This document shows positions 1-64,000 of a stretch of 64,000 bases of DNA, piece by piece; within the stretch, counting starts at the first letter, position 1, and every line of letters begins with the position of its first letter. Below the pieces are notes generated by a model. The model did no database searches, was not told where the DNA came from, and worked only from the letters and a program-made list of their open reading frames with translations. Source of the DNA: Porpolomopsis calyptriformis (lineage: Eukaryota > Basidiomycota > Agaricomycetes > Agaricales > Hygrophoraceae); assembly GCA_951640195.1 (NCBI GenBank), contig OX621163.1, positions 2,480,001 through 2,544,000 of the forward strand, read 5' to 3'. The position numbers were made by a program, and so were the translations under genes.

Positions 1-1174
1 CAGGTCTGGGCGTTCGAGCGTATCCGTTAATGTCCGTTCCTTTCTGACGGCTTGATAAGAGCCCCGATGGCATCTTTGTCGATGGGATATGGGGGCCGTA
101 TAAGGTTATTTCATTGACACTGGATGTGGGCTTCGAACTGGAAGTTTCGTTGTTCTTCCTCAGGATGCCGTATTTCGCGGATGGTGGATGAACGAAGGTG
201 GCCAGTCGGCGACCGGACAGGTGATGATGGACCTTTCGCATTCTGCAATTATTTATGGAAGTTTTTCTATAGCTGATCGATTTCATGATCAAGACTCACC
301 CAGCGTATGGGAATTTGGTGGAGCTCGCCAAGATGGAGCAGTCAGATATCTACACTGGTGAGTGAGTCTGTTTATCATGAAGATTACTGAGGCAGCTGTG
401 AAGCCTTGGAGAATCTGCTTGACCGATTGCAGGTAGAGAACAAGGTTGAGAGTGTCACAGAGCTCACCAAAGACATGCATCTCTATCCCGACTTACGCGG
501 TGAGGCGGGCTGATACATTCCGGGCTTTGGGCTGATGCCCACAAATACAGGAAATAGATCGCCGATCGCGGACCCGCGTATGAGAGGTTCCATTGTCGGA
601 CTGACTCTGGTACTTGTCCTCGATCTATTATTCCGTTCTTCATTAACACCACGGATGGGAAGGACGACAGCTTGTCTGACCTAGCCCGCAAATATCGCCT
701 CACGCTTGAAGCGATCGGGCTGCAGACGCGGCACATCATTGAAGAGATGAACGCGAACGGACACACCATTCGCTCGATTTATGTGTCCGGAAGCCAGACG
801 AGAAATCTCGGGTTGATGCGGCTCATGGCAAACGTATGTGGTATGCCCGTCGTTTTGCCATCGTCGCATCACTCGGGTGCTGTGGTGTTGGGCGCTGCGA
901 TGCTTGGTCGATTTGCGGCGGAGGTTGTGGCGATGATGCCTGAGGCACAAGGAGAGTGTCTGTGGAAGATAATGGTGCGTGCAAGTCATTGCGATCTGAT
1001 TAGCACTTAGAATTGCAGGTTGAAATGACACCCCCTGGAACGTTGATAACCCCTGGGACTGGTGGCAAGGAGAAGGGATTGTTGGAGGCAAAGTATAAAA
1101 TATTCAAGGAATCGATTGACATTCAGAAGCGGTGGCGGCAGGAGATCGAGGATGCATTGAAACATGGTGAATAG
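1..1174 (+). CDS. FGGY-family carbohydrate kinase, 3' part only (5' end outside window)
   Basis: This is the C-terminal part of a sugar kinase that phosphorylates a pentose or pentulose with ATP, of the YDR109C/FGGY-domain type. Spliced exons run about 60-104, 164-220, 273-361, 396 onward, and finally to 974 and 1019-1174, where TAG closes the frame. Visible family motifs, in order, are GIWGPYK, WWMNEGGQSATGQ, TKDMHLYPDLRGNRSPIADP, and the C-terminal domain segment with SGSQTRN followed by GAVVLGAAMLG. These belong to the substrate/ATP cleft of the second actin-like lobe. The first lobe lies left of the window, so the start is not visible. Intron ends are GT..AG and exons keep one frame. The gene is convergent with the ribosomal protein gene, with about 60 bases between stops. 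Family assignment is secure; the exact sugar is not. Confidence 0.85.
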
Positions 1175-1234
1175 CATGGGCATGGTAATATTGCATGAGC
1201 GCCATACAGGTTTTTGTATAACGAGATTATATAC

Positions 1235-2197
1235 TCAAACTTCCTTGACTTTGAGCGTACCCCTGAGGAGACCGGTCTAGAGTTTGGGTTAGAGGTTGTT
1301 AAGTGGGACACGAAAGGGAAAACATACCCGACGGGCGGCAATGAGGCCGACTTTCTGTCCGGGAACGGCGGAACGGGCAACTGTGGATGCTTTGCCGATA
1401 TGTTGGTGATTACCACCACCGTGAGGATGGTCAACGGGGTTCATGGCGACACCGCGAGTACGTGGCCAGCTGGAAAAGAGGGATTAAGAAATGTTGAAGG
1501 GAAGGGAATAAAGTGTACTTGTATCTCTTGGCCTTGTACTTGTAGTACGCACGGCCGGCCTTGAGCAGAGGCTTGTCGATACGGCCGCCGCCAGCGACAA
1601 TACCGATGGTGGCGCGTGAACTGCCGGGTATGGTCTTCTTGGCGCCACTTGGTAGGCGAATGCGAGTCTTGTTCTCGTCGGGTGAGTGGCCGATGACGGT
1701 AGCATAGTTGCCCGATGTGCGGGCGAGAGCGCCGCGGTCACCGATTTTTTCCTCTACATTGCAAACGATGGTGCCCTCTGGACACTGACCGACTGGGAGG
1801 ACGTTTCCGACGGCAAGGGTCGCTTTCTTACCGCAGTAGATGAAGGCGCCGGTGTGGAGTCCCTCTGTGGCGACGAAGGTCTCTGTGCGGAGTTTGTAGC
1901 GGTATGGATCGCGGAAGACGACACGAGCTAGGGGTGCACCACTGCGAACGGGATGTTGGTGTGAGGCAGAAAGGGGGGGAGGGGGGAGTACGTACCGGCC
2001 TGGGTCGTGTATGATGTCTTTTACGACGCCACGGATGTACCCGTTGCGCTCTGCAAAGTCGAGTGGGCGGAGACGGGCGGGGGACTTGTTGTGATGTGTG
2101 TGTGCTTTGAACTGGGGAAGGTGAGTTGATGCGAGGGTGTATAGAATGAACTGACGATAGCGTGTGAGCGCCTCTGTGCTCTAATAACACGACCCAT
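1235..2197 (-). CDS. RPL2: 60S ribosomal protein uL2 (L8/RPL2)
   Basis: Universal large-subunit protein uL2 of the cytosolic ribosome, which supports the peptidyl-transferase centre and subunit joining. The start [10 protein letters not shown] is the typical eukaryotic N-terminus. Downstream come [66 protein letters not shown], then [11 protein letters not shown] and the hallmark [13 protein letters not shown] loop, ending near [13 protein letters not shown]. At least four introns fit: after residue 14, after DPGR, before the Trp of WPRTRG (which needs a split Asn codon) and before TGLLRG. Length is close to the usual 250-260 residues. The 5' end faces the Q-rich SS18-like gene, and the 268-base gap between them is a probable shared promoter. 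The alternative, a mitochondrial L2, is excluded by the eukaryote-type N-terminus. Confidence 0.95.
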
Positions 2198-2465
2198 GGA
2201 TCTAAACAAGGGTCATCAGGACGGAAAGTCGACATCCGACGCAAACCCGAGACGAGACGACCATGAACATGATACAATACAACACGTCTAGTCGTTACTA
2301 CGTCGAGGACATCCACGAAGAAAGACCGTCACTCACCAACGTTGGTGTATAAGTAAAAGAGAACGAAAACGAATTAAAGTTATTAATTTTAACTCCGATT
2401 TAATAAATTGATAATCCGACAGTTCCCCACCGTTCATTTCCCCTTCCTTTTATATTCAAACAGAG

Positions 2466-5400
2466 ATGATTCACATCGATCGTCTACGCTCTGATCACAA
2501 AATCGCTAATTGGAACGATTTCTCAATCCCTTTAGACGCCCTCCTCACTCCTTCCCGTCCATCCTCTCCCCTTCTCTCTCCCCCACCGTCAACAATTCAG
2601 AATCCACTCCCTTCTCCTCCTCCACCACAACCCCACCCCGTCCTCCCTCAAGAGGAGGAGGAAGACTCCCGCCCTCCCCAGGAAGAGGAAGAGGAGGAAC
2701 CCCATGGGGACTCCCTCTCCCGGGCCTCAACCCCCCTTTCAGAGCTCACTCCCGCCCCGGACCAAGACCCCGCTCAGGACGGCCAGCATCCCAGCCCACA
2801 GCCCGATCTTCACCCTAATCAGCATCCCTCCGATAATATCGATCATCCCACGACAGACATACAGCCATCTGTCCCACACCCAATACAGGAACTGGCCGTT
2901 GCTCCATCCGAGCCCCTCATCCATTCCCATGCCACTCAACCCACTCGCCCATCACCCTCTGACCACGCTTCCATCAAGGACCCCACTCTGCCTCTCTCAA
3001 TCCCTTCTGCCCTCTCCAACTCTCCCCTCCCACTGGATCTTTCGCCCTCCCCAACCCGCCAGGTGACGGCCTCTCCCATCCCTCCTAGTGACTCCAAGGT
3101 CGTCACTATATTGGAACTGAACGCGGAACTATTAAAGTCTGTCCCCCGTCTTCACTTTCCCCCCCTCTCAACTCTCACCTCCCTTCATCTCCAGAATTTC
3201 AATCGAATTTCAATCTCGTGGCATTCCCATGAGTGATTCCAGATTTCAACAGTACGTACACCATTTCCGTCACTTCCAGTACTTACCCTCCTCCCTCCAG
3301 AATCACTATTCGTTTGCAGTCAAATTTAGCCTGGTTGGCCTCAGCTGCAGACCAAAGCCTTCAAGGGGTATGCCATTTCTCCATCCCCCGTATTCGACCC
3401 CAATTTTTACCCTTCTTTCAGAGCCACAGTAATATCGCACTCCCCATCATGGAATGTCCCACTGCAGTGGATTTGGCTCCTATGGAACGCATACAGCAAT
3501 TGTACACCGATCTCCCTTCTATATTTGCCAAAGAGATCGGTCGTAGACAACACACTCCCAACGCTCATCCCTCATCCCCACTCGGCAACTCAACCCTCAA
3601 ACGCGAACGACCCCCTGACGGTGGCGCAGAATCCTCCAACAAGCGCCGCGACACTGGAGAAAGCAAACAGCCCCCTTTGTCTTTGCCTATCAACAACTCG
3701 GCACCCCAAACCAACTTTTCCCTACCCATCACCAACGGAAATTCCCCCGCTACTCTTCCACCACCGCAATCCTCAGGTTCCGTGCCGATGACTAGGTTGC
3801 CACCTGGACTGGTACTCAATACCGCCGAGGCTCAAGCCGCAGCTTCATCTCGAGATCGAGCGAGACAACTGCAAATACGGCAGGCTATCCAGCAGCAGCA
3901 GCAGCAGCAGCAGCAACATCAGCAACATCAGCAACACCAACAACACCAGCAACATCAACAACACCAGCAACACCAGCAACACCAGCAACACCAGCAACAC
4001 CAGCAACACCAGCAACACCAGCAACAACCATCGCAACAACCACAACAACAACCATTGCAGCAACAACCACTGCAGCAGCAAGGACAAGCTCCCACGCAGA
4101 TCCTTCATCCTCCTTCCAGTGCTGCCCAGCACCAACCAATCCCTATCCAAATGCAACAAAACGCTGTCGCTGGTCCTTCAAACATCCCAATCCAGAACGC
4201 CACCACTCTTCTAGCCTCACTTGGCCCTAATGCTGCTCAACACTTCCAAATGCTCCAGAACCCGTCCCATCCATTCGTTCAATACATGGTTCAGGTTTCT
4301 CCCGGATTTTTGACCCTTCCGATCCAACAACAGCTTCAAAGAATGCAAATGGTCTACGTCAGTGCTACCATCCTACATTTCATCTTGGACCCAACTCACC
4401 CCAAATTTCCAGACCGCGTTGCAGAGTAGAAACCAACAGCAGCAAAACCAGCAAGTATCCGCTCAACAGCGACCTGCCCCTCCCATGCCCAATCCAGGCC
4501 TGTCTTCACTCCAGAACGGCGGCATGCTCAACACGCAATACCCCGTGCAGACGGCCTCCCCGAATTCCCCAGCACCGCCACAAGTTCCCTCGTTGGCACC
4601 TCAGATACACGTACAACCTCCCCAAAATGCCATGTTTTCGCCTGGGAATCCGAATCGCGATAACGCCGTGATGGACCCCCGAACGACTGGCTCGAACCAA
4701 CAGGGTTTGAACCTCAACATCCTTACACCCCAACAACGGCATATGTTACTTCTTCAACAACAGCAGCAGCTGATGGGTGCGCGTAACGGCGGGAATAATC
4801 CGAACCCCGCCGTCATGGTAAACTCTCAACAGGCCTACGTTAACGCCCAACAACAACGCATGGCACAAGTGCATGCTGGCTCACCGAATCAAATCGGGTC
4901 ACCCATGTCAATGGCAGGCAGCGATTCGTTCCCGACCCTCCGTTCCAACTCCACCGTTCCAGGCATCGCAAGAAGCACGCGATCGCCATCAGACGGCGCG
5001 CCATCGCCGATGACCCCACGGATAATGTCGAGAAGTGCCTCAATACAACAAGATGATTACCAGCGCATGCTCCAAAACCAGCAACATCAACAGCAGTCCC
5101 AGGCGCAACAGGCTAATCGTGTGATGACCGGACAACACAGCCCGACGTTCAACCCGCCGATGCAACAGGCACCATCGAATTGGCAGCAGACCTCGCTTCA
5201 ACAAGCCATGTCGCTGAACCCCGGGCAGACTTTCTACGCAATGACGCCTATGGGAGCGGCTGGGCACACCGGACCGTCGTTCACAGGGGTGCCTTCGCCT
5301 ACCAACGGCCAGGGCTGGTCGCAAGGACTGAACGGCAGTCACTATCCATTCTCACCCTCGCCGAGTGGGAACGGACAGCTTATCCACCAAGCCGAGAATG

Positions 5401-5522
5401 TTCAGACGCCACAACGTCTCTCCTCCTCGACCCCAGTCCCCCAGCCGCTGCAAAACAACAGTCCAAGTTTGGAACAAACCCTTTCTAGTGACTTTGACAT
5501 ATTTAACTGGACCCAGCAATAA
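2466..5522 (+). CDS. SS18/SSXT-type Q-rich chromatin-remodelling subunit
   Basis: Five exons fit: 2466-3136, 3195-3251, 3301-3367, 3422-4351 and 4413-5522, giving 944 residues. Across the first three junctions the splice restores ELLKISIEFQSRG, then SDSRFQQITIRLQSNLAWLA and SAAD. This matches the SSXT domain of human SS18 (L-I-R-x-I-V-E-Y-Q-x-K-G ... L-x-x-N-L-x-Y-L-A-x-x-AD). SS18 is a SWI/SNF (BAF) subunit with a Q-rich C-terminus, and here too the rest is Q/P/N-rich with a CAG/CAY tract. Role by family: nuclear, promoter-selective nucleosome remodelling. The about 215-residue Pro/Glu-rich leader before the domain is unusual, because SSXT normally sits near the N-terminus. The true start could therefore be later, or the leader lineage-specific. 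The domain match is strong; SWI/SNF membership is inferred from the family. Confidence 0.72.
3889..4030 (+). repeat. CAG/CAACAYCAG trinucleotide repeat coding poly-Q and QQH units
   Basis: About nine CAG codons are followed by many 9-base units of the form CAACACCAG or CAACATCAG, coding Gln-Gln-His or His-Gln-Gln repeats in the SS18-like protein. The strict 9-base period over about 130 bases makes this a probable length-variable locus between strains. Confidence 0.9.
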
Positions 5523-5893
5523 ACAGACAACCTTGATGTTTGTGGCGTTGGGTAACTTTCTCCTCATCCCATTCCTACCCCCCCCTTCCGCCCCCTTTAT
5601 CCCCCCCTTTATCTCATGCTTATTAGTTTGTTATTAGTTTTATCCTTCTCTCTTGGTGGGTGGAAATGACAAGTCCTTTCGCATTCTCTTTTCTTCTTTT
5701 CCTTTCTTTCTTTCTTTCTCTTTCTCTCTCTCTCTCTGACACATGCTGTGCGACTTTGGTCGATTACTTACGTGTATGTAGTGTAGAGCACTCCGGCTTG
5801 CAATCGATACACCGTTATATTCAGGCTCGCCCCGTATTTATTCTATCCGGTGTAAAATAGACGCCGTCCGCCACTTGGAATAAACCCTATACC
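5523..5893. other. Intergenic region with a C/T-rich promoter tract
   Basis: No gene is seen. Positions 5690-5740 hold a long pyrimidine stretch (TTTC, then CT dinucleotides). Such CT tracts sit just upstream of transcription starts in many fungal genes, so this is the likely core promoter of the downstream SH3 gene. Confidence 0.5.
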
Positions 5894-7197
5894 ATGGTCT
5901 TCGCCAACCTACCGCACAACGAAAAGGAGGCGTTCTTTTCATTGTTGGACGAGTGAGGGCTGCCAATCTGCCATTCCTAAGCGAACCTTACGATCTCAAC
6001 ACCATTCCCAGGTACTTTGAATCTCGACCAGAGATATTCGCACGTGTGGCAGATGCAGAGGAAGGGCCGGCGGTGTCCAGCGCCGTCTACCGTGCCCTGG
6101 CGTCTAATCCAGAGGCAACCTCCAAAGTTGTTTTCGCCGGGGTCAAGGCGGTGCCCATCGGGGGCAAGCCATCTGCTAACAACCCTTACGCCTCAGCCGT
6201 ACGTCCCCCACCACGACACCACGTAACCCGTTTTTTATTTCTTTCTTGCCATCTATACTAGGCGTCGAATCCAGATATCAGCCATGCCGTGGGCCGAGTT
6301 GCGGCCGCATCGTTAGCGTTCAATAATAATGCTAACAACAACAACAATAATAATAACCAAAATCACGCCCCGGTGGTTGGCTACCATTCGAGGAGCCAGC
6401 CTCCCCCCGCGCCCCCGCGACGATCGGCATCATCCACCTCTGCGTCGGACAAAACGGATGGGGCCGGACCGGGACTGATAACCACCCGGGTGAGTCTTCT
6501 CTTCTCTCATAACCACCCCTCCCTCCTTCCCCAATCATGATAATAATAAAAAAGGAATGGGAAGAGAGAGGGGGGGAGGCGGGGAAGAGTTGGCGCTGAC
6601 AATCCAGGGGGTGGACGGGGGGCGGGGGTTATTCCAGAAAGTCGGAAACGTGGATGTCACCTCCACCCGTAACATGTTCAACTCGTTTAAGAAGGCGCAA
6701 CCCCAAGCGCCGCCCGTCCCGTCCGCGTTTTCAGCGAAGAAAGGCGCGTTCGCGCCACCGCCCGTGAGACGCGTCGGCTCTGTCGGCGCCACCCCTGTCC
6801 TCCCGCGGCGGAGACAAGAGCAGGAAGAAGAGGAAGAGGAAGAAGAAGAAGAAGAAGAAGAAGAAGAAGAGGGTCCCGGAGGAGAATGGGCGGAAGCGCT
6901 GTACGAATATGCGAGTGGGGTGAGTTTGTGATCGAAGTAGTCTCCTCCCTCACATATACCCCCCCCCCTCCTTCCTTGCTCCCATTCTGATAGTGTGCTT
7001 CGCAGGAACCTGGAGATTTGGAACTCGAACCGAGACAGAAGATACTCATCGTTGAGCGGACCTCTGATGACTGGTATGCGTCACTCCCCCTTTTTTCAAC
7101 CTGTCTCATTTCTTATTTTTCGGTACCTGTCAGGTGGATGGGCGAGGTGGACGGACGAAGAGGTTTAGTTCCTGCTTCCTATGTCAAGGTACTATAG
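5894..7197 (+). CDS. SH3-domain adaptor protein, Csh3/Lsb type
   Basis: Six exons fit (5894-5952, 6012-6198, 6262-6489, 6638-6919, 7006-7073, 7134-7197), giving 295 residues. The N-terminus reads MVFANLPHNEKEAFFSLLDE and then YFESRPEIF, a conserved helix in fungal SH3 adaptors. The middle holds Asn and Pro runs (PPPAPPRR) and a poly-Glu block. The last about 55 residues are an SH3 domain: ALYEYAS at the start, DLELEPRQKILIVER, the paired Trp of SDDWWMGEVDGR and GLVPASYVK at the end. SH3 domains of this family bind proline motifs in actin-patch proteins such as Las17/WASP; here that role is inferred. The Glu run (about 6824-6870) comes from a GAA/GAG repeat. The start is chosen because the exon-1 splice yields the conserved N-terminus. 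Confidence 0.85.
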
Positions 7198-7673
7198 CTG
7201 CTCTCGCCGCTCGGTGTTATTCAGTTTTCTTGAGGATATCATAAATCACCTTTCCCCCTCACAAAAGGACCAACTCTTGGAACGGTCATTCTTGGCGATG
7301 TTATCGTTACGGAAGGGCAATAGCACGTTGGGATTATGTATTTATACGTGTCTAGCAATGTGGGTCTAGTTTGTACATAGGACATGTTGGTATTATATAG
7401 TTTGTTGGAAATAGTCCATAATCCTGAACATCCATTCGTACCTACGTATGAAAGGAAAATAGTCCGATTTGGATAATGGAAAAGCAAGGAGGAACGTGGT
7501 ATAGTTGCAAGTGAGGGTGGGTGTTGTGGGGTAACAGTGTCCGAGGCACCGATGAAAGATAGCGAATTGTCCATAAAAAGATGTGGAAGAAATGATTGTG
7601 TAGCTGTCGTCTGCAATTAGATCATCCATTGATATCGTCGCTCCCGAGTCCCCGAACATCGCAAGGATGAAAG
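7198..7673. other. Intergenic, 3' flanks of convergent genes
   Basis: This is the 3' region between the SH3 gene and the cyclin gene. Frames here are short and without recognisable motifs. I see no RNA gene. Confidence 0.5.
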
Positions 7674-9278
7674 TTAAGCATCCCCACCACCTCGGAACAC
7701 GCTTGACCTCGAATGTACGAGCACAAGTCTCCGCAGTGTGCTAGAGCCCCCATTCCCGTGAGCTTCCAAAGGATCGGCGATAGCAGGCGCAGGAACTTCA
7801 CCATACCGCGCCTTCAACTGTCCACCAGATTGACCAGAATCCGACGTCTTGTCCTTGTCCGGCGCTTGGCCTTTGGCAGCACCCCACATCCGACTCAAGA
7901 AATTACCAGAAACGTTTGAGCGGCCGAGCGCAAGGCTTGGCATCGTCATGCTCTGTGCAAGCTTGCCGATATGCACCCGACTCGCCTCCTCGCGCGGTTG
8001 AGGGCCAAACGACAGTGAACTCACTCGTTTTTTCGGGACCTGATGTCTCGAGATCGCGTGGTTGGCAACAAGAAACCGTTGAGTAGGGGAATGTATGATC
8101 GCCTTGTTTGTAATGGTAGCCGTAGACTTGACCGACGACGTGTCTGACGGTTTGCGGGCTCTACTGTAGCTTCTGCAAGCGTAGGAAGGCGCTTGTGATA
8201 GGATGAGCTTTCTCAACGGCTTTGCGGGTGCTTCCTCCTTGCCCGCACCCTCGTCCTCTGAGGCGAATTCAGACGAGGAAGATGAAATTTCGCCTTCATC
8301 GAGAATAGAACTGATTTCCGAACTCGATGTCGTACTGGAGCTGGTACTACTGTCAATCGGCGATGGTAGAGGCCCAGGACACCAGTCGGTTGGTTGTGAG
8401 GATGGACGAGTTGAGAGGTGAGTAGCAGACAAACGCTTCGCAAGGCTACGGACTGCCGATGCCAACGTTGAGGCGGAAGTAGGGGAGGGAGGTGGTGGTA
8501 GTTGTGGTGGAGATGATCGAAGCGTCTGTGTTTGCGCTTTTGCTCGGGCCCTGCCCGCCTTGCTCACTCTATCGATTGCCGCGGCCCTTGTAGTGGTGTC
8601 CAATTCTAGTTGAAACCTCTGGCGGACGAGTGTGATCTTTGGATCCATGAAAGGAGCAAAGTGCTTGCAGGCCTCGGACTCGTCGAAGCGAAGGTTATAC
8701 CCGAGAATAACAAGGAGCTGCTTTTCCATTAGGTTTACTTGGTATTGCTCGAAAAGGACGGCATAGTGCTGCCAATATTTGTTCTTGACAGTCGTGTCGT
8801 TGAGATATTTTGAGGCGACAATGAGGGTTGCGAGGAACACACGGTGCCGTGTACAAGGCATGCCTAACGATGTGGAATAAATGAACAAGAAGAGTATGGA
8901 AAGTGAGTGTGGCTGACCTCTGGACATGGGTGGCAACTTTGAGCGAAGACGTTGGAGGTAGATGAGGGTGGTGAGAAGGGTGGAGACGGTGACATTCATA
9001 GAGTTTACGAGGCGATATATAAAGTTCTCGAGAGAGATCAATGGTGCCTTCCTTGGCTGGCTCCTGAACTGGGGAGTGTGAGGGGGGGATTGAAGATCTC
9101 GGCCTTGTGATATATCTGGCGACTCGCCGCCGATGAAAATGGCCTGTTCTGTCTGGCGGGCGACATAAGTGATCATGTCCATGGAGACAGCGCTCTGCAT
9201 GAGGTGTAGAAAGAGGGGGTTGTGACGAGAGCAAGGGACGAGGGAAGCGGGGTGAAGATGATCTGAGTCGATGGACAT
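7674..9278 (-). CDS. Pho85-type cyclin (Pcl1/Pcl2-like)
   Basis: A cyclin of the Pho80/Pcl group, the regulatory partner of a Pho85/CDK5-type kinase in cell-cycle, polarity or nutrient signalling. The start is set at MSIDSDHLHPASL. The cyclin box follows: FIYRLVNSMNVTVSTLL, IYLQRLR, then after a 54-base intron (8864-8917) CTRHRVFLATLIVASKYLND and NKYWQHYAVLF, ending NLMEKQLLVILGYNLRF, which are the diagnostic helices. The C-terminal half is Ser/Pro-rich and low complexity. The reading frame continues upstream of the chosen ATG, but there it codes an unconserved hydrophobic stretch and is read as 5' leader. The protein is about 515 residues. The exact Pcl subtype cannot be decided. Confidence 0.85.
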   Translation of the reverse strand: MSIDSDHLHPASLVPCSRHNPLFLHLMQSAVSMDMITYVARQTEQAIFIGGESPDISQGRDLQSPPHTPQFRSQPRKAPLISLENFIYRLVNSMNVTVSTLLTTLIYLQRLRSKLPPMSRGQPHSLSILFLFIYSTSLGMPCTRHRVFLATLIVASKYLNDTTVKNKYWQHYAVLFEQYQVNLMEKQLLVILGYNLRFDESEACKHFAPFMDPKITLVRQRFQLELDTTTRAAAIDRVSKAGRARAKAQTQTLRSSPPQLPPPPSPTSASTLASAVRSLAKRLSATHLSTRPSSQPTDWCPGPLPSPIDSSTSSSTTSSSEISSILDEGEISSSSSEFASEDEGAGKEEAPAKPLRKLILSQAPSYACRSYSRARKPSDTSSVKSTATITNKAIIHSPTQRFLVANHAISRHQVPKKRVSSLSFGPQPREEASRVHIGKLAQSMTMPSLALGRSNVSGNFLSRMWGAAKGQAPDKDKTSDSGQSGGQLKARYGEVPAPAIADPLEAHGNGGSSTLRRLVLVHSRSSVFRGGGDA

Positions 9279-9665
9279 TTGAAGGAGAGTGGGATGGTCT
9301 AGAGACTGTATGGCTTTTGGGGATACCCGTCGAGGGACAAAATAACGAAGAAGAAAAAATATAGAACAAGAAAAAAAGGAAACAACCAGCGTGAAAACGA
9401 GAACGGGGTTGGCTTTTGAATGTAGGCGAACAAACAAATAGCGCGTCGCGTTCCAGAAATCTGAAATGTTTTTTTTTATATAAGTGGGAGGGGGATTCAG
9501 GAACATACGCTAAAGGACGCACTTTATATGGTGCCATATCGGCTGACGTCCGCTGTCTGGCTCCGAGCGATATACGGAATCCGTCCATCCTCGAGGAACA
9601 CGTCCAAGTCGAGGCTGACATCCGCCACAATTTCATCACGTGAGTTCATTCACTTATATCACGTG
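9279..9665. promoter_or_regulatory. Divergent promoter region, cyclin (-) / nucleotide-sugar transporter (+)
   Basis: This gap separates two genes transcribed apart. It carries an A/T run near 9355-9375, a CGT-containing TGACGTCC site near 9543 and two E-box palindromes listed separately. No coding potential is recognised. Confidence 0.45.
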
Positions 9666-9666
9666 A
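9636..9666. promoter_or_regulatory. Pair of TCACGTGA E-box palindromes at the transporter start
   Basis: The palindrome TCACGTGA occurs at 9636-9643 and again at 9659-9666. The last base of the second copy is the A of the transporter ATG. CACGTG is the binding site of bHLH factors of the Cbf1/Pho4/USF class. Two identical 8-mers 23 bases apart suggest a functional site; binding is inferred. Confidence 0.4.
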
Positions 9667-10805
9667 TGCTTTCCTTCCTCCTCGTCTTTGGTGGCTGTTG
9701 CAGGTGAGCGCGCGAGAGGGCGAGAACCGTTCCAGAGGACTAACTGGTCGCAGCAATGCTATCACTCTAGAACAAATCACTTCAGATTATCCAACCTCAG
9801 GTCCACTCATCACCTTTATCCAGTTTTTCTTCATATCAATCCACGGCGTCCTCGATCACATCACTTTCCGCTTCCCTATACCCCTCCTCAAACCTACCAG
9901 GATACCCGTCAGATCTTATTTCCTTCAAGTCGTTCTCTTCTACTTCATATCTTCCTTGAATAATGCTGCTTTTGGATACCACATTCCTATGGCCGTCCAT
10001 ATCATTTTCCGCAGCGGTGGTCTAATCGTCAGTATCACCTTGGATTGGCTGCTTGCCGGAAAAAGGTACCTAGCCATATCAATATGCCTGTGGCACAATT
10101 CACACCCTCGTCAGATACACAACAACCCAAACGCTTTCCGTTATGACTGTCATGTTAGGCGTCGTCCTCACGACATTATCCGCATCCACACCCGAGTCAC
10201 ATCCACCCCCGCAGTCCAGTATACAACACCACGCATATTCTAAAGGCATAGCCATCCTTACCCTTGCCCTTCTACTCTCGGGCTTTCTCGGTTTAATACA
10301 AGACAAAACTTACGCCCGGTCCCATGCTACCCCCCAATTGGCCAACGACCATCAAACGCATCCATGGAAAGAATCCATGTTCTACCTTCATTTCCTCGCC
10401 CTCCCTATGTTCTTCTTCGTCCGAAACGACATCGTTGCCCAGCTCAACATCATCAACTCAGGTCCTTTGACTCGCATCTCCCCCCCACCTTTCCTATCCG
10501 CCCTTCCACTCACTCCCCTCACCTTCCCGAGCGCCTACATCCCCCTCCTCCTCAACACATTCACCCAACTAATCTGCGTCGCAGGCGTCCATCGCCTCAC
10601 CACACGCGCCTCCTCTCTAACCGTCACTCTCATTCTCGCCGTCCGCAAAGCAACCAGCTTTCTCATCAGCGTCCTTTGGTTGCGCCGCGCTCATCCACCG
10701 AAAATGATGTGGGTTGGCGCGGCCTTGGTTATGGTTGGTACCATCGGGTATTCTTTTGGCTCTCGGCAGGAGGTCGTCAAGGACAATAAAGATAAAACTG
10801 ACTAG
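9666..10805 (+). CDS. UDP-N-acetylglucosamine/UDP-sugar transporter, UAA family (YEA4/SLC35B4-like)
   Basis: A Golgi/ER membrane antiporter that exchanges lumenal UMP for a UDP-sugar, supplying glycosylation or chitin precursors. Three exons fit: 9666-9703, 9754-10065 and 10115-10805, giving 346 residues. Splicing the first intron yields MLSFLLVFGGCCSNAITLEQ, the family N-terminus in which the first transmembrane helix ends with CCSNA. Later come LITFIQFFFISIHG, SLNNAAFGYHIPMAVHIIFRSGG, GVVLTTL, LTVTLILAVRKATSFLISV and an ending MWVGAALVMVGTIGYSFG. These are standard UAA signatures. About ten hydrophobic helices are predicted. YEA4 versus other UAA members (HUT1-like) cannot be fully separated, but the charged residues and the IIFRSGG motif favour YEA4/SLC35B4. 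Confidence 0.85.
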
Positions 10806-10972
10806 AACTGAAATGTATGCTAGATAGAGCTCTTCCCCACATAGAATGTAAACAGTCTACCCTTGCCCAATTTACTTGATGTTGGACATTCTTAATTCTC
10901 CGTTACAAATGATGGCCGAAACTCTCAAATAATCTCAGACAGAATAAACATCGAACGGAGTATATACAGCGG

Positions 10973-13900
10973 TCAGGTCTCTTGCCCGAGAGCAATGTAC
11001 AACGTTTTCTTCAGCAGTTCAGCAGCGGGATCATTGATTCCCTCCAGTTTCGCGAAGGAGATGGTTGTCAGAGTGGCAGCATAGTTGCGAATATACGGTG
11101 CATACTAGACACCCATCAGTGGCGCTCATCCGAAATAAAGGAAATAACTTACCGATCTGCAAAATTGTCGATACCACCCCCATGTTTCCCATGCGTTCCA
11201 TTCCTCAGTCCCCCAGTTTGCTCGATTATGCCATGCCTTTTCAGTCAGCACCCCGCGGGAGTAAGGGTTCTGGTTCAGATCGGCGGGCAATGGGCAAAGG
11301 CACGAGACAAATCCGTCGAGTGTATCTGAGAGTGCCGCCTTCTGCTCTCGGGTGAGGCTCGTAAAGGCCTTCAAGGCTGTCGTGAGTGCCGGATTGTCGA
11401 CCGCGGGAACGTCATCTAATGTGGCAAGACACCAAGATTGGTTGTATCAAACGCAACAAGGCAGGAGCAGAAATCGCACCTTCTCTTGTATCTTCATCAA
11501 CTTCCATAGAATTATCAGCATCACCAGCCTTGACTTTTGCCCTCGTCTCATCTTCCTCCTTTCTCAACGCTCTCACCTTTTTCCTCGCAATCATCACACG
11601 GCCGTTTGCTTTATCCAGCGCCCCTCTCAAAATTTCCCACTCAAACACGCTTAAACTCATTTTCCTCCCCGTCTGCCCGATCGCGCCCCTGTTGGCAAAC
11701 GTCCACCCAACAACGTCGTTCGGATCCACGATCTGGTACTGCATCAATTTATCAAACACGATCCCAATCATATGTCGGTTTCGTTTCCAGAATGCAGCAG
11801 CAGCTGTTAGTAGATCTGATTTGGCTTCGAAATTTCCACTACCGCCAACAGTCGTTACCCCACCACTGGCCAGGTTGTGAAGTAGCGGGAGGTAACGTTC
11901 AATCGCATTGAGAAGATGAGAGAACGAGCGAGAACCAATGTGGAGGAGGGATTGGACAGCGATCGAACGAACTAGGGCGTCAATGTCGGTGTCGCCTTCG
12001 GAGGCCTCAAGGGAATTTTTGAGGGAGTCTAGGTGTGATATGACATCGTTGGCTTTAGCCCTCCCTCGGAAAAGGTTCAGCACTGATTGCGCAGCATCGT
12101 GGTGGGGATTTACTATTGGACATTCTTTCGATTAATATGCACAACTGGGAACGCATGGGAATCATACCAGGATCGTCGTATTCAAAATCGGGAGCCGGTG
12201 CTTGGTCTTGTATGATTTGAGCGTCCGGATCTTGCATTGCCTTGGGGAGAGTTTTCAGGATACGATCATGGTACGACAAGCGAATTTCGGATTCGATAGT
12301 CCTGTGCATGAATGTTCGCTTCGGGTGTTGACTTGTAAGAGCGAGGTCGGGTATCCTGAGTCAAGATTAGTTCACCAACTCGCAACGACACATCGCCACC
12401 AACTCACCATTCACCCCAAACCCATTGGAAACCAAAATTGCTCATATGAACTGAAAACCATTCAGTGAAGCGGCGCGATAATTCGACATCTAATCCATCT
12501 GCAAGGTTGGTGTACAATTTACGAATAGCCTTTCCGACCGCAGGTCCTACGGTAGGTGGTGACAATTTGCACAATTCTGTGATGAGAGAGATGTAGTAAA
12601 CTGATTTATGTGATGATTCTGGAAGAATGAGTAAAGCTCCGAGAATCGTCTGTTGAGTGAAAGTGTTTTCAAGGTTCCATAGAAAAGATGAGGTAAAAAA
12701 GCAAACCTCGATGATGGTACTTTCCAACTGCCAGCCTTTGACAGGTTCCATATTTTCTTCGACTGGCGCGCCTGGCTTTGGTTTAAACGTGCCAGGTACA
12801 GTCCATTTGGGATATTCTAGCAAGAGGCGGGCACACTCTTTTCGGTTGACTTCAAAAATATCGATGATATCCAACAGTGTCGACCGCACAGCGTAGCCAG
12901 TTGGAATGTTAGGATCGGGGGTAATCTACCAGCAGGTAAAGCTAACCAGTCAGATTGGAATAGGCGAAAAAGGCGCACTTCGTTATCGAACAAGCGAAGA
13001 ATATACTCAGGCCATTCCTCTGTCTTGACTTGTGCATCATCCCCCGATTCCGAAGACAAACCATCTAGTTCGATTATCTCTGGAGGCACCAGCACCGAAG
13101 GTAATTCAAAAGGCGATGAATCAAGGTCAGGATAGCTGGCATAAGGCTGGGGAAAACTGCTGAAAGTTTCCGCAAAATCCGAAGAGCCCAATACTCTCAA
13201 CGAAGCGAGGATGGTGTCCAGAAGCTAGAAGAAAATAAGCCACTTTTCTGGAAACTAGGGTAGCCAAACGTACCTCATCAGAGTTTTCGAGAGGGGCAGA
13301 GTCTGGGTACATTTTTACTATTGGCTGTACCAGCCACTTTTGGCTTGCTGCCATATCACAATACACTTGTATGGCATCAATGATATCTGTGACATTTTTT
13401 GCGGAGTTTCGGTTCAGGATGGGACCCCCCTGAGTGTTGAGATAAGGCGGGATAATTCAAGTGCGAAAGCAAGAAGACATACAATCATCAAACCTTCGGC
13501 GGCACAAAGGGCGGCTCTTTTGGCGCGACCATGTGAAACACCAAACTCATCGAGCACAGCGGTGAATGATTGCAAAAGAAGAAACATCGACTCGACCGAA
13601 ATGACTTTGGCCATTGTCAAGTGAGAGAAAAAATGGATCTAGTCATGAAACATTAGTAAGGGTGTCTGCAACTCATAATGTTCAAAGTACGCATAGCCGT
13701 GCTTCTCTCCATGCCAATTTGTCCAGGAATGTTTGGAACCCTTTCCAAAAGTCCTCCAATATTTGCTTCCCTAATGATGGTGTATCAGGAGACGTCGATT
13801 CCTCGGCTGGATCGTGCAGCAGGCGAAGTAATGCAGCGTAACAGGGGATTTTGTACGGTTGCTCTGTCACCCTGAGACAACATTGAGAGACAAGTAAAAC

Positions 13901-14271
13901 ACAAATATGCGATGGGACGCACCCTAGACGGAAGCCTTCGGATATGGCTGGCACAACAATGGGGGTCTGTTGTCGAATCTGTTTTGCCACACGTGGAATT
14001 TCCTCGTCTGGGTCCTGAGCACAGTATGAACATTAGAGTGCAGCTCGAGTGCAGCCGACCAACAACCTGCACGCTTACCACCTCTCCCAGCTTGATGATA
14101 AGAATTCTGAGTTTCTGTTCTGGTGTTTCATAGACTTCGCGACGACGATCATGCAGGTCAAAGTCGTCTATGCATGACGATCTAGTACTGAGACATCCTT
14201 TAAATATTTTCCTCCTCACCTCTTTGCCGTCTTCGGTGACCACCTGAATGGTATGGTCGGTCGTGAGTCAT
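10973..14271 (-). CDS. CBP80: Nuclear cap-binding protein large subunit CBP80 (NCBP1)
   Basis: CBP80 and CBP20 form the nuclear cap-binding complex that receives m7G-capped transcripts for splicing, export and 3' processing. The start is MTHDRPYHSGG, joined by splicing to DDFDLHDRRREVYETPEQKLRI and then LIIKLGE, the N-terminal MIF4G entry. The frame continues with RVAKQIRQQTPIVVPAI, FFSHLTMAKVIS, YCDMAASQKWLVQP, ECARLLLEYPKWTVPGTF, KSVYYISLITELCKLSP, FTEWFSVHMSNFGFQW, the third repeat RAKANDVISHLDSL and SLLHIGSRSFSHLLNAIERY, and ends TLYIALGQET. About 12 introns are needed. Length (about 850 residues) fits the family. The gene is divergent from the PPR gene, 206 bases apart. Helical repeats rather than catalytic residues are expected; no anomaly is seen. 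Confidence 0.9.
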
Positions 14272-14477
14272 CCTTTCTAAAAAGTTATTCCACAAAAGAC
14301 CGACGACTCTGGTTTGACTTCAAAAGTCATCTCGTGGTAAATGATTTCCAAATTTAGTTTACTGACTTGGCACGTGACCTCGCACACTACCAATCGCATA
14401 CTGGTTTGTTCGAGGCGCTTTTGCTGGCCAGCTCACAGGACGACCTCGTGAGTTGATCTCCGTCTTTCATCCGGTTA

Positions 14478-17327
14478 ATGGACGATGTTAAGGTCCAGTT
14501 TTCAGTTGATGCAAGCCACATGCGATGTATATGGTCTGCAACGGCCAACCTTTTGCTGCACAGGGTCATATATCCCAACAAAATTCATATACCGATCGTC
14601 TCGTTTAGCAATGATCCCAAAACACGCATATTGCACTCTGTAGAGTCGGTTTTGTCACCGAATCATCTTACCGAACCAAATCACAACGTCCCGCTGTCCC
14701 CTCGCACACTCATAACACCAGACGACGCTTTTCCCACTCAAACTACCGTCGATACAGAAATTCCGACCACCAAATCGTCGCTCACGTCTGCTCAGCTGTC
14801 GCGAGCTGCTGCACAAGCCGTACGTCTCTCTATCGACGGTCGTGACCTTGGAAATGCATACTATATAGTCAATTCTCTCCGACTATCCCTTCTCGGCAAC
14901 AACCATTCGCTTGTGAATCTACCAGGAGTACGTGGCCAGATAGCGCGATTTGATCCAGTTCGTTTCGATCAACCCGTGTCTCCACGCTTAGCAGCGCACG
15001 CTTTACTCCATGGTCTTATCCGTGCTGGAATTACGATAAAGGCTTCCAAGCATGCGCAATTAATGATGCGGGATGGTATCCGCATTCGTTCGGTATCGTT
15101 CGATGCAGCGATCAACTCTCTTTTGCCAAAAGCTTCTTCATCCCCCCCTATGGCCCTTTTCCGACCCAAATTTAACGCTGGACCCACCAGTCAGGGACCA
15201 GAAATATTGAAATTGCGTCCGAGTATGATCGCAGATCCTTGTACTCGCTACGCCATTCATCTGCTGCTCCACTCCCAACGCTCTCGGCAGCGGCGTTCCA
15301 AAAATGTGTATCAAGCCTTAATCAATGCTTGTCTTCTCCAGGGAGAGATTATTGTTGGCTCACTCCTCTTTGCTATGGTGGTACAGGAGTTCCGTCTGCG
15401 GAAGTCATCGACACGCTCAAAGAATCGTAATGAAACATCCGATGCGCCAACAGAACCCCTTAGCAAGCATTCCCATGCGCGCACAGACTATAGCCATCAC
15501 CTGACAGTTGTTCTGCGGCCACAGTTGATGCATAACATGTTATCATTAATCGACACGAACTTGTCTGGACCTGATCCGGATATTCAGACATCCTTACAAG
15601 CCCTCGCTAACCTTGCCGCGCTCCTTGATCGCCGTCAAATACCATTCCCAGAGATCGCCCCTCTTATTCGCGCTCTCTATCGATGTCCTCGAGGGGATAG
15701 TCTTGTGTGGATATACCGGAAGGGGGTTCCAACGCAAGTTAACGCTTACTCATACTTTCATGGAGTACTCAAGCGGCTTATGGGATCATTGCCGTCGAAA
15801 CCTATCTCCAAGAGCCTGAATGATGGGCATAGCAATGATATGCTCCCGCCTCTTGACTTGAGCGCGTACAACTCGTTGCTACATTATGCGCTCCGCCATC
15901 GCTACTCTCCAGCCCTCGCCACCTCTGTAATAAAGCATATGACGACAGAACGGTGGAAACCTCTCGAGCCAGATATCACGACATACAATATTTTGCTGCG
16001 ATCTGGAACGCTCCTAAGAAGACAGGATATCGTAGAAAAATCTTTGGCAGAAATGCGCCTGAACACGGAAGGTGAAAATCACAAGATGGTAGCGATAGTA
16101 TCAAATATCAATAAGAGACAGGTAAATCCTGGACAACTGTCTCCCGCGCCTCCTACTTCGCGGTTCTCCAAAGCGCTCTATCGCGTTCAGACTGAGGGAA
16201 TGGACATTCCGTCAAAGAATCTCAACGTACCCCTCAAGGCGGACGCTTTCACCCTTACCAGCTACTTAACGCATCTGACGTCGACCGGCCAACCACACTT
16301 AGTTGCACGTATCCTTTTTCAACTTCTCCCGGAACTTTCTATCATTGATCACCCATCCTGGGGGTTGATGTCGAGAGAAGAGCGTCGAGAGCTGTCGACT
16401 CTTTCTCGTCGGGCTTGCGTTGAACGTGCCGTAGGCTATGGCCCATACTTCTTTACCGCCGTCCTCAACGCGCTCTCCAAAGCAGGCAAAACTGGCTTGG
16501 CAGAACGTGTTTGGCTATTAGCGAAAGAGGCGGAGCGAGTCAGCTGGATTGATGAATTTATGCCAAATAGTGGGCCTTGGTGTCTACCCGTGCATGCATA
16601 TACCATCATGATACAATGCTATGCTGTAGAAGCTCGAAAAGGTCTTACATCACGCAGGCGCGGCCACTCTCCCAGCCAACTTCAATCAGACGGTCTCGAT
16701 TGGTCCCCGAGATCGAAGCGGTATGTTCGCGGCTGGGCGAGATTCGTTCTTTCTCGGAACAAAATACTTCGTGAGAAGCTCTGCAGGGGTGCTGCTGGTC
16801 GGCGCATGGGGGCCGTCCTCTTTCGTTCGATGCGATCTGGCGCCCAGGCTGTGTATCGAACCCTCTTGAATGTCAAACCTGTGGATGCAGGTAAATGGCG
16901 GAACGTGCAAATTCCTACCCCAGATGCCCGGTTTTTTAATGCTGCATTGGACTTGTTCTCCAGCCGGTCAGGCAAGGCCGTTCGCGGCACTCGGACCAAT
17001 CGGCTGAACTGGAGACGCAGATTGTCCCAAGCCAGGTCACTGTACGCCAGTCGGGGTATATTATCAAAAAATTGGAATCCACAATTGCAGCAAGTCGCAC
17101 GGGAAATGGTCGCCGCCGGCTACCCCTTGCCTCCGGGGCTGCGCCACATATTTGTTGGGCGTTGGGCTCCATCGATAATGCCACGGGTTGGCCCGAAAGA
17201 GCTCGATCGACAGCCATTTTCTTTCCCGTCATCTCGACGTGATGTTCCCCTTTATGCCATTCCTACTATCAAGACTCGGGGCATGCCTATATCACGCAAA
17301 CGGCGTCGATGCCATCGGACTGTCTAA
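14478..17327 (+). CDS. Pentatricopeptide-repeat protein, probably mitochondrial
   Basis: A single uninterrupted frame of 949 residues, remarkable here because nearly all neighbours have introns. Helical-repeat segments of PPR type are visible, for example YNSLLHYALRHRYSPALA, PDITTYNILLRSGTLLRRQD, YGPYFFTAVLNALSKAGK and VHAYTIMIQCYAVEARKG. PPR proteins bind organellar RNA and act in mitochondrial mRNA stability or translation. A second in-frame ATG at 14520 would give MRCIWSATANLLLHRVIYPN, a basic amphipathic start that looks more like a mitochondrial presequence, so this may be the true start. No catalytic domain is recognised. The 3' end is convergent with mitochondrial IF3, 48 bases apart. 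RNA target unknown. Confidence 0.65.
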   Translation: MDDVKVQFSVDASHMRCIWSATANLLLHRVIYPNKIHIPIVSFSNDPKTRILHSVESVLSPNHLTEPNHNVPLSPRTLITPDDAFPTQTTVDTEIPTTKSSLTSAQLSRAAAQAVRLSIDGRDLGNAYYIVNSLRLSLLGNNHSLVNLPGVRGQIARFDPVRFDQPVSPRLAAHALLHGLIRAGITIKASKHAQLMMRDGIRIRSVSFDAAINSLLPKASSSPPMALFRPKFNAGPTSQGPEILKLRPSMIADPCTRYAIHLLLHSQRSRQRRSKNVYQALINACLLQGEIIVGSLLFAMVVQEFRLRKSSTRSKNRNETSDAPTEPLSKHSHARTDYSHHLTVVLRPQLMHNMLSLIDTNLSGPDPDIQTSLQALANLAALLDRRQIPFPEIAPLIRALYRCPRGDSLVWIYRKGVPTQVNAYSYFHGVLKRLMGSLPSKPISKSLNDGHSNDMLPPLDLSAYNSLLHYALRHRYSPALATSVIKHMTTERWKPLEPDITTYNILLRSGTLLRRQDIVEKSLAEMRLNTEGENHKMVAIVSNINKRQVNPGQLSPAPPTSRFSKALYRVQTEGMDIPSKNLNVPLKADAFTLTSYLTHLTSTGQPHLVARILFQLLPELSIIDHPSWGLMSREERRELSTLSRRACVERAVGYGPYFFTAVLNALSKAGKTGLAERVWLLAKEAERVSWIDEFMPNSGPWCLPVHAYTIMIQCYAVEARKGLTSRRRGHSPSQLQSDGLDWSPRSKRYVRGWARFVLSRNKILREKLCRGAAGRRMGAVLFRSMRSGAQAVYRTLLNVKPVDAGKWRNVQIPTPDARFFNAALDLFSSRSGKAVRGTRTNRLNWRRRLSQARSLYASRGILSKNWNPQLQQVAREMVAAGYPLPPGLRHIFVGRWAPSIMPRVGPKELDRQPFSFPSSRRDVPLYAIPTIKTRGMPISRKRRRCHRTV

Positions 17328-17375
17328 ATAGATAGAGTCCACGAATGTAGCTATATCTAGTGCTTAATGGATTAA

Positions 17376-18212
17376 TTAACTGGCTGGTTGCGTGCCTTGA
17401 AGGTGTATGACAGTCATCGCCCCATGAACTTCCTTAGGCTTCCACTCCTTCCCGACATCTTGGATGAATTTTAGCGTCTCCTGCACCCGCCATTCCTTTT
17501 GTCTGAAGGTAGGCACTGGTTGGCCCTTCCTAGGTGCATACACAAGATCCACTCTATTGCCCTTTTCTAGTTCCTGTCTGACTTTTCTGAGCTTATGAGC
17601 GAGGTCACCGGATGCGACTCCCCATGTCATTTGAACCTCTTTCAGCTCCATCTGACTTTTCCTCTTCCCTCTAGATGCCTTTCGTCCCTCGAACGCGGCC
17701 TGCTTAGAGACCAGCTTGACGATAGGAGTTGGATGCTCTCTAACGAGCTCGATCAAGTGCGTTTTGAGATCGATCGAAGAGAGAATGTTGGCCAGGGCGG
17801 TGGGGGGGCGGAGCCGATCGGTTTCGGGGTCGACGAGCTGGACGATGGAGTATCCGATATCCATATTTCTGGGGCGCCCGACAACCCGTTTATGGGACGA
17901 GGGCTTTGGAGCGAAGACGTTGACGGTGGGTGTTGGGAGATCGCTGACGGGATCAACGAAACGCGGTGTGAAATTGATCGAAGGGGGGACATTTGTGGGG
18001 GGAGTGGGGAGCTCGGGGCGAAGCGCTGTTTCGGGATCGGCAACGGTATGGGTGACCTCCCTCTCTCTGAACGCGAGTCGGGTCGATTGGCAGCGAGATG
18101 AGGAAGATGGAGCGGAAAACATCCAGCTCCGCCATGCGTGTCCTGCACAAAACAATGCATTTCGGGGAGGCCTGGTGCCAGGAGTTCGAACGGAAGCCAG
18201 AACGGTGGCCAT
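17376..18212 (-). CDS. Mitochondrial translation initiation factor IF-3
   Basis: Single exon, 278 residues. The N-terminus (MATVLASVRTPGTRPP ... WRSWMF) is Arg/Ser-rich and lacks acidic residues, as in mitochondrial targeting peptides. The conserved part begins RNMDIGYSIVQLVDPETDRL, the usual IF-3 N-domain entry, continues through IVKLVSKQAAFEGRK and KSQMELKEVQMTWGVA, and closes with the C-domain GDLAHKLRKVRQELEKGNRV, then VQETLKFIQDVGKEW. IF-3 prevents premature joining of mitoribosome subunits and checks start-codon pairing. Length and motif order agree with fungal mtIF3. It sits beside a PPR gene and a mitochondrial carrier gene, but no co-regulation can be shown. Confidence 0.88.
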   Translation of the reverse strand: MATVLASVRTPGTRPPRNALFCAGHAWRSWMFSAPSSSSRCQSTRLAFREREVTHTVADPETALRPELPTPPTNVPPSINFTPRFVDPVSDLPTPTVNVFAPKPSSHKRVVGRPRNMDIGYSIVQLVDPETDRLRPPTALANILSSIDLKTHLIELVREHPTPIVKLVSKQAAFEGRKASRGKRKSQMELKEVQMTWGVASGDLAHKLRKVRQELEKGNRVDLVYAPRKGQPVPTFRQKEWRVQETLKFIQDVGKEWKPKEVHGAMTVIHLQGTQPAS

Positions 18213-18547
18213 GGACGTATCTAGTCAAAAACGGAGTTCGAAATGTTTGTTCATTCCCATCGACGCGGTCGTGTACTGCACATACTGCACTCGAATCTGT
18301 TGCTTCCAGTCGACATCTCGAGTAACGGAGCGATGGTAGATTAATGGTCTTTGACCAGTCCTTTAAATCTCTAGAGTTTGAGCCATGTTTATCATAACTT
18401 TCGGGATCATTGGAATATTGTCTCAACATTGCCAGCACGATATCAAGTAGAGAACCTGTGTTGGGGCTACAAGTTTACAAATTACTTGTTGTGTAGGATA
18501 TTACTTTTTGCAAGCGGTCCGGAGCCAAAATTAGTGTATAATACTTT
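18213..18547. other. Intergenic between FLX1-like 3' end and IF-3 5' end
   Basis: Both neighbours are on the minus strand. This stretch should hold the IF-3 promoter and the carrier 3' UTR. I see no conserved frame or RNA gene in it. Confidence 0.45.
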
Positions 18548-19840
18548 CTAGACTTCTTCGCTCTCCAGATTCTGCACGCGTTTTGCAGCGGCCGATCTGA
18601 GCAGCCACGCGAGATTCTCGTAGACGACGAACGTTACGCAGGTGCCGGGCAGCACGCGTACGAGATTGGTCCCTAGTCCACGATAAAACCCACGAAATGA
18701 TTCGTTCGCCCACGTCCGCTTGATTGTTGCGGGGATGGTTGGATATATTTCGCTCGTTGCATTATTCTGCAGAAAAGGGGGGAGTCAGACGTTGTTTGGT
18801 CAAACGGGTGATTAGTTACCTGCAATCGAGATCGAATGACTTGGTATGGATATGTCAATGTCAATGCTCCAAGTTTACTGCATCCAGACATGATGGTGTA
18901 TGATGTGTTGGACTGCGAGGGATCGGTAAGGCGCGGAATGATCAACGAGTGGACGAGTCAGACATACGAGTTTGTCATCGGCTGGTGTCCACGGCCATCC
19001 AGCCTTGGAGAATCGCTTCTTTTTCCGTTCAAAACCCCAAGATTTCATTTTTTCGTATGCCGTAAATTGAATGGCACCGTTACCGACACCGAAAAGAGCA
19101 AGGGATGTACCCTTGAACAGACCAGCAAGTCCCTCGGTACGAGCAATTGATGAAAGACCATCTAACAAAGATCTATGGGTGAAAGAAATGTACCAATCGA
19201 TTGCGGAGACGTACGCCACAAATTTCGATAGGCAGTGGGTGAACTAGCTTTTGTGGTGAACATGCGGACCTTGACTACCCATATAGGATTCGTCATGATT
19301 GCTGTGGCTGCACCTGTATAATGTGAGGGGTTAATACGATGAACAATCTAATCAACTTGAGGAATCGCGAACTCGCTTGAGCAGAACAAACTAAATATGT
19401 CCCTGCAGAGAGGGCCTGGGTGGGATCACCACCTGATGCCCGCTTCTTGAGCATGTTGTAGCTATCGATGACGTGAAGACGCGTTCAAAGTTAGGACCCG
19501 AACAAACGTACAAAAGAAAGTAGAGACCCCAACTTGCGGCGTTTCCAGCAATGTTTGGTCCAACACCACGGTATAAACCTCTCCACCCATCCTGAGTCTT
19601 GATGTCCCTCAACGAATACCATATTTGCTGGCCGATGCCCCCCCTTGGAGTGGTAGTCGCAACCTGGAATTTAACTTTGAGGAGATCGAGTGGATGCATG
19701 CACAAGACTGCCACGACACCAGCGCCAAGTCCAGCGGCCGCATGGTCCTAAGAGATGAAATGAACAAAGAATGTAAGGCAAGAAAAATGACTGCTAACTA
19801 AAGCTGTCGTTGGAAAGAAACTTGGAGGTTGCTGAACCAT
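18548..19840 (-). CDS. FLX1: Mitochondrial carrier, FAD/folate type (FLX1-like)
   Basis: Inner-membrane carrier of the SLC25 superfamily, subgroup FLX1/SLC25A32 (FAD or folate). The three carrier signatures are present: HPLDLLKVKFQ in repeat 1, NPIWVVKVRM in repeat 2 and YPYQVIRSRLQ in repeat 3. The NPIW form of the second signature is characteristic of the FLX1/pyrimidine-nucleotide subgroup. The start MVQQPPSFFPTTAL is joined by an intron to DHAAAGLGAGVVAVLCMH. Other helices include GLYRGVGPNIAGNAASWGLYF, GLFKGTSLALFGVGNGAIQF and FYRGLGTNLVRVLPGTCVTF. The stop is TAG at 18548-18550. About six introns are needed. FAD versus folate as substrate cannot be decided from sequence alone. Confidence 0.85.
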
Positions 19841-20381
19841 GCCCAGCGACCTGCCACGATTGTGTCACCCTGATGACGTAAGTTTGTCGCGGCTCAAACC
19901 GAGGTCAAGTTGAGCCGGACACAGTTTCTTTCTTTTCTTTCAGCACTCAGGCAACTGGTGAGAGCCACTGGATCGGTTTCACGAATTGAATGATGATTTT
20001 GACGGAGAGCACAGCCAACAACGAATTTATCGTGAGGGAGACCTCAATCACAGCTGCCAAGACTGGTTCAGGAACCGTTCCGTCGATTACATAATCCTCT
20101 AACATGAGGGGCAGTGCCAATGAGCAGGTAGATTACCTGGCCATTTCACTGGGTTTCTCTGCATAGTAAGTCAATACCTATGTTGGATAAAACACCCAAG
20201 TTACGACGACCTTCATCATGCAGCGGGGGTGTTGCGCCGCGCGAAATTTGACATGGTGCCTAATTAAATAATATCCGATAGACGCCCAATCGCCAGATTC
20301 CCACCTGACTCGTGTCTACATAAGGATCAGGCAGATTGGAATGTCAATCACCCAACTTTCCTCCCTCCGCCCACCAGCGCT
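19841..20381. promoter_or_regulatory. Divergent intergenic region, carrier (-) / WW protein (+)
   Basis: This 541-base gap separates two genes reading outward. It contains TGACGTAA near 19873, a CRE/AP-1-like site, and a TTTCTTTCTTTTCTTTC pyrimidine run near 19925. No coding frame is recognised. Confidence 0.4.
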
Positions 20382-23028
20382 ATGATGGCGGCAAATCCAG
20401 ATGTAAGGCCCCTGCCCTTAGGATGGACTCAACACTTCGATTTACGGTAAGTCTTCCAGTTGCTTGTATTATTTTGTGCTCACAGCCAACCATCATAGGA
20501 GAGATAGATGGTAAGACTTTACGATTCTGTGTCGTTTTCTTGGCCTCATACTGTTCCCTCTTAGGATTTACATCAACGATTCTGTGCCCCCTCGAATGAG
20601 CATTGTCCATCCCTTGGATTTTCAAAGTTCTCCGACGCCCTCACCGAAACCGCCGACTGAAGACACATCAAACCGCGAGAATCATAATCGGGCACCATCT
20701 CAACCGAGCACCACAACCTCAAATGTCCCCAACGCCACCCCTAATCCTCCCAAAAATCCACGTCTCAAGGGCAGGTCTCTCTCCTTTGCGCAAAAACTGT
20801 ATGCTAGCGCCAGGAAGAATCCGGGCAACGTGCCTCCGGTTCCCCCCTTACCGCCAACAGTAACTGCGAGGGAGCCTTCAACCCCTTCTGCTGTCCAGCC
20901 GAGTGCACCATCCCCCCCCGATCTCAGCCCTTATTCTGGTTTCGCCCCTGAAGAGGAGGACAACGATATATCCCTGCAAGATTTACGCATTTCCAATCCT
21001 ATGAATAACTTGACAGAACGAGCCGCTTCACCCTCCGAGTTCTACAACGCGCGTTTGGTTCCCCAGAATCACTCGACAAGCAGGCATGACGGCCACGGCC
21101 ATCGTTCGAATACAGTCTCGGAATATTCTCCGTCAGCTCGTCTACCCGCCCAATCGCAACCGCAAAATCCGCAATTCGTGCATTCGGACGCTCCCACCGA
21201 AAAGTTTAACCTCTATAATTCCCGCGCGCTTCCTCAATCAACTCAACCGCTCAACCCCTCCGCGTCCTTGCAATCGCAACCACGGGATGCACAGCCTATA
21301 CAGTCGAAAATTGCTGCTGAAGCGCCTCCCTCCTTGCCGCCGTATAGTAACCCTCAGTTTTCTCAGCCTGCATCGTTCAACCCCATGGCCGCTTCGCAAC
21401 CGCAACACCCGAATGCGCAACCCATGCAATCGAACGTTGCTGCCGAAGTGTCTCCCTCCTCGCTGCCGTATAGTAACCCTCAGTTTTCTCAGCCTGCATC
21501 ATTCAACCCCATGGCCGCTTCGCAACCGCAACACCCGAATGCGCAACCCATGCAATCGAACGTTGCTGCCGAAATGTCTCCCTCCTCGCTGCCGTATAAT
21601 AACCCTGAGGTTACTCGGTCTGCATCAGGCATGCACACGTCCGCTTCGCAACCGCAACCGCAACCACAACCGCAACCGCAACCACAACCGCAACCACAAC
21701 CTTCAAATGCACAACCCATGCCAAACGTTGCTGCTGATCCACCGCAGCCCTATAATCCCGCTGCGTTGCCTCAGAGTACTGCTCCGCTCAACTCCTCTGC
21801 GGGCACTCCAGGAACCCGTGATACAGTCAATTCCATGGGGTCATCTGGATCGGCGCCTTCCACAATCTCAAGCCAATCTCCGCAGCCTATGCCCGGTAAC
21901 CAGCCGTATCCATCCATGCCCGCGACTTCTTACCCCTCGCCACCCCTCTCTTCTGGTCCAACACCACCAGCCGGGACAGGCTATCCTTTCCCGCCGGTTT
22001 CTCAATCTCCATCTTCGACTTTCACTACTCCCTCTTATGCACCCTCTCCTACGAGTTATGCTCCTCCCAATTACTCCTTTAACCCTACCGCTCATCCCTC
22101 TGCTTCTCCCGGTTACTCTCCGGCATCTTCGGGATACCCTTCTCCACCTCCTGCACCTTATCCTTCGCCGCAAGGTTCATACCCGGCGCCTTACTCGCCG
22201 CCTTACTCGCCGCCGATGGCATACCCTACGCCGCCGATGGCATATCCTTCGCCACCAATGAATTACAACCCCCCAGCTCCGGTGGCGAAAGGGACAGCCC
22301 CTCTTACATCCAATCAAGTCTCCGCGAATGTCTTGCTCGACATAGGAAAAAGTGTTGCGGGAATGGTGGGAAAGTCCGCCGTTAAGGCAGCTACGAATCC
22401 TAACGGCGATATCGTCGGCAATATCACTGATATGGCGATGGGTACCACCCCCAGCGGGGGTACCCAGAACCACTTTTCTAATCCTCTCCCCAACTTCCCC
22501 AACATGGGCAATCCTCTTCCCAACATTCCCAACCCTTTCCCCAACATGCCTACCAACATGAATCCAAATTTCGGAGGCGGCATGCCTGACTTGAATGCAC
22601 AATATCAAAATCTTATGAATCAGTATCAACATCTGCACTCGCAACAAGGCGCCCAGCCGAACAACGCGCACAACATGCAGATGATAATGCATCAAATGCA
22701 ACAGCTGCAACATCAAATGGCCTCTCAGAACGCAGCGCAACAACAAATGGCGGCTTATCAGCAGATGCAGATGCAACAACAATCGATGGGTTATCCACAG
22801 TATTATCAACCGTAAGTTGTTCTCGTTCCTATCACCGAAACAGGAGTCTGATTCCATCTTTCATTTAGAGTTGCTGCACAACAGCAAGCGCCGGTCGCAT
22901 ACCACAAGACTGGTAGTGCCGTGGTACCCCCCAGTGCGGATGAAATCAAAGCTGCTGTCGGGAAAGCAGCGAAATATGTAAAAGTGGCAACGAAGGTCGC
23001 GAAGTTTGCCTCCAGCGGTCGCACTTGA
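20382..23028 (+). CDS. WW-domain protein with long Pro/Gln-rich region
   Basis: Four exons: 20382-20446, 20499-20510 (12 nt only), 20565-22811 and 22869-23028. Splicing gives PLPLGWTQHFDLRRDRWIYI and then ND-VPPR-SI-HPL, a WW domain whose first Trp is kept and whose second Trp is replaced by Ile. The following about 750 residues are Pro/Gln/Ser-rich with (QP)n, a 42-residue tandem repeat and PYSPP-like motifs. The end (about 22300-23020) is more ordered: LLDIGKSVAGMVGKSAVKAA and a Lys/Ala-rich tail VGKAAKYVKVATKVAKF. WW domains bind Pro-rich ligands; with the second Trp missing, binding may be weakened. No specific pathway can be assigned. It is related to the minus-strand WW gene near 31-32 kb, which has the same microexon. 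Confidence 0.72.
21342..21610 (+). repeat. 126-bp tandem repeat (about two copies plus partial) in coding sequence
   Basis: Copies start at 21342, 21468 and 21594, an exact 126-base step. Each codes 42 residues beginning YSNPQFSQPASFN and containing QPQHPNAQPMQSNVAAE. The first two copies are nearly identical; the third diverges after about 15 bases. The near-identity points to a recent duplication and possible length polymorphism. Confidence 0.88.
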
Positions 23029-23480
23029 AGCTTAAGGGTTTAACGTATGATGGTTCTCTGGGATCTTTCTGGTGTAATTTTGGAATGTCTTAAGGAATGT
23101 CTTGGGGTTTCTGATTTTATCTTAACGGACCAGTTAATTGTTAGGCTCTTTACAATCACCTTGCAATCTTGAAACACGACCTTGAACTTGACTGTTGGAT
23201 CCTCTGCAGCAACGCCTGAGGCATGTTATTAATAAATGAGACTTGAAGAAGCCCTGGTTCACAGATATCATTCACCATTGCAAATTCATGCCGTCTTACT
23301 CGCCCGGAATGTCTCTGTTCCTGACATCGTGTTTCTCTTTCTCACTGTGGTTGATAATATAGTCAAAATTTCGGCGGGGTGATGGTCCGTATCACATCAC
23401 CCACTTCAACAGACCAGGCTGTGGGTTCCAATACATGAAAATATCGAGGTACTGTAGCGAACAACTATCCGGGCGTTAAT
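23029..23480. other. Intergenic, 3' flanks of convergent genes
   Basis: Both neighbours end here. I recognise no gene, repeat or RNA structure in the 452 bases. Confidence 0.45.
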
Positions 23481-23896
23481 TCAAAATGTCAGGCACCATA
23501 GATTACCCCTTCGAGCTTTATATATGCAAGTATGTCACGGACTTTAATGAGAGCCAGGAGTGAAACAAACCCACCTTGAATTGTCGTAGGATTGGTGGGT
23601 TGTGCCGTCGGGGGCAGTGTACTGCGTGTATCCAGTACCACTGTTATAGTAGTTGCTGCCATCGGGGTTTTGATAGTAATAAGACCCATCGCTGACCGAT
23701 GTTTCGTGTTAGCGCCAAAGGAACAGTGTCACCAAGACATACTTGTTTGAGTAGTGATACCCGGAGGAGGTACTAGTCTCGCGATGGCAATAGTGGTTGC
23801 CCTGTCATGCAATCAATGTCATTTCTCATGTGCAAGGGAATTGCGTACTTGACTATTCGTCCCGCTGCTGGTCACAGTGTAGTTCTTGTCAGACAT
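23481..23896 (-). CDS. Small Gly/Ser/Tyr/Asn-rich protein of Agaricomycetes
   Basis: Four short exons encode a protein of about 85 residues. It begins MSDKNYTVTSSGTNSQ, is followed by GNHYCHRETSTSSGYHYSN, then DGSYYYQNPDGSNYYNSGTG and a threonine/tyrosine tail. The last exon adds only a few residues before TGA (23481-23483) and is less certain. Proteins of this composition (N-terminal MSDK-YTVTSSG, repeated SYYY and NPDGS units) are, to my knowledge, frequent in mushroom genomes and have no known function. No signal peptide or membrane segment is visible. The 5' end faces RAD16, 347 bases away. Confidence 0.7.
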
Positions 23897-24243
23897 GTTG
23901 GAGTGACTCGGTTGAGGGTTGACCGGTTTTATACTCCACACTGGCAAATGCCGAGTGTGGCTTTAAGTTTGTCGTTTTTGTCATTGCTGACTCGACAAAG
24001 GACCGGCCACAACACATTTTGTTTGAGATGGCCCAAATTTCCCCTCCCACTCGGACAGTTGAGGTGTGGCCTACAGAGAACGCGCTTGTGGCGCTAAAGT
24101 CATTATTCACGTGATGGTACTCTACTGTTTCCACGCCACACGTATTTATTTAATTTTGTTTTTTCTTCTTTTCGGCCAGAGCTCAGTGCATACAAGCGCT
24201 TCCAATTTTACCATTGCTTTTCTTTTTCTTTCATGGGCGTGCC
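23897..24243. promoter_or_regulatory. Divergent promoter between small protein gene (-) and RAD16 (+)
   Basis: This is a 347-base gap between two start codons. It carries TTCACGTGATGG at about 24106-24117 (E-box) and a T-rich tract at 24145-24175 in front of RAD16. No coding exon is recognised. Confidence 0.4.
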
Positions 24244-27200
24244 ATGGCTCGCGTTACCAGACAGCAATCCCGCAATAAACCCACATCTTCGGTGACATCG
24301 GAAACACCCACACCCACCAATGTGTCTCCTCTTTTCAGCAACACAACCTCCCTTCGCTCAGTAACTCCCATGACCTCTGATAATGATAACAATAAGAGTG
24401 GGTCCATCATGAAACCAACCATTGCCACAAGATCAAGGCTTCCCAAGAAGCGAGTGGCAGAATTTGATGAGGACTCCGCCTCCGAAAGGATGTCAGCGAG
24501 ATTGCTATCCAAACGAAGAGCCATCACCAAGAACGCTTACGTTGAAGTACCTGGCACTAGAAAGATAAAAGTAAACCATTCTCTGCTTTTACAATGTTTT
24601 CCACTCAGCCCTGGTTTCTGTCAGGAGGCGCCAATTAAAAACAAAGGAAAGGCAGCCCTCAAGGCTTCATCTGACGTGGATGACGAGCGTGATATCAGTG
24701 AGGATCAGGCAGGCATTGATGACGACGCGTCAATTTTCGAGTCAGAGGGCAGTGGATCCGAATTCGAGTATGTCGAGGAAGACGAATTTTACATCGGCCA
24801 AGACAGTGATGACGATGTAATAATGATGGATGCTGCTATCCGCCTCTCGTTGCAAACCGCTCTCCCGGACACCAACGCAGCTGGCCCTTCTGTCACCAGA
24901 TTGGTGTCTTCGGATCCTCGAGCAGCCCTGCATGCTGCCGCAACTGAACGCCGCCTCGCTGCTTTGCGGAATAATGCCGACTATGATACATTTAATAGCG
25001 AGCTTGATCCTCTCTCCTCTTCTGAAGAAGAGGTGGTGTCAAGATGCAAAGGAAAATCCAACTCCAAGACTGTCCCTACCATATTCAGAACTATGTCTTT
25101 CTCCGAATTGCGGAGGCTTAAGAGCGAAGAACGTCGACGCATGAGGGACACGCGGAAGGCAAATCAGAAAGAAGAGTTGGCTCTGGCAAGGAAATTGGGT
25201 CGTAAACTGACGATGGTAATTAACCCTCCGGACTCTCTTCTTCACAACAGTCTCTCATCGCATCAATGCTCTAGGCTGAGAAGACCACAGTCGCTTTGCA
25301 GAAGTTCCACCCGGAACTCAAGGATGTTTGGGGCGATTTGGAAGCAACTATTCCCGTCGTTCCACCCCAGAAGGCGGATCAACCAAAGGATTTGAAGGTC
25401 ACTTTACTGCCATTCCAACAAGAAAGCTTGTTCTGGATGAGAAAACAAGAAAAAACCGTTTGGAATGGTGGGATGTTAGCGGTGCGTAAATAGTCAGTTT
25501 GCCAGATACAACTCAGTGACCGACCTGTCTGCCACGGTTAGGACGAGATGGGGTAAGTGGCAATTGATTTTCTTTCCACTAGCTTCTCATCTTGTTGCCT
25601 GCCAGGATGGGTAAAACAATTCAGATCATTGCATTATTTATTTCCGATTTGCATAAACCGAACCTCGTAGTGGCGTAAGTCTACATCGACATATGGTGCA
25701 CATGATATTTACTGTCTTCATTAGACCAACTGTCGCGGTTGTGCAATGGAAGAATGAAATTACAACTCATACCGAAGGACTGAAGGTGCTCATCTGGCAT
25801 GGTGCTTCAAGGGAATACAACATCAAGGAACTCAAGAAATACGACGTGGTACGTATCTTGGCGTGACATAAGTTTCTGTCGGGGGCTGGAACTATTCTAG
25901 GTTGTGACCACTTACGCCGTTCTGGAAAGTTCTTTCCGAAAACAACAATCAGGCTTCAAACGTCAGGGGAAAATGATCAAGGAAAAGTCACCCCTGCATG
26001 AGATCAAGTGGTACAGAATCGTCGTATGTGATTCGTTGGATATCTGGATCGATACTGCTCATGGTTTTTTATTCTAGCTTGATGAGGCACACAATATCAA
26101 GGAGCGGTCGACAAACACCGCAAAGGCAGCGTTCAGTCTCGAAAGCCAGTATAAGTGGTGTCTGTCTGGAACACCGTTGCAGAATCGGGTCGGAGAACTG
26201 TATAGTCTCGTCCGCTTTATCGGGGGTGATCCGTTCTCGTATTACTTTTGTAAGATTTGACTTGAATGTTCTGATTTAGCCTCTCGCTGACTTGTATTTT
26301 TTCAAAGGCAAAAAGTGTGACTGTAAATCGCTTTACTGGAAGTTTACCGACAAACGGTCTTGTGATGGTAATAAACAATCCCTCCATCCCTCATACCCAG
26401 TTTTGAACAATTTTTTCTAGACTGCGGCCACAGCCCTATGCACCACGTACGTCTCCTTAATGACCAAATTGTGGCTATTGCTCATGTCGAAACGGCAGAC
26501 CTGTTTTTGGAACAACGAAATCTTGACACCCATCCAGAAACACGGAATGGTCGGTCCTGGCAAAGTCGCCTTCAAGAAACTCAAGATCTTGTTAGATCGG
26601 ATGATGCTACGCAGAACGAAGGTTTGACGGATCACGATCGACTTTTACCGAAGTTTAAGTGACCATATCTGTCAGATTGAAAGGGCAGATGATCTTGGAT
26701 TACCGCCGAGAACCGTGGCAGTCCGAAGGGACTACTTTAGTCCTGAGGAGAAAGATGTCTATCTTTCGCTGTTCACAGACGCCAAAAGGCAGTTCACAAC
26801 CTACTTGGATCAAGGCACAATCCTCAACAGTACGTTTTAATGCCGACTTTTTCTACCAACCTTGCCTGACTTTTGGTTTTTAGACTACTCTAATATTTTC
26901 AGCCTGTAAATTATCAAATCACCTTTTGTGAACCATTTAGCATACTAACTTGTTACTCTAGGCTTACACGCATGAGACAGATGGCTTGTCATCCTGATCT
27001 CGTGATAAAAAGTAAAACCAATGCCGCAGCCTTTGCTGATGCTCAACTGGGCGAGGCGACCGTTTGCAGAATCTGCAATGACATTGCGGAAGACGCCATT
27101 CAGTCCAAATGCAAGCATATCTTCGACCGAGAGTGCATTAAGCAATATCTCAGCGCCGCCATCGAACCCATGGTACGTCCATGCTTTGATATTTTTACTC

Positions 27201-28333
27201 AAGGCTGTTTAACTATCCAATTACATTTATATCGGAGGACGAGAACTGACTGGGTCTTGTCGCAGCCTGATTGTCCCGTCTGTCATATTTCATTGACGAT
27301 CGACTTGGAAGCCCCTGCTCTTGAGTTGGAGGAGAACCTCCCGAATGCTCGCCAAGGCATCCTAGGCCGCCTAAACCTCGACACTTGGCGCTCGTCGTCA
27401 AAAATCGAAGCACTCTTAGAGGAATTGTGTAATTTGAGGATGCAAGATGCAACAACAAAGACCATTGTTTTCAGTCAATTCGTCAATTTCCTTGACTTGA
27501 TCGCATATAGGTTGCAGAAAGCTGGATTCAGCGTGAGTCGGCCTTCCTCCTTGCCGATTCAAAATTTACGTTATTACAGATTTGCCGGCTGGAAGGGACG
27601 ATGAGTCCTCATGCTCGGGATGCTACTATCCAATATTTCAGTGAGTCTCCCGGACTGTCATGAGACAACAACCTTCTCATTGGTTTCAGTGAACAATGTG
27701 CATGTCACTGTGTTCTTGGTTTCCCTCAAGGCTGGAGGAGTGGCCTTGAACTTGACTGAAGCATCACGGGTCTATCTGATGGACAGTTGGTGGAATCCCG
27801 CGGTGAGAATGCTTGTCCCATAGCCTACTCTAACAAGGATGACTCATGACGGCACAACAGGTGGAGTATCGTAAGTGCCTGTTTTATCTCTAGTTTTCGC
27901 TCACGTTGGTGTCGATAACAGAGGCTATGGACCGCATTCACCGACTCGGCCAACATCGACCCGTGCAGGCCACCAAACTAGTCGTCGAAGACAGCATTGA
28001 AAGTCGCATAGTTCAGGTATAGCCTACAGTTTTCTCTCTATTTCTCACCCTAATAATTCTTTCAGCTTCAAGAGAAAAAGAGCGCAATGGTAGACGCTAC
28101 ACTTTCTGCAGATGACTCTGTATGTAATTCAGTTCAGAAGTGAAAGTCCCTAATCAAGTCTTTTTCGTGGCAGGCAATGGGTAGATTAACTCCAGAAGAC
28201 GTGAGTGTTATTTTATGCATTTACAGAATACCCCTTATTGACCCGTCTTGCAGCTCGGATTCCTGTTTAGGGTGAGTATTTATTACCCGTTGAGAAATGC
28301 GGGGGATGTACTGACTGCGCCTGAAAGCTCTAA
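24244..28333 (+). CDS. RAD16: Rad16-type SNF2 ATPase with RING finger (global genome nucleotide-excision repair)
   Basis: Rad16 with Rad7 scans non-transcribed DNA for UV damage; it combines a DNA-dependent ATPase with an E3-ligase RING. The start [12 protein letters not shown] opens a Ser/acidic-rich leader. Helicase motifs in order: [12 protein letters not shown] (Q-like), DEMGMGKT (I, split by introns), [12 protein letters not shown] (Ia), LDEAHNIK (II, DEAH box), [19 protein letters not shown] (III), and after the [26 protein letters not shown] (V) and [12 protein letters not shown] (VI). Inserted between the lobes is a C3HC4 [22 protein letters not shown] then [10 protein letters not shown]. 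The protein ends [15 protein letters not shown], as expected for Rad16. At least 15 introns are needed. The motif set excludes Rad5 (no HIRAN seen) and Mot1. Confidence 0.92.
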
Positions 28334-28572
28334 TTCGTGATAGAGTGCGGATTTGTTTTCAGCCAAGAAACACGGACATTTGACCAATAGATTGGGGAAA
28401 ACCAGTGTTACTGTACATTTTAACCAGTTGTAATCCATTCATACACACGAAAAACTGTCTGCGGCCTTCCGCCAAACGAGTTTCATGTTGCACGTGAAAT
28501 ACCACCAATGGCTTTAATCGGTGGCGGTGAGTATTTAAGGGCCCAAAGCCGAGCTCCCGTTTGTCCTCAAAA

Positions 28573-30733
28573 ATGTCAGTCAAAGTCTACAATGAATTTT
28601 CGTTGGACGATGTTGCTAAGGTTCGTTTGTGCTTCGGACCACCCCATTTCATCTCTGGGACTGAAATTTTGTCAACCAGCACGACAAGGAGGGAGATTTG
28701 GTGGGTCTTGTCCCCAGAGTTATCCTTCGGACACTGAGATGATCGTCAATCAGTGGATTGTGATAGATTCGAAGGTCTATGACCTGTCAAAGTTTGCAAG
28801 CCTTCATCCAGGCGGCGCGAACGTCTTGCACGCCGATGGCATAGGTCAGATTTTTTCATACGTGCGTGTCGTCAAGTCGCACTCGGGCGAACATATCCTC
28901 TAGCTGGGCAGGATGCGACACAAGCATTCTTTGGTCTTCACCGACACGAGGTCTTATTGAAACCCCAGTATGCCCGTCTTCAAATCGGCAAGTTACGAGG
29001 ACAAGAAGAAGTCATCAAGCCACTTTTACCAGGGCAACTCTCAAGGGTCCCTTACGCTGAACCCACATGGCTTTCGGATGGCTTCCACAGCCCGTACTAC
29101 ACGGATAATCACAGGCGATTCCAAAAGGCTGTCCGCACCTTCTTCATGAAGGTAGTTTACCCCGAAGCCATCAAGTGCGAAGAGAATGGAAAGAGAATAT
29201 CCCAGGATGTGGTTGACAAAATGAGGTGAACAGTTTACTGGACTCGAGGTCCCGGTTTCCTGACGAGTGCGAGAACTCTGTAGGGATGCCAATGTCATTG
29301 CCATGCGTCTTGGACCTGGAAAGCATCTCCGAGGGCGGTCGCTTTTAGGCGGGATCGTGGATCCTGAGAAATTTGACTACTTTCATGAGGTACATCCATT
29401 TTCCATTCGATTATGTTTTCAACTCTGACAGTTGGTTGGACAGTTGATCATCAACACAGAACTCGCCCGATTCGGAACTCGGGGCGCTGTTGATGGGCTC
29501 TTGAATGGTGACGTCATCGGTCTTCCCCCTGTGCTAAACTATGGTTCGCAAGAATTGCAGGCTAAGGTAGTACCCGAGGTTCTCTCGGGAAAGAAATATA
29601 TCGCGTTGGCTATAAGCGAAGCATTTGCTGGCAGCGATGTCGGCAGCTTGCAAACAATCGCAGTGAGGGATGGCGACGAATGGGTCATCACGGGCACAAA
29701 GAAGTGAGTCCCACTTCGTCATAGTAAATTTCCCTCCGACGTTGACCCTATTCCAGGTGGATTACGAACGGTACTTTCGCCGACTATTTTACAACTGGAT
29801 GCAAAACAGAGGCAAGCTCTGCGCCATGTGTTGGTCTCTCCACGTTGCTTATTTATTTATTTATTTCGACGCAGACCGGCTTCACCGTCATCCTGATTCC
29901 AAGACAAGAAGGCGTTTCCACCAAGCCTATAAAGACTTCATATTCACCAACAGCGGGAACGGCATACGTCACCTTTGACAAGGTCCGCGTTCCTATCTCA
30001 TACACGTTGGGGAAAGTGGGTAATGGCATGTCGGTCATTCTAACAAATTTCAATCATGAGCGATGGATGGTTACTTGCACAAGTCTCGGGGCACAAAGAG
30101 TTATCGTCGAGGAGTGTTTAAAGTGAGCCACCTTCCTGAAGTTCCCTGCTTGATGGACCGAACTTGTGCGTAGGTGGTCAAACCAGCGCTATGTGTTCGG
30201 AAAACCTCTTCACACCCAACCTGTCATCCGAGCCAAGTTGGCAAGTATGATTGTCCGGGTAGAAGCCTGCCAGAATTGGCTCGAGTCCATTACGCATCAA
30301 ATGAATAATGTGAGTGATCGAGTTTTCTTAATCAATTGTCCACCAACACCCCTCTGCTAGATGTCATACAATGAAATGTCCAGTCGATTAGCCGGACCGA
30401 TTGGCCTATTAAAGCAGTTCGTAGCCGCCTTGACCCATCTGAATCTGAGATCCTTATCTTTCGGTCACAAGGTTCGTTTCCAAAGCAGGGCGTGAAACTG
30501 CAGAGGACGCCACCCAAGTGTTTGGTGGGAGAGCCCTCACGACAACAGGGATGGGAAAGCTCATCGAGAACGTGAGTCTCGTGTTCTTTATCTATGGAAA
30601 TCATCGCTCACGGAACGCATAGTATCATCGTACCTCAGGCTTCGACGCTATCCTTGCTGGGGCTGAAGACGTGTTAGGTGACTTGGGTGTGCGACAAGCA
30701 ATGAAAAAGATGCCTCGTGACGTGCGATTGTAA
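28573..30733 (+). CDS. Cytochrome b5 - acyl-CoA dehydrogenase fusion
   Basis: The N-terminal about 85 residues form a cytochrome b5 domain: MSVKVYNEFSLDDVAK, WIVIDSKVYDLSKFASLHPGG (the haem-ligand HPGG) and AFFGLHRHEVL with the second histidine. An acyl-CoA dehydrogenase follows: LINTELARFGTRG, VVPEVLSGKKYIALAISEA then FAGSDVGSLQT (FAD/substrate loop), WITNGTFADYF, ERWMVTCTSLGAQR, QRYVFGKPLHTQPVIRAKLA, and the C-terminal DATQVFGGRALTTTGMGK. FAD-dependent alpha,beta-dehydrogenation of an acyl-CoA is expected; the b5 part could relay electrons. The stop is TAA at 30731. The C-terminus PRDVRL is only remotely like a peroxisomal PTS1. About ten introns are needed. The same fusion is known in fungi; substrate unknown. 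Confidence 0.88.
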
Positions 30734-30988
30734 TAATTTCTACGTCATTCATCGACTTCGCCGCATCCTCGTGTTACAAACAGGTTTGATTATTTCCAGC
30801 ATTTGCAAGCAACATTGGGCTACGATCAATTTCATACCGTGCAGTCTTTGGGAGACACGTATGTTAGTTGCCCTAGGGAAAAGGTGTATAGGCTGGGCTG
30901 AACAGAATTTACATTGCTCAGAAAATGAGTAGAAAGGACATCCATGTGTATCAGACAGAGAAAGAGATCAGCCTCCGATCACCAATGA

Positions 30989-32131
30989 TCACCAAAAACT
31001 TCCACTATTGCCATCGTCATACTGAGCTTGATCATAACCTGCAAAATTGGATCAACAATTGAGGAGCGTTGATACACCACTTGCGTGTACCTTCTTGGAA
31101 GCCCTCTTCGCGTTCCTCTTTATCGTGCTTACCCAACTCATGTGAAAGCAATTCGCCTCCAAGGAGGGCTGCGCCACCTGAATGATGTATAAATTGATTA
31201 GAAAACTGGGGGTTTTGCGCAAAGAATCTAGACGTTAACCTATCGCCAACATCCTGTAGGCGCAAGGTGTCAATAAACACATTTGTATTTGCAAGTGGAA
31301 AACACTGACTTGCCAATACCCATGCCAGACTTCTTGGGGGGTGCTTGTTGATAGACTACCTGGGGTTGAGGCGGTGGTGGATTATGGTGTCCAAACAAAC
31401 CTACGTCTATGGATTACAGGGATGTTCTCGTTCCAAAGGGCGACGTCTGACCTTTATTAGCTTGATCCAGAGGGCCTGTATTCGGGGGATATCCTTGCTG
31501 TGACTGCTGATAGTCTCCATATCCGCCTTGGGGGGGAACACTGTATCCAGGATTGTATGCTCCCTGTGGTTGGGGATTATTATATCCACCCTGAGGCTGG
31601 GGTGGGTTGTTGTACCCTCCCTGTGGCTGATTGTTATATTCGCCCCGTGAAGGACCGCCATAACCTCCCTGTTGCTGATTGCCATATCCACCCTGGGGCT
31701 GAGCACTGCCATACCCTCCTTGCGGCTGAGTGTTGTATCCACCCTGCGGACCTCCATACCCTCCTCCATATGAGGGATTGTACCCGGGTTGGTTGAAACC
31801 GCGATTGTCTTGGGGTGGCGCACTAGATTGAGCCGGATACTGGGCAGGGGGAGGAGCGGAGGGAGGAGCAGGACCGAGAGGGTGTTCCCATGATGAACGA
31901 GGTGGATTTTCCTGAGTGTTTACGTAGTACCTAACATTAAGAGTGTTCAGCCGAGCGGGATACCAGAGGTCGGGTAAAACACATACCATATTTTGTAACT
32001 TGAGGGTGGAAAGATCAGGAAAGAGATCAAAGAGATCGGAACGAAATACGCAACTGGTGGTCATACTGCTGAACCCAGCCGTGGGGCAATTGACGCCCAT
32101 CTGGATTGGGTGGTGGATTTGGTTGGGACAT
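30989..32131 (-). CDS. WW-domain protein with Gly/Tyr/Gln repeats and Gly-rich hydrophobic C-terminus
   Basis: The start [20 protein letters not shown] opens a complete WW domain: [33 protein letters not shown], with both Trp present. It is built from exon 32055-32131, a 12-nt exon at 31987-31998 and the next exon from 31930 down. About 130 residues of [11 protein letters not shown] repeats follow. After further introns come [39 protein letters not shown] and [20 protein letters not shown], ending SGSFW. This C-terminal glycine-rich hydrophobic helix followed by a charged His/Glu segment recurs in fungal WW proteins and may touch membranes. Function is unknown; binding of Pro-rich ligands is likely from the intact WW. 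Confidence 0.82.
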
Positions 32132-32391
32132 TGAGTGGATAGATGATGGTTGTGGACTGAAATAGCTGGTGCGAGGCACGAGATTACCGACTTAAATACT
32201 GGTCCGTGCATGTCACACAGCCAACGGACACAGCCAATTCCCGGTAATGACTATATATATGGTGAATGTTTGTACCGGAGAGACACTACCTAAGTATATA
32301 ACCACATGAAATGACTGTGAAGATACTGAATCATTAGACAACAAAAAGAGTAACCTACGAGAACAAACCATGGCCAGGACGGGCCTGATGA

Positions 32392-33333
32392 TCAATGCTT
32401 CCTCTGTTTCTTCTCCTTCAACAATGGAGTGACCACTGGTGTCGATTTACTCTTCTTTGCAGCCCGTCGGTCCTCTTCATCATCGTCGTCGTCATCGTCA
32501 TCGTCGTCATCCTCCTCCTCTTCTGAAGACTCCTCACTTACGGACACTGACGAAGCTGACGAGTGCACCAAGGGAGCAGACTTACGCTCTGGTTTAGGGG
32601 TTGGCTTCGCGGCTTTGACTGGTTTTTTCTCAACCTGCAAGTCAGATAAATATAAACTGGGCTATGAAATGGCTAACTCCGTACAGGAGCTGGGGTTGCA
32701 CCAACAGCATTGGCATTTGGTGCCTTGGTTGCATCGTAAGCTGCCTTATCGGCTGAGTATTTTTCCTTCGCGCTTCTGTTTGCTTGGTTGTACACCTGAA
32801 TGGAGGATTATGAACTGAATGATTTAAGCAGGCGGAGGCATTCACCAATTTTTGTTCGTCTGTCATTTCAGTCCATTGCTTCGAGATCATGGCCAAGAGT
32901 TCACCCTGGGGAACACCTGGGTGTTTTGACTTGAGTTCCTTGCGAACTTCATTCTGGAACATGATATAGGCCGAAGCAGGCCGTTTGGGCTCATTCGGAT
33001 CTCTTTCTTTCTTTGGCTGGCGTTTTTTCTTTGGTTTCTCCTCACCATCCTCGGCCAATTCCTTGGCTTTGCGCTTTGTCGCAGAAGTTGTCTTCCCCGG
33101 GCCCTGGGCCAGAATCTAGGAGCAGTTCAGCAGCCGCATGATTTACGCGATATATTCACCCTACTTGAACAAATTGATCTGCGATGGTAGCACAATTGCG
33201 CATTGCATCAGCAACAGTGCTCAGCGTCTCTACAAGCTATTGAGAGAGATATTTTCACTTTCCAGTAGATGGCAGAAAATAAGGGACGAACCTGTGTTCT
33301 TTTGCTTTCGAGTTCATCAGAGGCGTTTGCCAT
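32392..33333 (-). CDS. HMG-box chromatin protein (HMO1/NHP6-related)
   Basis: The start MANASDELESKRTQLVETLS leads into a helical leader (ADAMRNCATIADQFVQ) as in Hmo1-type proteins. A Lys-rich linker and one HMG box follow: DPNEPKRPASAYIMFQNEVR, KHPGVPQGELLAMISKQWTE, and after an intron VYNQANRSAKEKYSADKAAY. The C-terminus has a Lys/Pro stretch, a Ser run, a Glu/Asp run (D-run coded near 32477-32520) and a basic tail ending KKQRKH. HMG boxes bend DNA in the minor groove; Hmo1 acts at rDNA and ribosomal-protein promoters in yeast, which is only an analogy here. The acidic run followed by a basic tail resembles yeast Hmo1. Four exons, about 235 residues. Confidence 0.85.
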
Positions 33334-33731
33334 CCTGCGTTGCAGACTGATAACAGGCGCTAACCAAGGGAACAAATTGGAGACAAGTTGAAAATGCCTT
33401 GGTTGATTAATGTTGTTTTTTCGGTCGGAGCTTTAATTCAAAAAGGGAGCGTCAACATTCGGCACGATAGATGCCGCTGAATATTCAAGCGGAGAATATA
33501 AATCGAGTCTTTTAAGGTTTGCTTCAGGTCCCGATACGCTTGAGCGAAACCCACCAGTCGTGCGGTACCACCCATCTGTAAAACGGTTCAACGAAAGGTA
33601 AAACGGTGTCGCGTTGGGCCATCTTCCAACATTCACCTTTCTCTTTGCGTTGCGTTTTGCCCAGAAATAAGCCGTTTTAGTGTTGCCATTTACGCTTGAG
33701 TCTTCGAAAAAAAGAAACTTGCCCACCCCAG
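33334..33731. promoter_or_regulatory. Divergent promoter between HMG-box gene (-) and PNUTS-like gene (+)
   Basis: A 398-base gap between start codons. A frame at 33433-33876 on the minus strand overlaps the first exon of the plus gene and shows no family motif, so it is not taken as a gene. TGCGGTACCACCCA near 33557 may be a regulatory site; no other element is recognised. Confidence 0.4.
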
Positions 33732-36700
33732 ATGGATTTATACAACGCCTCTGGTTGGCTGCACCACCAACAACCTTCGACCTCTGATTCTTCTCAGCGT
33801 GCTCAGCATGAAGGAAGACAGCCCTCCACCGATGACTGGAAGGACCGTCCGACATCAACCACTGTGGGTTCTCCATCCTCCCAGCCCAGTTTGGACTTGG
33901 GCGAGTTCGCGATGGATTTACCGGGTAAGCAGCCCAGCTGAATCCCCCTCACAAGCGATTTGGATAATCATATCCAATTCAAAATCATAAGGCTGACCCT
34001 TGTCTCTCAGGACCCTCGACGTCAGCATCATCCGTACCATCACCGCCACCTCAATTTTATGGCCACTCCTACCCAAACACTTTTTTTCTGCCTTCTGTTC
34101 CTGGCCCGTACAATGCCATTCCGTATGGCGCAGGTTGGGGAAATCAGTCTCAGCTCCCGTTATCAAATTACTCTTCCTTGAACGGAGCAACCTCCACCAA
34201 TCCCGCTGGTTCTTCCTCCCAACAGCAGGCACCCTCAACCTCTCAACAAATGATGATTGAGTGCGTTCATTTGTTGAGTTCATCTCAATGCATCTTATGG
34301 GTTTCACCAGTCCCGCGTTGACCACTATGAATGGTTCGAGCTCTAATGGACTACAGCATCAATATTCTTCATCCAATAATTATGCCCCCTCATCAACTCA
34401 ACAGCAACGCACACAATATCAGTTTCAGCAACATTTGCATTCACCAGCATTATCTATTGACCCCTCCTTCGTTCACTCTCCTCATTATTACCAACCCCAA
34501 CAGCCGCAGCAACAATCTTCCCAACAACCAACCACCCTCTCACCTCAGGCTCTTCACTCCCCGTCAAGTTCCATGATGTCCTCCGCTGCTCCACCATCCA
34601 TCTATCCCCCCTCCTTAACTTCGTCCTTGGGACTTTCGCATCTCACTTCTCAAACACGCAAAGAGCAATTCCAGCTTGCCGTCAAGCCTCTATTACAGGC
34701 CACGGCGTTCACTGGTGCACAGGCCGTGCAAAATTTGGTCACACTAATAAACGACTTCGGCTCGCAGGATGTGGATGCAGCAACTCGACTGGAGATCCTG
34801 ACGAAGATCAGAGATCAAGCAGGGAATCATTATTTCCGAGCTTGGTCTGAAAATCCAAGCGCCATTGACATTTCCAGAGAATGGCTCAAATCAGCCTTCA
34901 TGGCGAGGACTGACAACTCGTTAGTGGAGACTATCATGCCTCTCCTACATGTAAGTGAAGTTCTCGAAATCCGGGATTATCATCGTAAATTCACTCCGAA
35001 CGATCCTCTAAACTATCACTTTTGCTTAGATCATCGATCGGCTACCATTGACAGTTGACTCACTGAGGACCTCGAAACTGGGCAAGCTTGTAGTAAAACT
35101 AGTAAAGGAGCCGCCAACTCCGGGTGAGTTGATTCCACATTCAATTCCTTTGAAATATCCCGGACCTCTCCATCTGCATAAGCGAAAGAAATCGCGATTG
35201 GAACACGCGTCTAACATACCATCTTTATGGATCGTTCGCCTAAACCTTAGATTCTGATTAATTACATGTATCTAACTTCTTTGCGTTCTCCCCCTTTGCT
35301 TTGGAAATCTCAGCGATCAAGGATATGGCATCCAATGTCGAACGTAGATGGCGACAAATGGTCTCAACTCAAGAAACAGGGACAAAATTGCCCGATGCGA
35401 ATACGACAGAGGGTGAGCTACGTCAATTTAATTTGTTGAAATCTGCGATGCTCACGCAGCACCACAGAAGGTCCAAAGAATAGGAAGCGTAAATTGAGCG
35501 ACCCCCCCACCAAAGCACCTCTACCAACCAAGAAATTGGCTGTCACTCCCACCTCTTCGCGGCCGGTCGTAAAGAAAGAGGCGAAGCCTGTAGTGACTGC
35601 GGTAAAAGATGCCAAGTCGGACTCATCATTTTTCTCAGCTCCGAAGCCAAAGCCAAAACTTCCTAGCTTTAAAAAGGCACCGGCTACGCTAGTCAAGACA
35701 GAGCCCGATCCGAATGTTGCGCAACCCTCGTCCATTGACCCCTTCCAAGAAGTTCTTAGATCGATGGCGAAAGCGCGCAAGGACTCCCCAGCGGTTGCAA
35801 CACCCCCTCCTATGTCTGTTGATGTCCCCCTGGCTACACCTGGCCTCGTCAAGAAAAAGAAGTCTGTTACTTGGGCTCCCGATGGCCAACTTGAGTCGGT
35901 TCGACTCATTGATAGAGCGGTTTATGACGACGACCCAATAGATGTCAGCTTTTCTCCGCTTGCTTTGATATCTGCACTGTACATTAATTTTGTGTGGGGC
36001 TTCATTTTCATGCTGGTATACAGGGTATACATACGGCGCATAGTCTACGCGACTTGGACCGAGGCGAGGGAGCTGCACTACATGCCCATCTTTTCGAAGA
36101 AGCAATAGATTGGTCTGAACCCCTTCGTAAGCCACTAAAGTCGACGTCAAACCTCCAACGTTGACTGACAATCACTTCACAGTTATTGATATCCCCATAG
36201 ACATTGAAGTGCACCCTCGAGGGGAGCAGAGTCAAGAGAAAGTTACACAAGAGGAGCGTGAACAAACTGCATTGGGGGCACTTTATATGTCCCCGATACA
36301 CATACCGGAGAGCCCGGCGGAGCCGTCGATGGTCATTCCAGACGAGGAAGTTGATAGGGAAGTCAGGACGATGACGTCCGGCCCCGAGGTCGATTCGATC
36401 TTTTGGAGTGGAGAACCGATACCAGCCCCCGCCCCATCGACCTCCGTGGCCGATCTCGTGGGTCAGCTCGCGGTGGGAAATGTTGATCAGCCGATGGCAG
36501 TTGCTCCGGTTGAAAACCAAGACGTGGATCAGAAAGCGTTTGGGCTTGACCCGAGTGGGCTTCAGTCGATAGCGGCGATGCACAGTCTTTCTCCAGAACA
36601 GTTACAGCAGCTTCTCCAGCAATTTACACAGACGCAGATGTATTCACAATCCAGCCAGGCGAACAACAACAGCAACCTACAGCCCCCTTATGGTGGCGTT

Positions 36701-37005
36701 GATCAAAACTGGAATTCCGATCAGTATGCCGATTACGGGCAGGGATATGAAGAGGATGGCACACGCGATCGACGGTGGTCTTCAGAGGGTAGAGGCCGTG
36801 GTCGTGGTCGGGGACGTGGCCGTGGACGAGGTGAAGAAGGAGGATATAGACATAGTAAAAGAAAACCATGCAGTTTCTTTGCAGCAGGAAGGCGAGCATT
36901 AAACCTGTATAATGTTTCAAATGAGACGGAGACTGATTATGACTCCGGAATTACAGATGCAAATACGGTGATCAATGTGATTTCAGCCATGACCCTATTT
37001 ACTGA
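33732..37005 (+). CDS. PNUTS/PPP1R10-like PP1 regulator with TFIIS-N, RVxF and CCCH finger
   Basis: The start MDLYNASGWLHHQQPSTSD opens about 300 residues rich in Ser/Pro/Gln. Then comes a TFIIS-N/LW domain: QAVQNLVTLINDFGSQD, RDQAGNHYFRAWSENPSAID, LPLTVDSLRTSKLGKLVVKL then AIKDMASNVERRWRQMV. After a Lys/Pro linker, KKSVTWAPDGQLESVRLID copies the PP1-binding KTVTW segment of human PNUTS. The end, after an Arg/Gly run, is a CCCH zinc finger: KPCSFFAAGRCKYGDQCDFS then HDPIY and TGA. The order of modules is that of PNUTS (Ppn1 in fission yeast), which recruits PP1 to the cleavage/polyadenylation factor to dephosphorylate Spt5 and RNA polymerase II. The finger needs a GC..AG intron (36892-36956). 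Role inferred from architecture. Confidence 0.8.
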
Positions 37006-37372
37006 ATTATTGAACGTCCCCCCGATTGACGTTGATGTGCATGTGTATTACTTTCGGCAATAACACGATTGGAGAGCATGTCGGTTTTTGGACATGTCCT
37101 TTGTTAAATATTTGGTCACCCTTGATCGAAAGGAGGGAGGGGCCCTAAAGTCACGATTTTACGACGTAGTGATGGTGTTACAAGCAAGATAAATAGATCA
37201 TTGATAAAACATATCTTCTCCAGGTAATAAGAATGATACAATCTATGCTGCGTCAAGGAATTAATCAGTGGTGATTGTGGTGGGGTGCTCGTCGACATCA
37301 AGATACGAAAACGAGAGAGGAACAATGATAATTAAGAAGGAAAAAAAAAGAAAGAGAAAAAGAAAAAGGTTG
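37006..37372. other. Intergenic, 3' flanks of convergent genes
   Basis: Only 3' flanking sequence is seen, with an A-rich run at 37339-37368. No coding or RNA feature is recognised. Confidence 0.45.
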
Positions 37373-40300
37373 CTATCCTCCACCTGTTGTTCGACCTCGT
37401 TTTCGGGTCATTCTTTTCGCCGGCGGTGCCTGCTCGGCATTGGCCGTTGTGGGTGAGGCGGTTTCAGATTTCCGCTTCAGTGTCGCATTCGACGTCGAGG
37501 GGGTGTTGTTTGGTCCCGACGCAGCAGGTGTGGATGGTGGCACCGGAGCCGACGTGGGAACGGACCCTTGTGACTGTTGAGGCAGAGTCTTGTTCTGCTT
37601 TTGCGACGCGTTATCCGTGGATTGGGGTCTGGTCTGGGGGGAATTGATGGATTGCGCCGTTTGTGAGCTGGTTGATGAGTTGGCGGATGGAGGTGGTGCG
37701 TTGGAGTATAAGAGGGTTACTGCTGGACTCGTGGTTACCCCGTTCATGAAAGTACCACCAGGATTGCCATACAATGCCCCGCCGCCCTGAGTGGGATTCA
37801 ATGATTGGGATTCGCGGATCTTCGAAGCAAACTTAGACAACGCCTCTGTAAACAAAGGATCACTTTCAAACAAAGCTCAGACCAAGGCGATATCAACACG
37901 TACCGAGTGGCCCAAGGCTTGTGTCGGTTGAAAAATGAATGAGGTCAGCCATCTGTCCTACGCTCTCAGCCAACTATCGCAAAACTCAATCGGTCAGATC
38001 TCGCCATGAAACGGATGAGAGCGTGATACAAACCTCCAAACAACGCATCGTCGCCTGAGGAATTCCGAACGCATTGACAGGCTCTCCAGGTATTGAGGCA
38101 CGCTCAATGAGCACTCTTGGCTCCTCCCACCTTTTGTCGTCGTCCCTTAGAGCCGTATTTCCATTGGCCGTCGGTGTTGGTGCGTTCCGTATCCGAGGTG
38201 TCTTGGGAGATTCCATTACTCGTTGGCCCATAACCGACTCCAATGCAATGAACTTGTCGTGCCAGTTCGCATCAAACTGTAGGTTTTCGAACTTGAGGGA
38301 ATACGGAAGTTGATGTGGCGTGGATTGAAGATTTGAGGGATTCATAAGGGGATTGGGGATACAAACGACGTGCGCCATCAGAGGTCCACGCAAGGTGACT
38401 GTGTAACCGTTGCTGTACTTGTAAGTCCATACAGCAGTCAGACACTCCACGATGGCATGACCTGGCGAGTATAATCGTTCGCGAGCGCCATCTAACGAGA
38501 GAGTCATCGACTTGACACCAGACTGAGTAGTAACCAAAAAGAATCTTGGTAATATGGGAACGCCGATCTCTGCGATGGAGGTCGTCAAATTGGGTTAAAA
38601 TATGAGGAAGAAGGAGACCAACCAAAGGGCTTAGCCTCGTTACGCTGATTATCCTTCCACAGGGTGAACTTCATGATGGCTTTCGGTGTAAAATACTCGT
38701 TTACCAAAGCCTCCCAAAATGAAAGCTGCAATTTCTATGGGGGGAGGGTTGAGAGGCTGGAAAGTTCAGGGAAGGACTCCAACGTACCGTTTTGTTTTCG
38801 CTTGCAAGTACACCACTAAACTGCAAGAGCCGGATTAGCCCCTGACCGTAACCGATTGGGAACGACAACCTAGTAAAAGAGATTTTGAGATATACACTTG
38901 GCCCGTGAACCACTGGCTTACATTTCCCGGGTTCGTGGAGTCATATGAGGGTGCATTGCACCTCCTTCCGAAAGTGGTAAAGTTGACGTTGAAACAGCAG
39001 TAGATGGGCCTGAAGGGCCTGAAAGGGATTGCCTAGGAGGCATATGACCGGGTGTGGGTACCTGCGGTTGATGGGATGGCTGGGGATTGCCATGTTGCTG
39101 GGGTAGTGATGGTATGCGTCCTGGAGGAAGAGCATTGGCGGGGAGTTGAGAGTGTGAAACATGTGGTGTATGTGAAGGACCGGCTTGTGAAGACGGTCGC
39201 CCAGGTTGTGCCGTTGGTTGAGATTGCGGACGCTGCGGAAGTGCGATGTGACTCATGGGATCTTGTTGGTGGGACAGATGGTGATGTGGGGGTTGTGGTT
39301 GGGGTTGGGGAGGCAAGGCCGCTGCGGTAAGATGGGTATTGTGTGGAATTGACCGTGAAGGAACGGTTGACTGGGACGAGTGCAGTTTGAAATGAGTATT
39401 GTAGTTCTCACCAGTCTGCTGCATCTGTTCAAATTGTTGCGCAGGCGTAAGTTGGAAGCCTCCGCGGTTACTCGAACCAGATGGATTGGGAAGCCCGCCA
39501 GGAATAGATTGCTGAGCGTCGCCGTGTTGAGCTGGAGAGGTAGAGGAGGGTACGAATTGGAATTGGGCGGGATTACCCTGTAATCGGTGGGGTGCTTGTT
39601 GGAATTGTGCATTTTGGAAGTTGATGAACATGGGATCGTCAGGAGATAATTGTGGGCGACCTGGGAGGGCCTGAGATGATCCTGGGGTAGCCATGGACAT
39701 GTTAGACGGGGTGTGTATCTGGGGGTGAGATCCTGGGCGGGGTGAAGGTGATATTTGAGGTCGCTGGGGTATGGCGTTTTGGGAGTTAGTTTGGTGGTGA
39801 GAGGGTGGCAATCCGCTCGGGTGGGTTTGGGTGAGTGCAGAGGGCTGAGTGAGGCCACCTAAGAGTTGGGCCTGCGACGAGGGAGTGCGCCCAACGTTTT
39901 GAGAGATGGGGTCATTTCCTTGTCGACTGAGAGCGACGGCGATTTCTGGCGATAAGTGATTCTGCGGCTGCTGATGTTGCATGCGAGGGTTCATTTGCGA
40001 CTGCTGAGTGACCTGACGAAGTTGACCGGGCATGCTCGTCTGTGGATTCATGCCCATGCCGGTTACATTGGGAGGTAAATGAGCCGATGGCTGATTAAGT
40101 GGCTGCTGAGAGGAGAGACGACGACTGGGGACATTGTTTCCTGGTTGCTGGATCATGCCTGGGGGAAAGGCGAGCGGATTGTGGGCCAGTGCGAGCTGAG
40201 AGGTGGAGGCGGCAGCGGACTGGTTCAGGCCCTGTGCTTGCTGAGACTGTTGCAGCAACAGACGGCGCTGGCTGTTAGCGTGCTGGAGACCTGCGTGCTG

Positions 40301-40409
40301 CATCTGCATCTGGTACCGATGGAACATGGGGTTGGTATTCTGTGGGGCACCCCCAGGGATTAAACCCATGGGTTGGTTTGGATTAGCGGTATTTGGCAGC
40401 AAGCCGATG

Positions 40410-40471
<62 letters not shown>

Positions 40472-40648
40472 CTGGTGGTTCGGGAGAAAGGGAGGGGTGT
40501 TTAGAGAGAGCATCTGGGGAGGAAGCTGAGGGAGGCCCTGTCGGAGCATCTCTGGGCGAACGTTCATCTGTGCCAAACGCGGTTGGGGAGGGAAATTGAA
40601 GGAAGAATCCTCTGCTTCGGTGATGGTATGAGACTGGATTGCTGACAT
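37373..40648 (-). CDS. LIM-domain-binding co-regulator (Ldb1/NLI family; PtaB/Mfg1-like)
   Basis: The first about 570 residues, from MSAIQSHTITEAEDSSFNF, are Gln/Pro-rich with a poly-Q run. The conserved LDB domain follows: LSFPIGYGQGLIRLLQFSGV, LQLSFWEALVNEYFTPKAIM, KFTLWKDNQRNEAKPFEIG, VPILPRFFLVTTQSGVKSMT, VWTYKYSNGYTVTLRGPL then LPYSLKFENLQFDANWHDKF. These match the dimerisation domain of Ldb1/NLI. Fungal members (PtaB, Mfg1) act with Flo8/Som-type factors in adhesion and filamentous growth, which is the likely role. The C-terminus is Ser/Pro/Thr-rich and ends in basic KRMTRKRGRTTGGG, a probable nuclear localisation signal. About six introns are needed. Partner genes are not in the window. 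Confidence 0.85.
40412..40474 (-). repeat. CAG/CAA repeat coding poly-Q
   Basis: About 20 consecutive Gln codons (mixed CAG and CAA) on the minus strand, followed by a His. The mixed codons reduce slippage, unlike the CAG run at 3889. Confidence 0.9.
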
Positions 40649-40928
40649 GCATGTAATGTGGGGAAAACCGGAGATGGGCCGAGGAGGGTTGATTGGAGAA
40701 AGGGTGGTAGATCCGGGTGAGGATGGTGGGGATCAGGAAGTGGGGATGGTGGGTGGGGAAGAGGAGGGGAAATATGGGTAGAACGATGAGGGAGATCGTT
40801 GGGAGAGGAAGTGGGAGTCGGGAGACGATGAGCGGAAGGAAGTCGGGAACGAGGCGTTTGACAAAGCCAAAATGGATTTGGGAAGAAGAAAATGACTCTC
40901 ACGCCGGGTTTGAGCACGAACAGCCTCG

Positions 40929-41717
40929 ATGGTCCGTCAGTTCAAATACCACGAGGAAAGGTTGCTGAAGAGGGTCGATTTTCTCAACGTAAGTTGTCCA
41001 GCTCACGCTTTCACTCGTACTCATCGATTTCGAGTGGAAACACGATGCCAACCTCCGGGAGATCAGAGTGATGCGTAGATACCACATTCAAAGCCGGGAC
41101 CACTACCAGAAGTGCTGCATTTTCTTTCTCGTCGCTCGCTCACTCATTCTTGTCCTAGATACAACAAACTGTGTGGCACACTGCGCTCCTTTGCCCACCG
41201 TTTGTCACTTCTGCCCGCCCAGGACCCGTTCCGGGCTCGCATGGAGTCGCAACTCCTATCAAAACTCTATGACATCGGTGTACTCAACTCGGTCGCCAAG
41301 TTGAGTGATGTGGACAATAAACTGACCGTCGCCGCCTTCTGTCGGAGACGACTCGCTGTCTTCGTCTGCATGTCAAAGATGACGGAGACCGTCAGCGCCG
41401 TACGCCCTTCCCCAGCCCGCCTGATCTCTCTCTGAGCCAGCAGCCTCCAGGCCGTCCGGTTCATCGAGCAAGGGCACGTACGCGTCGGACCCGACACCGT
41501 CACGGACCCTGCCTATCTGGTGACACGGCAAGTGCATTTCCTCATGCCCTCTCTCCACACTCAACCTTCCCAGTCACATGGAAGATTTCGTGACCTGGGT
41601 TGACACCTCGAAACTGAAGAGAACGATAATGAAATACAACGACCAGGTACGTCTCATTCGCCCCCTTTCATCCTCGTTTAACACCACCCTCAGCTCGACG
41701 ATTTCGACTTGCTCTGA
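40929..41717 (+). CDS. IMP3: U3 small nucleolar ribonucleoprotein protein IMP3
   Basis: Imp3 links U3 snoRNA to the pre-18S rRNA in the small-subunit processome. The start is [20 protein letters not shown], then [78 protein letters not shown], the S4-like RNA-binding loop [20 protein letters not shown] and the C-terminal [14 protein letters not shown] then [10 protein letters not shown]. The C-terminal DFDLL is family-typical. Five introns fit; the fourth, 41528-41573, begins GC instead of GT (CG|GCAAGT) and is needed to join TR to HMEDF. Length is about 183 residues, as expected. Confidence 0.92.
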
Positions 41718-41869
41718 GCTTACTTAGAATAATCCGTAATGTAATAATCAATGAGAAACACAAGGTTGCCCTGCACGTGCCACCGCTTGAGTGCTTTAGA
41801 CTATCCTCAACTCTACACATCCGAGAGTGAACCAGTTTCGCTCCTCCCGCTCGCTCTAAATTATTCGCA

Positions 41870-44800
41870 ATGGCCGAGGCTGGCGAAGGGAACATCAAGG
41901 TCGTGGTCCGATGCAGGCCCCTCAACAGTCGCGGTTCGTACCAGACTCCCTTTCTCCATAGATCGCGTCTAATCTACCCTCGTCGCTACTTTCTCCGACA
42001 CGGGTGCATTCGCTTCATCAGAACTTGCCCGAGGCGCCAAGCCCCTCATCCGCATGCAAGGAAACCAGACGATGATTGATCCACCCGAGTCTGGTTCCCA
42101 GCAGGACTCCAAGCGCGCGACCGAGCGAAAGACGATGAATTTCAGTTTCGACAAAAGCTATTGGTCTGCAGGGCCGAGAGACGAACCTGGCTATTGCTCG
42201 CAGCAAACTTTATACGACGACTTGGGCAAGGAATTACTAGACCATGGATTTGCGGGTTTTAATGCTTGTATATTAGCTTGTGAGTCCCGCCGCGCCTCGT
42301 TTCGGTCATTCACTTACCCCATGTGTTGCGTTCAAGATGGACAAACGGGTGAGCTCGAAGGCATCAATCCTCTTTCAGGAACACTTACACCCCGCTCGCT
42401 TGATTAGGATCGGGCAAGTCGTACAGGTGAGTCTCGAGTGGCAGATGTTTGAGTTGGCGTTTATCCCTTGCCGATTCCGCATTAGCATGATGGGATGTCA
42501 GTCGTTCCATTCCTTCACATCATTCTTCCTATTCATGATCGAATAGATGGCGCGGACAAGGGAATTATTCCCCTCACATGCTTAGAGCTTTTTGACCGTG
42601 TAGATGCGAAGAAGGCAGCCGATCCTCACGTCAACTTTACGGTTGAAGTTTCATATATCGAGGTCCGCCATCTCGGCCACTCTACATCACTTTATCTTAA
42701 CCCCACGACCTAGATTTATAACGAGAAGGTGCGGGATTTGCTGAATCCCAAGAATACGGGAAATTTGCGGGTTCGCGAGCACCCGATCTTGGGACCCTAT
42801 GTAGAGGATCTATCCAAGCTCGCGGTAAACAACTACGGCGAAATGATGACCCTTATGGATGAAGGAAATAAAGCGAGAACAGTCGCTGCAACTAATATGA
42901 ATGAGACGTATGTCAAATTTCATACCAAACGTATGTCTCTGATCACTTGAGCCGATAGCTCTTCTCGTTCGCACGCAGTCTTCACTCTCCTTTTGAGCAT
43001 GAAACGACACGATGTAGAAACTAATATGGATACGGAAAAGGTCTCACGGATCAGGTTGGTTCCACCTTTCTGTTATGTTTCAAGGCTAAACCTTCCATCC
43101 CTCTCAGTTTGGTCGATTTGGCGGGATCCGAGCGGGCGAATTCCACAGGGGCAACAGGCCAGCGCTTGAAAGAAGGAGCCAACATCAATAAATCTTTGAC
43201 TACTCTCGGGAAGGTCATATCCTCTCTCGCTCTCGCTAGCCAGTCGGAGCATAGGAAAGGAAAGAAAAAAGCGGAGGAGTTTGTCCCATATCGTGACTCG
43301 GTACATCCGTAATCCATACTTTGTTAATATTACCTCGTTTCTGACATCACCCCTACAGGTCTTGACATGGTTATTGAAGGACAGCTTGGGTGGCAACTCG
43401 AAGACAGCCATGATTGCTGCTATTTCCCCGGCTGACTACGAGGAGACTTTGAGTACCCTTCGGTACGCCGATCAAGCCAAGAAGATCAAGAACAAGGCCG
43501 TTGTTAACGAAGACCCCAATGCCAAGCTTGTACGCGAACTCAAAGAAGAGCTGGAAATGCTCAGGGGTATGTCCTTCGATATCTTTTTAAGCGTCAGATC
43601 TCAAGATCGGCTTAGCTCGTGTTTCTGGGTCGAGTGGTGAAGACGTATACGATCCAAAGGTCCCTCCTGAGATGCAGAAAGTTACATACAGGACAAAGGA
43701 TGGAAGGCTCAAGACAGTGACCAAGGCGGAACTGCAGGAGCAAATGGAGGCCAGCGAGAAGTTGATGCAGAGCTTGAATGAGACATGGGAACAGAAGATG
43801 ATTAGGACCCAAGAAGTCCAGAGGGAGCGAGAGAAAGCATTAGAAGAGTTGGGCATCACCGTCGAGAAGAACCTCGTTGGTGTACATACACCAAAGAAGG
43901 TCTGTTCCCTTTCGTTCTTCTCTATGAATCCGTGTTTAAACTTGCCGACTGGATCAGATGCCACACCTGGTTAATTTGGTGCGTTTTGCCTATACCACCT
44001 TATTAAGAATCGAACCCTGATGGCGAATCAATCACTCCTAGAACGAAGGTTGGTTACATTTTAATCCCCTCGTCCTCGATGTGCCCCAACCTGTTTGGCT
44101 TTGTAGATCCTCTCATGAGTGAATGTCTGATTTATCAAATCAAGCCTGGTCGCACTATGGTAAGTTGGATATAGTCTGGTTGCATTCGTTTTCTGGACAT
44201 GCGTCTCCCAGGTTGGAAGGCTCGACTCAACGAAACCTGCCGCCATACGTCTCAGCGGTGACAACATTCTCGAAGAACATTGTTATTTCGAAAACAACGA
44301 AGGGAAGGTCATGTTTACTTGCTTGGAGAACAGTGTTACAGTGAGTCGTTGGCATCACGCTCGGCTTCCTTGACCCTAGAATTCGTCCAGTTCCTTAATG
44401 GAAAGCAAATCTCCCCTGGGCAAGTGAGTAGATGAGCTACCAGGTTTTGAAGTCAGTAGTAATAATCTCTTTCTCCAGCCCTACAAACTCCGATCAGGTT
44501 TTCGCATCATTCTTGGTCAGTTTCACCTTCGTCTGAGTTGTTCATCTTTATTCAACCCCTCTCAGGAGACAATCATGTGTTTCGCTTCAATAATCCTGAG
44601 GAAGTTCGCAAACAACGGAATCGTGCCACAGCAAAGTCAAACTTGCATCTTGCCTTCTCTGCCGCCGATTTCGAGTGCACTGGTGATGGAAATGCCTCTC
44701 CAGCCACCCGCCCTGACTCTCCAGTGTCGTCAACCGAGCAAGCTGACGTTGATTGGACGTTCGCCAAACGCGAAGCCGCTTTTGCTCGGCTAGGTTTAGA

Positions 44801-47800
44801 TCCAACCCTGGACAGTCTACCGGATGATGATCTTAACAAATTATTCGAGAAGATAACCAAAGTTAAGACTTTGCGCGACCACAAGTCTCGTCCCGAGAGC
44901 AGCCTCAGTCAAGCAGACGATATCTGGAGTGACACCGGACGACCATTCTCGAGCGACGCCACCGACGACACGAGTCTGGAGGCCGCCGGGAGCCCAGACA
45001 TGGATGGGTCACTCAAAGATGTTCAAAACCAATTAGAAACTCGCTTACAAGCGATAACGGAATCGACGGAAGCAGAAGATCTCAAGGTTGAGAAGGATCA
45101 TATGGAGCATCAATTGAACCTTGTCCGAATGCAGATGAAACGTCTTATCGAAGCTCGCGCTCGCGGAGAGAAGGATAGCGGCATGATAGAATTCGAACCT
45201 GTCATCTATTCCGCCAAGCAGCTTCGGTTGATTCGTAGAGTTTTGGACACATGGAGATCTCATCGTTCGTTTTCTATGGCTGAAGTTACCCTTTCGAGCG
45301 CTGTCCTTATCAAAGAGGCTAATGTTATCAGGTGGGTACTCAGTCTGCTATTGTGTGCGTTATCTAAGCCTCAAGGCAGCAAGGAACTTGGAAAAGAGGT
45401 TTCCTACAACTTCACAATCTCAGCTGGGGGCTCATTAGGCTCCCCTGTTTCTGCGGTTGATACCATTGCCGGCTTGGACGAGTTTGGTGATGTCGCAGAC
45501 CCTGTTCTGGCGTCAACAACTCAACCTTCTGTCGCCGTAAAAGTTCTTGACAAACGTCATAACGCTGTATATACGTGGTCTTTGGATCGCATGCAGCAGC
45601 AGTTGCAACGAATGCGCAACTTGACGACTTACATCGACCGGCCTTCGTACACGCAACACTTTTCTTCCGACGAGCCTTTTTACGATTCCCCTCCCCCAGA
45701 ATATTCTTTTATAGGCAACGCCTTGATTTCTTTGACGCCGCTTTTTCGTCGGCTTTCATCGAGCTCTACAGTGCCTATCTTTTGCCGATACACGGCCGAG
45801 GCAATTGGCTCGTGCCGGATAGACATCAAGATCGTTAATGTGGTTGTCTCCACAAAACATGGAAACCGATCAAATGCTCCCACACGTTCATCTTCGCCAA
45901 TGCCTGGGGTTGTACCTCCAGGTAGCAAACTCAGCTTCTTTCTCACAGTGGATTGCGTGAAAGGCCTGTCCTCTCATGAATTTTCTGCTGTCCATCTGCA
46001 AGTACGACTGTCTTCCTTCGTTGGTCCTACCTTAGCGACAGAGGAAGTATTTCCTTCATCTGTTCTGGATATAGACGTATCTTCATTGTCGGAATTAAAG
46101 TTTCGTCGTAGCTTTTCCATTGTTGCGTCTTCAAAGGTCCTGGCTCACTTACGCAACGGCCATGCGCCAGTCGAATTTTTTGCCTCCCTCAAGCCTACAT
46201 ATTTGGAACGGCTGGAACGATGGGACGAAATGCGCGAGCAAAGGAACTCATTCCCTTCTGCTCCCACTTCGCCGTCGTGTGACAACCGATCCGCTACTTT
46301 ACCACCAATGCGCCGCTCAGAGAATGACTTCGTGGTTGTGCAATCTCACGATGTCATTGCTTGGCTACAAATATGCGAGCTCGGCCCAGATGGCCAATAC
46401 ATCCCCGTTCCGGTTGTCTCTCAAGGTGCTTTGGATCCGGGGTGCTTTACTCTCCACCAGGGATTGCAACGACGCATCGTATTGTCCCTCTCTTCTAATT
46501 CTGGTCCACAATTTCCATGGGTAGAGTTCATTAAGATCCGGATAGGACACCTCCGACTTCTAGATCCGAAGGGCCACATGCACGAATCAACTTCGCAGCC
46601 CCTCGTCACTCTACCTTTGCTGAAGGAACAAACTGTGGACTTCAAGCCGGACGGGACAGGCATGCTGTCTGCTGAAGCACTATGGGATTCGAGCGTGCAC
46701 GATTCCCTTTTGCTAAACAGGGTTACCGCTGCCCACCAACGCATTCTCCTCCACTTAAACTGGGCCATCGTGGTTGAGACATGTAGTGATCCCGTGCAGT
46801 TCAACATGGATGTCGCTGTCACGATGCAAACCCGAGATGCCCGACCTCCTTCAAAACTATTGAGCTTCCTTGGATCCAACAAGATCCTATCCAGGACTAG
46901 TACCCTCTTCAATGTCCGCCTTTCCCCCCCTCTCACGAGGTCGCCGAAGGACCTCTGGCGGCTTGACACTTCTGAGAAATTTGTGCGCGGCGAAGAGATA
47001 TTGGGCGGTTGGAAACCACGAGGTATATCCGTTGTGGAAGATTACTCCAGGTTGGTTTTGACCGAACGCCGGGCGGCGGACGTGCAGGCTGTCCGTGTCA
47101 TACTTTCTACATGTGCTTCCCGACTTGTTCAATCCGAATCTGACGTCTGGCGCTCCGAGGATTTGATTCAGAAATCTCTTAGCTTGTGGCAAAAACGCTT
47201 TGGTCATCGCGGAGAGGTGTGTCGTATTTTTTCAACTGCCGTGATGATAGTCACTCAAAGGACCGTCCAGATTGTGCTTAGTCAAGAACCCTCCGATCCT
47301 GAAAAACCTAACAAGGTGACTGGGATTGAGTCACTCGAGGTTTTGAAGTTCATTTCTGATACTAAACTCATTCCTCGGAGGTAAGTTGATAGTGACTATG
47401 ACAAAGCAGACTTTTGAAAAAATCGTTTCTCAGTGATGGGCCAACGAAGAAAGGTCACCTTATGATCTTAACTGACGCTGGCAAAAACCTCTGGGAAAAG
47501 CGGTGGTTTGTTCTGAAAAGGTGTGTTTTTGGAGACCGTAAGTTGCTCCTGGACATCAGGCTCACAAAATATTAGGCCATACCTACACATTTATACCCAC
47601 TCCTCTGAGCTTGAGGAGACGGGTATAATTAGCCTGAGTGGTGTGAGTGTGGAAAGCGACCCTCAGAAAGAATCATTGCTCGGAGTAGGTGGTTTTGCCT
47701 TTTGGAATGATGCATGATATTGACTCATTCTTTACGGCAGAAACGATTCTCGTTCTATTTGTTCACCGCCTCGAACTCCCATGCACTCGCTGCTCCCAAT

Positions 47801-47857
47801 CTCAAGGAGCTGCAGTCATGGACATCAAGTCTAGACCCAACACGTTCTCTTTCTTAA
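41870..47857 (+). CDS. UNC104: Kinesin-3 (UNC104/KIF1 type) motor
   Basis: Plus-end microtubule motor for early endosomes and vesicles in fungi. The start [20 protein letters not shown] leads to the motor: [29 protein letters not shown] (P-loop), [27 protein letters not shown] (switch I), [20 protein letters not shown] (switch II), [11 protein letters not shown] and [20 protein letters not shown] neck and coiled coil ([11 protein letters not shown]) are followed by an FHA domain ([27 protein letters not shown]) and stalk regions with [13 protein letters not shown] and [13 protein letters not shown]-terminal PH domain begins [20 protein letters not shown] and ends [13 protein letters not shown]. 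About 20 introns; about 1,600 residues. The PH domain typically binds phosphoinositides on cargo. P-loop exons are 12, 19 and 11 nt. Confidence 0.93.
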
Positions 47858-48245
47858 CCCACTTATTTGCCTTCGACCTTATGGTTATTTCTCTCGTCGT
47901 AACTACACTAGCATCGCCGCTCCAAGGCACTATTCCATAAATAATCGCTCCTTCTATCTTTTAGATCACCCGTGTTCTGTATCCCCCTTACTCGAAGCTA
48001 TATAGTAACTGCCGTGTTTTTACAATGCTACTTTGGATTCACTACAAACTGAAGGATTGTAATAGTTTCATGGCAGCACCAGCATCAAGTGCAGGACGAC
48101 GTCGTTCAGAAGAAAAAAAGGATAGCATTTACTAGTTACAGGATACATATTCACGCTGTGGTGAGATAAACAACAGTTCCAATATTAAATGGCCAAGCGC
48201 CGATCCCCACTAATAATGATAGGAGCCCATTGAGCCAGGAGAGAT
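47858..48245. other. Intergenic, 3' flanks of convergent genes
   Basis: 3' flanks of the kinesin and CFA-synthase-like genes. No recognisable gene or RNA is seen. Confidence 0.45.
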
Positions 48246-50148
48246 TTAGTCACAGCGTTCCGGACAGTCGTTCTGTAACACACTTATGAGCGAAGCTCCT
48301 TTAAATGGCTGAGTGAGATCACCGAACCTCACGGATGAACGTCAACATATGGCAGGTAATGTAACCCTTGGCAAAGCCAGCGGCGGCATAAGCAAATAGA
48401 TATTGCCATTTCCTGGTGAAGGCATCGAATTCCGAGCGTTCCCGAAGAGAAGGGTAATCTTTTGAGATTATCTCTGGGGTTAAGTTGTCTTTTAGCCGCC
48501 GACCCCATTCACGGAGAGTGCGAGGGTAATCTGGAAGCATCAGATGTCGGCACAGTGAAAATAAATAATTTGGCGCGAGGGGATATACTCACGGGCCGAG
48601 TGGTTTTCGACGCTCTCGAGTGTAAAACGACCATGAGATGCGGTGTTCGCGGCGGAGATAAGGGTTGTTGCGCTAGGTAGGCAAGAATTTGGCCACATGT
48701 AACGACGCATAAAGTCCTCAGCCCTGAGCATAAACAGATCAAGGTGTGTGAAGAGGTAAAAGTATGGTTAACATACTGATAACCGGTGTATCGAGATTCG
48801 GGGAAGGTAGATGAGCTAATGACAGCCGTAGCGCCTTCCGGCTTGAGAGCCCAGTCGACAAGTTTGAAATATAAATTGTAATATTTTGAACCTACGTGCT
48901 ATTTGAGGGTAATCGTTACTCACATCAAGGGGTGATTGTCAGAGAAAATGGGAGTGCCATACCTCAATCATCTCAATGCTGATAAAAGCATCGAAAGCCT
49001 TCTCGAATTCAGCAGGGAGCTCACGGTAGTCAAGAAGGTGTACGCGAACGCGACCTTCAAGACCCGCAGCCTTGACCCGTTCCTCTGCAAGTGATTTTTG
49101 CTGGACTGACAACGTGAGAGTGTCCACCTCGCATCCAAAGGAGCGGGCAGCCTGCAGTGAACAGGTAATTAATACAATTGTGTAAACATTGCTGGCGAGC
49201 CGAACCTCAATGGCCAAACCACCCCATCCGGTACCAAACTCGAGGATTCGGTGGCCAGGTTTAACACGAGCTTTTTGCAGAACGTGAAATATTTTTCGCC
49301 GTTGGGCTGTCTCCAAATCATACCGAGTTGGGCCATGTTCGAGGTCACCACGGAAGCCGCCTTCTGAGCGATCCCAGAGTGCACAAGAGTACATCATCTC
49401 TTCACTCAAGAAAGCCTTTATAATGAATATTGTTAGATTGACAGGGAAGAAATGGTAAGGCAAGAGCAACCTTGAACAAGTCGTTTGATTGATCATAGCT
49501 GGCAATAGCATTAAGCCGCGCCTGTGATAGCGTCTGTCCAAGAAAAGCATTGGAGATTCCTGATATTGTCGATGAAATCTTGCCAATTGTCGACAAACCC
49601 TCCATGCTGGCTTGGTTATCTAGCAACAGCTATGGTCACGCCTTTAGTGAGTTGGTTTCAGAGTAGGAAAGAAAAACATACGTGCATGGTTGCTCTGAGA
49701 TCGTCGACCTGGACATCGCCAATCATGTAAGCTTCGCTGACTGAGATGGTCGATGTAATTAGATATCCGAAAGGTGTTATTGGTGTGACAAACAACAGTG
49801 CCTTACAGCCAATGTCTCCAGAAGCCAAAACGCGTGTCCAGAAATTATTGTTGGTTACGGTGAGATGTACGTCATGGCAGCCATTTTGCCGATGGCCATA
49901 ACAGTGGGTCCCTTCGGAATCATATATTGTAAGATGACCCTTGGTGATCGCCTGATCGAGGACCGAACAGATGGAAGTACGAGCTGTAAGCAGTTAGGTA
50001 CTGATAGAACGGAGACATTGTCTGAGCGCATACCGAATGAAGAAAGCCACGAACGTGGATTGGGAAGCGCAATTGAAAAAAGTGAGGAGATTGTAGGTAG
50101 TCTTGTGGGAGGGTAAAAACAGACTGAGGGAGTTAGCGAAGCAGGCAT
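48246..50148 (-). CDS. Cyclopropane-fatty-acyl-phospholipid synthase-like methyltransferase
   Basis: S-adenosylmethionine-dependent enzyme of the CFA synthase/mycolic-acid cyclopropane class, expected to add a methylene to an unsaturated lipid acyl chain. The start MPASLTPSVCFYPPTRLP is followed by a less conserved leader, then ITKGHLTIYDSEGTHCYG, NNFWTRVLASGDIGFSEAYM, GDVQVDDLRATMHLLLDNQ and the catalytic core: YDQSNDLFKAFLSEEMMYSC, LEFGTGWGGLAIEAA (SAM motif I), VDTLTLSVQQKSLAEERVKA, DYRELPAEFEKAFDAFISIE then MIEHVGSKYYNLYF, YMWPNSCLPS and FTRKWQYLFAYAAAGFAKG. The end is IRE, then NDCPERCD after a final intron. About nine introns. The core agrees with the family; substrate lipid unknown. 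Sphingolipid C9-methyltransferases share this fold but normally carry N-terminal membrane helices. Confidence 0.85.
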
Positions 50149-52358
50149 GATCTGAAGAGTGGGATGAATGGGGTGGTGGCGGTGGCGGTGAGATCTAAGT
50201 AAAGAAGGTTGCAAGACACACCGGAAGATGAGTGTGATGGGCTTTTAAGTCGTTGAAGATGGCACGACTCACGGCGGATGAATGTTGAACGAGAAGATAT
50301 TCATTGGATGAAGATCGGAGAAATTGGTTCGAAATCTTGAAGACTCGAGGAGGGCAGGTGGGATTCGCGATTGTCAAATGAATTATAACCATTCTGATTG
50401 GAAATACCACTGGAAATTTGAAGGCGTGCACATTGCAAGGGCATCTGCGATGGCAGTGTGTGACGGCTCGCGTCTTTTAATACATTGGATTTACAGATTG
50501 AGAACGAAGGAGGGTTGAGATGGATGCTTGACGGCCCAATGGAAGTGTCCTACACGCGCTCGGCGTTCGATTAAACTGGAATCGGTGACCTGCTGAGATC
50601 CCCACCAGACCCGGTGCAACATCGAAGCCAACTGGCAAACCTGTAAAAAGTAGTACCTTGCATTGCAGTGCTGGGCAAGACACGTGTGGCTACTGCACTT
50701 ACATCCAAGAATTCAAGACGATGACTGTTTGATGCAATTCGAGGGACGAATGCCCTTTAATTGCCGATTTCTTTTACACTTTTACTTTCAACGTCAGGAT
50801 TCCTTTATTTATCTGCACCGAGAAATTCCCCAGGTCGCTATATGGGTTAGTAGAACACTCACCTACTCCGACTTCACCATGATGGACGAAAACAAGCTAT
50901 TTATTAGTATGAATATCCGTTAGGCTTGTTCCGGCCTGGCACTGCCCTTTAGAGCACGGCGTCTTCACTTCCAGACCTTCTCTGCGTTTCTCCAAGCCCA
51001 TTTGTGTAATTAGCAGTTTTTCATGTTGCGAGTCAACTCTTCAGCATGTTTGCCTGCTTGCTTTTTAAATTCCGCCTCGCAGCGCCCGGCCAGAGCTGGG
51101 GTAGAATTTGAGTTCCATGTGGTTCTCTAGAGGAAAGACCGCCTTTGCCGCTCGTGGAAAAATAACAGCTCTTGAGCCTGAAATTCAACTCTTGGCTTGA
51201 GCGCTGGGCATGGCTTTTCTTCGGAGAGAGCACAACCTGGTCTTTGTTTCAATCAGCCTTGGCAATGTATAAGGAAATTGAAACGCATTCTACTGATGCG
51301 GGTCACGAGACCAACGCGATCAATGCACCCGCGATGTTGGGTATCGAGAATGATCTTCCAAATAGCAGACAGCGTTGACAAATTTTGTGGGCAGCAGGAG
51401 GTAATAAATTCGCATTTGCCGATTTGTGCGGAATAAGGCCAGTTGAATTTGAAGACCAGATCTTTTGATCGATAGAAGACTTTGGCAAGTGCCCGGCGAC
51501 CAGCTTTCGATCGCCAAAATAGTCGCCGCAATTCTTGTGCTCGCGCCGACCCGTGCAACCCCAAGGTATGTGAATCGTACAGAGTGCGCCGTCTTTGAGC
51601 TGCACCCTCTCGTAAAAGAACGACTAGAGCTCTCATAGTTCACCGGGTCTCGCCACCTACGTTACCTGGGTTATTTACCCTTGCTCGACGTCCAGACAGG
51701 TGGAAGGAAGGGTCGAGAGAAGTAGGGTCAGGACTACGTAAAGCCGGGTTTCCCATAGATGCAGGTGTTTTTGGACCTTTTGAGAAGATCGAAGAAGCCT
51801 TCGGGACGGGAAAATCCCACAATAGTTAGTGTGTCCCGATTATGGATTTACCTGGCAAAAATAATCAAGTTCATCTTGACGAGGATCCTGATATAACGGC
51901 CGAAGTGTCGTGGCGTATCCCAGCGAGGGCCACAGTGATCGATCCCGGCAGAATTCTCAGCTAAATCATCCAGAAATAGATACAGCGTTAATTAATGATC
52001 CACAGAGGCCGCACGCTCACCTTGAGAATTAAAGAAAGCCGGGGGGAAATCCACCACCGGAGAGCGTACAAAAATTCAGTCTCATGATTTGCATCAAAGC
52101 GGTGAAACTGCTCAAGGGAATCGCGACGAGTGGGACACGGAACTTCATGAGGAGCTCACAGAGATTTGTTATGTGGAGGATGAAGATGCGTCAATTTACA
52201 TAAATTTCGAGAGGGTTCGTGTCGACTTGGCGAACCACCCAGGAATATGTGGAGCAGCAATGTCCTGACATTTGAGGTGATCACTACCAGCCGCGATTTG
52301 ATCCAACGCTCTATACTGTACCGCGGACAGCGATCGCTGGGATTGCATGGCTATGATT
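50149..52358. other. 2.2-kb region without an assignable gene
   Basis: No gene of a known family was recognised between the CFA-synthase-like gene and ARL2, although every other interval in the window is below 0.6 kb. Several frames on both strands read like protein over 30-60 codons. On the plus strand these are near 51470-51640 (RLWQVPGDQLSIAKIVAAIL), 51836-51962 (MDLPGKNNQVHLDEDPDITA) and 52026-52270 (HEELTEICYVEDEDASIYIN). On the minus strand they are near 51640-51820 and 51884-52350. None joins convincingly by splicing into a complete gene. It may hold an unrecognised lineage-specific gene, a decayed gene or long flanks. Confidence 0.35.
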
Positions 52359-53213
52359 TCACGTTGAACTATAGTACAATCTGCCGGCAACGTCGTTCAC
52401 GACCCAGTCGAGACCAGCAATAAGGTTATATCCTGTCACAGCGCTGCAGGACAATATTTTCCATTGATGAGACCGTATTGATCGAAGGTCGAGAGCCTAG
52501 AATCACCCAACGGATGGTAGGTTGGCGTTTCATAAGGCGAAACAACGAGGAAACTTACGTCCTGGATTTCAGTCTCGGCCATGGAGCCTTCTAAGTCCTG
52601 CTTGTTAGCAAAAACAAGGAGAGAAGCACCTGCTAGTCGCTGGTATCTCTCAATGGGCTGTATCGGACACGACCGAAGGGGGGGTGGAAATGCTCACATC
52701 TTCGCGCAAGAGATTGTGCAACTCTGACCGGCAATCCTGCATGCGCGTTCTGTCCCCTGAGTCAACTACCCAAACCAACGCGTCCGTTTGCTCAAAGTAG
52801 TTACGCCAATATGGTCGAAGTGTACGTTGTCCACCGACATCCCCTGGAATTGAGATTTGAACGCGAAGAGGATGCGAGAAGAGGCGAAATGGTAAAGACT
52901 GTAGCAAGCGACGAACATATATTGAGGGTGAATCTTCGTTTGAGTAGCTCAGTTCCATGCGCCGTGCCTATGATGGGCGTCGCTCACTTGCCATGCACAA
53001 ACGTCTTGATGTTGAATCCCAAAGTCGGGCTGACGCTCATGATGTCCTCCCCGTTGAGCTTCTTCAAGATGGTAGTCTTACCCGCATTATCAAGACCGCT
53101 AGACGGAGTTCGGTTGGGCGCCGATGAAGGTTCAGATCAAGGACTCACAGGAAAAGGATGCGAATCTCCTTTTCCTTCCGACGATTTTTCCTGATGATAG
53201 TTAGGAGACCCAT
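52359..53213 (-). CDS. ARL2: ADP-ribosylation-factor-like GTPase ARL2
   Basis: Small GTPase that acts with tubulin cofactors in tubulin folding and microtubule function. The start [20 protein letters not shown] has the Gly-2 position; next come [18 protein letters not shown] (P-loop), [17 protein letters not shown] (switch I), [20 protein letters not shown] (switch II, with an adjacent 17-nt exon at 52917-52933), [36 protein letters not shown] (NKQD guanine-specificity motif) and [20 protein letters not shown] then [16 protein letters not shown]. The NYFEQTD and LRPYW residues are ARL2-type. About 185 residues, six exons. The 5' end is 78 bases from the eIF5B start. Confidence 0.93.
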
Positions 53214-53291
53214 GGTGAAGAGAGTCTGGAGAAAGCGGTTGTTTGTCTGAGTGTATCCTTGGCCGACTCGGTTGACCTCTCCCAACTTCAA
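53214..53291. promoter_or_regulatory. Short bidirectional promoter between ARL2 and eIF5B
   Basis: Only 78 bases separate the two start codons, which point away from each other. Both genes must therefore be driven from this interval or from inside each other's 5' exons. No TATA box is seen. Confidence 0.6.
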
Positions 53292-56200
53292 ATGGCACCA
53301 AAATCGAAAGCAAAGAAAGGCAAGAAGGGTGAAGACGAGATTTGGTGGGCATTATGCCTTTGGAATCCGCATACTCTCATGTGTCGAACCTTGGCATCTT
53401 AGGGCAAAAGTAGATGAATCTGTTGGGAATCAAACTCCTGCCACCAGTAACCTCTCCGATCTCGATGACAAGCCGGAGATCAAGGTCAAAGGCGCGTTCC
53501 CAGGATATGCCTCACTTGCGATGGCAGAGGATATCCATTCAGAAGACCCAGAGGAAGACTTTGGAGGTCTAATGGTACTCTCCTCTGTCTTTCGATGTTT
53601 CCGAATTATTTTTACACTCAACTTGTAGTCTGCCATCAAAGCTACAACCAAGAACAAGAAGAAACCACGGAAAGCCGCGGCAAACACGGAAGACACCTCA
53701 ATCACACTCTCCACCAGCCTTCCCTTCGACGAGCAGTTGAGGGGCGACACTGCGGATGTCCTGGATGATTTCAGCGCCGCCAAAGGGCCCATAGAAATGA
53801 CAGCCGACGAGTTAGCTGACGAAGAATGGGGGCCAGTGAAGGAGAGAGGGAAGAAGCCAAAGAAAGCAACAAATGGGAAGACGCAGGAAGCTGAAGACAA
53901 TAAGGCAAATCCTGGTGCGTGGTTGATGTATTATCGCCTACTTGTTTCCATCCTTATCCAAGAGTACAGTTTCACTCGAAGGGGACCCCGCTTCAGTTGT
54001 CGAGATTGTTCCTGCTACCACAGCGCAAGAGGGCGACGATGTTGATTTGCCTGAGGAGGGGACGAGAATATTATCGAAGAAAGAAAAGGAGAAATTGAAG
54101 AAAGAACGAGAAAAGGTGTGTTTTGTCGCCCTTTGTTTGGAACACTAGTCAAAGGAATTGCTTTATAATTGCTGCTAGGCTAAGAAGAAAGCGCAAGCTA
54201 CAGCAAAAAAAGTCACCAACGAAGACAATCATGTTCCTCCTTCCACTATCGTGGACATTCCGCCAGCAGTGTCGGAGCCCCTGGCAGAAGAAAACGAAGA
54301 TGAAAAGGAGGAAACAGGAGGTAGCGGCGCAAAGAAGAAGAAGAAGAAAAAGCCGAAGAAGGATGAAGAAGCACCACCCATTGCCCCTGCTGGGGCTAAA
54401 AAGAAGGGAGGTATCAGCGCCTTGAAAGCGCTAATGGAGGAGAAGAAGCGCATCGAGGAGGAAGCGAAGCGACGGGAGGAAGAGGAGAGGAAACGTATCG
54501 AGGAAGAAGAAAGGAAAGCAGAGGAAGAGCAACTCAGGAAAGAGGAGGAAAAACAGCGGAGGAAGGAGAGAGAAAAGGTGAGGGTTTTGTTGCTCCCGAT
54601 TCAGGTTCTGTTCAGATGTTTTATATTCTTAGGCAAAACGTGACTTAGCTAAAAAGGAGGGACGTTTGTTGACCAAGAAACAAAGGGATGAAAAGATGAT
54701 GGCAGAGAGACGGAAAGAAGCTCTTCTAGCATCTGGGGTTCAAATCGAAGGGCTGCACCATCAGTCGACTAATGGCGGGACGAGGAAGGTTGTCTACTCT
54801 AACCGCAGAAAGAAAGGGCCTGAAGTTGGCGATGCCACCGCCGCGCCTGCATCGAGACCCCTCTCACCCGAACCTGTACCCACCCCTTTGTCACAACCAT
54901 TAGATGGTGACAGCGTTAAGGATAACTGGGAGGCGAGCAGTGGTGACGAAGAGTCTAATGGTCCGATTACACAAGGTGTCAAAGAGTCTTGGGATGCTTC
55001 GAGTGAAGAGGAAACTCAGCCCGAGCCTGCTCCGATCGTCTCAGAGAAACCTCCTGTTCAAATGGTTTCTGACCCCGATACACCAGCCCGGACTGCCAAG
55101 GCTCTTGCTGCGAAGCCGGATCCTAATCCAACTAAGGTGGAACTGCCATCCTCGGAATCTGAAGGAGTAAATGGAGATTCTGCAGACTCCGATTCCGGAG
55201 AAGAGTCTGAGGACACCTCATCATCCAGCTCCGAAGAATTGACGAGCACACAACGCATGGCAGCTCAACGGAAGGCAGAGGCAGCTCATCGTCGGGCGCA
55301 AGCTCACGAAGCAGCGCTTGCCGCACGAAGCCAAGATAATTTACGGAGCCCCATTTGCTGTATTTTGGGTCACGTCGACACGGGAAAAACAAAATTACTG
55401 GATAAGGTACTTTCATTTGATCACGAACCACCAAAAACTGATCGCCCTGCGGGATAGATTCGCCAAACAAATGTGCAAGAAGGTGAAGCAGGTGGTATCA
55501 CACAACAAATCGGTGCCACCTACTTCCCTGTAGACGCTATTAAGACCAAGACCTCAGTGTTGAACAAAGTAAGTAAATGGATGAGCTGGTGAAATACCTC
55601 GTGACAGTTTTTGTTAGGACGGAACGCAAGAGTACAAGGTTCCTGGTCTATTGGTTATCGATACCCCGGGTCACGAGTCATTCACAAATCTGCGGTCGCG
55701 TGGAAGTTCACTGTGCAATATCGCTATCCTTGTCGTGGATATTATGGTGCGTCAGAATTTGAACCGTTATAGGATTTCTGACAAATATATTGTCCATAGC
55801 ATGGTCTTGAGCCGCAGACTTTGGAATCTCTACGCTTACTAAGGGAACGCAAGACCCCTTTTATTGTCGCTCTCAATAAGGTACACTCCTAATGTTTGAC
55901 ACACCAATGAGAATTTTAATGCTATACCGCCAGATCGACCGCATTTATGGCTGGAATGCGACATCAGATGGTGCATTCCAAGAGTCGCTCGCAAAACAGA
56001 AATCTTCGGTTCAGAACGAGTTCAGAGACCGCGTGGAGAAGACTATTCTTGCGTTTGCAGAGCAAGGACTCAACGCTGCCCTTTACTACCGCAATGATAA
56101 TCCCGGTCGTGTCGTTTCGCTGGTACCGACATCTGCCATTACAGGAGAAGGAATTCCAGACATGATCATGCTTCTTGTGAACCTCACGCAACAGCGGATG

Positions 56201-57683
56201 AGCGACAGGTTGATGTACCTTTCGGAACTTGAGTGTACAGTGCTTGAGGTCAAGGTTATTGAAGGGTTAGGCACAACTATTGATGTTGTTCTTTCGAATG
56301 GTATCCTGCGGGAGGGAGAAAAGATCGTTCTATGTGGCCTAAACGGACCCATCGTCACTCAAATCCGTGCCCTTCTTACGCCGCAACCTCTACGAGAGCT
56401 TCGTGTCAAGGTACGTATCACACTCCACACAAGTTGGCATATATCTGAACATTGAATATCAGTCTGCATATGTTCACCATAAAGAAGTCAAGGCAGCTTT
56501 AGGCGTGAAAATCACAGCACCAGACCTGGAGAAGGCTATTGCGGGCTCACGGCTACTCGTTGTTGGTCCCGATGACGACGAGGACGACCTGCGAGACGAG
56601 ATCATGTCAGATCTCACGTCGCTGCTCAATTCTATTGATAAATCTGGACGCGGTGTTTGCGTTCAAGCAAGCACGCTTGGTTCATTGGAAGCGCTACTGG
56701 ATTTCTTGAAGGCTAGCCGTATTCCGGTGTCGGGTATCAATATCGGTCCTGTCCACAAAAAAGATATCATGCGTTCAGCTACGATGCTAGAAAAAGCGAA
56801 AGAACTTGCCTGCATCCTTTGTTTCGATGTTTCTGTAGATAAAGAGGCCGAACGGCTGGCAGAAGAGATGGGAGTTCGTCTGTTTAAAGGTGCGATGCTT
56901 GCTTAAAACAGAATCCATGACACTGAGTTTCTGTTAAGCGGATATCATATATCATCTTTTCGACTCATTTACCGCCTACACTGCCGAGATTGAAGCAGCC
57001 AAGCGAAGAGATGCCGCTCCCCAGGCAGTGTGGCCCTGTCGTCTCAAAATTATCGCCGCGTTTTGCAAACGAGATCCTATTATTTTGGGTGTCGATATTC
57101 TTGATGGTACATTGAGAGTAGGCACTCCCCTTGCTGTCGTAAAGGTTGATTCAACGACACAGAAGAAGGAGATAGTGGAACTTGGAAAAGTGTAGGTTCT
57201 TGACCTAGGAGAATATGTATACTTGCTGACACCTAGAAACTAGAACATCATTGGAGATCAACCACAAAGCACAAGAGGAATGTCAATCCGTATATCGCGT
57301 TACTAGAGGTTAATGATCGTGTTGATTTTCTAGATCGTCAAAAAGTCCCAAGCTGGTGCAGGAGTTGCCGTCAAAATTGAACATGCGGTTTACCAATCAT
57401 CCAAACTATTTGGAAGGCATTTCGATGACAAAGATGAGGTTCTCAGTCATATATCACGGCAAAGCATCGATGTTTTGAAGGTACAACTTCACCGTATTTC
57501 TCTTGCTGGCGCGATGCTAACTTAGCCCAGGGTTCTTTCAAGGCAGACGTAACTACAGAAGAGTGGCAACTCATCAGGTTTCTCAAACCCGTTCGTTTAC
57601 CCATTTGGATCAGGTTATCGAGACTGATAACAAAATTTCCAGCGATTCAACATTCCATAGCATATGACTTAGTGATCACATAA
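53292..57683 (+). CDS. FUN12: Eukaryotic translation initiation factor 5B (eIF5B/Fun12)
   Basis: Translational GTPase that joins the 60S subunit to the 48S complex. The start [18 protein letters not shown] opens a long Lys/Glu-rich leader with coiled-coil blocks ([18 protein letters not shown]) and Ser/Glu runs. The GTPase core begins [18 protein letters not shown] (G1), [20 protein letters not shown] (G2), [20 protein letters not shown] (G3), [20 protein letters not shown] and FIVALNKIDRIYGW (G4). Then come the IF2-like domains: [56 protein letters not shown] then [19 protein letters not shown], and domain IV ([26 protein letters not shown]). The stop depends on the last splice: 57683 is preferred, 57667 possible. 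About 1,190 residues. The initiator-Met-tRNA-binding C-domain is present. Confidence 0.92.
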
Positions 57684-57752
57684 TTTGATTTTTATTGATA
57701 CTCTAACCTTCTACATTTGCATCGAACGCTCTTCTCCGCCCTGTGAAGCTTG

Positions 57753-60700
57753 TTAAAGCTTTTCAATATCGTCTTCAATGGCTTGTACAATGTCCTCGAA
57801 AGACCTGTGACTGAAATGGCGAAAGCGATGATGTCGCAAGTGGCGAACAAAATTTGCCGCCCATATAAATCTCCCAGACGCTCTCACCACGAGGTCATTT
57901 ACCAATTCCTCTGATGGCCAATTGTGCCAGCCAGATTCCATTGCCACGTACTTGAGTTGCTGCTGCAGGAATGTCCTTATGTCGTCGTTTAATACCGCAT
58001 CCAACGCCAGAATTCTGCCAAACACCTTGAACTCATCTCGACTGAACGCATGACATTCGACAGGCATGGAACGGCTGGTCACCAATAGTTTGAGAGAAGG
58101 AACACTGTCGAAACATCTTGCGAACATGTGCAGCAATGAAAGAGCATAATCATTATGGCACTCGTCCAGCGCATCGATGACAATCAGGAGAGGCATCGGA
58201 AGCGGGTCAACCTGCTGCATTGACTTGATCATAAGTTCCTGAAGGTTGGAAAGCGATGGAAGGGGGATGTTCATCTCCTCAATCGTTTTGAACAGTTCGA
58301 GGATGAAATACGGAAGAGTGCCGCAGAGTTGGAACGCAATGTCACGGGATATGAGATCCATTGTATATTGTTGTCTCCACTGGAAAAAGAAGCTCGCGCC
58401 GAGTAGAGAATCCCGGGCTGCTAATCCGGCGATAGCCCTCGCAAGGATGGTTTTCCCTATTCCCGGTTGCCCCGTTACCCATAATAATCGGGGTGCAGTT
58501 TGATCATGAAGCCAATTGGAAACGTCTGGAAGATAGTGGATGCGCAAATTTTCCGAACCTAATCTGAAGTGTTCTTCGTCCCAATGAGAGTGCTTGAGGT
58601 CCCATTGAACAAGGGTATGGAGGATAAGGCAGAAACGAGAAACCACTTCCATGATCTCCGCATTCATCTGGCGACTTCGCTGCAGGAAGCGTAGAGGGGT
58701 CAACACAATCATAGCGGGACACGCATACGGGACCTACCGAACGCCAGATTCTTGAGCTTTCAAGAATTCTGAGAGTGTCTTGTGGACCCTTCAGAACGCT
58801 AAAGACACCGATCCAACCCAGGAGCGTAGTTCGTGCAAAAGTGTCGAAAGCTTTAGTATTGCATTCACCCAGAGAAGCGCCCAATAGGTGGTGTTCCCAG
58901 TAATGACATGCATAACAGAGGGGTGACAAGTTAGAATCAAGTTGTTCCGCACCATTATTACAGATAGTACCGATATTCTGGGGAAGTGTTCGTAATCGTT
59001 CCAAGCATTGGAGGGCGAGGTCTTCATGCACCGCGGTAGGATTGATACAGAAGTATAGAGAGTGGTTTGGCGCTTTTATGAAATCTACGAAGGACTTGTG
59101 GCTGTGAGGAATGGTCTCACGGCCGATTGTAGCAGCGTCTGGCTTGAAAATCGACCGAAGAGGGAGAAATAAAGTCTGAAAATCAGGAACATCCTCTGTC
59201 CCACATCCACTCTCATCTTCTCGCATCTCAGAAGCCCGATTGTCAACCTCGATCTCGATATCCCCAGGACACAAAGGATAGAGTAAGTCTCTGAGATTAC
59301 GCAAGCTCAGAGGCTTAGCCAAAAGGACTACAGCACCAACAATTCGACGAAATTCGTCGATACCCTCGGAATCCTTGGTAGGGTAGGCAGACTGCAGGAT
59401 TGCCATGAAAAGTTTTCCAATCGGTTCGATTTTCTTTTTCGCTTCAGCTATTTCTGCTGCTGCGAATGGTTTTATCTTCAAAATGATGAGTGTCTCTTTA
59501 ATCTTTGTCGGCCGGTTGCCGTACGTTTTGAGTCGATCCTCGATGAAGATTATTGTGGTTTTGGCCCACAGGAATAGACCTGATGCTTGTGTACAGATAT
59601 CGTCGATATCTTGCTCTCCAATCCAATTGTCTTTGAGGTAGCCATCATCCCGGTTTGAATTAAAATCGCGGGTAATCTCGCATAGGCGGTCGCGGATGAA
59701 GAGATCGACATCAGTTTGGGAGGATAGGTCATCCGTGTCAAGGAACAGGGATCTTACGCCCTTTCCTTGAAGTGGGGTGAAGATATTCGCAACCTCCGTG
59801 TCAGGGCGAAATGTTATGAAGATTTTCACGTTTGGGGGTAACGATTGGATCGAATTTGCTAACAACCGAGAGAATGACTTGATGTCGCGTTCACCTTCAT
59901 CAAGCGCGTCGAAGACGATAACGACGGGCCGAGTCAAATCGCAGTTGGCAGCCACATTAAGAGGATCGATAAAGAGATGCTGAACCTGGTTGTGGTCAAA
60001 GATTTTAGCAATGCTCTTATCACGTACAAGGCTGTCGAAGATTGAGACAAGGACTTCTGCAGGCCTGGTCCTATCTTCGACCAACTGCAATGCCACAGAT
60101 CGAAACACCTCGGTCGCGTCAGTTGTTTTGGGATCGTGTCGATCAAAGAAATGTTGAGCCCAGAGAAGGCCCTCAATCCCAAATTCTTTGGCAATCGACG
60201 AAGCAATTGCGGATTTACCGCTTCCTGGCATGCCTGTGACGTAAAACAGACGAGGGGAGGCCGTCGACGCGTCGAAAACCCAGTTACCAATGTCCACAAA
60301 GATCTTCTCACGGGTTCCAGGATGGCAAGGTTCTTTGACGAGTGGTAACTCGAAGCGAGGTTTGAGCTGTTCAAAGAGGAATGTTTTCCTGGCTTCATCT
60401 TCCTGCGAACGCCGTATGGTGTTCAGCAATTGTGTCTGACGATCTTGTTCCTTACTGGCTCTCACTATGGAAACTTCCTGTTGACGGAGAATTCCACATT
60501 AAAAGAAAAAATCAGAGTGGAGGGCATTGCACCTTAAATGTATCCCGAGCCTTTGCCAGCCTATCTCGGAACTCATTGAGCTTCCCAGGTACTTTCAACC
60601 GTTGGATAGCGCGTTGAAGGCTCCGGTCATCCTGTAGGCACCAAATTTACCGAAAACAGCAATAAAAGCATATTACCAGACATACCAGTCGAGACTTGGC

Positions 60701-61275
60701 CCATTCAAAGATTTCTTCCAGTATGTCACTTTCAGAAGCAGCAGTGAGGGGATAGAGGGATGGGATAGAGGGACAGTGTTGCATACGCACGCCACTAATT
60801 TAAAGTCATTCCATGTATCAGTCATAGAAGGACCCGATTCTCCTCCTCGAAATGCGCAGAGCATCCCCCTAACCCATATAGCGAGATCCTTGATAAATTC
60901 GCGGACCTAGTTGTTAAAATGTAAGGGGTGTGCGCTCAAAAAGCCTGAAGGAAAACAATACGATGTCCCCAGCAACAAGAGACAGCTGACAGTGGTCCGT
61001 TGTCAAACGAGCAACATTGAATGATTCGAGAGACACACTTTTGCGAGGCTCATAAGTTGAATGAGAGCCTTGACCACGGAAGCAACAGGGACGGGACCAG
61101 CATTCGGAATGAGATCAGCATAGTCTTTGCTACCTTCGATAGCATCCATGATTTTGACCAAGACCTTCCTCCATTTTGGCACATTCGCTAGTTCTTTCTC
61201 CAAAGATTCAACTGATGGAATATCAACCTCCAACTCCCAGTTCTCCCAGGGTTTTTCTTGGTCGAAGCGATTCAT
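57753..61275 (-). CDS. Protein with two NACHT NTPase domains
   Basis: Seven exons fit: 61275-61039, 60985-60962 (24 nt), 60906-60791, 60728-60686, 60631-60533, 60477-58738 and 58679-57753. They give 1,061 residues. The N-terminus from MNRFDQEKPWENWELEVDIP is helical, with LSLVAGDIVREFIKDLAIWV. The first NACHT module has Walker A GMPGSGKSAIASSIA near residue 255 and Walker B VIVFDALDEGE. Its winged-helix region (LPLRSIFKP) and RTTLLGWIGVFSVLKG follow. Then a second NACHT starts: Walker A GQPGIGKTILARAIAG near 823, Walker B PLLIVIDALDECHN, ending QAIEDDIEKL. NACHT proteins are fungal STAND NTPases implicated in non-self recognition. No WD40 or ankyrin repeats are seen. The second module is short. 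Either a true dual-NACHT protein or two fused neighbours. The start is uncertain. Confidence 0.7.
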
Positions 61276-61470
61276 GTGGCCAAGGTCGGTAGTTCGGCCC
61301 TGGATAGCTGCTTGCAGGCATTGGGTTCGAGCCGGTAACACGCATATGGTAAATCCCCAAAAGGCATATCGATGAAATGCTCGATCAGGGGTATTGCCCC
61401 TGAATAAGTGATTATTTATATGCGTTGAAAAGTTTTTCGTTATCTCCACATCTTGCCACTCGCTACGGCC
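61276..61470. promoter_or_regulatory. Head-to-head promoter region, NACHT gene (-) / permease (+)
   Basis: About 195 bases between the proposed starts. The minus frame stays open through to 61551, so the NACHT start might be further left or right. The permease mRNA leader must begin in this interval. No TATA box is recognised. Confidence 0.4.
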
Positions 61471-63852
61471 ATGTCTGAAAATCCGAAAACCGACCACGAG
61501 GAAGTCCCTCAAATCGACAAAGACGAACTCCAGCTGGTAAAATAAACTCATTTGGCGATGCGGGTGTCACTAGGCGGGACAGGGCTGCTGAATGGTTGTT
61601 TGCTCAATCGGTAACGTCCATAGTAGACGGCTGGATTGGCTGCGGGTATCCCTGTCTATTGGACAGGGATTGAGATCATACCGCTTGAACCTGATCAGTG
61701 CTCATACCTGCGTAGGGAATGCCCCAGCTGTTTGCTTTTTTTTGATTCTGCTCCTCATTTGAGGAGCCCCAGCATAATTACTGATATTTTCTTATAGCAA
61801 AAGCTCGGATACAAACAGGTTCGTGATTATCTCTTCAGGTATCTTATTCTCATGCTATCAACCCCAAACTGCAGCAATTGCATCGCAGCTGGCACCTTAT
61901 CGAAAGCTTTGCTGCTAGTTTTGTTGCTTTGAACTTCATCGGAGGTGTCAGGTAGTCACTCACATCAATTGTTTCGTTCTTTCGTCTTAGTTTGTCCTTC
62001 AGGTCTGCTTTTTTCCTTGGGCTTCAAGCCGGGGGACCTGCAGCTATATGGTAAGCATTCGCTTTAACATATCCCAGTTAACTGTCACATCTTCCAGGTC
62101 GTCGTATGCAATAACAATGGTTTTCATGTTCATCACGGCGGCTGTCTTGGCTGAAATTTGTTCGGCTCTGCCCTTGAGTGGATCTATTTACATCTGGGCA
62201 GCTGCAAGCGCGGGACCGAAATACGCCAGGCTGTTTGGGTTTATCGTCGCATGGTGGGCTTGTACAGCTTGGATGACTTTCGTTGCTAGTAACAGCCAGG
62301 TTCGTTATCTTCTTTCAGTTCTTTTTCCTCGATACGCTAAGGGCTCTACGTAGACGGCTGCAAACTACATTGTATCCCAACTTTCCGTTTATCAGGTAGA
62401 CTTTCCTGGTGGTACCGATGACAGCAACCCCAAATGGCGGGCTCTTATTTGGGCCATCTCTGAGGCTTTGCTCTTTCTCTCTGCCACGATAAATTACCTA
62501 CCACCGAGATTATACTCCATCGTCTTCAAGTTCTCGGTTGGTATTGTGATGCTCGACTTCCTCCTCTGTATCATCTGGCTACCTATCTCGGTTTCAACGA
62601 CATATGGATTTCGCTCTGCCAAAGAAGCTTTTGCCATGACCTGTACGTGCAGTTCCGGAGTTTCAGCCATTAATCTGCGTCTGATATACTTCACTTTTAG
62701 ATAATGGAACGGGCGCACCGGCTGGTTGGAATTGGATTCTATCATTGTCTGTGTTCAAATCTTCGTCACAATATCTGACGTCTATTGACAAAGGACGTAA
62801 AGCCTTTTTACCGCGGGAACGTTGACAGGCTTTGATGCTTCGGGACACATCGCCGAAGAAACCAAAAACGCGAGGTACGCTTTTCTACTTGACCGAAGCT
62901 CGTTTCATGTTAACTCATCACTTAAATAGTGTCATTGCTGCGAAAGGTATTTTGAGTAGCGCTATTGCCACTGGTGTTTTTGGTTTTATCACCACAATTG
63001 TCTTCCTGTTTTGCACACCAGATTTGAATACGGTATTCGCGCTTGATGCTCCTCAACCTTTTGTGCAAATTTACGCATTGGCCCTTGGGAAAGGAGGGGG
63101 TATTGTTATGACCGTAATCGCAGTGATCGGCCTTATGTTGGTATGCATTTTGGTTTCTGGGTGCTGGCACATAAACTGATTCATGCATGGTAGAACACCA
63201 GCGTTGCAATTGTAGCATCTTCCAGGCTCGTTTTTGCTGTCGCTCGCGACGGAGTGTTACCGATGTCAGCTTGGGTGGGCAAAGTAACTCAAGACGGACA
63301 GCCTCAAAATGCTGTTACCGTTATCTATATATTCGCGGCCACTCTCCTATGCACCATTCTTCCCAGCCCAGTAGCATTCACCTCCCTAGTCTCAGCTGCA
63401 GGAATACCCACCATTGCGGCATACGGTCTGATTGCCCTACTTCGCCTTACGATGACACCTGGCCACTTTCAATCTTCACATTTCCGCCTGCATACATTCG
63501 CAAAGCCTTTTTATGTTGCTGCTGTTTTCTTCAACGGGCTTATTTTTGCGGTTCGCTTGCCGTCTTCATCTTCAGTCTTCCATTCTAACTGGTGGTTGTG
63601 TTTCAGGTTATGATATCACCATTTTATTTTCCCGTAGACGCCCAGTCCTTCAACTTCGTGAGTTGAATTTGCGGCGGCTCTGGCTCATTTGCCAACGTAA
63701 TATCTTTGTTATAGGCTTGCGTCATATTTGGTGTAGTGACCGTTTTGGGCATTTTGTGCTGGTATTTTACACCCGAAGACAAGTGGTTGCGCAAAGACCA
63801 CGTGGTTCAGACGATGGAGGCAGCAGACGAACGGGAGAATCATGACGCTTGA
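61471..63852 (+). CDS. APC-superfamily permease, probable thiamine transporter (Thi9-like)
   Basis: Multi-spanning amino-acid/choline/GABA-permease-type transporter. Exon 1 (61471-61536) codes MSENPKTDHEEVPQIDKDEL and QL. After a 261-base intron come a 21-nt exon, QKLGYKQ, and QLHRSWHLIESFAASFVALN. Later: RSAFFLGLQAGGPAAIWSSY, ALPLSGSIYIWAAASAGPKY, LLFLSATINYLPPRLYSIVF, FLFTAGTLTGFDASGHIAEE, VFGFITTIVFLF, VASSRLVFAVARDGVLPMSA and ILCWYFTPEDKWLRKDHV. About 12 membrane helices; the end is NHDA, then TGA. The GFDASGHIAEET motif is typical of the UGA4/Bio5/Thi9 group. Substrate cannot be read from sequence alone, but the intron carries a TPP riboswitch, which favours thiamine or a precursor, as for S. 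pombe Thi9. Intron retention gives an early stop (CTG GTA AAA TAA). Confidence 0.8.
61627..61731 (+). promoter_or_regulatory. TPP (thiamine pyrophosphate) riboswitch, THI box, in permease intron 1
   Basis: The conserved THI-box elements appear in order. P2 5' strand GCGGGTAT (61642-61649) pairs with ATACCGC (61678-61684), with one bulged G. P3 is CCCTGTC (61650-61656) with GACAGGG (61662-61668). The T-loop-type TTGAGA lies at 61670-61675. GAACCTGATC is at 61687-61696, the P5 CAG/CTG strands flank TGCTCATAC, and GCGTAGGGAA is at 61710-61719. P1 is ACGGCTGG (61627-61634) with CCAGCTGT (61724-61731) plus GGC/GCC, with a 3-nt bulge. All lie in the intron 61537-61797. TPP binding and control of splicing are inferred from the known fungal class. 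Confidence 0.9.
61750..61767 (+). promoter_or_regulatory. Perfect hairpin between riboswitch and 3' splice site
   Basis: GCTCCTC (61750-61756), loop ATTT, GAGGAGC (61761-61767): a 7-bp perfect stem 30 bases before the intron's TAG acceptor at 61795-61797. It could bring the aptamer close to the branch site or mask it. Role unknown. Confidence 0.55.
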
Positions 63853-64000
63853 GATGCTTGAGCATGCTCGATCTATTATGAGAAATCACTTTATAACCTA
63901 TGATCCATCTCGAATCTTTGCCTTGATTTGTTATTATCAAAATGGTTCCAAACCAAGACTTCCTTGACAGGCTCCTTCGATATCTGCGATCTGAACGACA
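63853..64000. other. 3' flank at the window end
   Basis: 3' flank of the permease gene. No start of a further gene is recognised in these 148 bases. Confidence 0.4.

Follow-up and report, generated by a model that had tools for sequence, protein, structure and literature searches.

The first coding intron of an APC permease gene from the agaric Porpolomopsis calyptriformis carries a TPP riboswitch aptamer of the RF00059 family, located within a 64,000-nucleotide stretch of contig OX621163.1 that was analyzed as a whole and is referred to here as the window. A first-pass annotation had placed such a riboswitch in this intron, and that assignment is borne out by a full-model RF00059 match, by a spliced model of the gene and by the AA_permease_2 domain of the encoded protein. 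The transporter is probably one for thiamine or a thiamine-related compound, and in the reading that we favor and regard as likely, high TPP would lead to less transporter through reduced correct splicing of the intron. The positions of the gene, the intron and the elements discussed below are collected in Table 1.

Table 1 Features of the permease gene and of its riboswitch-bearing intron, in window coordinates
Feature	Position	Strand	Evidence
APC permease gene, 12 exons, 525 aa	61471-63852	+	Hand-made spliced model; AA_permease_2, 7e-44; Thi9-like by literature
Exon 1, 22 codons, ends DKDELQL directly before intron 1	61471-61536	+	Spliced model
Riboswitch-bearing coding intron 1, 261 nt, GTAAAA...TATAG	61537-61797	+	Spliced model
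In-frame TAA, met on retention or with a donor downstream of 61545	61543-61545	+	Frame 0 intron translation: VK, then stop
Leader segment, hypothetical; 12 consecutive pairs possible with the P1-extension 5' strand (with G-U)	61593-61604	+	9/5000 dinucleotide shuffles reach 12 pairs
Best candidate alternative 5' splice site, GTTTGC (putative)	61598-61603	+	6.2 bits vs 1.5 for 61537
P1 extension, 5' strand	61622-61634	+	13-pair helix
TPP riboswitch aptamer (RF00059)	61632-61736	+	53.9 bits, E 7e-10, model 1-105; only match found in genome
P1 extension, 3' strand	61724-61736	+	13-pair helix
Exon 2, 21 nt, QKLGYKQ	61798-61818	+	Spliced model

The splice sites of the permease gene were chosen manually, guided by the sequence and by the reading frame of the permease, and the resulting 525 residues are free of stops. 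In addition to AA_permease_2, Pfam matched AA_permease to the product (8.2e-27), and amino acid permease was the only Pfam or NCBIfam label obtained for it or for its homologue P0001. By sequence, no relative of solved structure was found at E ≤ 0.001, and among viral contigs none of the five stretches matching the pattern encodes a relative of the locus. Intron 1 is 261 nt long versus 47–58 nt for the other ten introns, and it is flanked by the 22-codon and 21-nt exons that had been reported on either side of it. If the intron is retained, exon 1 runs on into GTA AAA TAA and translation ends after 24 codons; the stop expected shortly inside a retained intron is thus present, as the third intron codon. 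The accompanying statement that splicing decides the reading frame stood in one part and fell in the other: whether the in-frame TAA is met is decided by splicing, but the frame itself is unshifted by retention, because 261 nt corresponds to 87 codons.

The covariance-model search that the first-pass annotation had proposed was run as an E-value scan of 61400–61900 and aligned the aptamer with the whole of RF00059 (model positions 1–105 of 105), while the other four matches in this region had E-values of 2.1 or worse. The score lies 0.4 bits short of the Rfam gathering score of 54.3, and for this reason a gathering-threshold scan of the whole window listed no match and the E-value scan was needed to show the aptamer. 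In the 33.5-Mb genome the aptamer was the single RF00059 match (E 1.1e-8), with no second TPP aptamer at E ≤ 10; at both E settings, 49 of the 1287 first-look candidates of these genome-wide scans were scored. The pattern TGAGA..ACCTGAT..GCGTAGGGA has one match in the genome versus none in a reversed control. The conserved THI-box blocks and P2/P3 pairing described earlier were recovered as UGAGA, GAACCUGAUC and GCGUAGGGAA, with P2 (four pairs and a further U-A), P3 (nine pairs), P4 and P5 all composed of standard pairs, so that the blocks (UGAGA, CCUGAU, GCGUAGGGA) and helices (P2–P5) by which RF00059 is recognized are all found. The conserved blocks of TPP aptamers contact the ligand. Judged by sequence, the identity of 61632–61736 as a TPP riboswitch aptamer is confirmed, and we infer from it that the RNA would bind TPP.

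Two departures from the family model are seen in the secondary structure. The P3a arm is absent, and two of the five pairs of the Rfam P1 are non-standard; both features accompany the slight deficit in score. Outside the Rfam P1, a 13-pair extension that includes three G-U pairs joins 61622–61634 with 61724–61736. The intron as a whole folds with an energy z of −2.20 relative to shuffles, 5 of 200 of which fold as well. In an unconstrained fold of the wider RNA, pair probabilities reach 0.84 for the P1 extension and 0.95 for P3, with 0.15 for P2, and the aptamer core is not favored (mean pair probability 0.28). Forcing the complete aptamer gives −117.3 kcal/mol versus −120.2 kcal/mol for the free fold, a cost of about 3 kcal/mol that could be paid by bound TPP. 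A seven-pair hairpin is also observed at 61750–61767, downstream of the aptamer and ahead of the 3' splice site of intron 1.

The permease riboswitch belongs to a group already described in print. According to excerpts of the work of Mukherjee and colleagues, riboswitch-regulated amino-acid transporters occur widely across Basidiomycota but are absent from Ascomycota (PMC5882874). Among the TPP riboswitches of Basidiomycota, those in amino acid transporter genes are given as the most prevalent group (PMC11683625). The gene described here has the defining features of this TPPsw-AA group, a TPP aptamer in a basidiomycete gene that encodes an amino acid permease domain, and no difference from the group was found in the portions of the two papers that describe it. 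In the Type III mode outlined in PMC5882874, an internal intron of 200–400 nt has two donors with a stop between them and TPP favors the second donor, a mode stated there, in 2018, not to have been observed by experiment. The intron of 261 nt and an in-frame stop upstream of the aptamer (which begins at 61632) are shared with Type III, the stop being correctly placed provided that the second donor is located beyond 61545; a second donor between the first donor and the aptamer is here a possible one, with 61598 as the candidate.

Other fungal transporters provide further comparisons, in each case as partly excerpted. Basidiomycetes Thi9 orthologues are stated to contain riboswitches (PMC5997356, citing other work), and the permease can be likened, by description, to these and to Schizosaccharomyces pombe Thi9 as a transporter of the amino-acid-permease kind with a TPP riboswitch. 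Neurospora crassa NCU01977 and Candida DUR31 are likewise transporter genes with a coding-intron riboswitch and stops in the retained part, but they belong to the SSF family and have longer introns, of 602 bp and 351 bp, respectively. Thiamin-dependent splicing of the 351-bp coding intron has been demonstrated by experiment for Candida parapsilosis DUR31, with little evidence for a regulated second donor (PMC5997356). The function of thi9-type switches has been doubted for want of experiments (PMC8786325), and PMC12542683, in the part available, bears on pyrithiamine selection in a basidiomycete only. Within these excerpts, experiments were found on ascomycete TPP riboswitches and none on the basidiomycete transporter group.

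In the favored reading, donor 61537 would be used when TPP is low, the 261-nt intron would be removed whole and the 525-aa transporter would be made. At high TPP, the bound aptamer would lower correct splicing, either through an inner donor, for which 61598 is the best candidate, or through intron retention, and by either route the TAA at 61543 would end translation after 24 codons. Candidate donors were scored with a weight matrix built from the gene's ten other donors, a small set whose members score 4.2–9.8 bits under their own matrix. The first donor (GTAAAA) reaches 1.5 bits on this scale and the donor at 61595 reaches 4.4 bits, each below the value predicted for 61598 (Table 1), and a product spliced from 61598 still holds TAA 61543–61545. 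A weak first donor together with a better one at 61598 is, on these scores, as expected of regulated donor choice. The site at 61611 (GTAACG), considered as a second donor, scored −0.1 bits and was dropped in preference for 61598.

A variant of this explanation dispenses with the second donor, TPP simply hindering splicing at 61537, and we regard it as a tentative possibility. The low score of the first donor would suit such a switch, as would the stop, which comes so early in the intron (after two codons) that a second donor is unnecessary; the better-scoring donors at 61598 and 61595 speak against it. Also in favor of the variant, thiamin chiefly increased unspliced RNA in the reporter for Candida DUR31, and a single donor is evident in some genes (PMC5997356, in excerpt); against it, the Type III model, as excerpted, assumes two donors (PMC5882874).

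Folding leaves the expression platform unexplained, because donor accessibility hardly differs between free and aptamer-forced RNA (0.60 and 0.62 for 61537, and 0.36 and 0.36 for 61598, respectively). The mean accessibility of 61537, 61595, 61598 and 61611 shifts by at most 0.03 among the free, aptamer-forced and P1-forbidden states, and the GU at 61730 in the P1 3' strand has accessibilities of 0.02 free, 0.00 forced and 1.00 with P1 forbidden. Eight region pairs were also compared by duplex energy with 1000 shuffles each. For the leader, 141, 155, 79 and 617 shuffles were as good as the actual pairing with the P1 5' strand, J3/2, P4–P5 and the P1 3' strand, respectively; for exon 1, the corresponding counts were 78 with the P1 5' strand, 438 with J3/2 and 849 with P4–P5. 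The sole standout was the pairing of the end of exon 1 and first donor (61518–61538) with the P1 3' strand (61723–61738), at −15.3 kcal/mol, for which 6 of 1000 shuffles were as good. This pairing points in the wrong direction, and a base-pairing mechanism drawn from the eight region pairs was rejected.

It is conceivable, though unlikely, that donor choice depends on co-transcriptional strand mimicry, in which the leader segment 61593–61604, which holds donor 61598, would compete with the P1 3' strand to pair with the P1 5' strand. A leader hairpin would then hide the inner donor until the aptamer is complete, whereupon TPP would lock P1, free the leader and expose the donor. The leader at 61594–61604 and the P1 3' strand at 61726–61736 are alike at 9 of 11 bases, and the leader hairpin appears in partial transcripts only, with mean pair probabilities of 0.32, 0.70, 0.48 and 0.10 in RNA ending at 61640, 61660, 61690 and 61720, respectively, and 0.02 in the full RNA; the energy of the duplex between the leader and the P1 5' strand is, as noted above, unremarkable. 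If true, such a mechanism would be unlike both platforms that the excerpted literature describes, one relying on P4–P5 to pair with the region around the donor and the other on the P1 3' strand to pair with a remote segment.

We consider quite improbable a long-range switch of Type II, in which a remote segment close to the first donor would be the pairing partner of the P1 3' strand. The standout duplex between 61518–61538 and 61723–61738 is the pairing that such a switch would use, but it is one of eight region pairs tested together, and it spans the donor, so that splicing would presumably be blocked in the absence of TPP, which is the wrong direction for feedback. The introns assigned to Type II in the available part of PMC5882874 are, moreover, 650–900 nt long and lie in urea-type transporters, as compared with 261 nt and AA_permease_2 in the APC gene.

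Homologues of the permease numbered 817 at E ≤ 0.001 among 8000 scored candidates, and the 120 of these that were listed share 63–80% identity. Names attached to them include amino acid, amino acid/polyamine and gamma-aminobutyric acid transporter, and the named ones come from species that we take to be basidiomycetes, specifically mushroom-forming fungi; many rows are nameless. Searched back against the genome, the best homologue gave eight matches, seven within the permease gene and one weak match (39%) on another contig. The joined motif of exons 1 and 2 (a DELQL-like segment, one or two residues and an LGYK-like segment) is present in 45 of the 120 listed homologues; the other 75 comprise 11 in which a DELQL-like motif has a different continuation and 64 lacking the motif, many of which start later in the protein. 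In the model of P0012 (Mycena sanguinolenta), 21 residues are kept between DELQL and KLGYKQ, as if an inner donor had been used with no stop, which could also be a prediction error.

The three-frame translation of intron 1 contains GLRSYRLNLISAHTCVG and IEIIPLEPDQCSYLRREC, and aptamer-like peptides are found N-terminal to the permease in 5 of the 120 listed homologues (P0026, P0028, P0037, P0041 and P0073), a count of aptamers seen via protein records that says nothing on the other 115, whose introns are unseen. Searched by tblastn against intron 1 in a fixed search space, the five N-termini scored 32.3–53.5 bits (E 4e-5 to 2e-11). In the control, 120 proteins against 200 shuffled introns, the best match was 26.9 bits, and matches at E ≤ 0.05 arose in 20 of the 200 shuffles, one of which matched 12 proteins. 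Because the five N-termini align with the translated aptamer above the shuffle level, an aptamer is recognizable at the same place in Lentinula raphanica (P0028), Gymnopilus dilepis (P0037), Cyclocybe aegerita (P0041), Mycena olivaceomarginata (P0073) and one nameless record (P0026). These N-termini are probably aptamers translated by error in mis-annotated gene models, and through such records riboswitches can be located starting from protein databases. Public-protein searches with the translated-aptamer N-termini of P0028 (two found, itself and P0026) and P0041 (one found, itself) did not enlarge the set of five.

The recurrence of the aptamer also bears on whether it might be a relic, recognizable in sequence with its regulation lost, which we think very unlikely. 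A score slightly under the gathering cut-off and a core that is not favored in the unconstrained fold could reflect such decay, but the conserved, ligand-contacting blocks are intact, and in a neutral intron the aptamer would hardly have persisted at a matching site across four named genera and a further nameless record. A suggestion in excerpts of PMC8786325 (2022), that lost function could underlie the lower conservation of thi9-type switches, would be in line with a relic. Chance resemblance to RF00059 at 61632–61736, with no riboswitch at all, is extremely improbable and already refuted as far as sequence can do so: the sub-threshold score is the sole point in its favor, and the genome-wide E-value of the one match, the reversed control of the motif pattern and the aptamers in relatives all argue against it.

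The gene neighborhood bears on an 'unusual exception' noted in the available part of PMC5882874, a TPP riboswitch in an eIF5B intron in Gloeophyllum trabeum and in an eIF5B 3'UTR in Postia placenta. On the permease strand and some 3.9 kb upstream of the gene, eIF5B-like sequence is present in pieces at 56463–57590 (+), with no other such locus found genome-wide. Four of the 120 listed permeases (P0013, P0016, P0067 and P0111) are named translation initiation factor 5B, and in P0087 (Agrocybe chaxingu) one gene model joins an IF-2-like part (residues 8–61, NF003078, E 1.6e-8) to the whole permease start, while Pfam found no initiation-factor domain in P0087. It is likely that eIF5B and the permease are old neighbors and that the published eIF5B riboswitch belongs to the permease, having been assigned to eIF5B through gene-model fusion or a wrongly drawn 3'UTR; the upstream gene may thus give a plain account of the published 'TPP riboswitch in eIF5B'. 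Two long NPHP3_N/NACHT reading frames at 57753–60498 (−) lie between the eIF5B-like gene and the permease, perhaps as a later insertion between old neighbors.

The permease probably imports thiamine or a related compound, to judge from its riboswitch, the published transporter group and the detection of TPK in a genome where THI4 and NMT1 were undetected. The first-pass reading of it as a Thi9-like thiamine transporter is in line with the excerpted literature and with the lack of THI4 and NMT1 matches. For THI4, PF01946 gave no match in the genome at E ≤ 0.001, a search of limited sensitivity, and TIGR00292 at E ≤ 10 gave nine weak matches only (best E 0.00359), within model positions 17–65, which we take to be the nucleotide-binding part. 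NMT1 gave no genome match to PF09084 at E ≤ 0.001, again with limited sensitivity, and at E ≤ 10 the genome had no match for TMP synthase (PF02581), HK (PF02110) or Phos_pyr_kin (PF08543). PF08543, a domain expected in most fungi, should also match pyridoxal kinase; because this search was empty as well, the absences are soft and the method likely misses intron-cut genes. TPK was found exon by exon at two places (contigs C7:719133-719665 and C3:1154354-1154885). Undetected THI4 and NMT1 together with a detected TPK fit reliance on uptake; a reading as auxotrophy is not adopted.

With its 261-nt intron, one aptamer found in the genome and a stop two codons past the first donor, the gene provides a compact test case for this riboswitch group. 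The switch probably serves to shut down vitamin uptake once the cell has enough, and, with the genes for de novo thiamine synthesis undetected, uptake may be the main control point.
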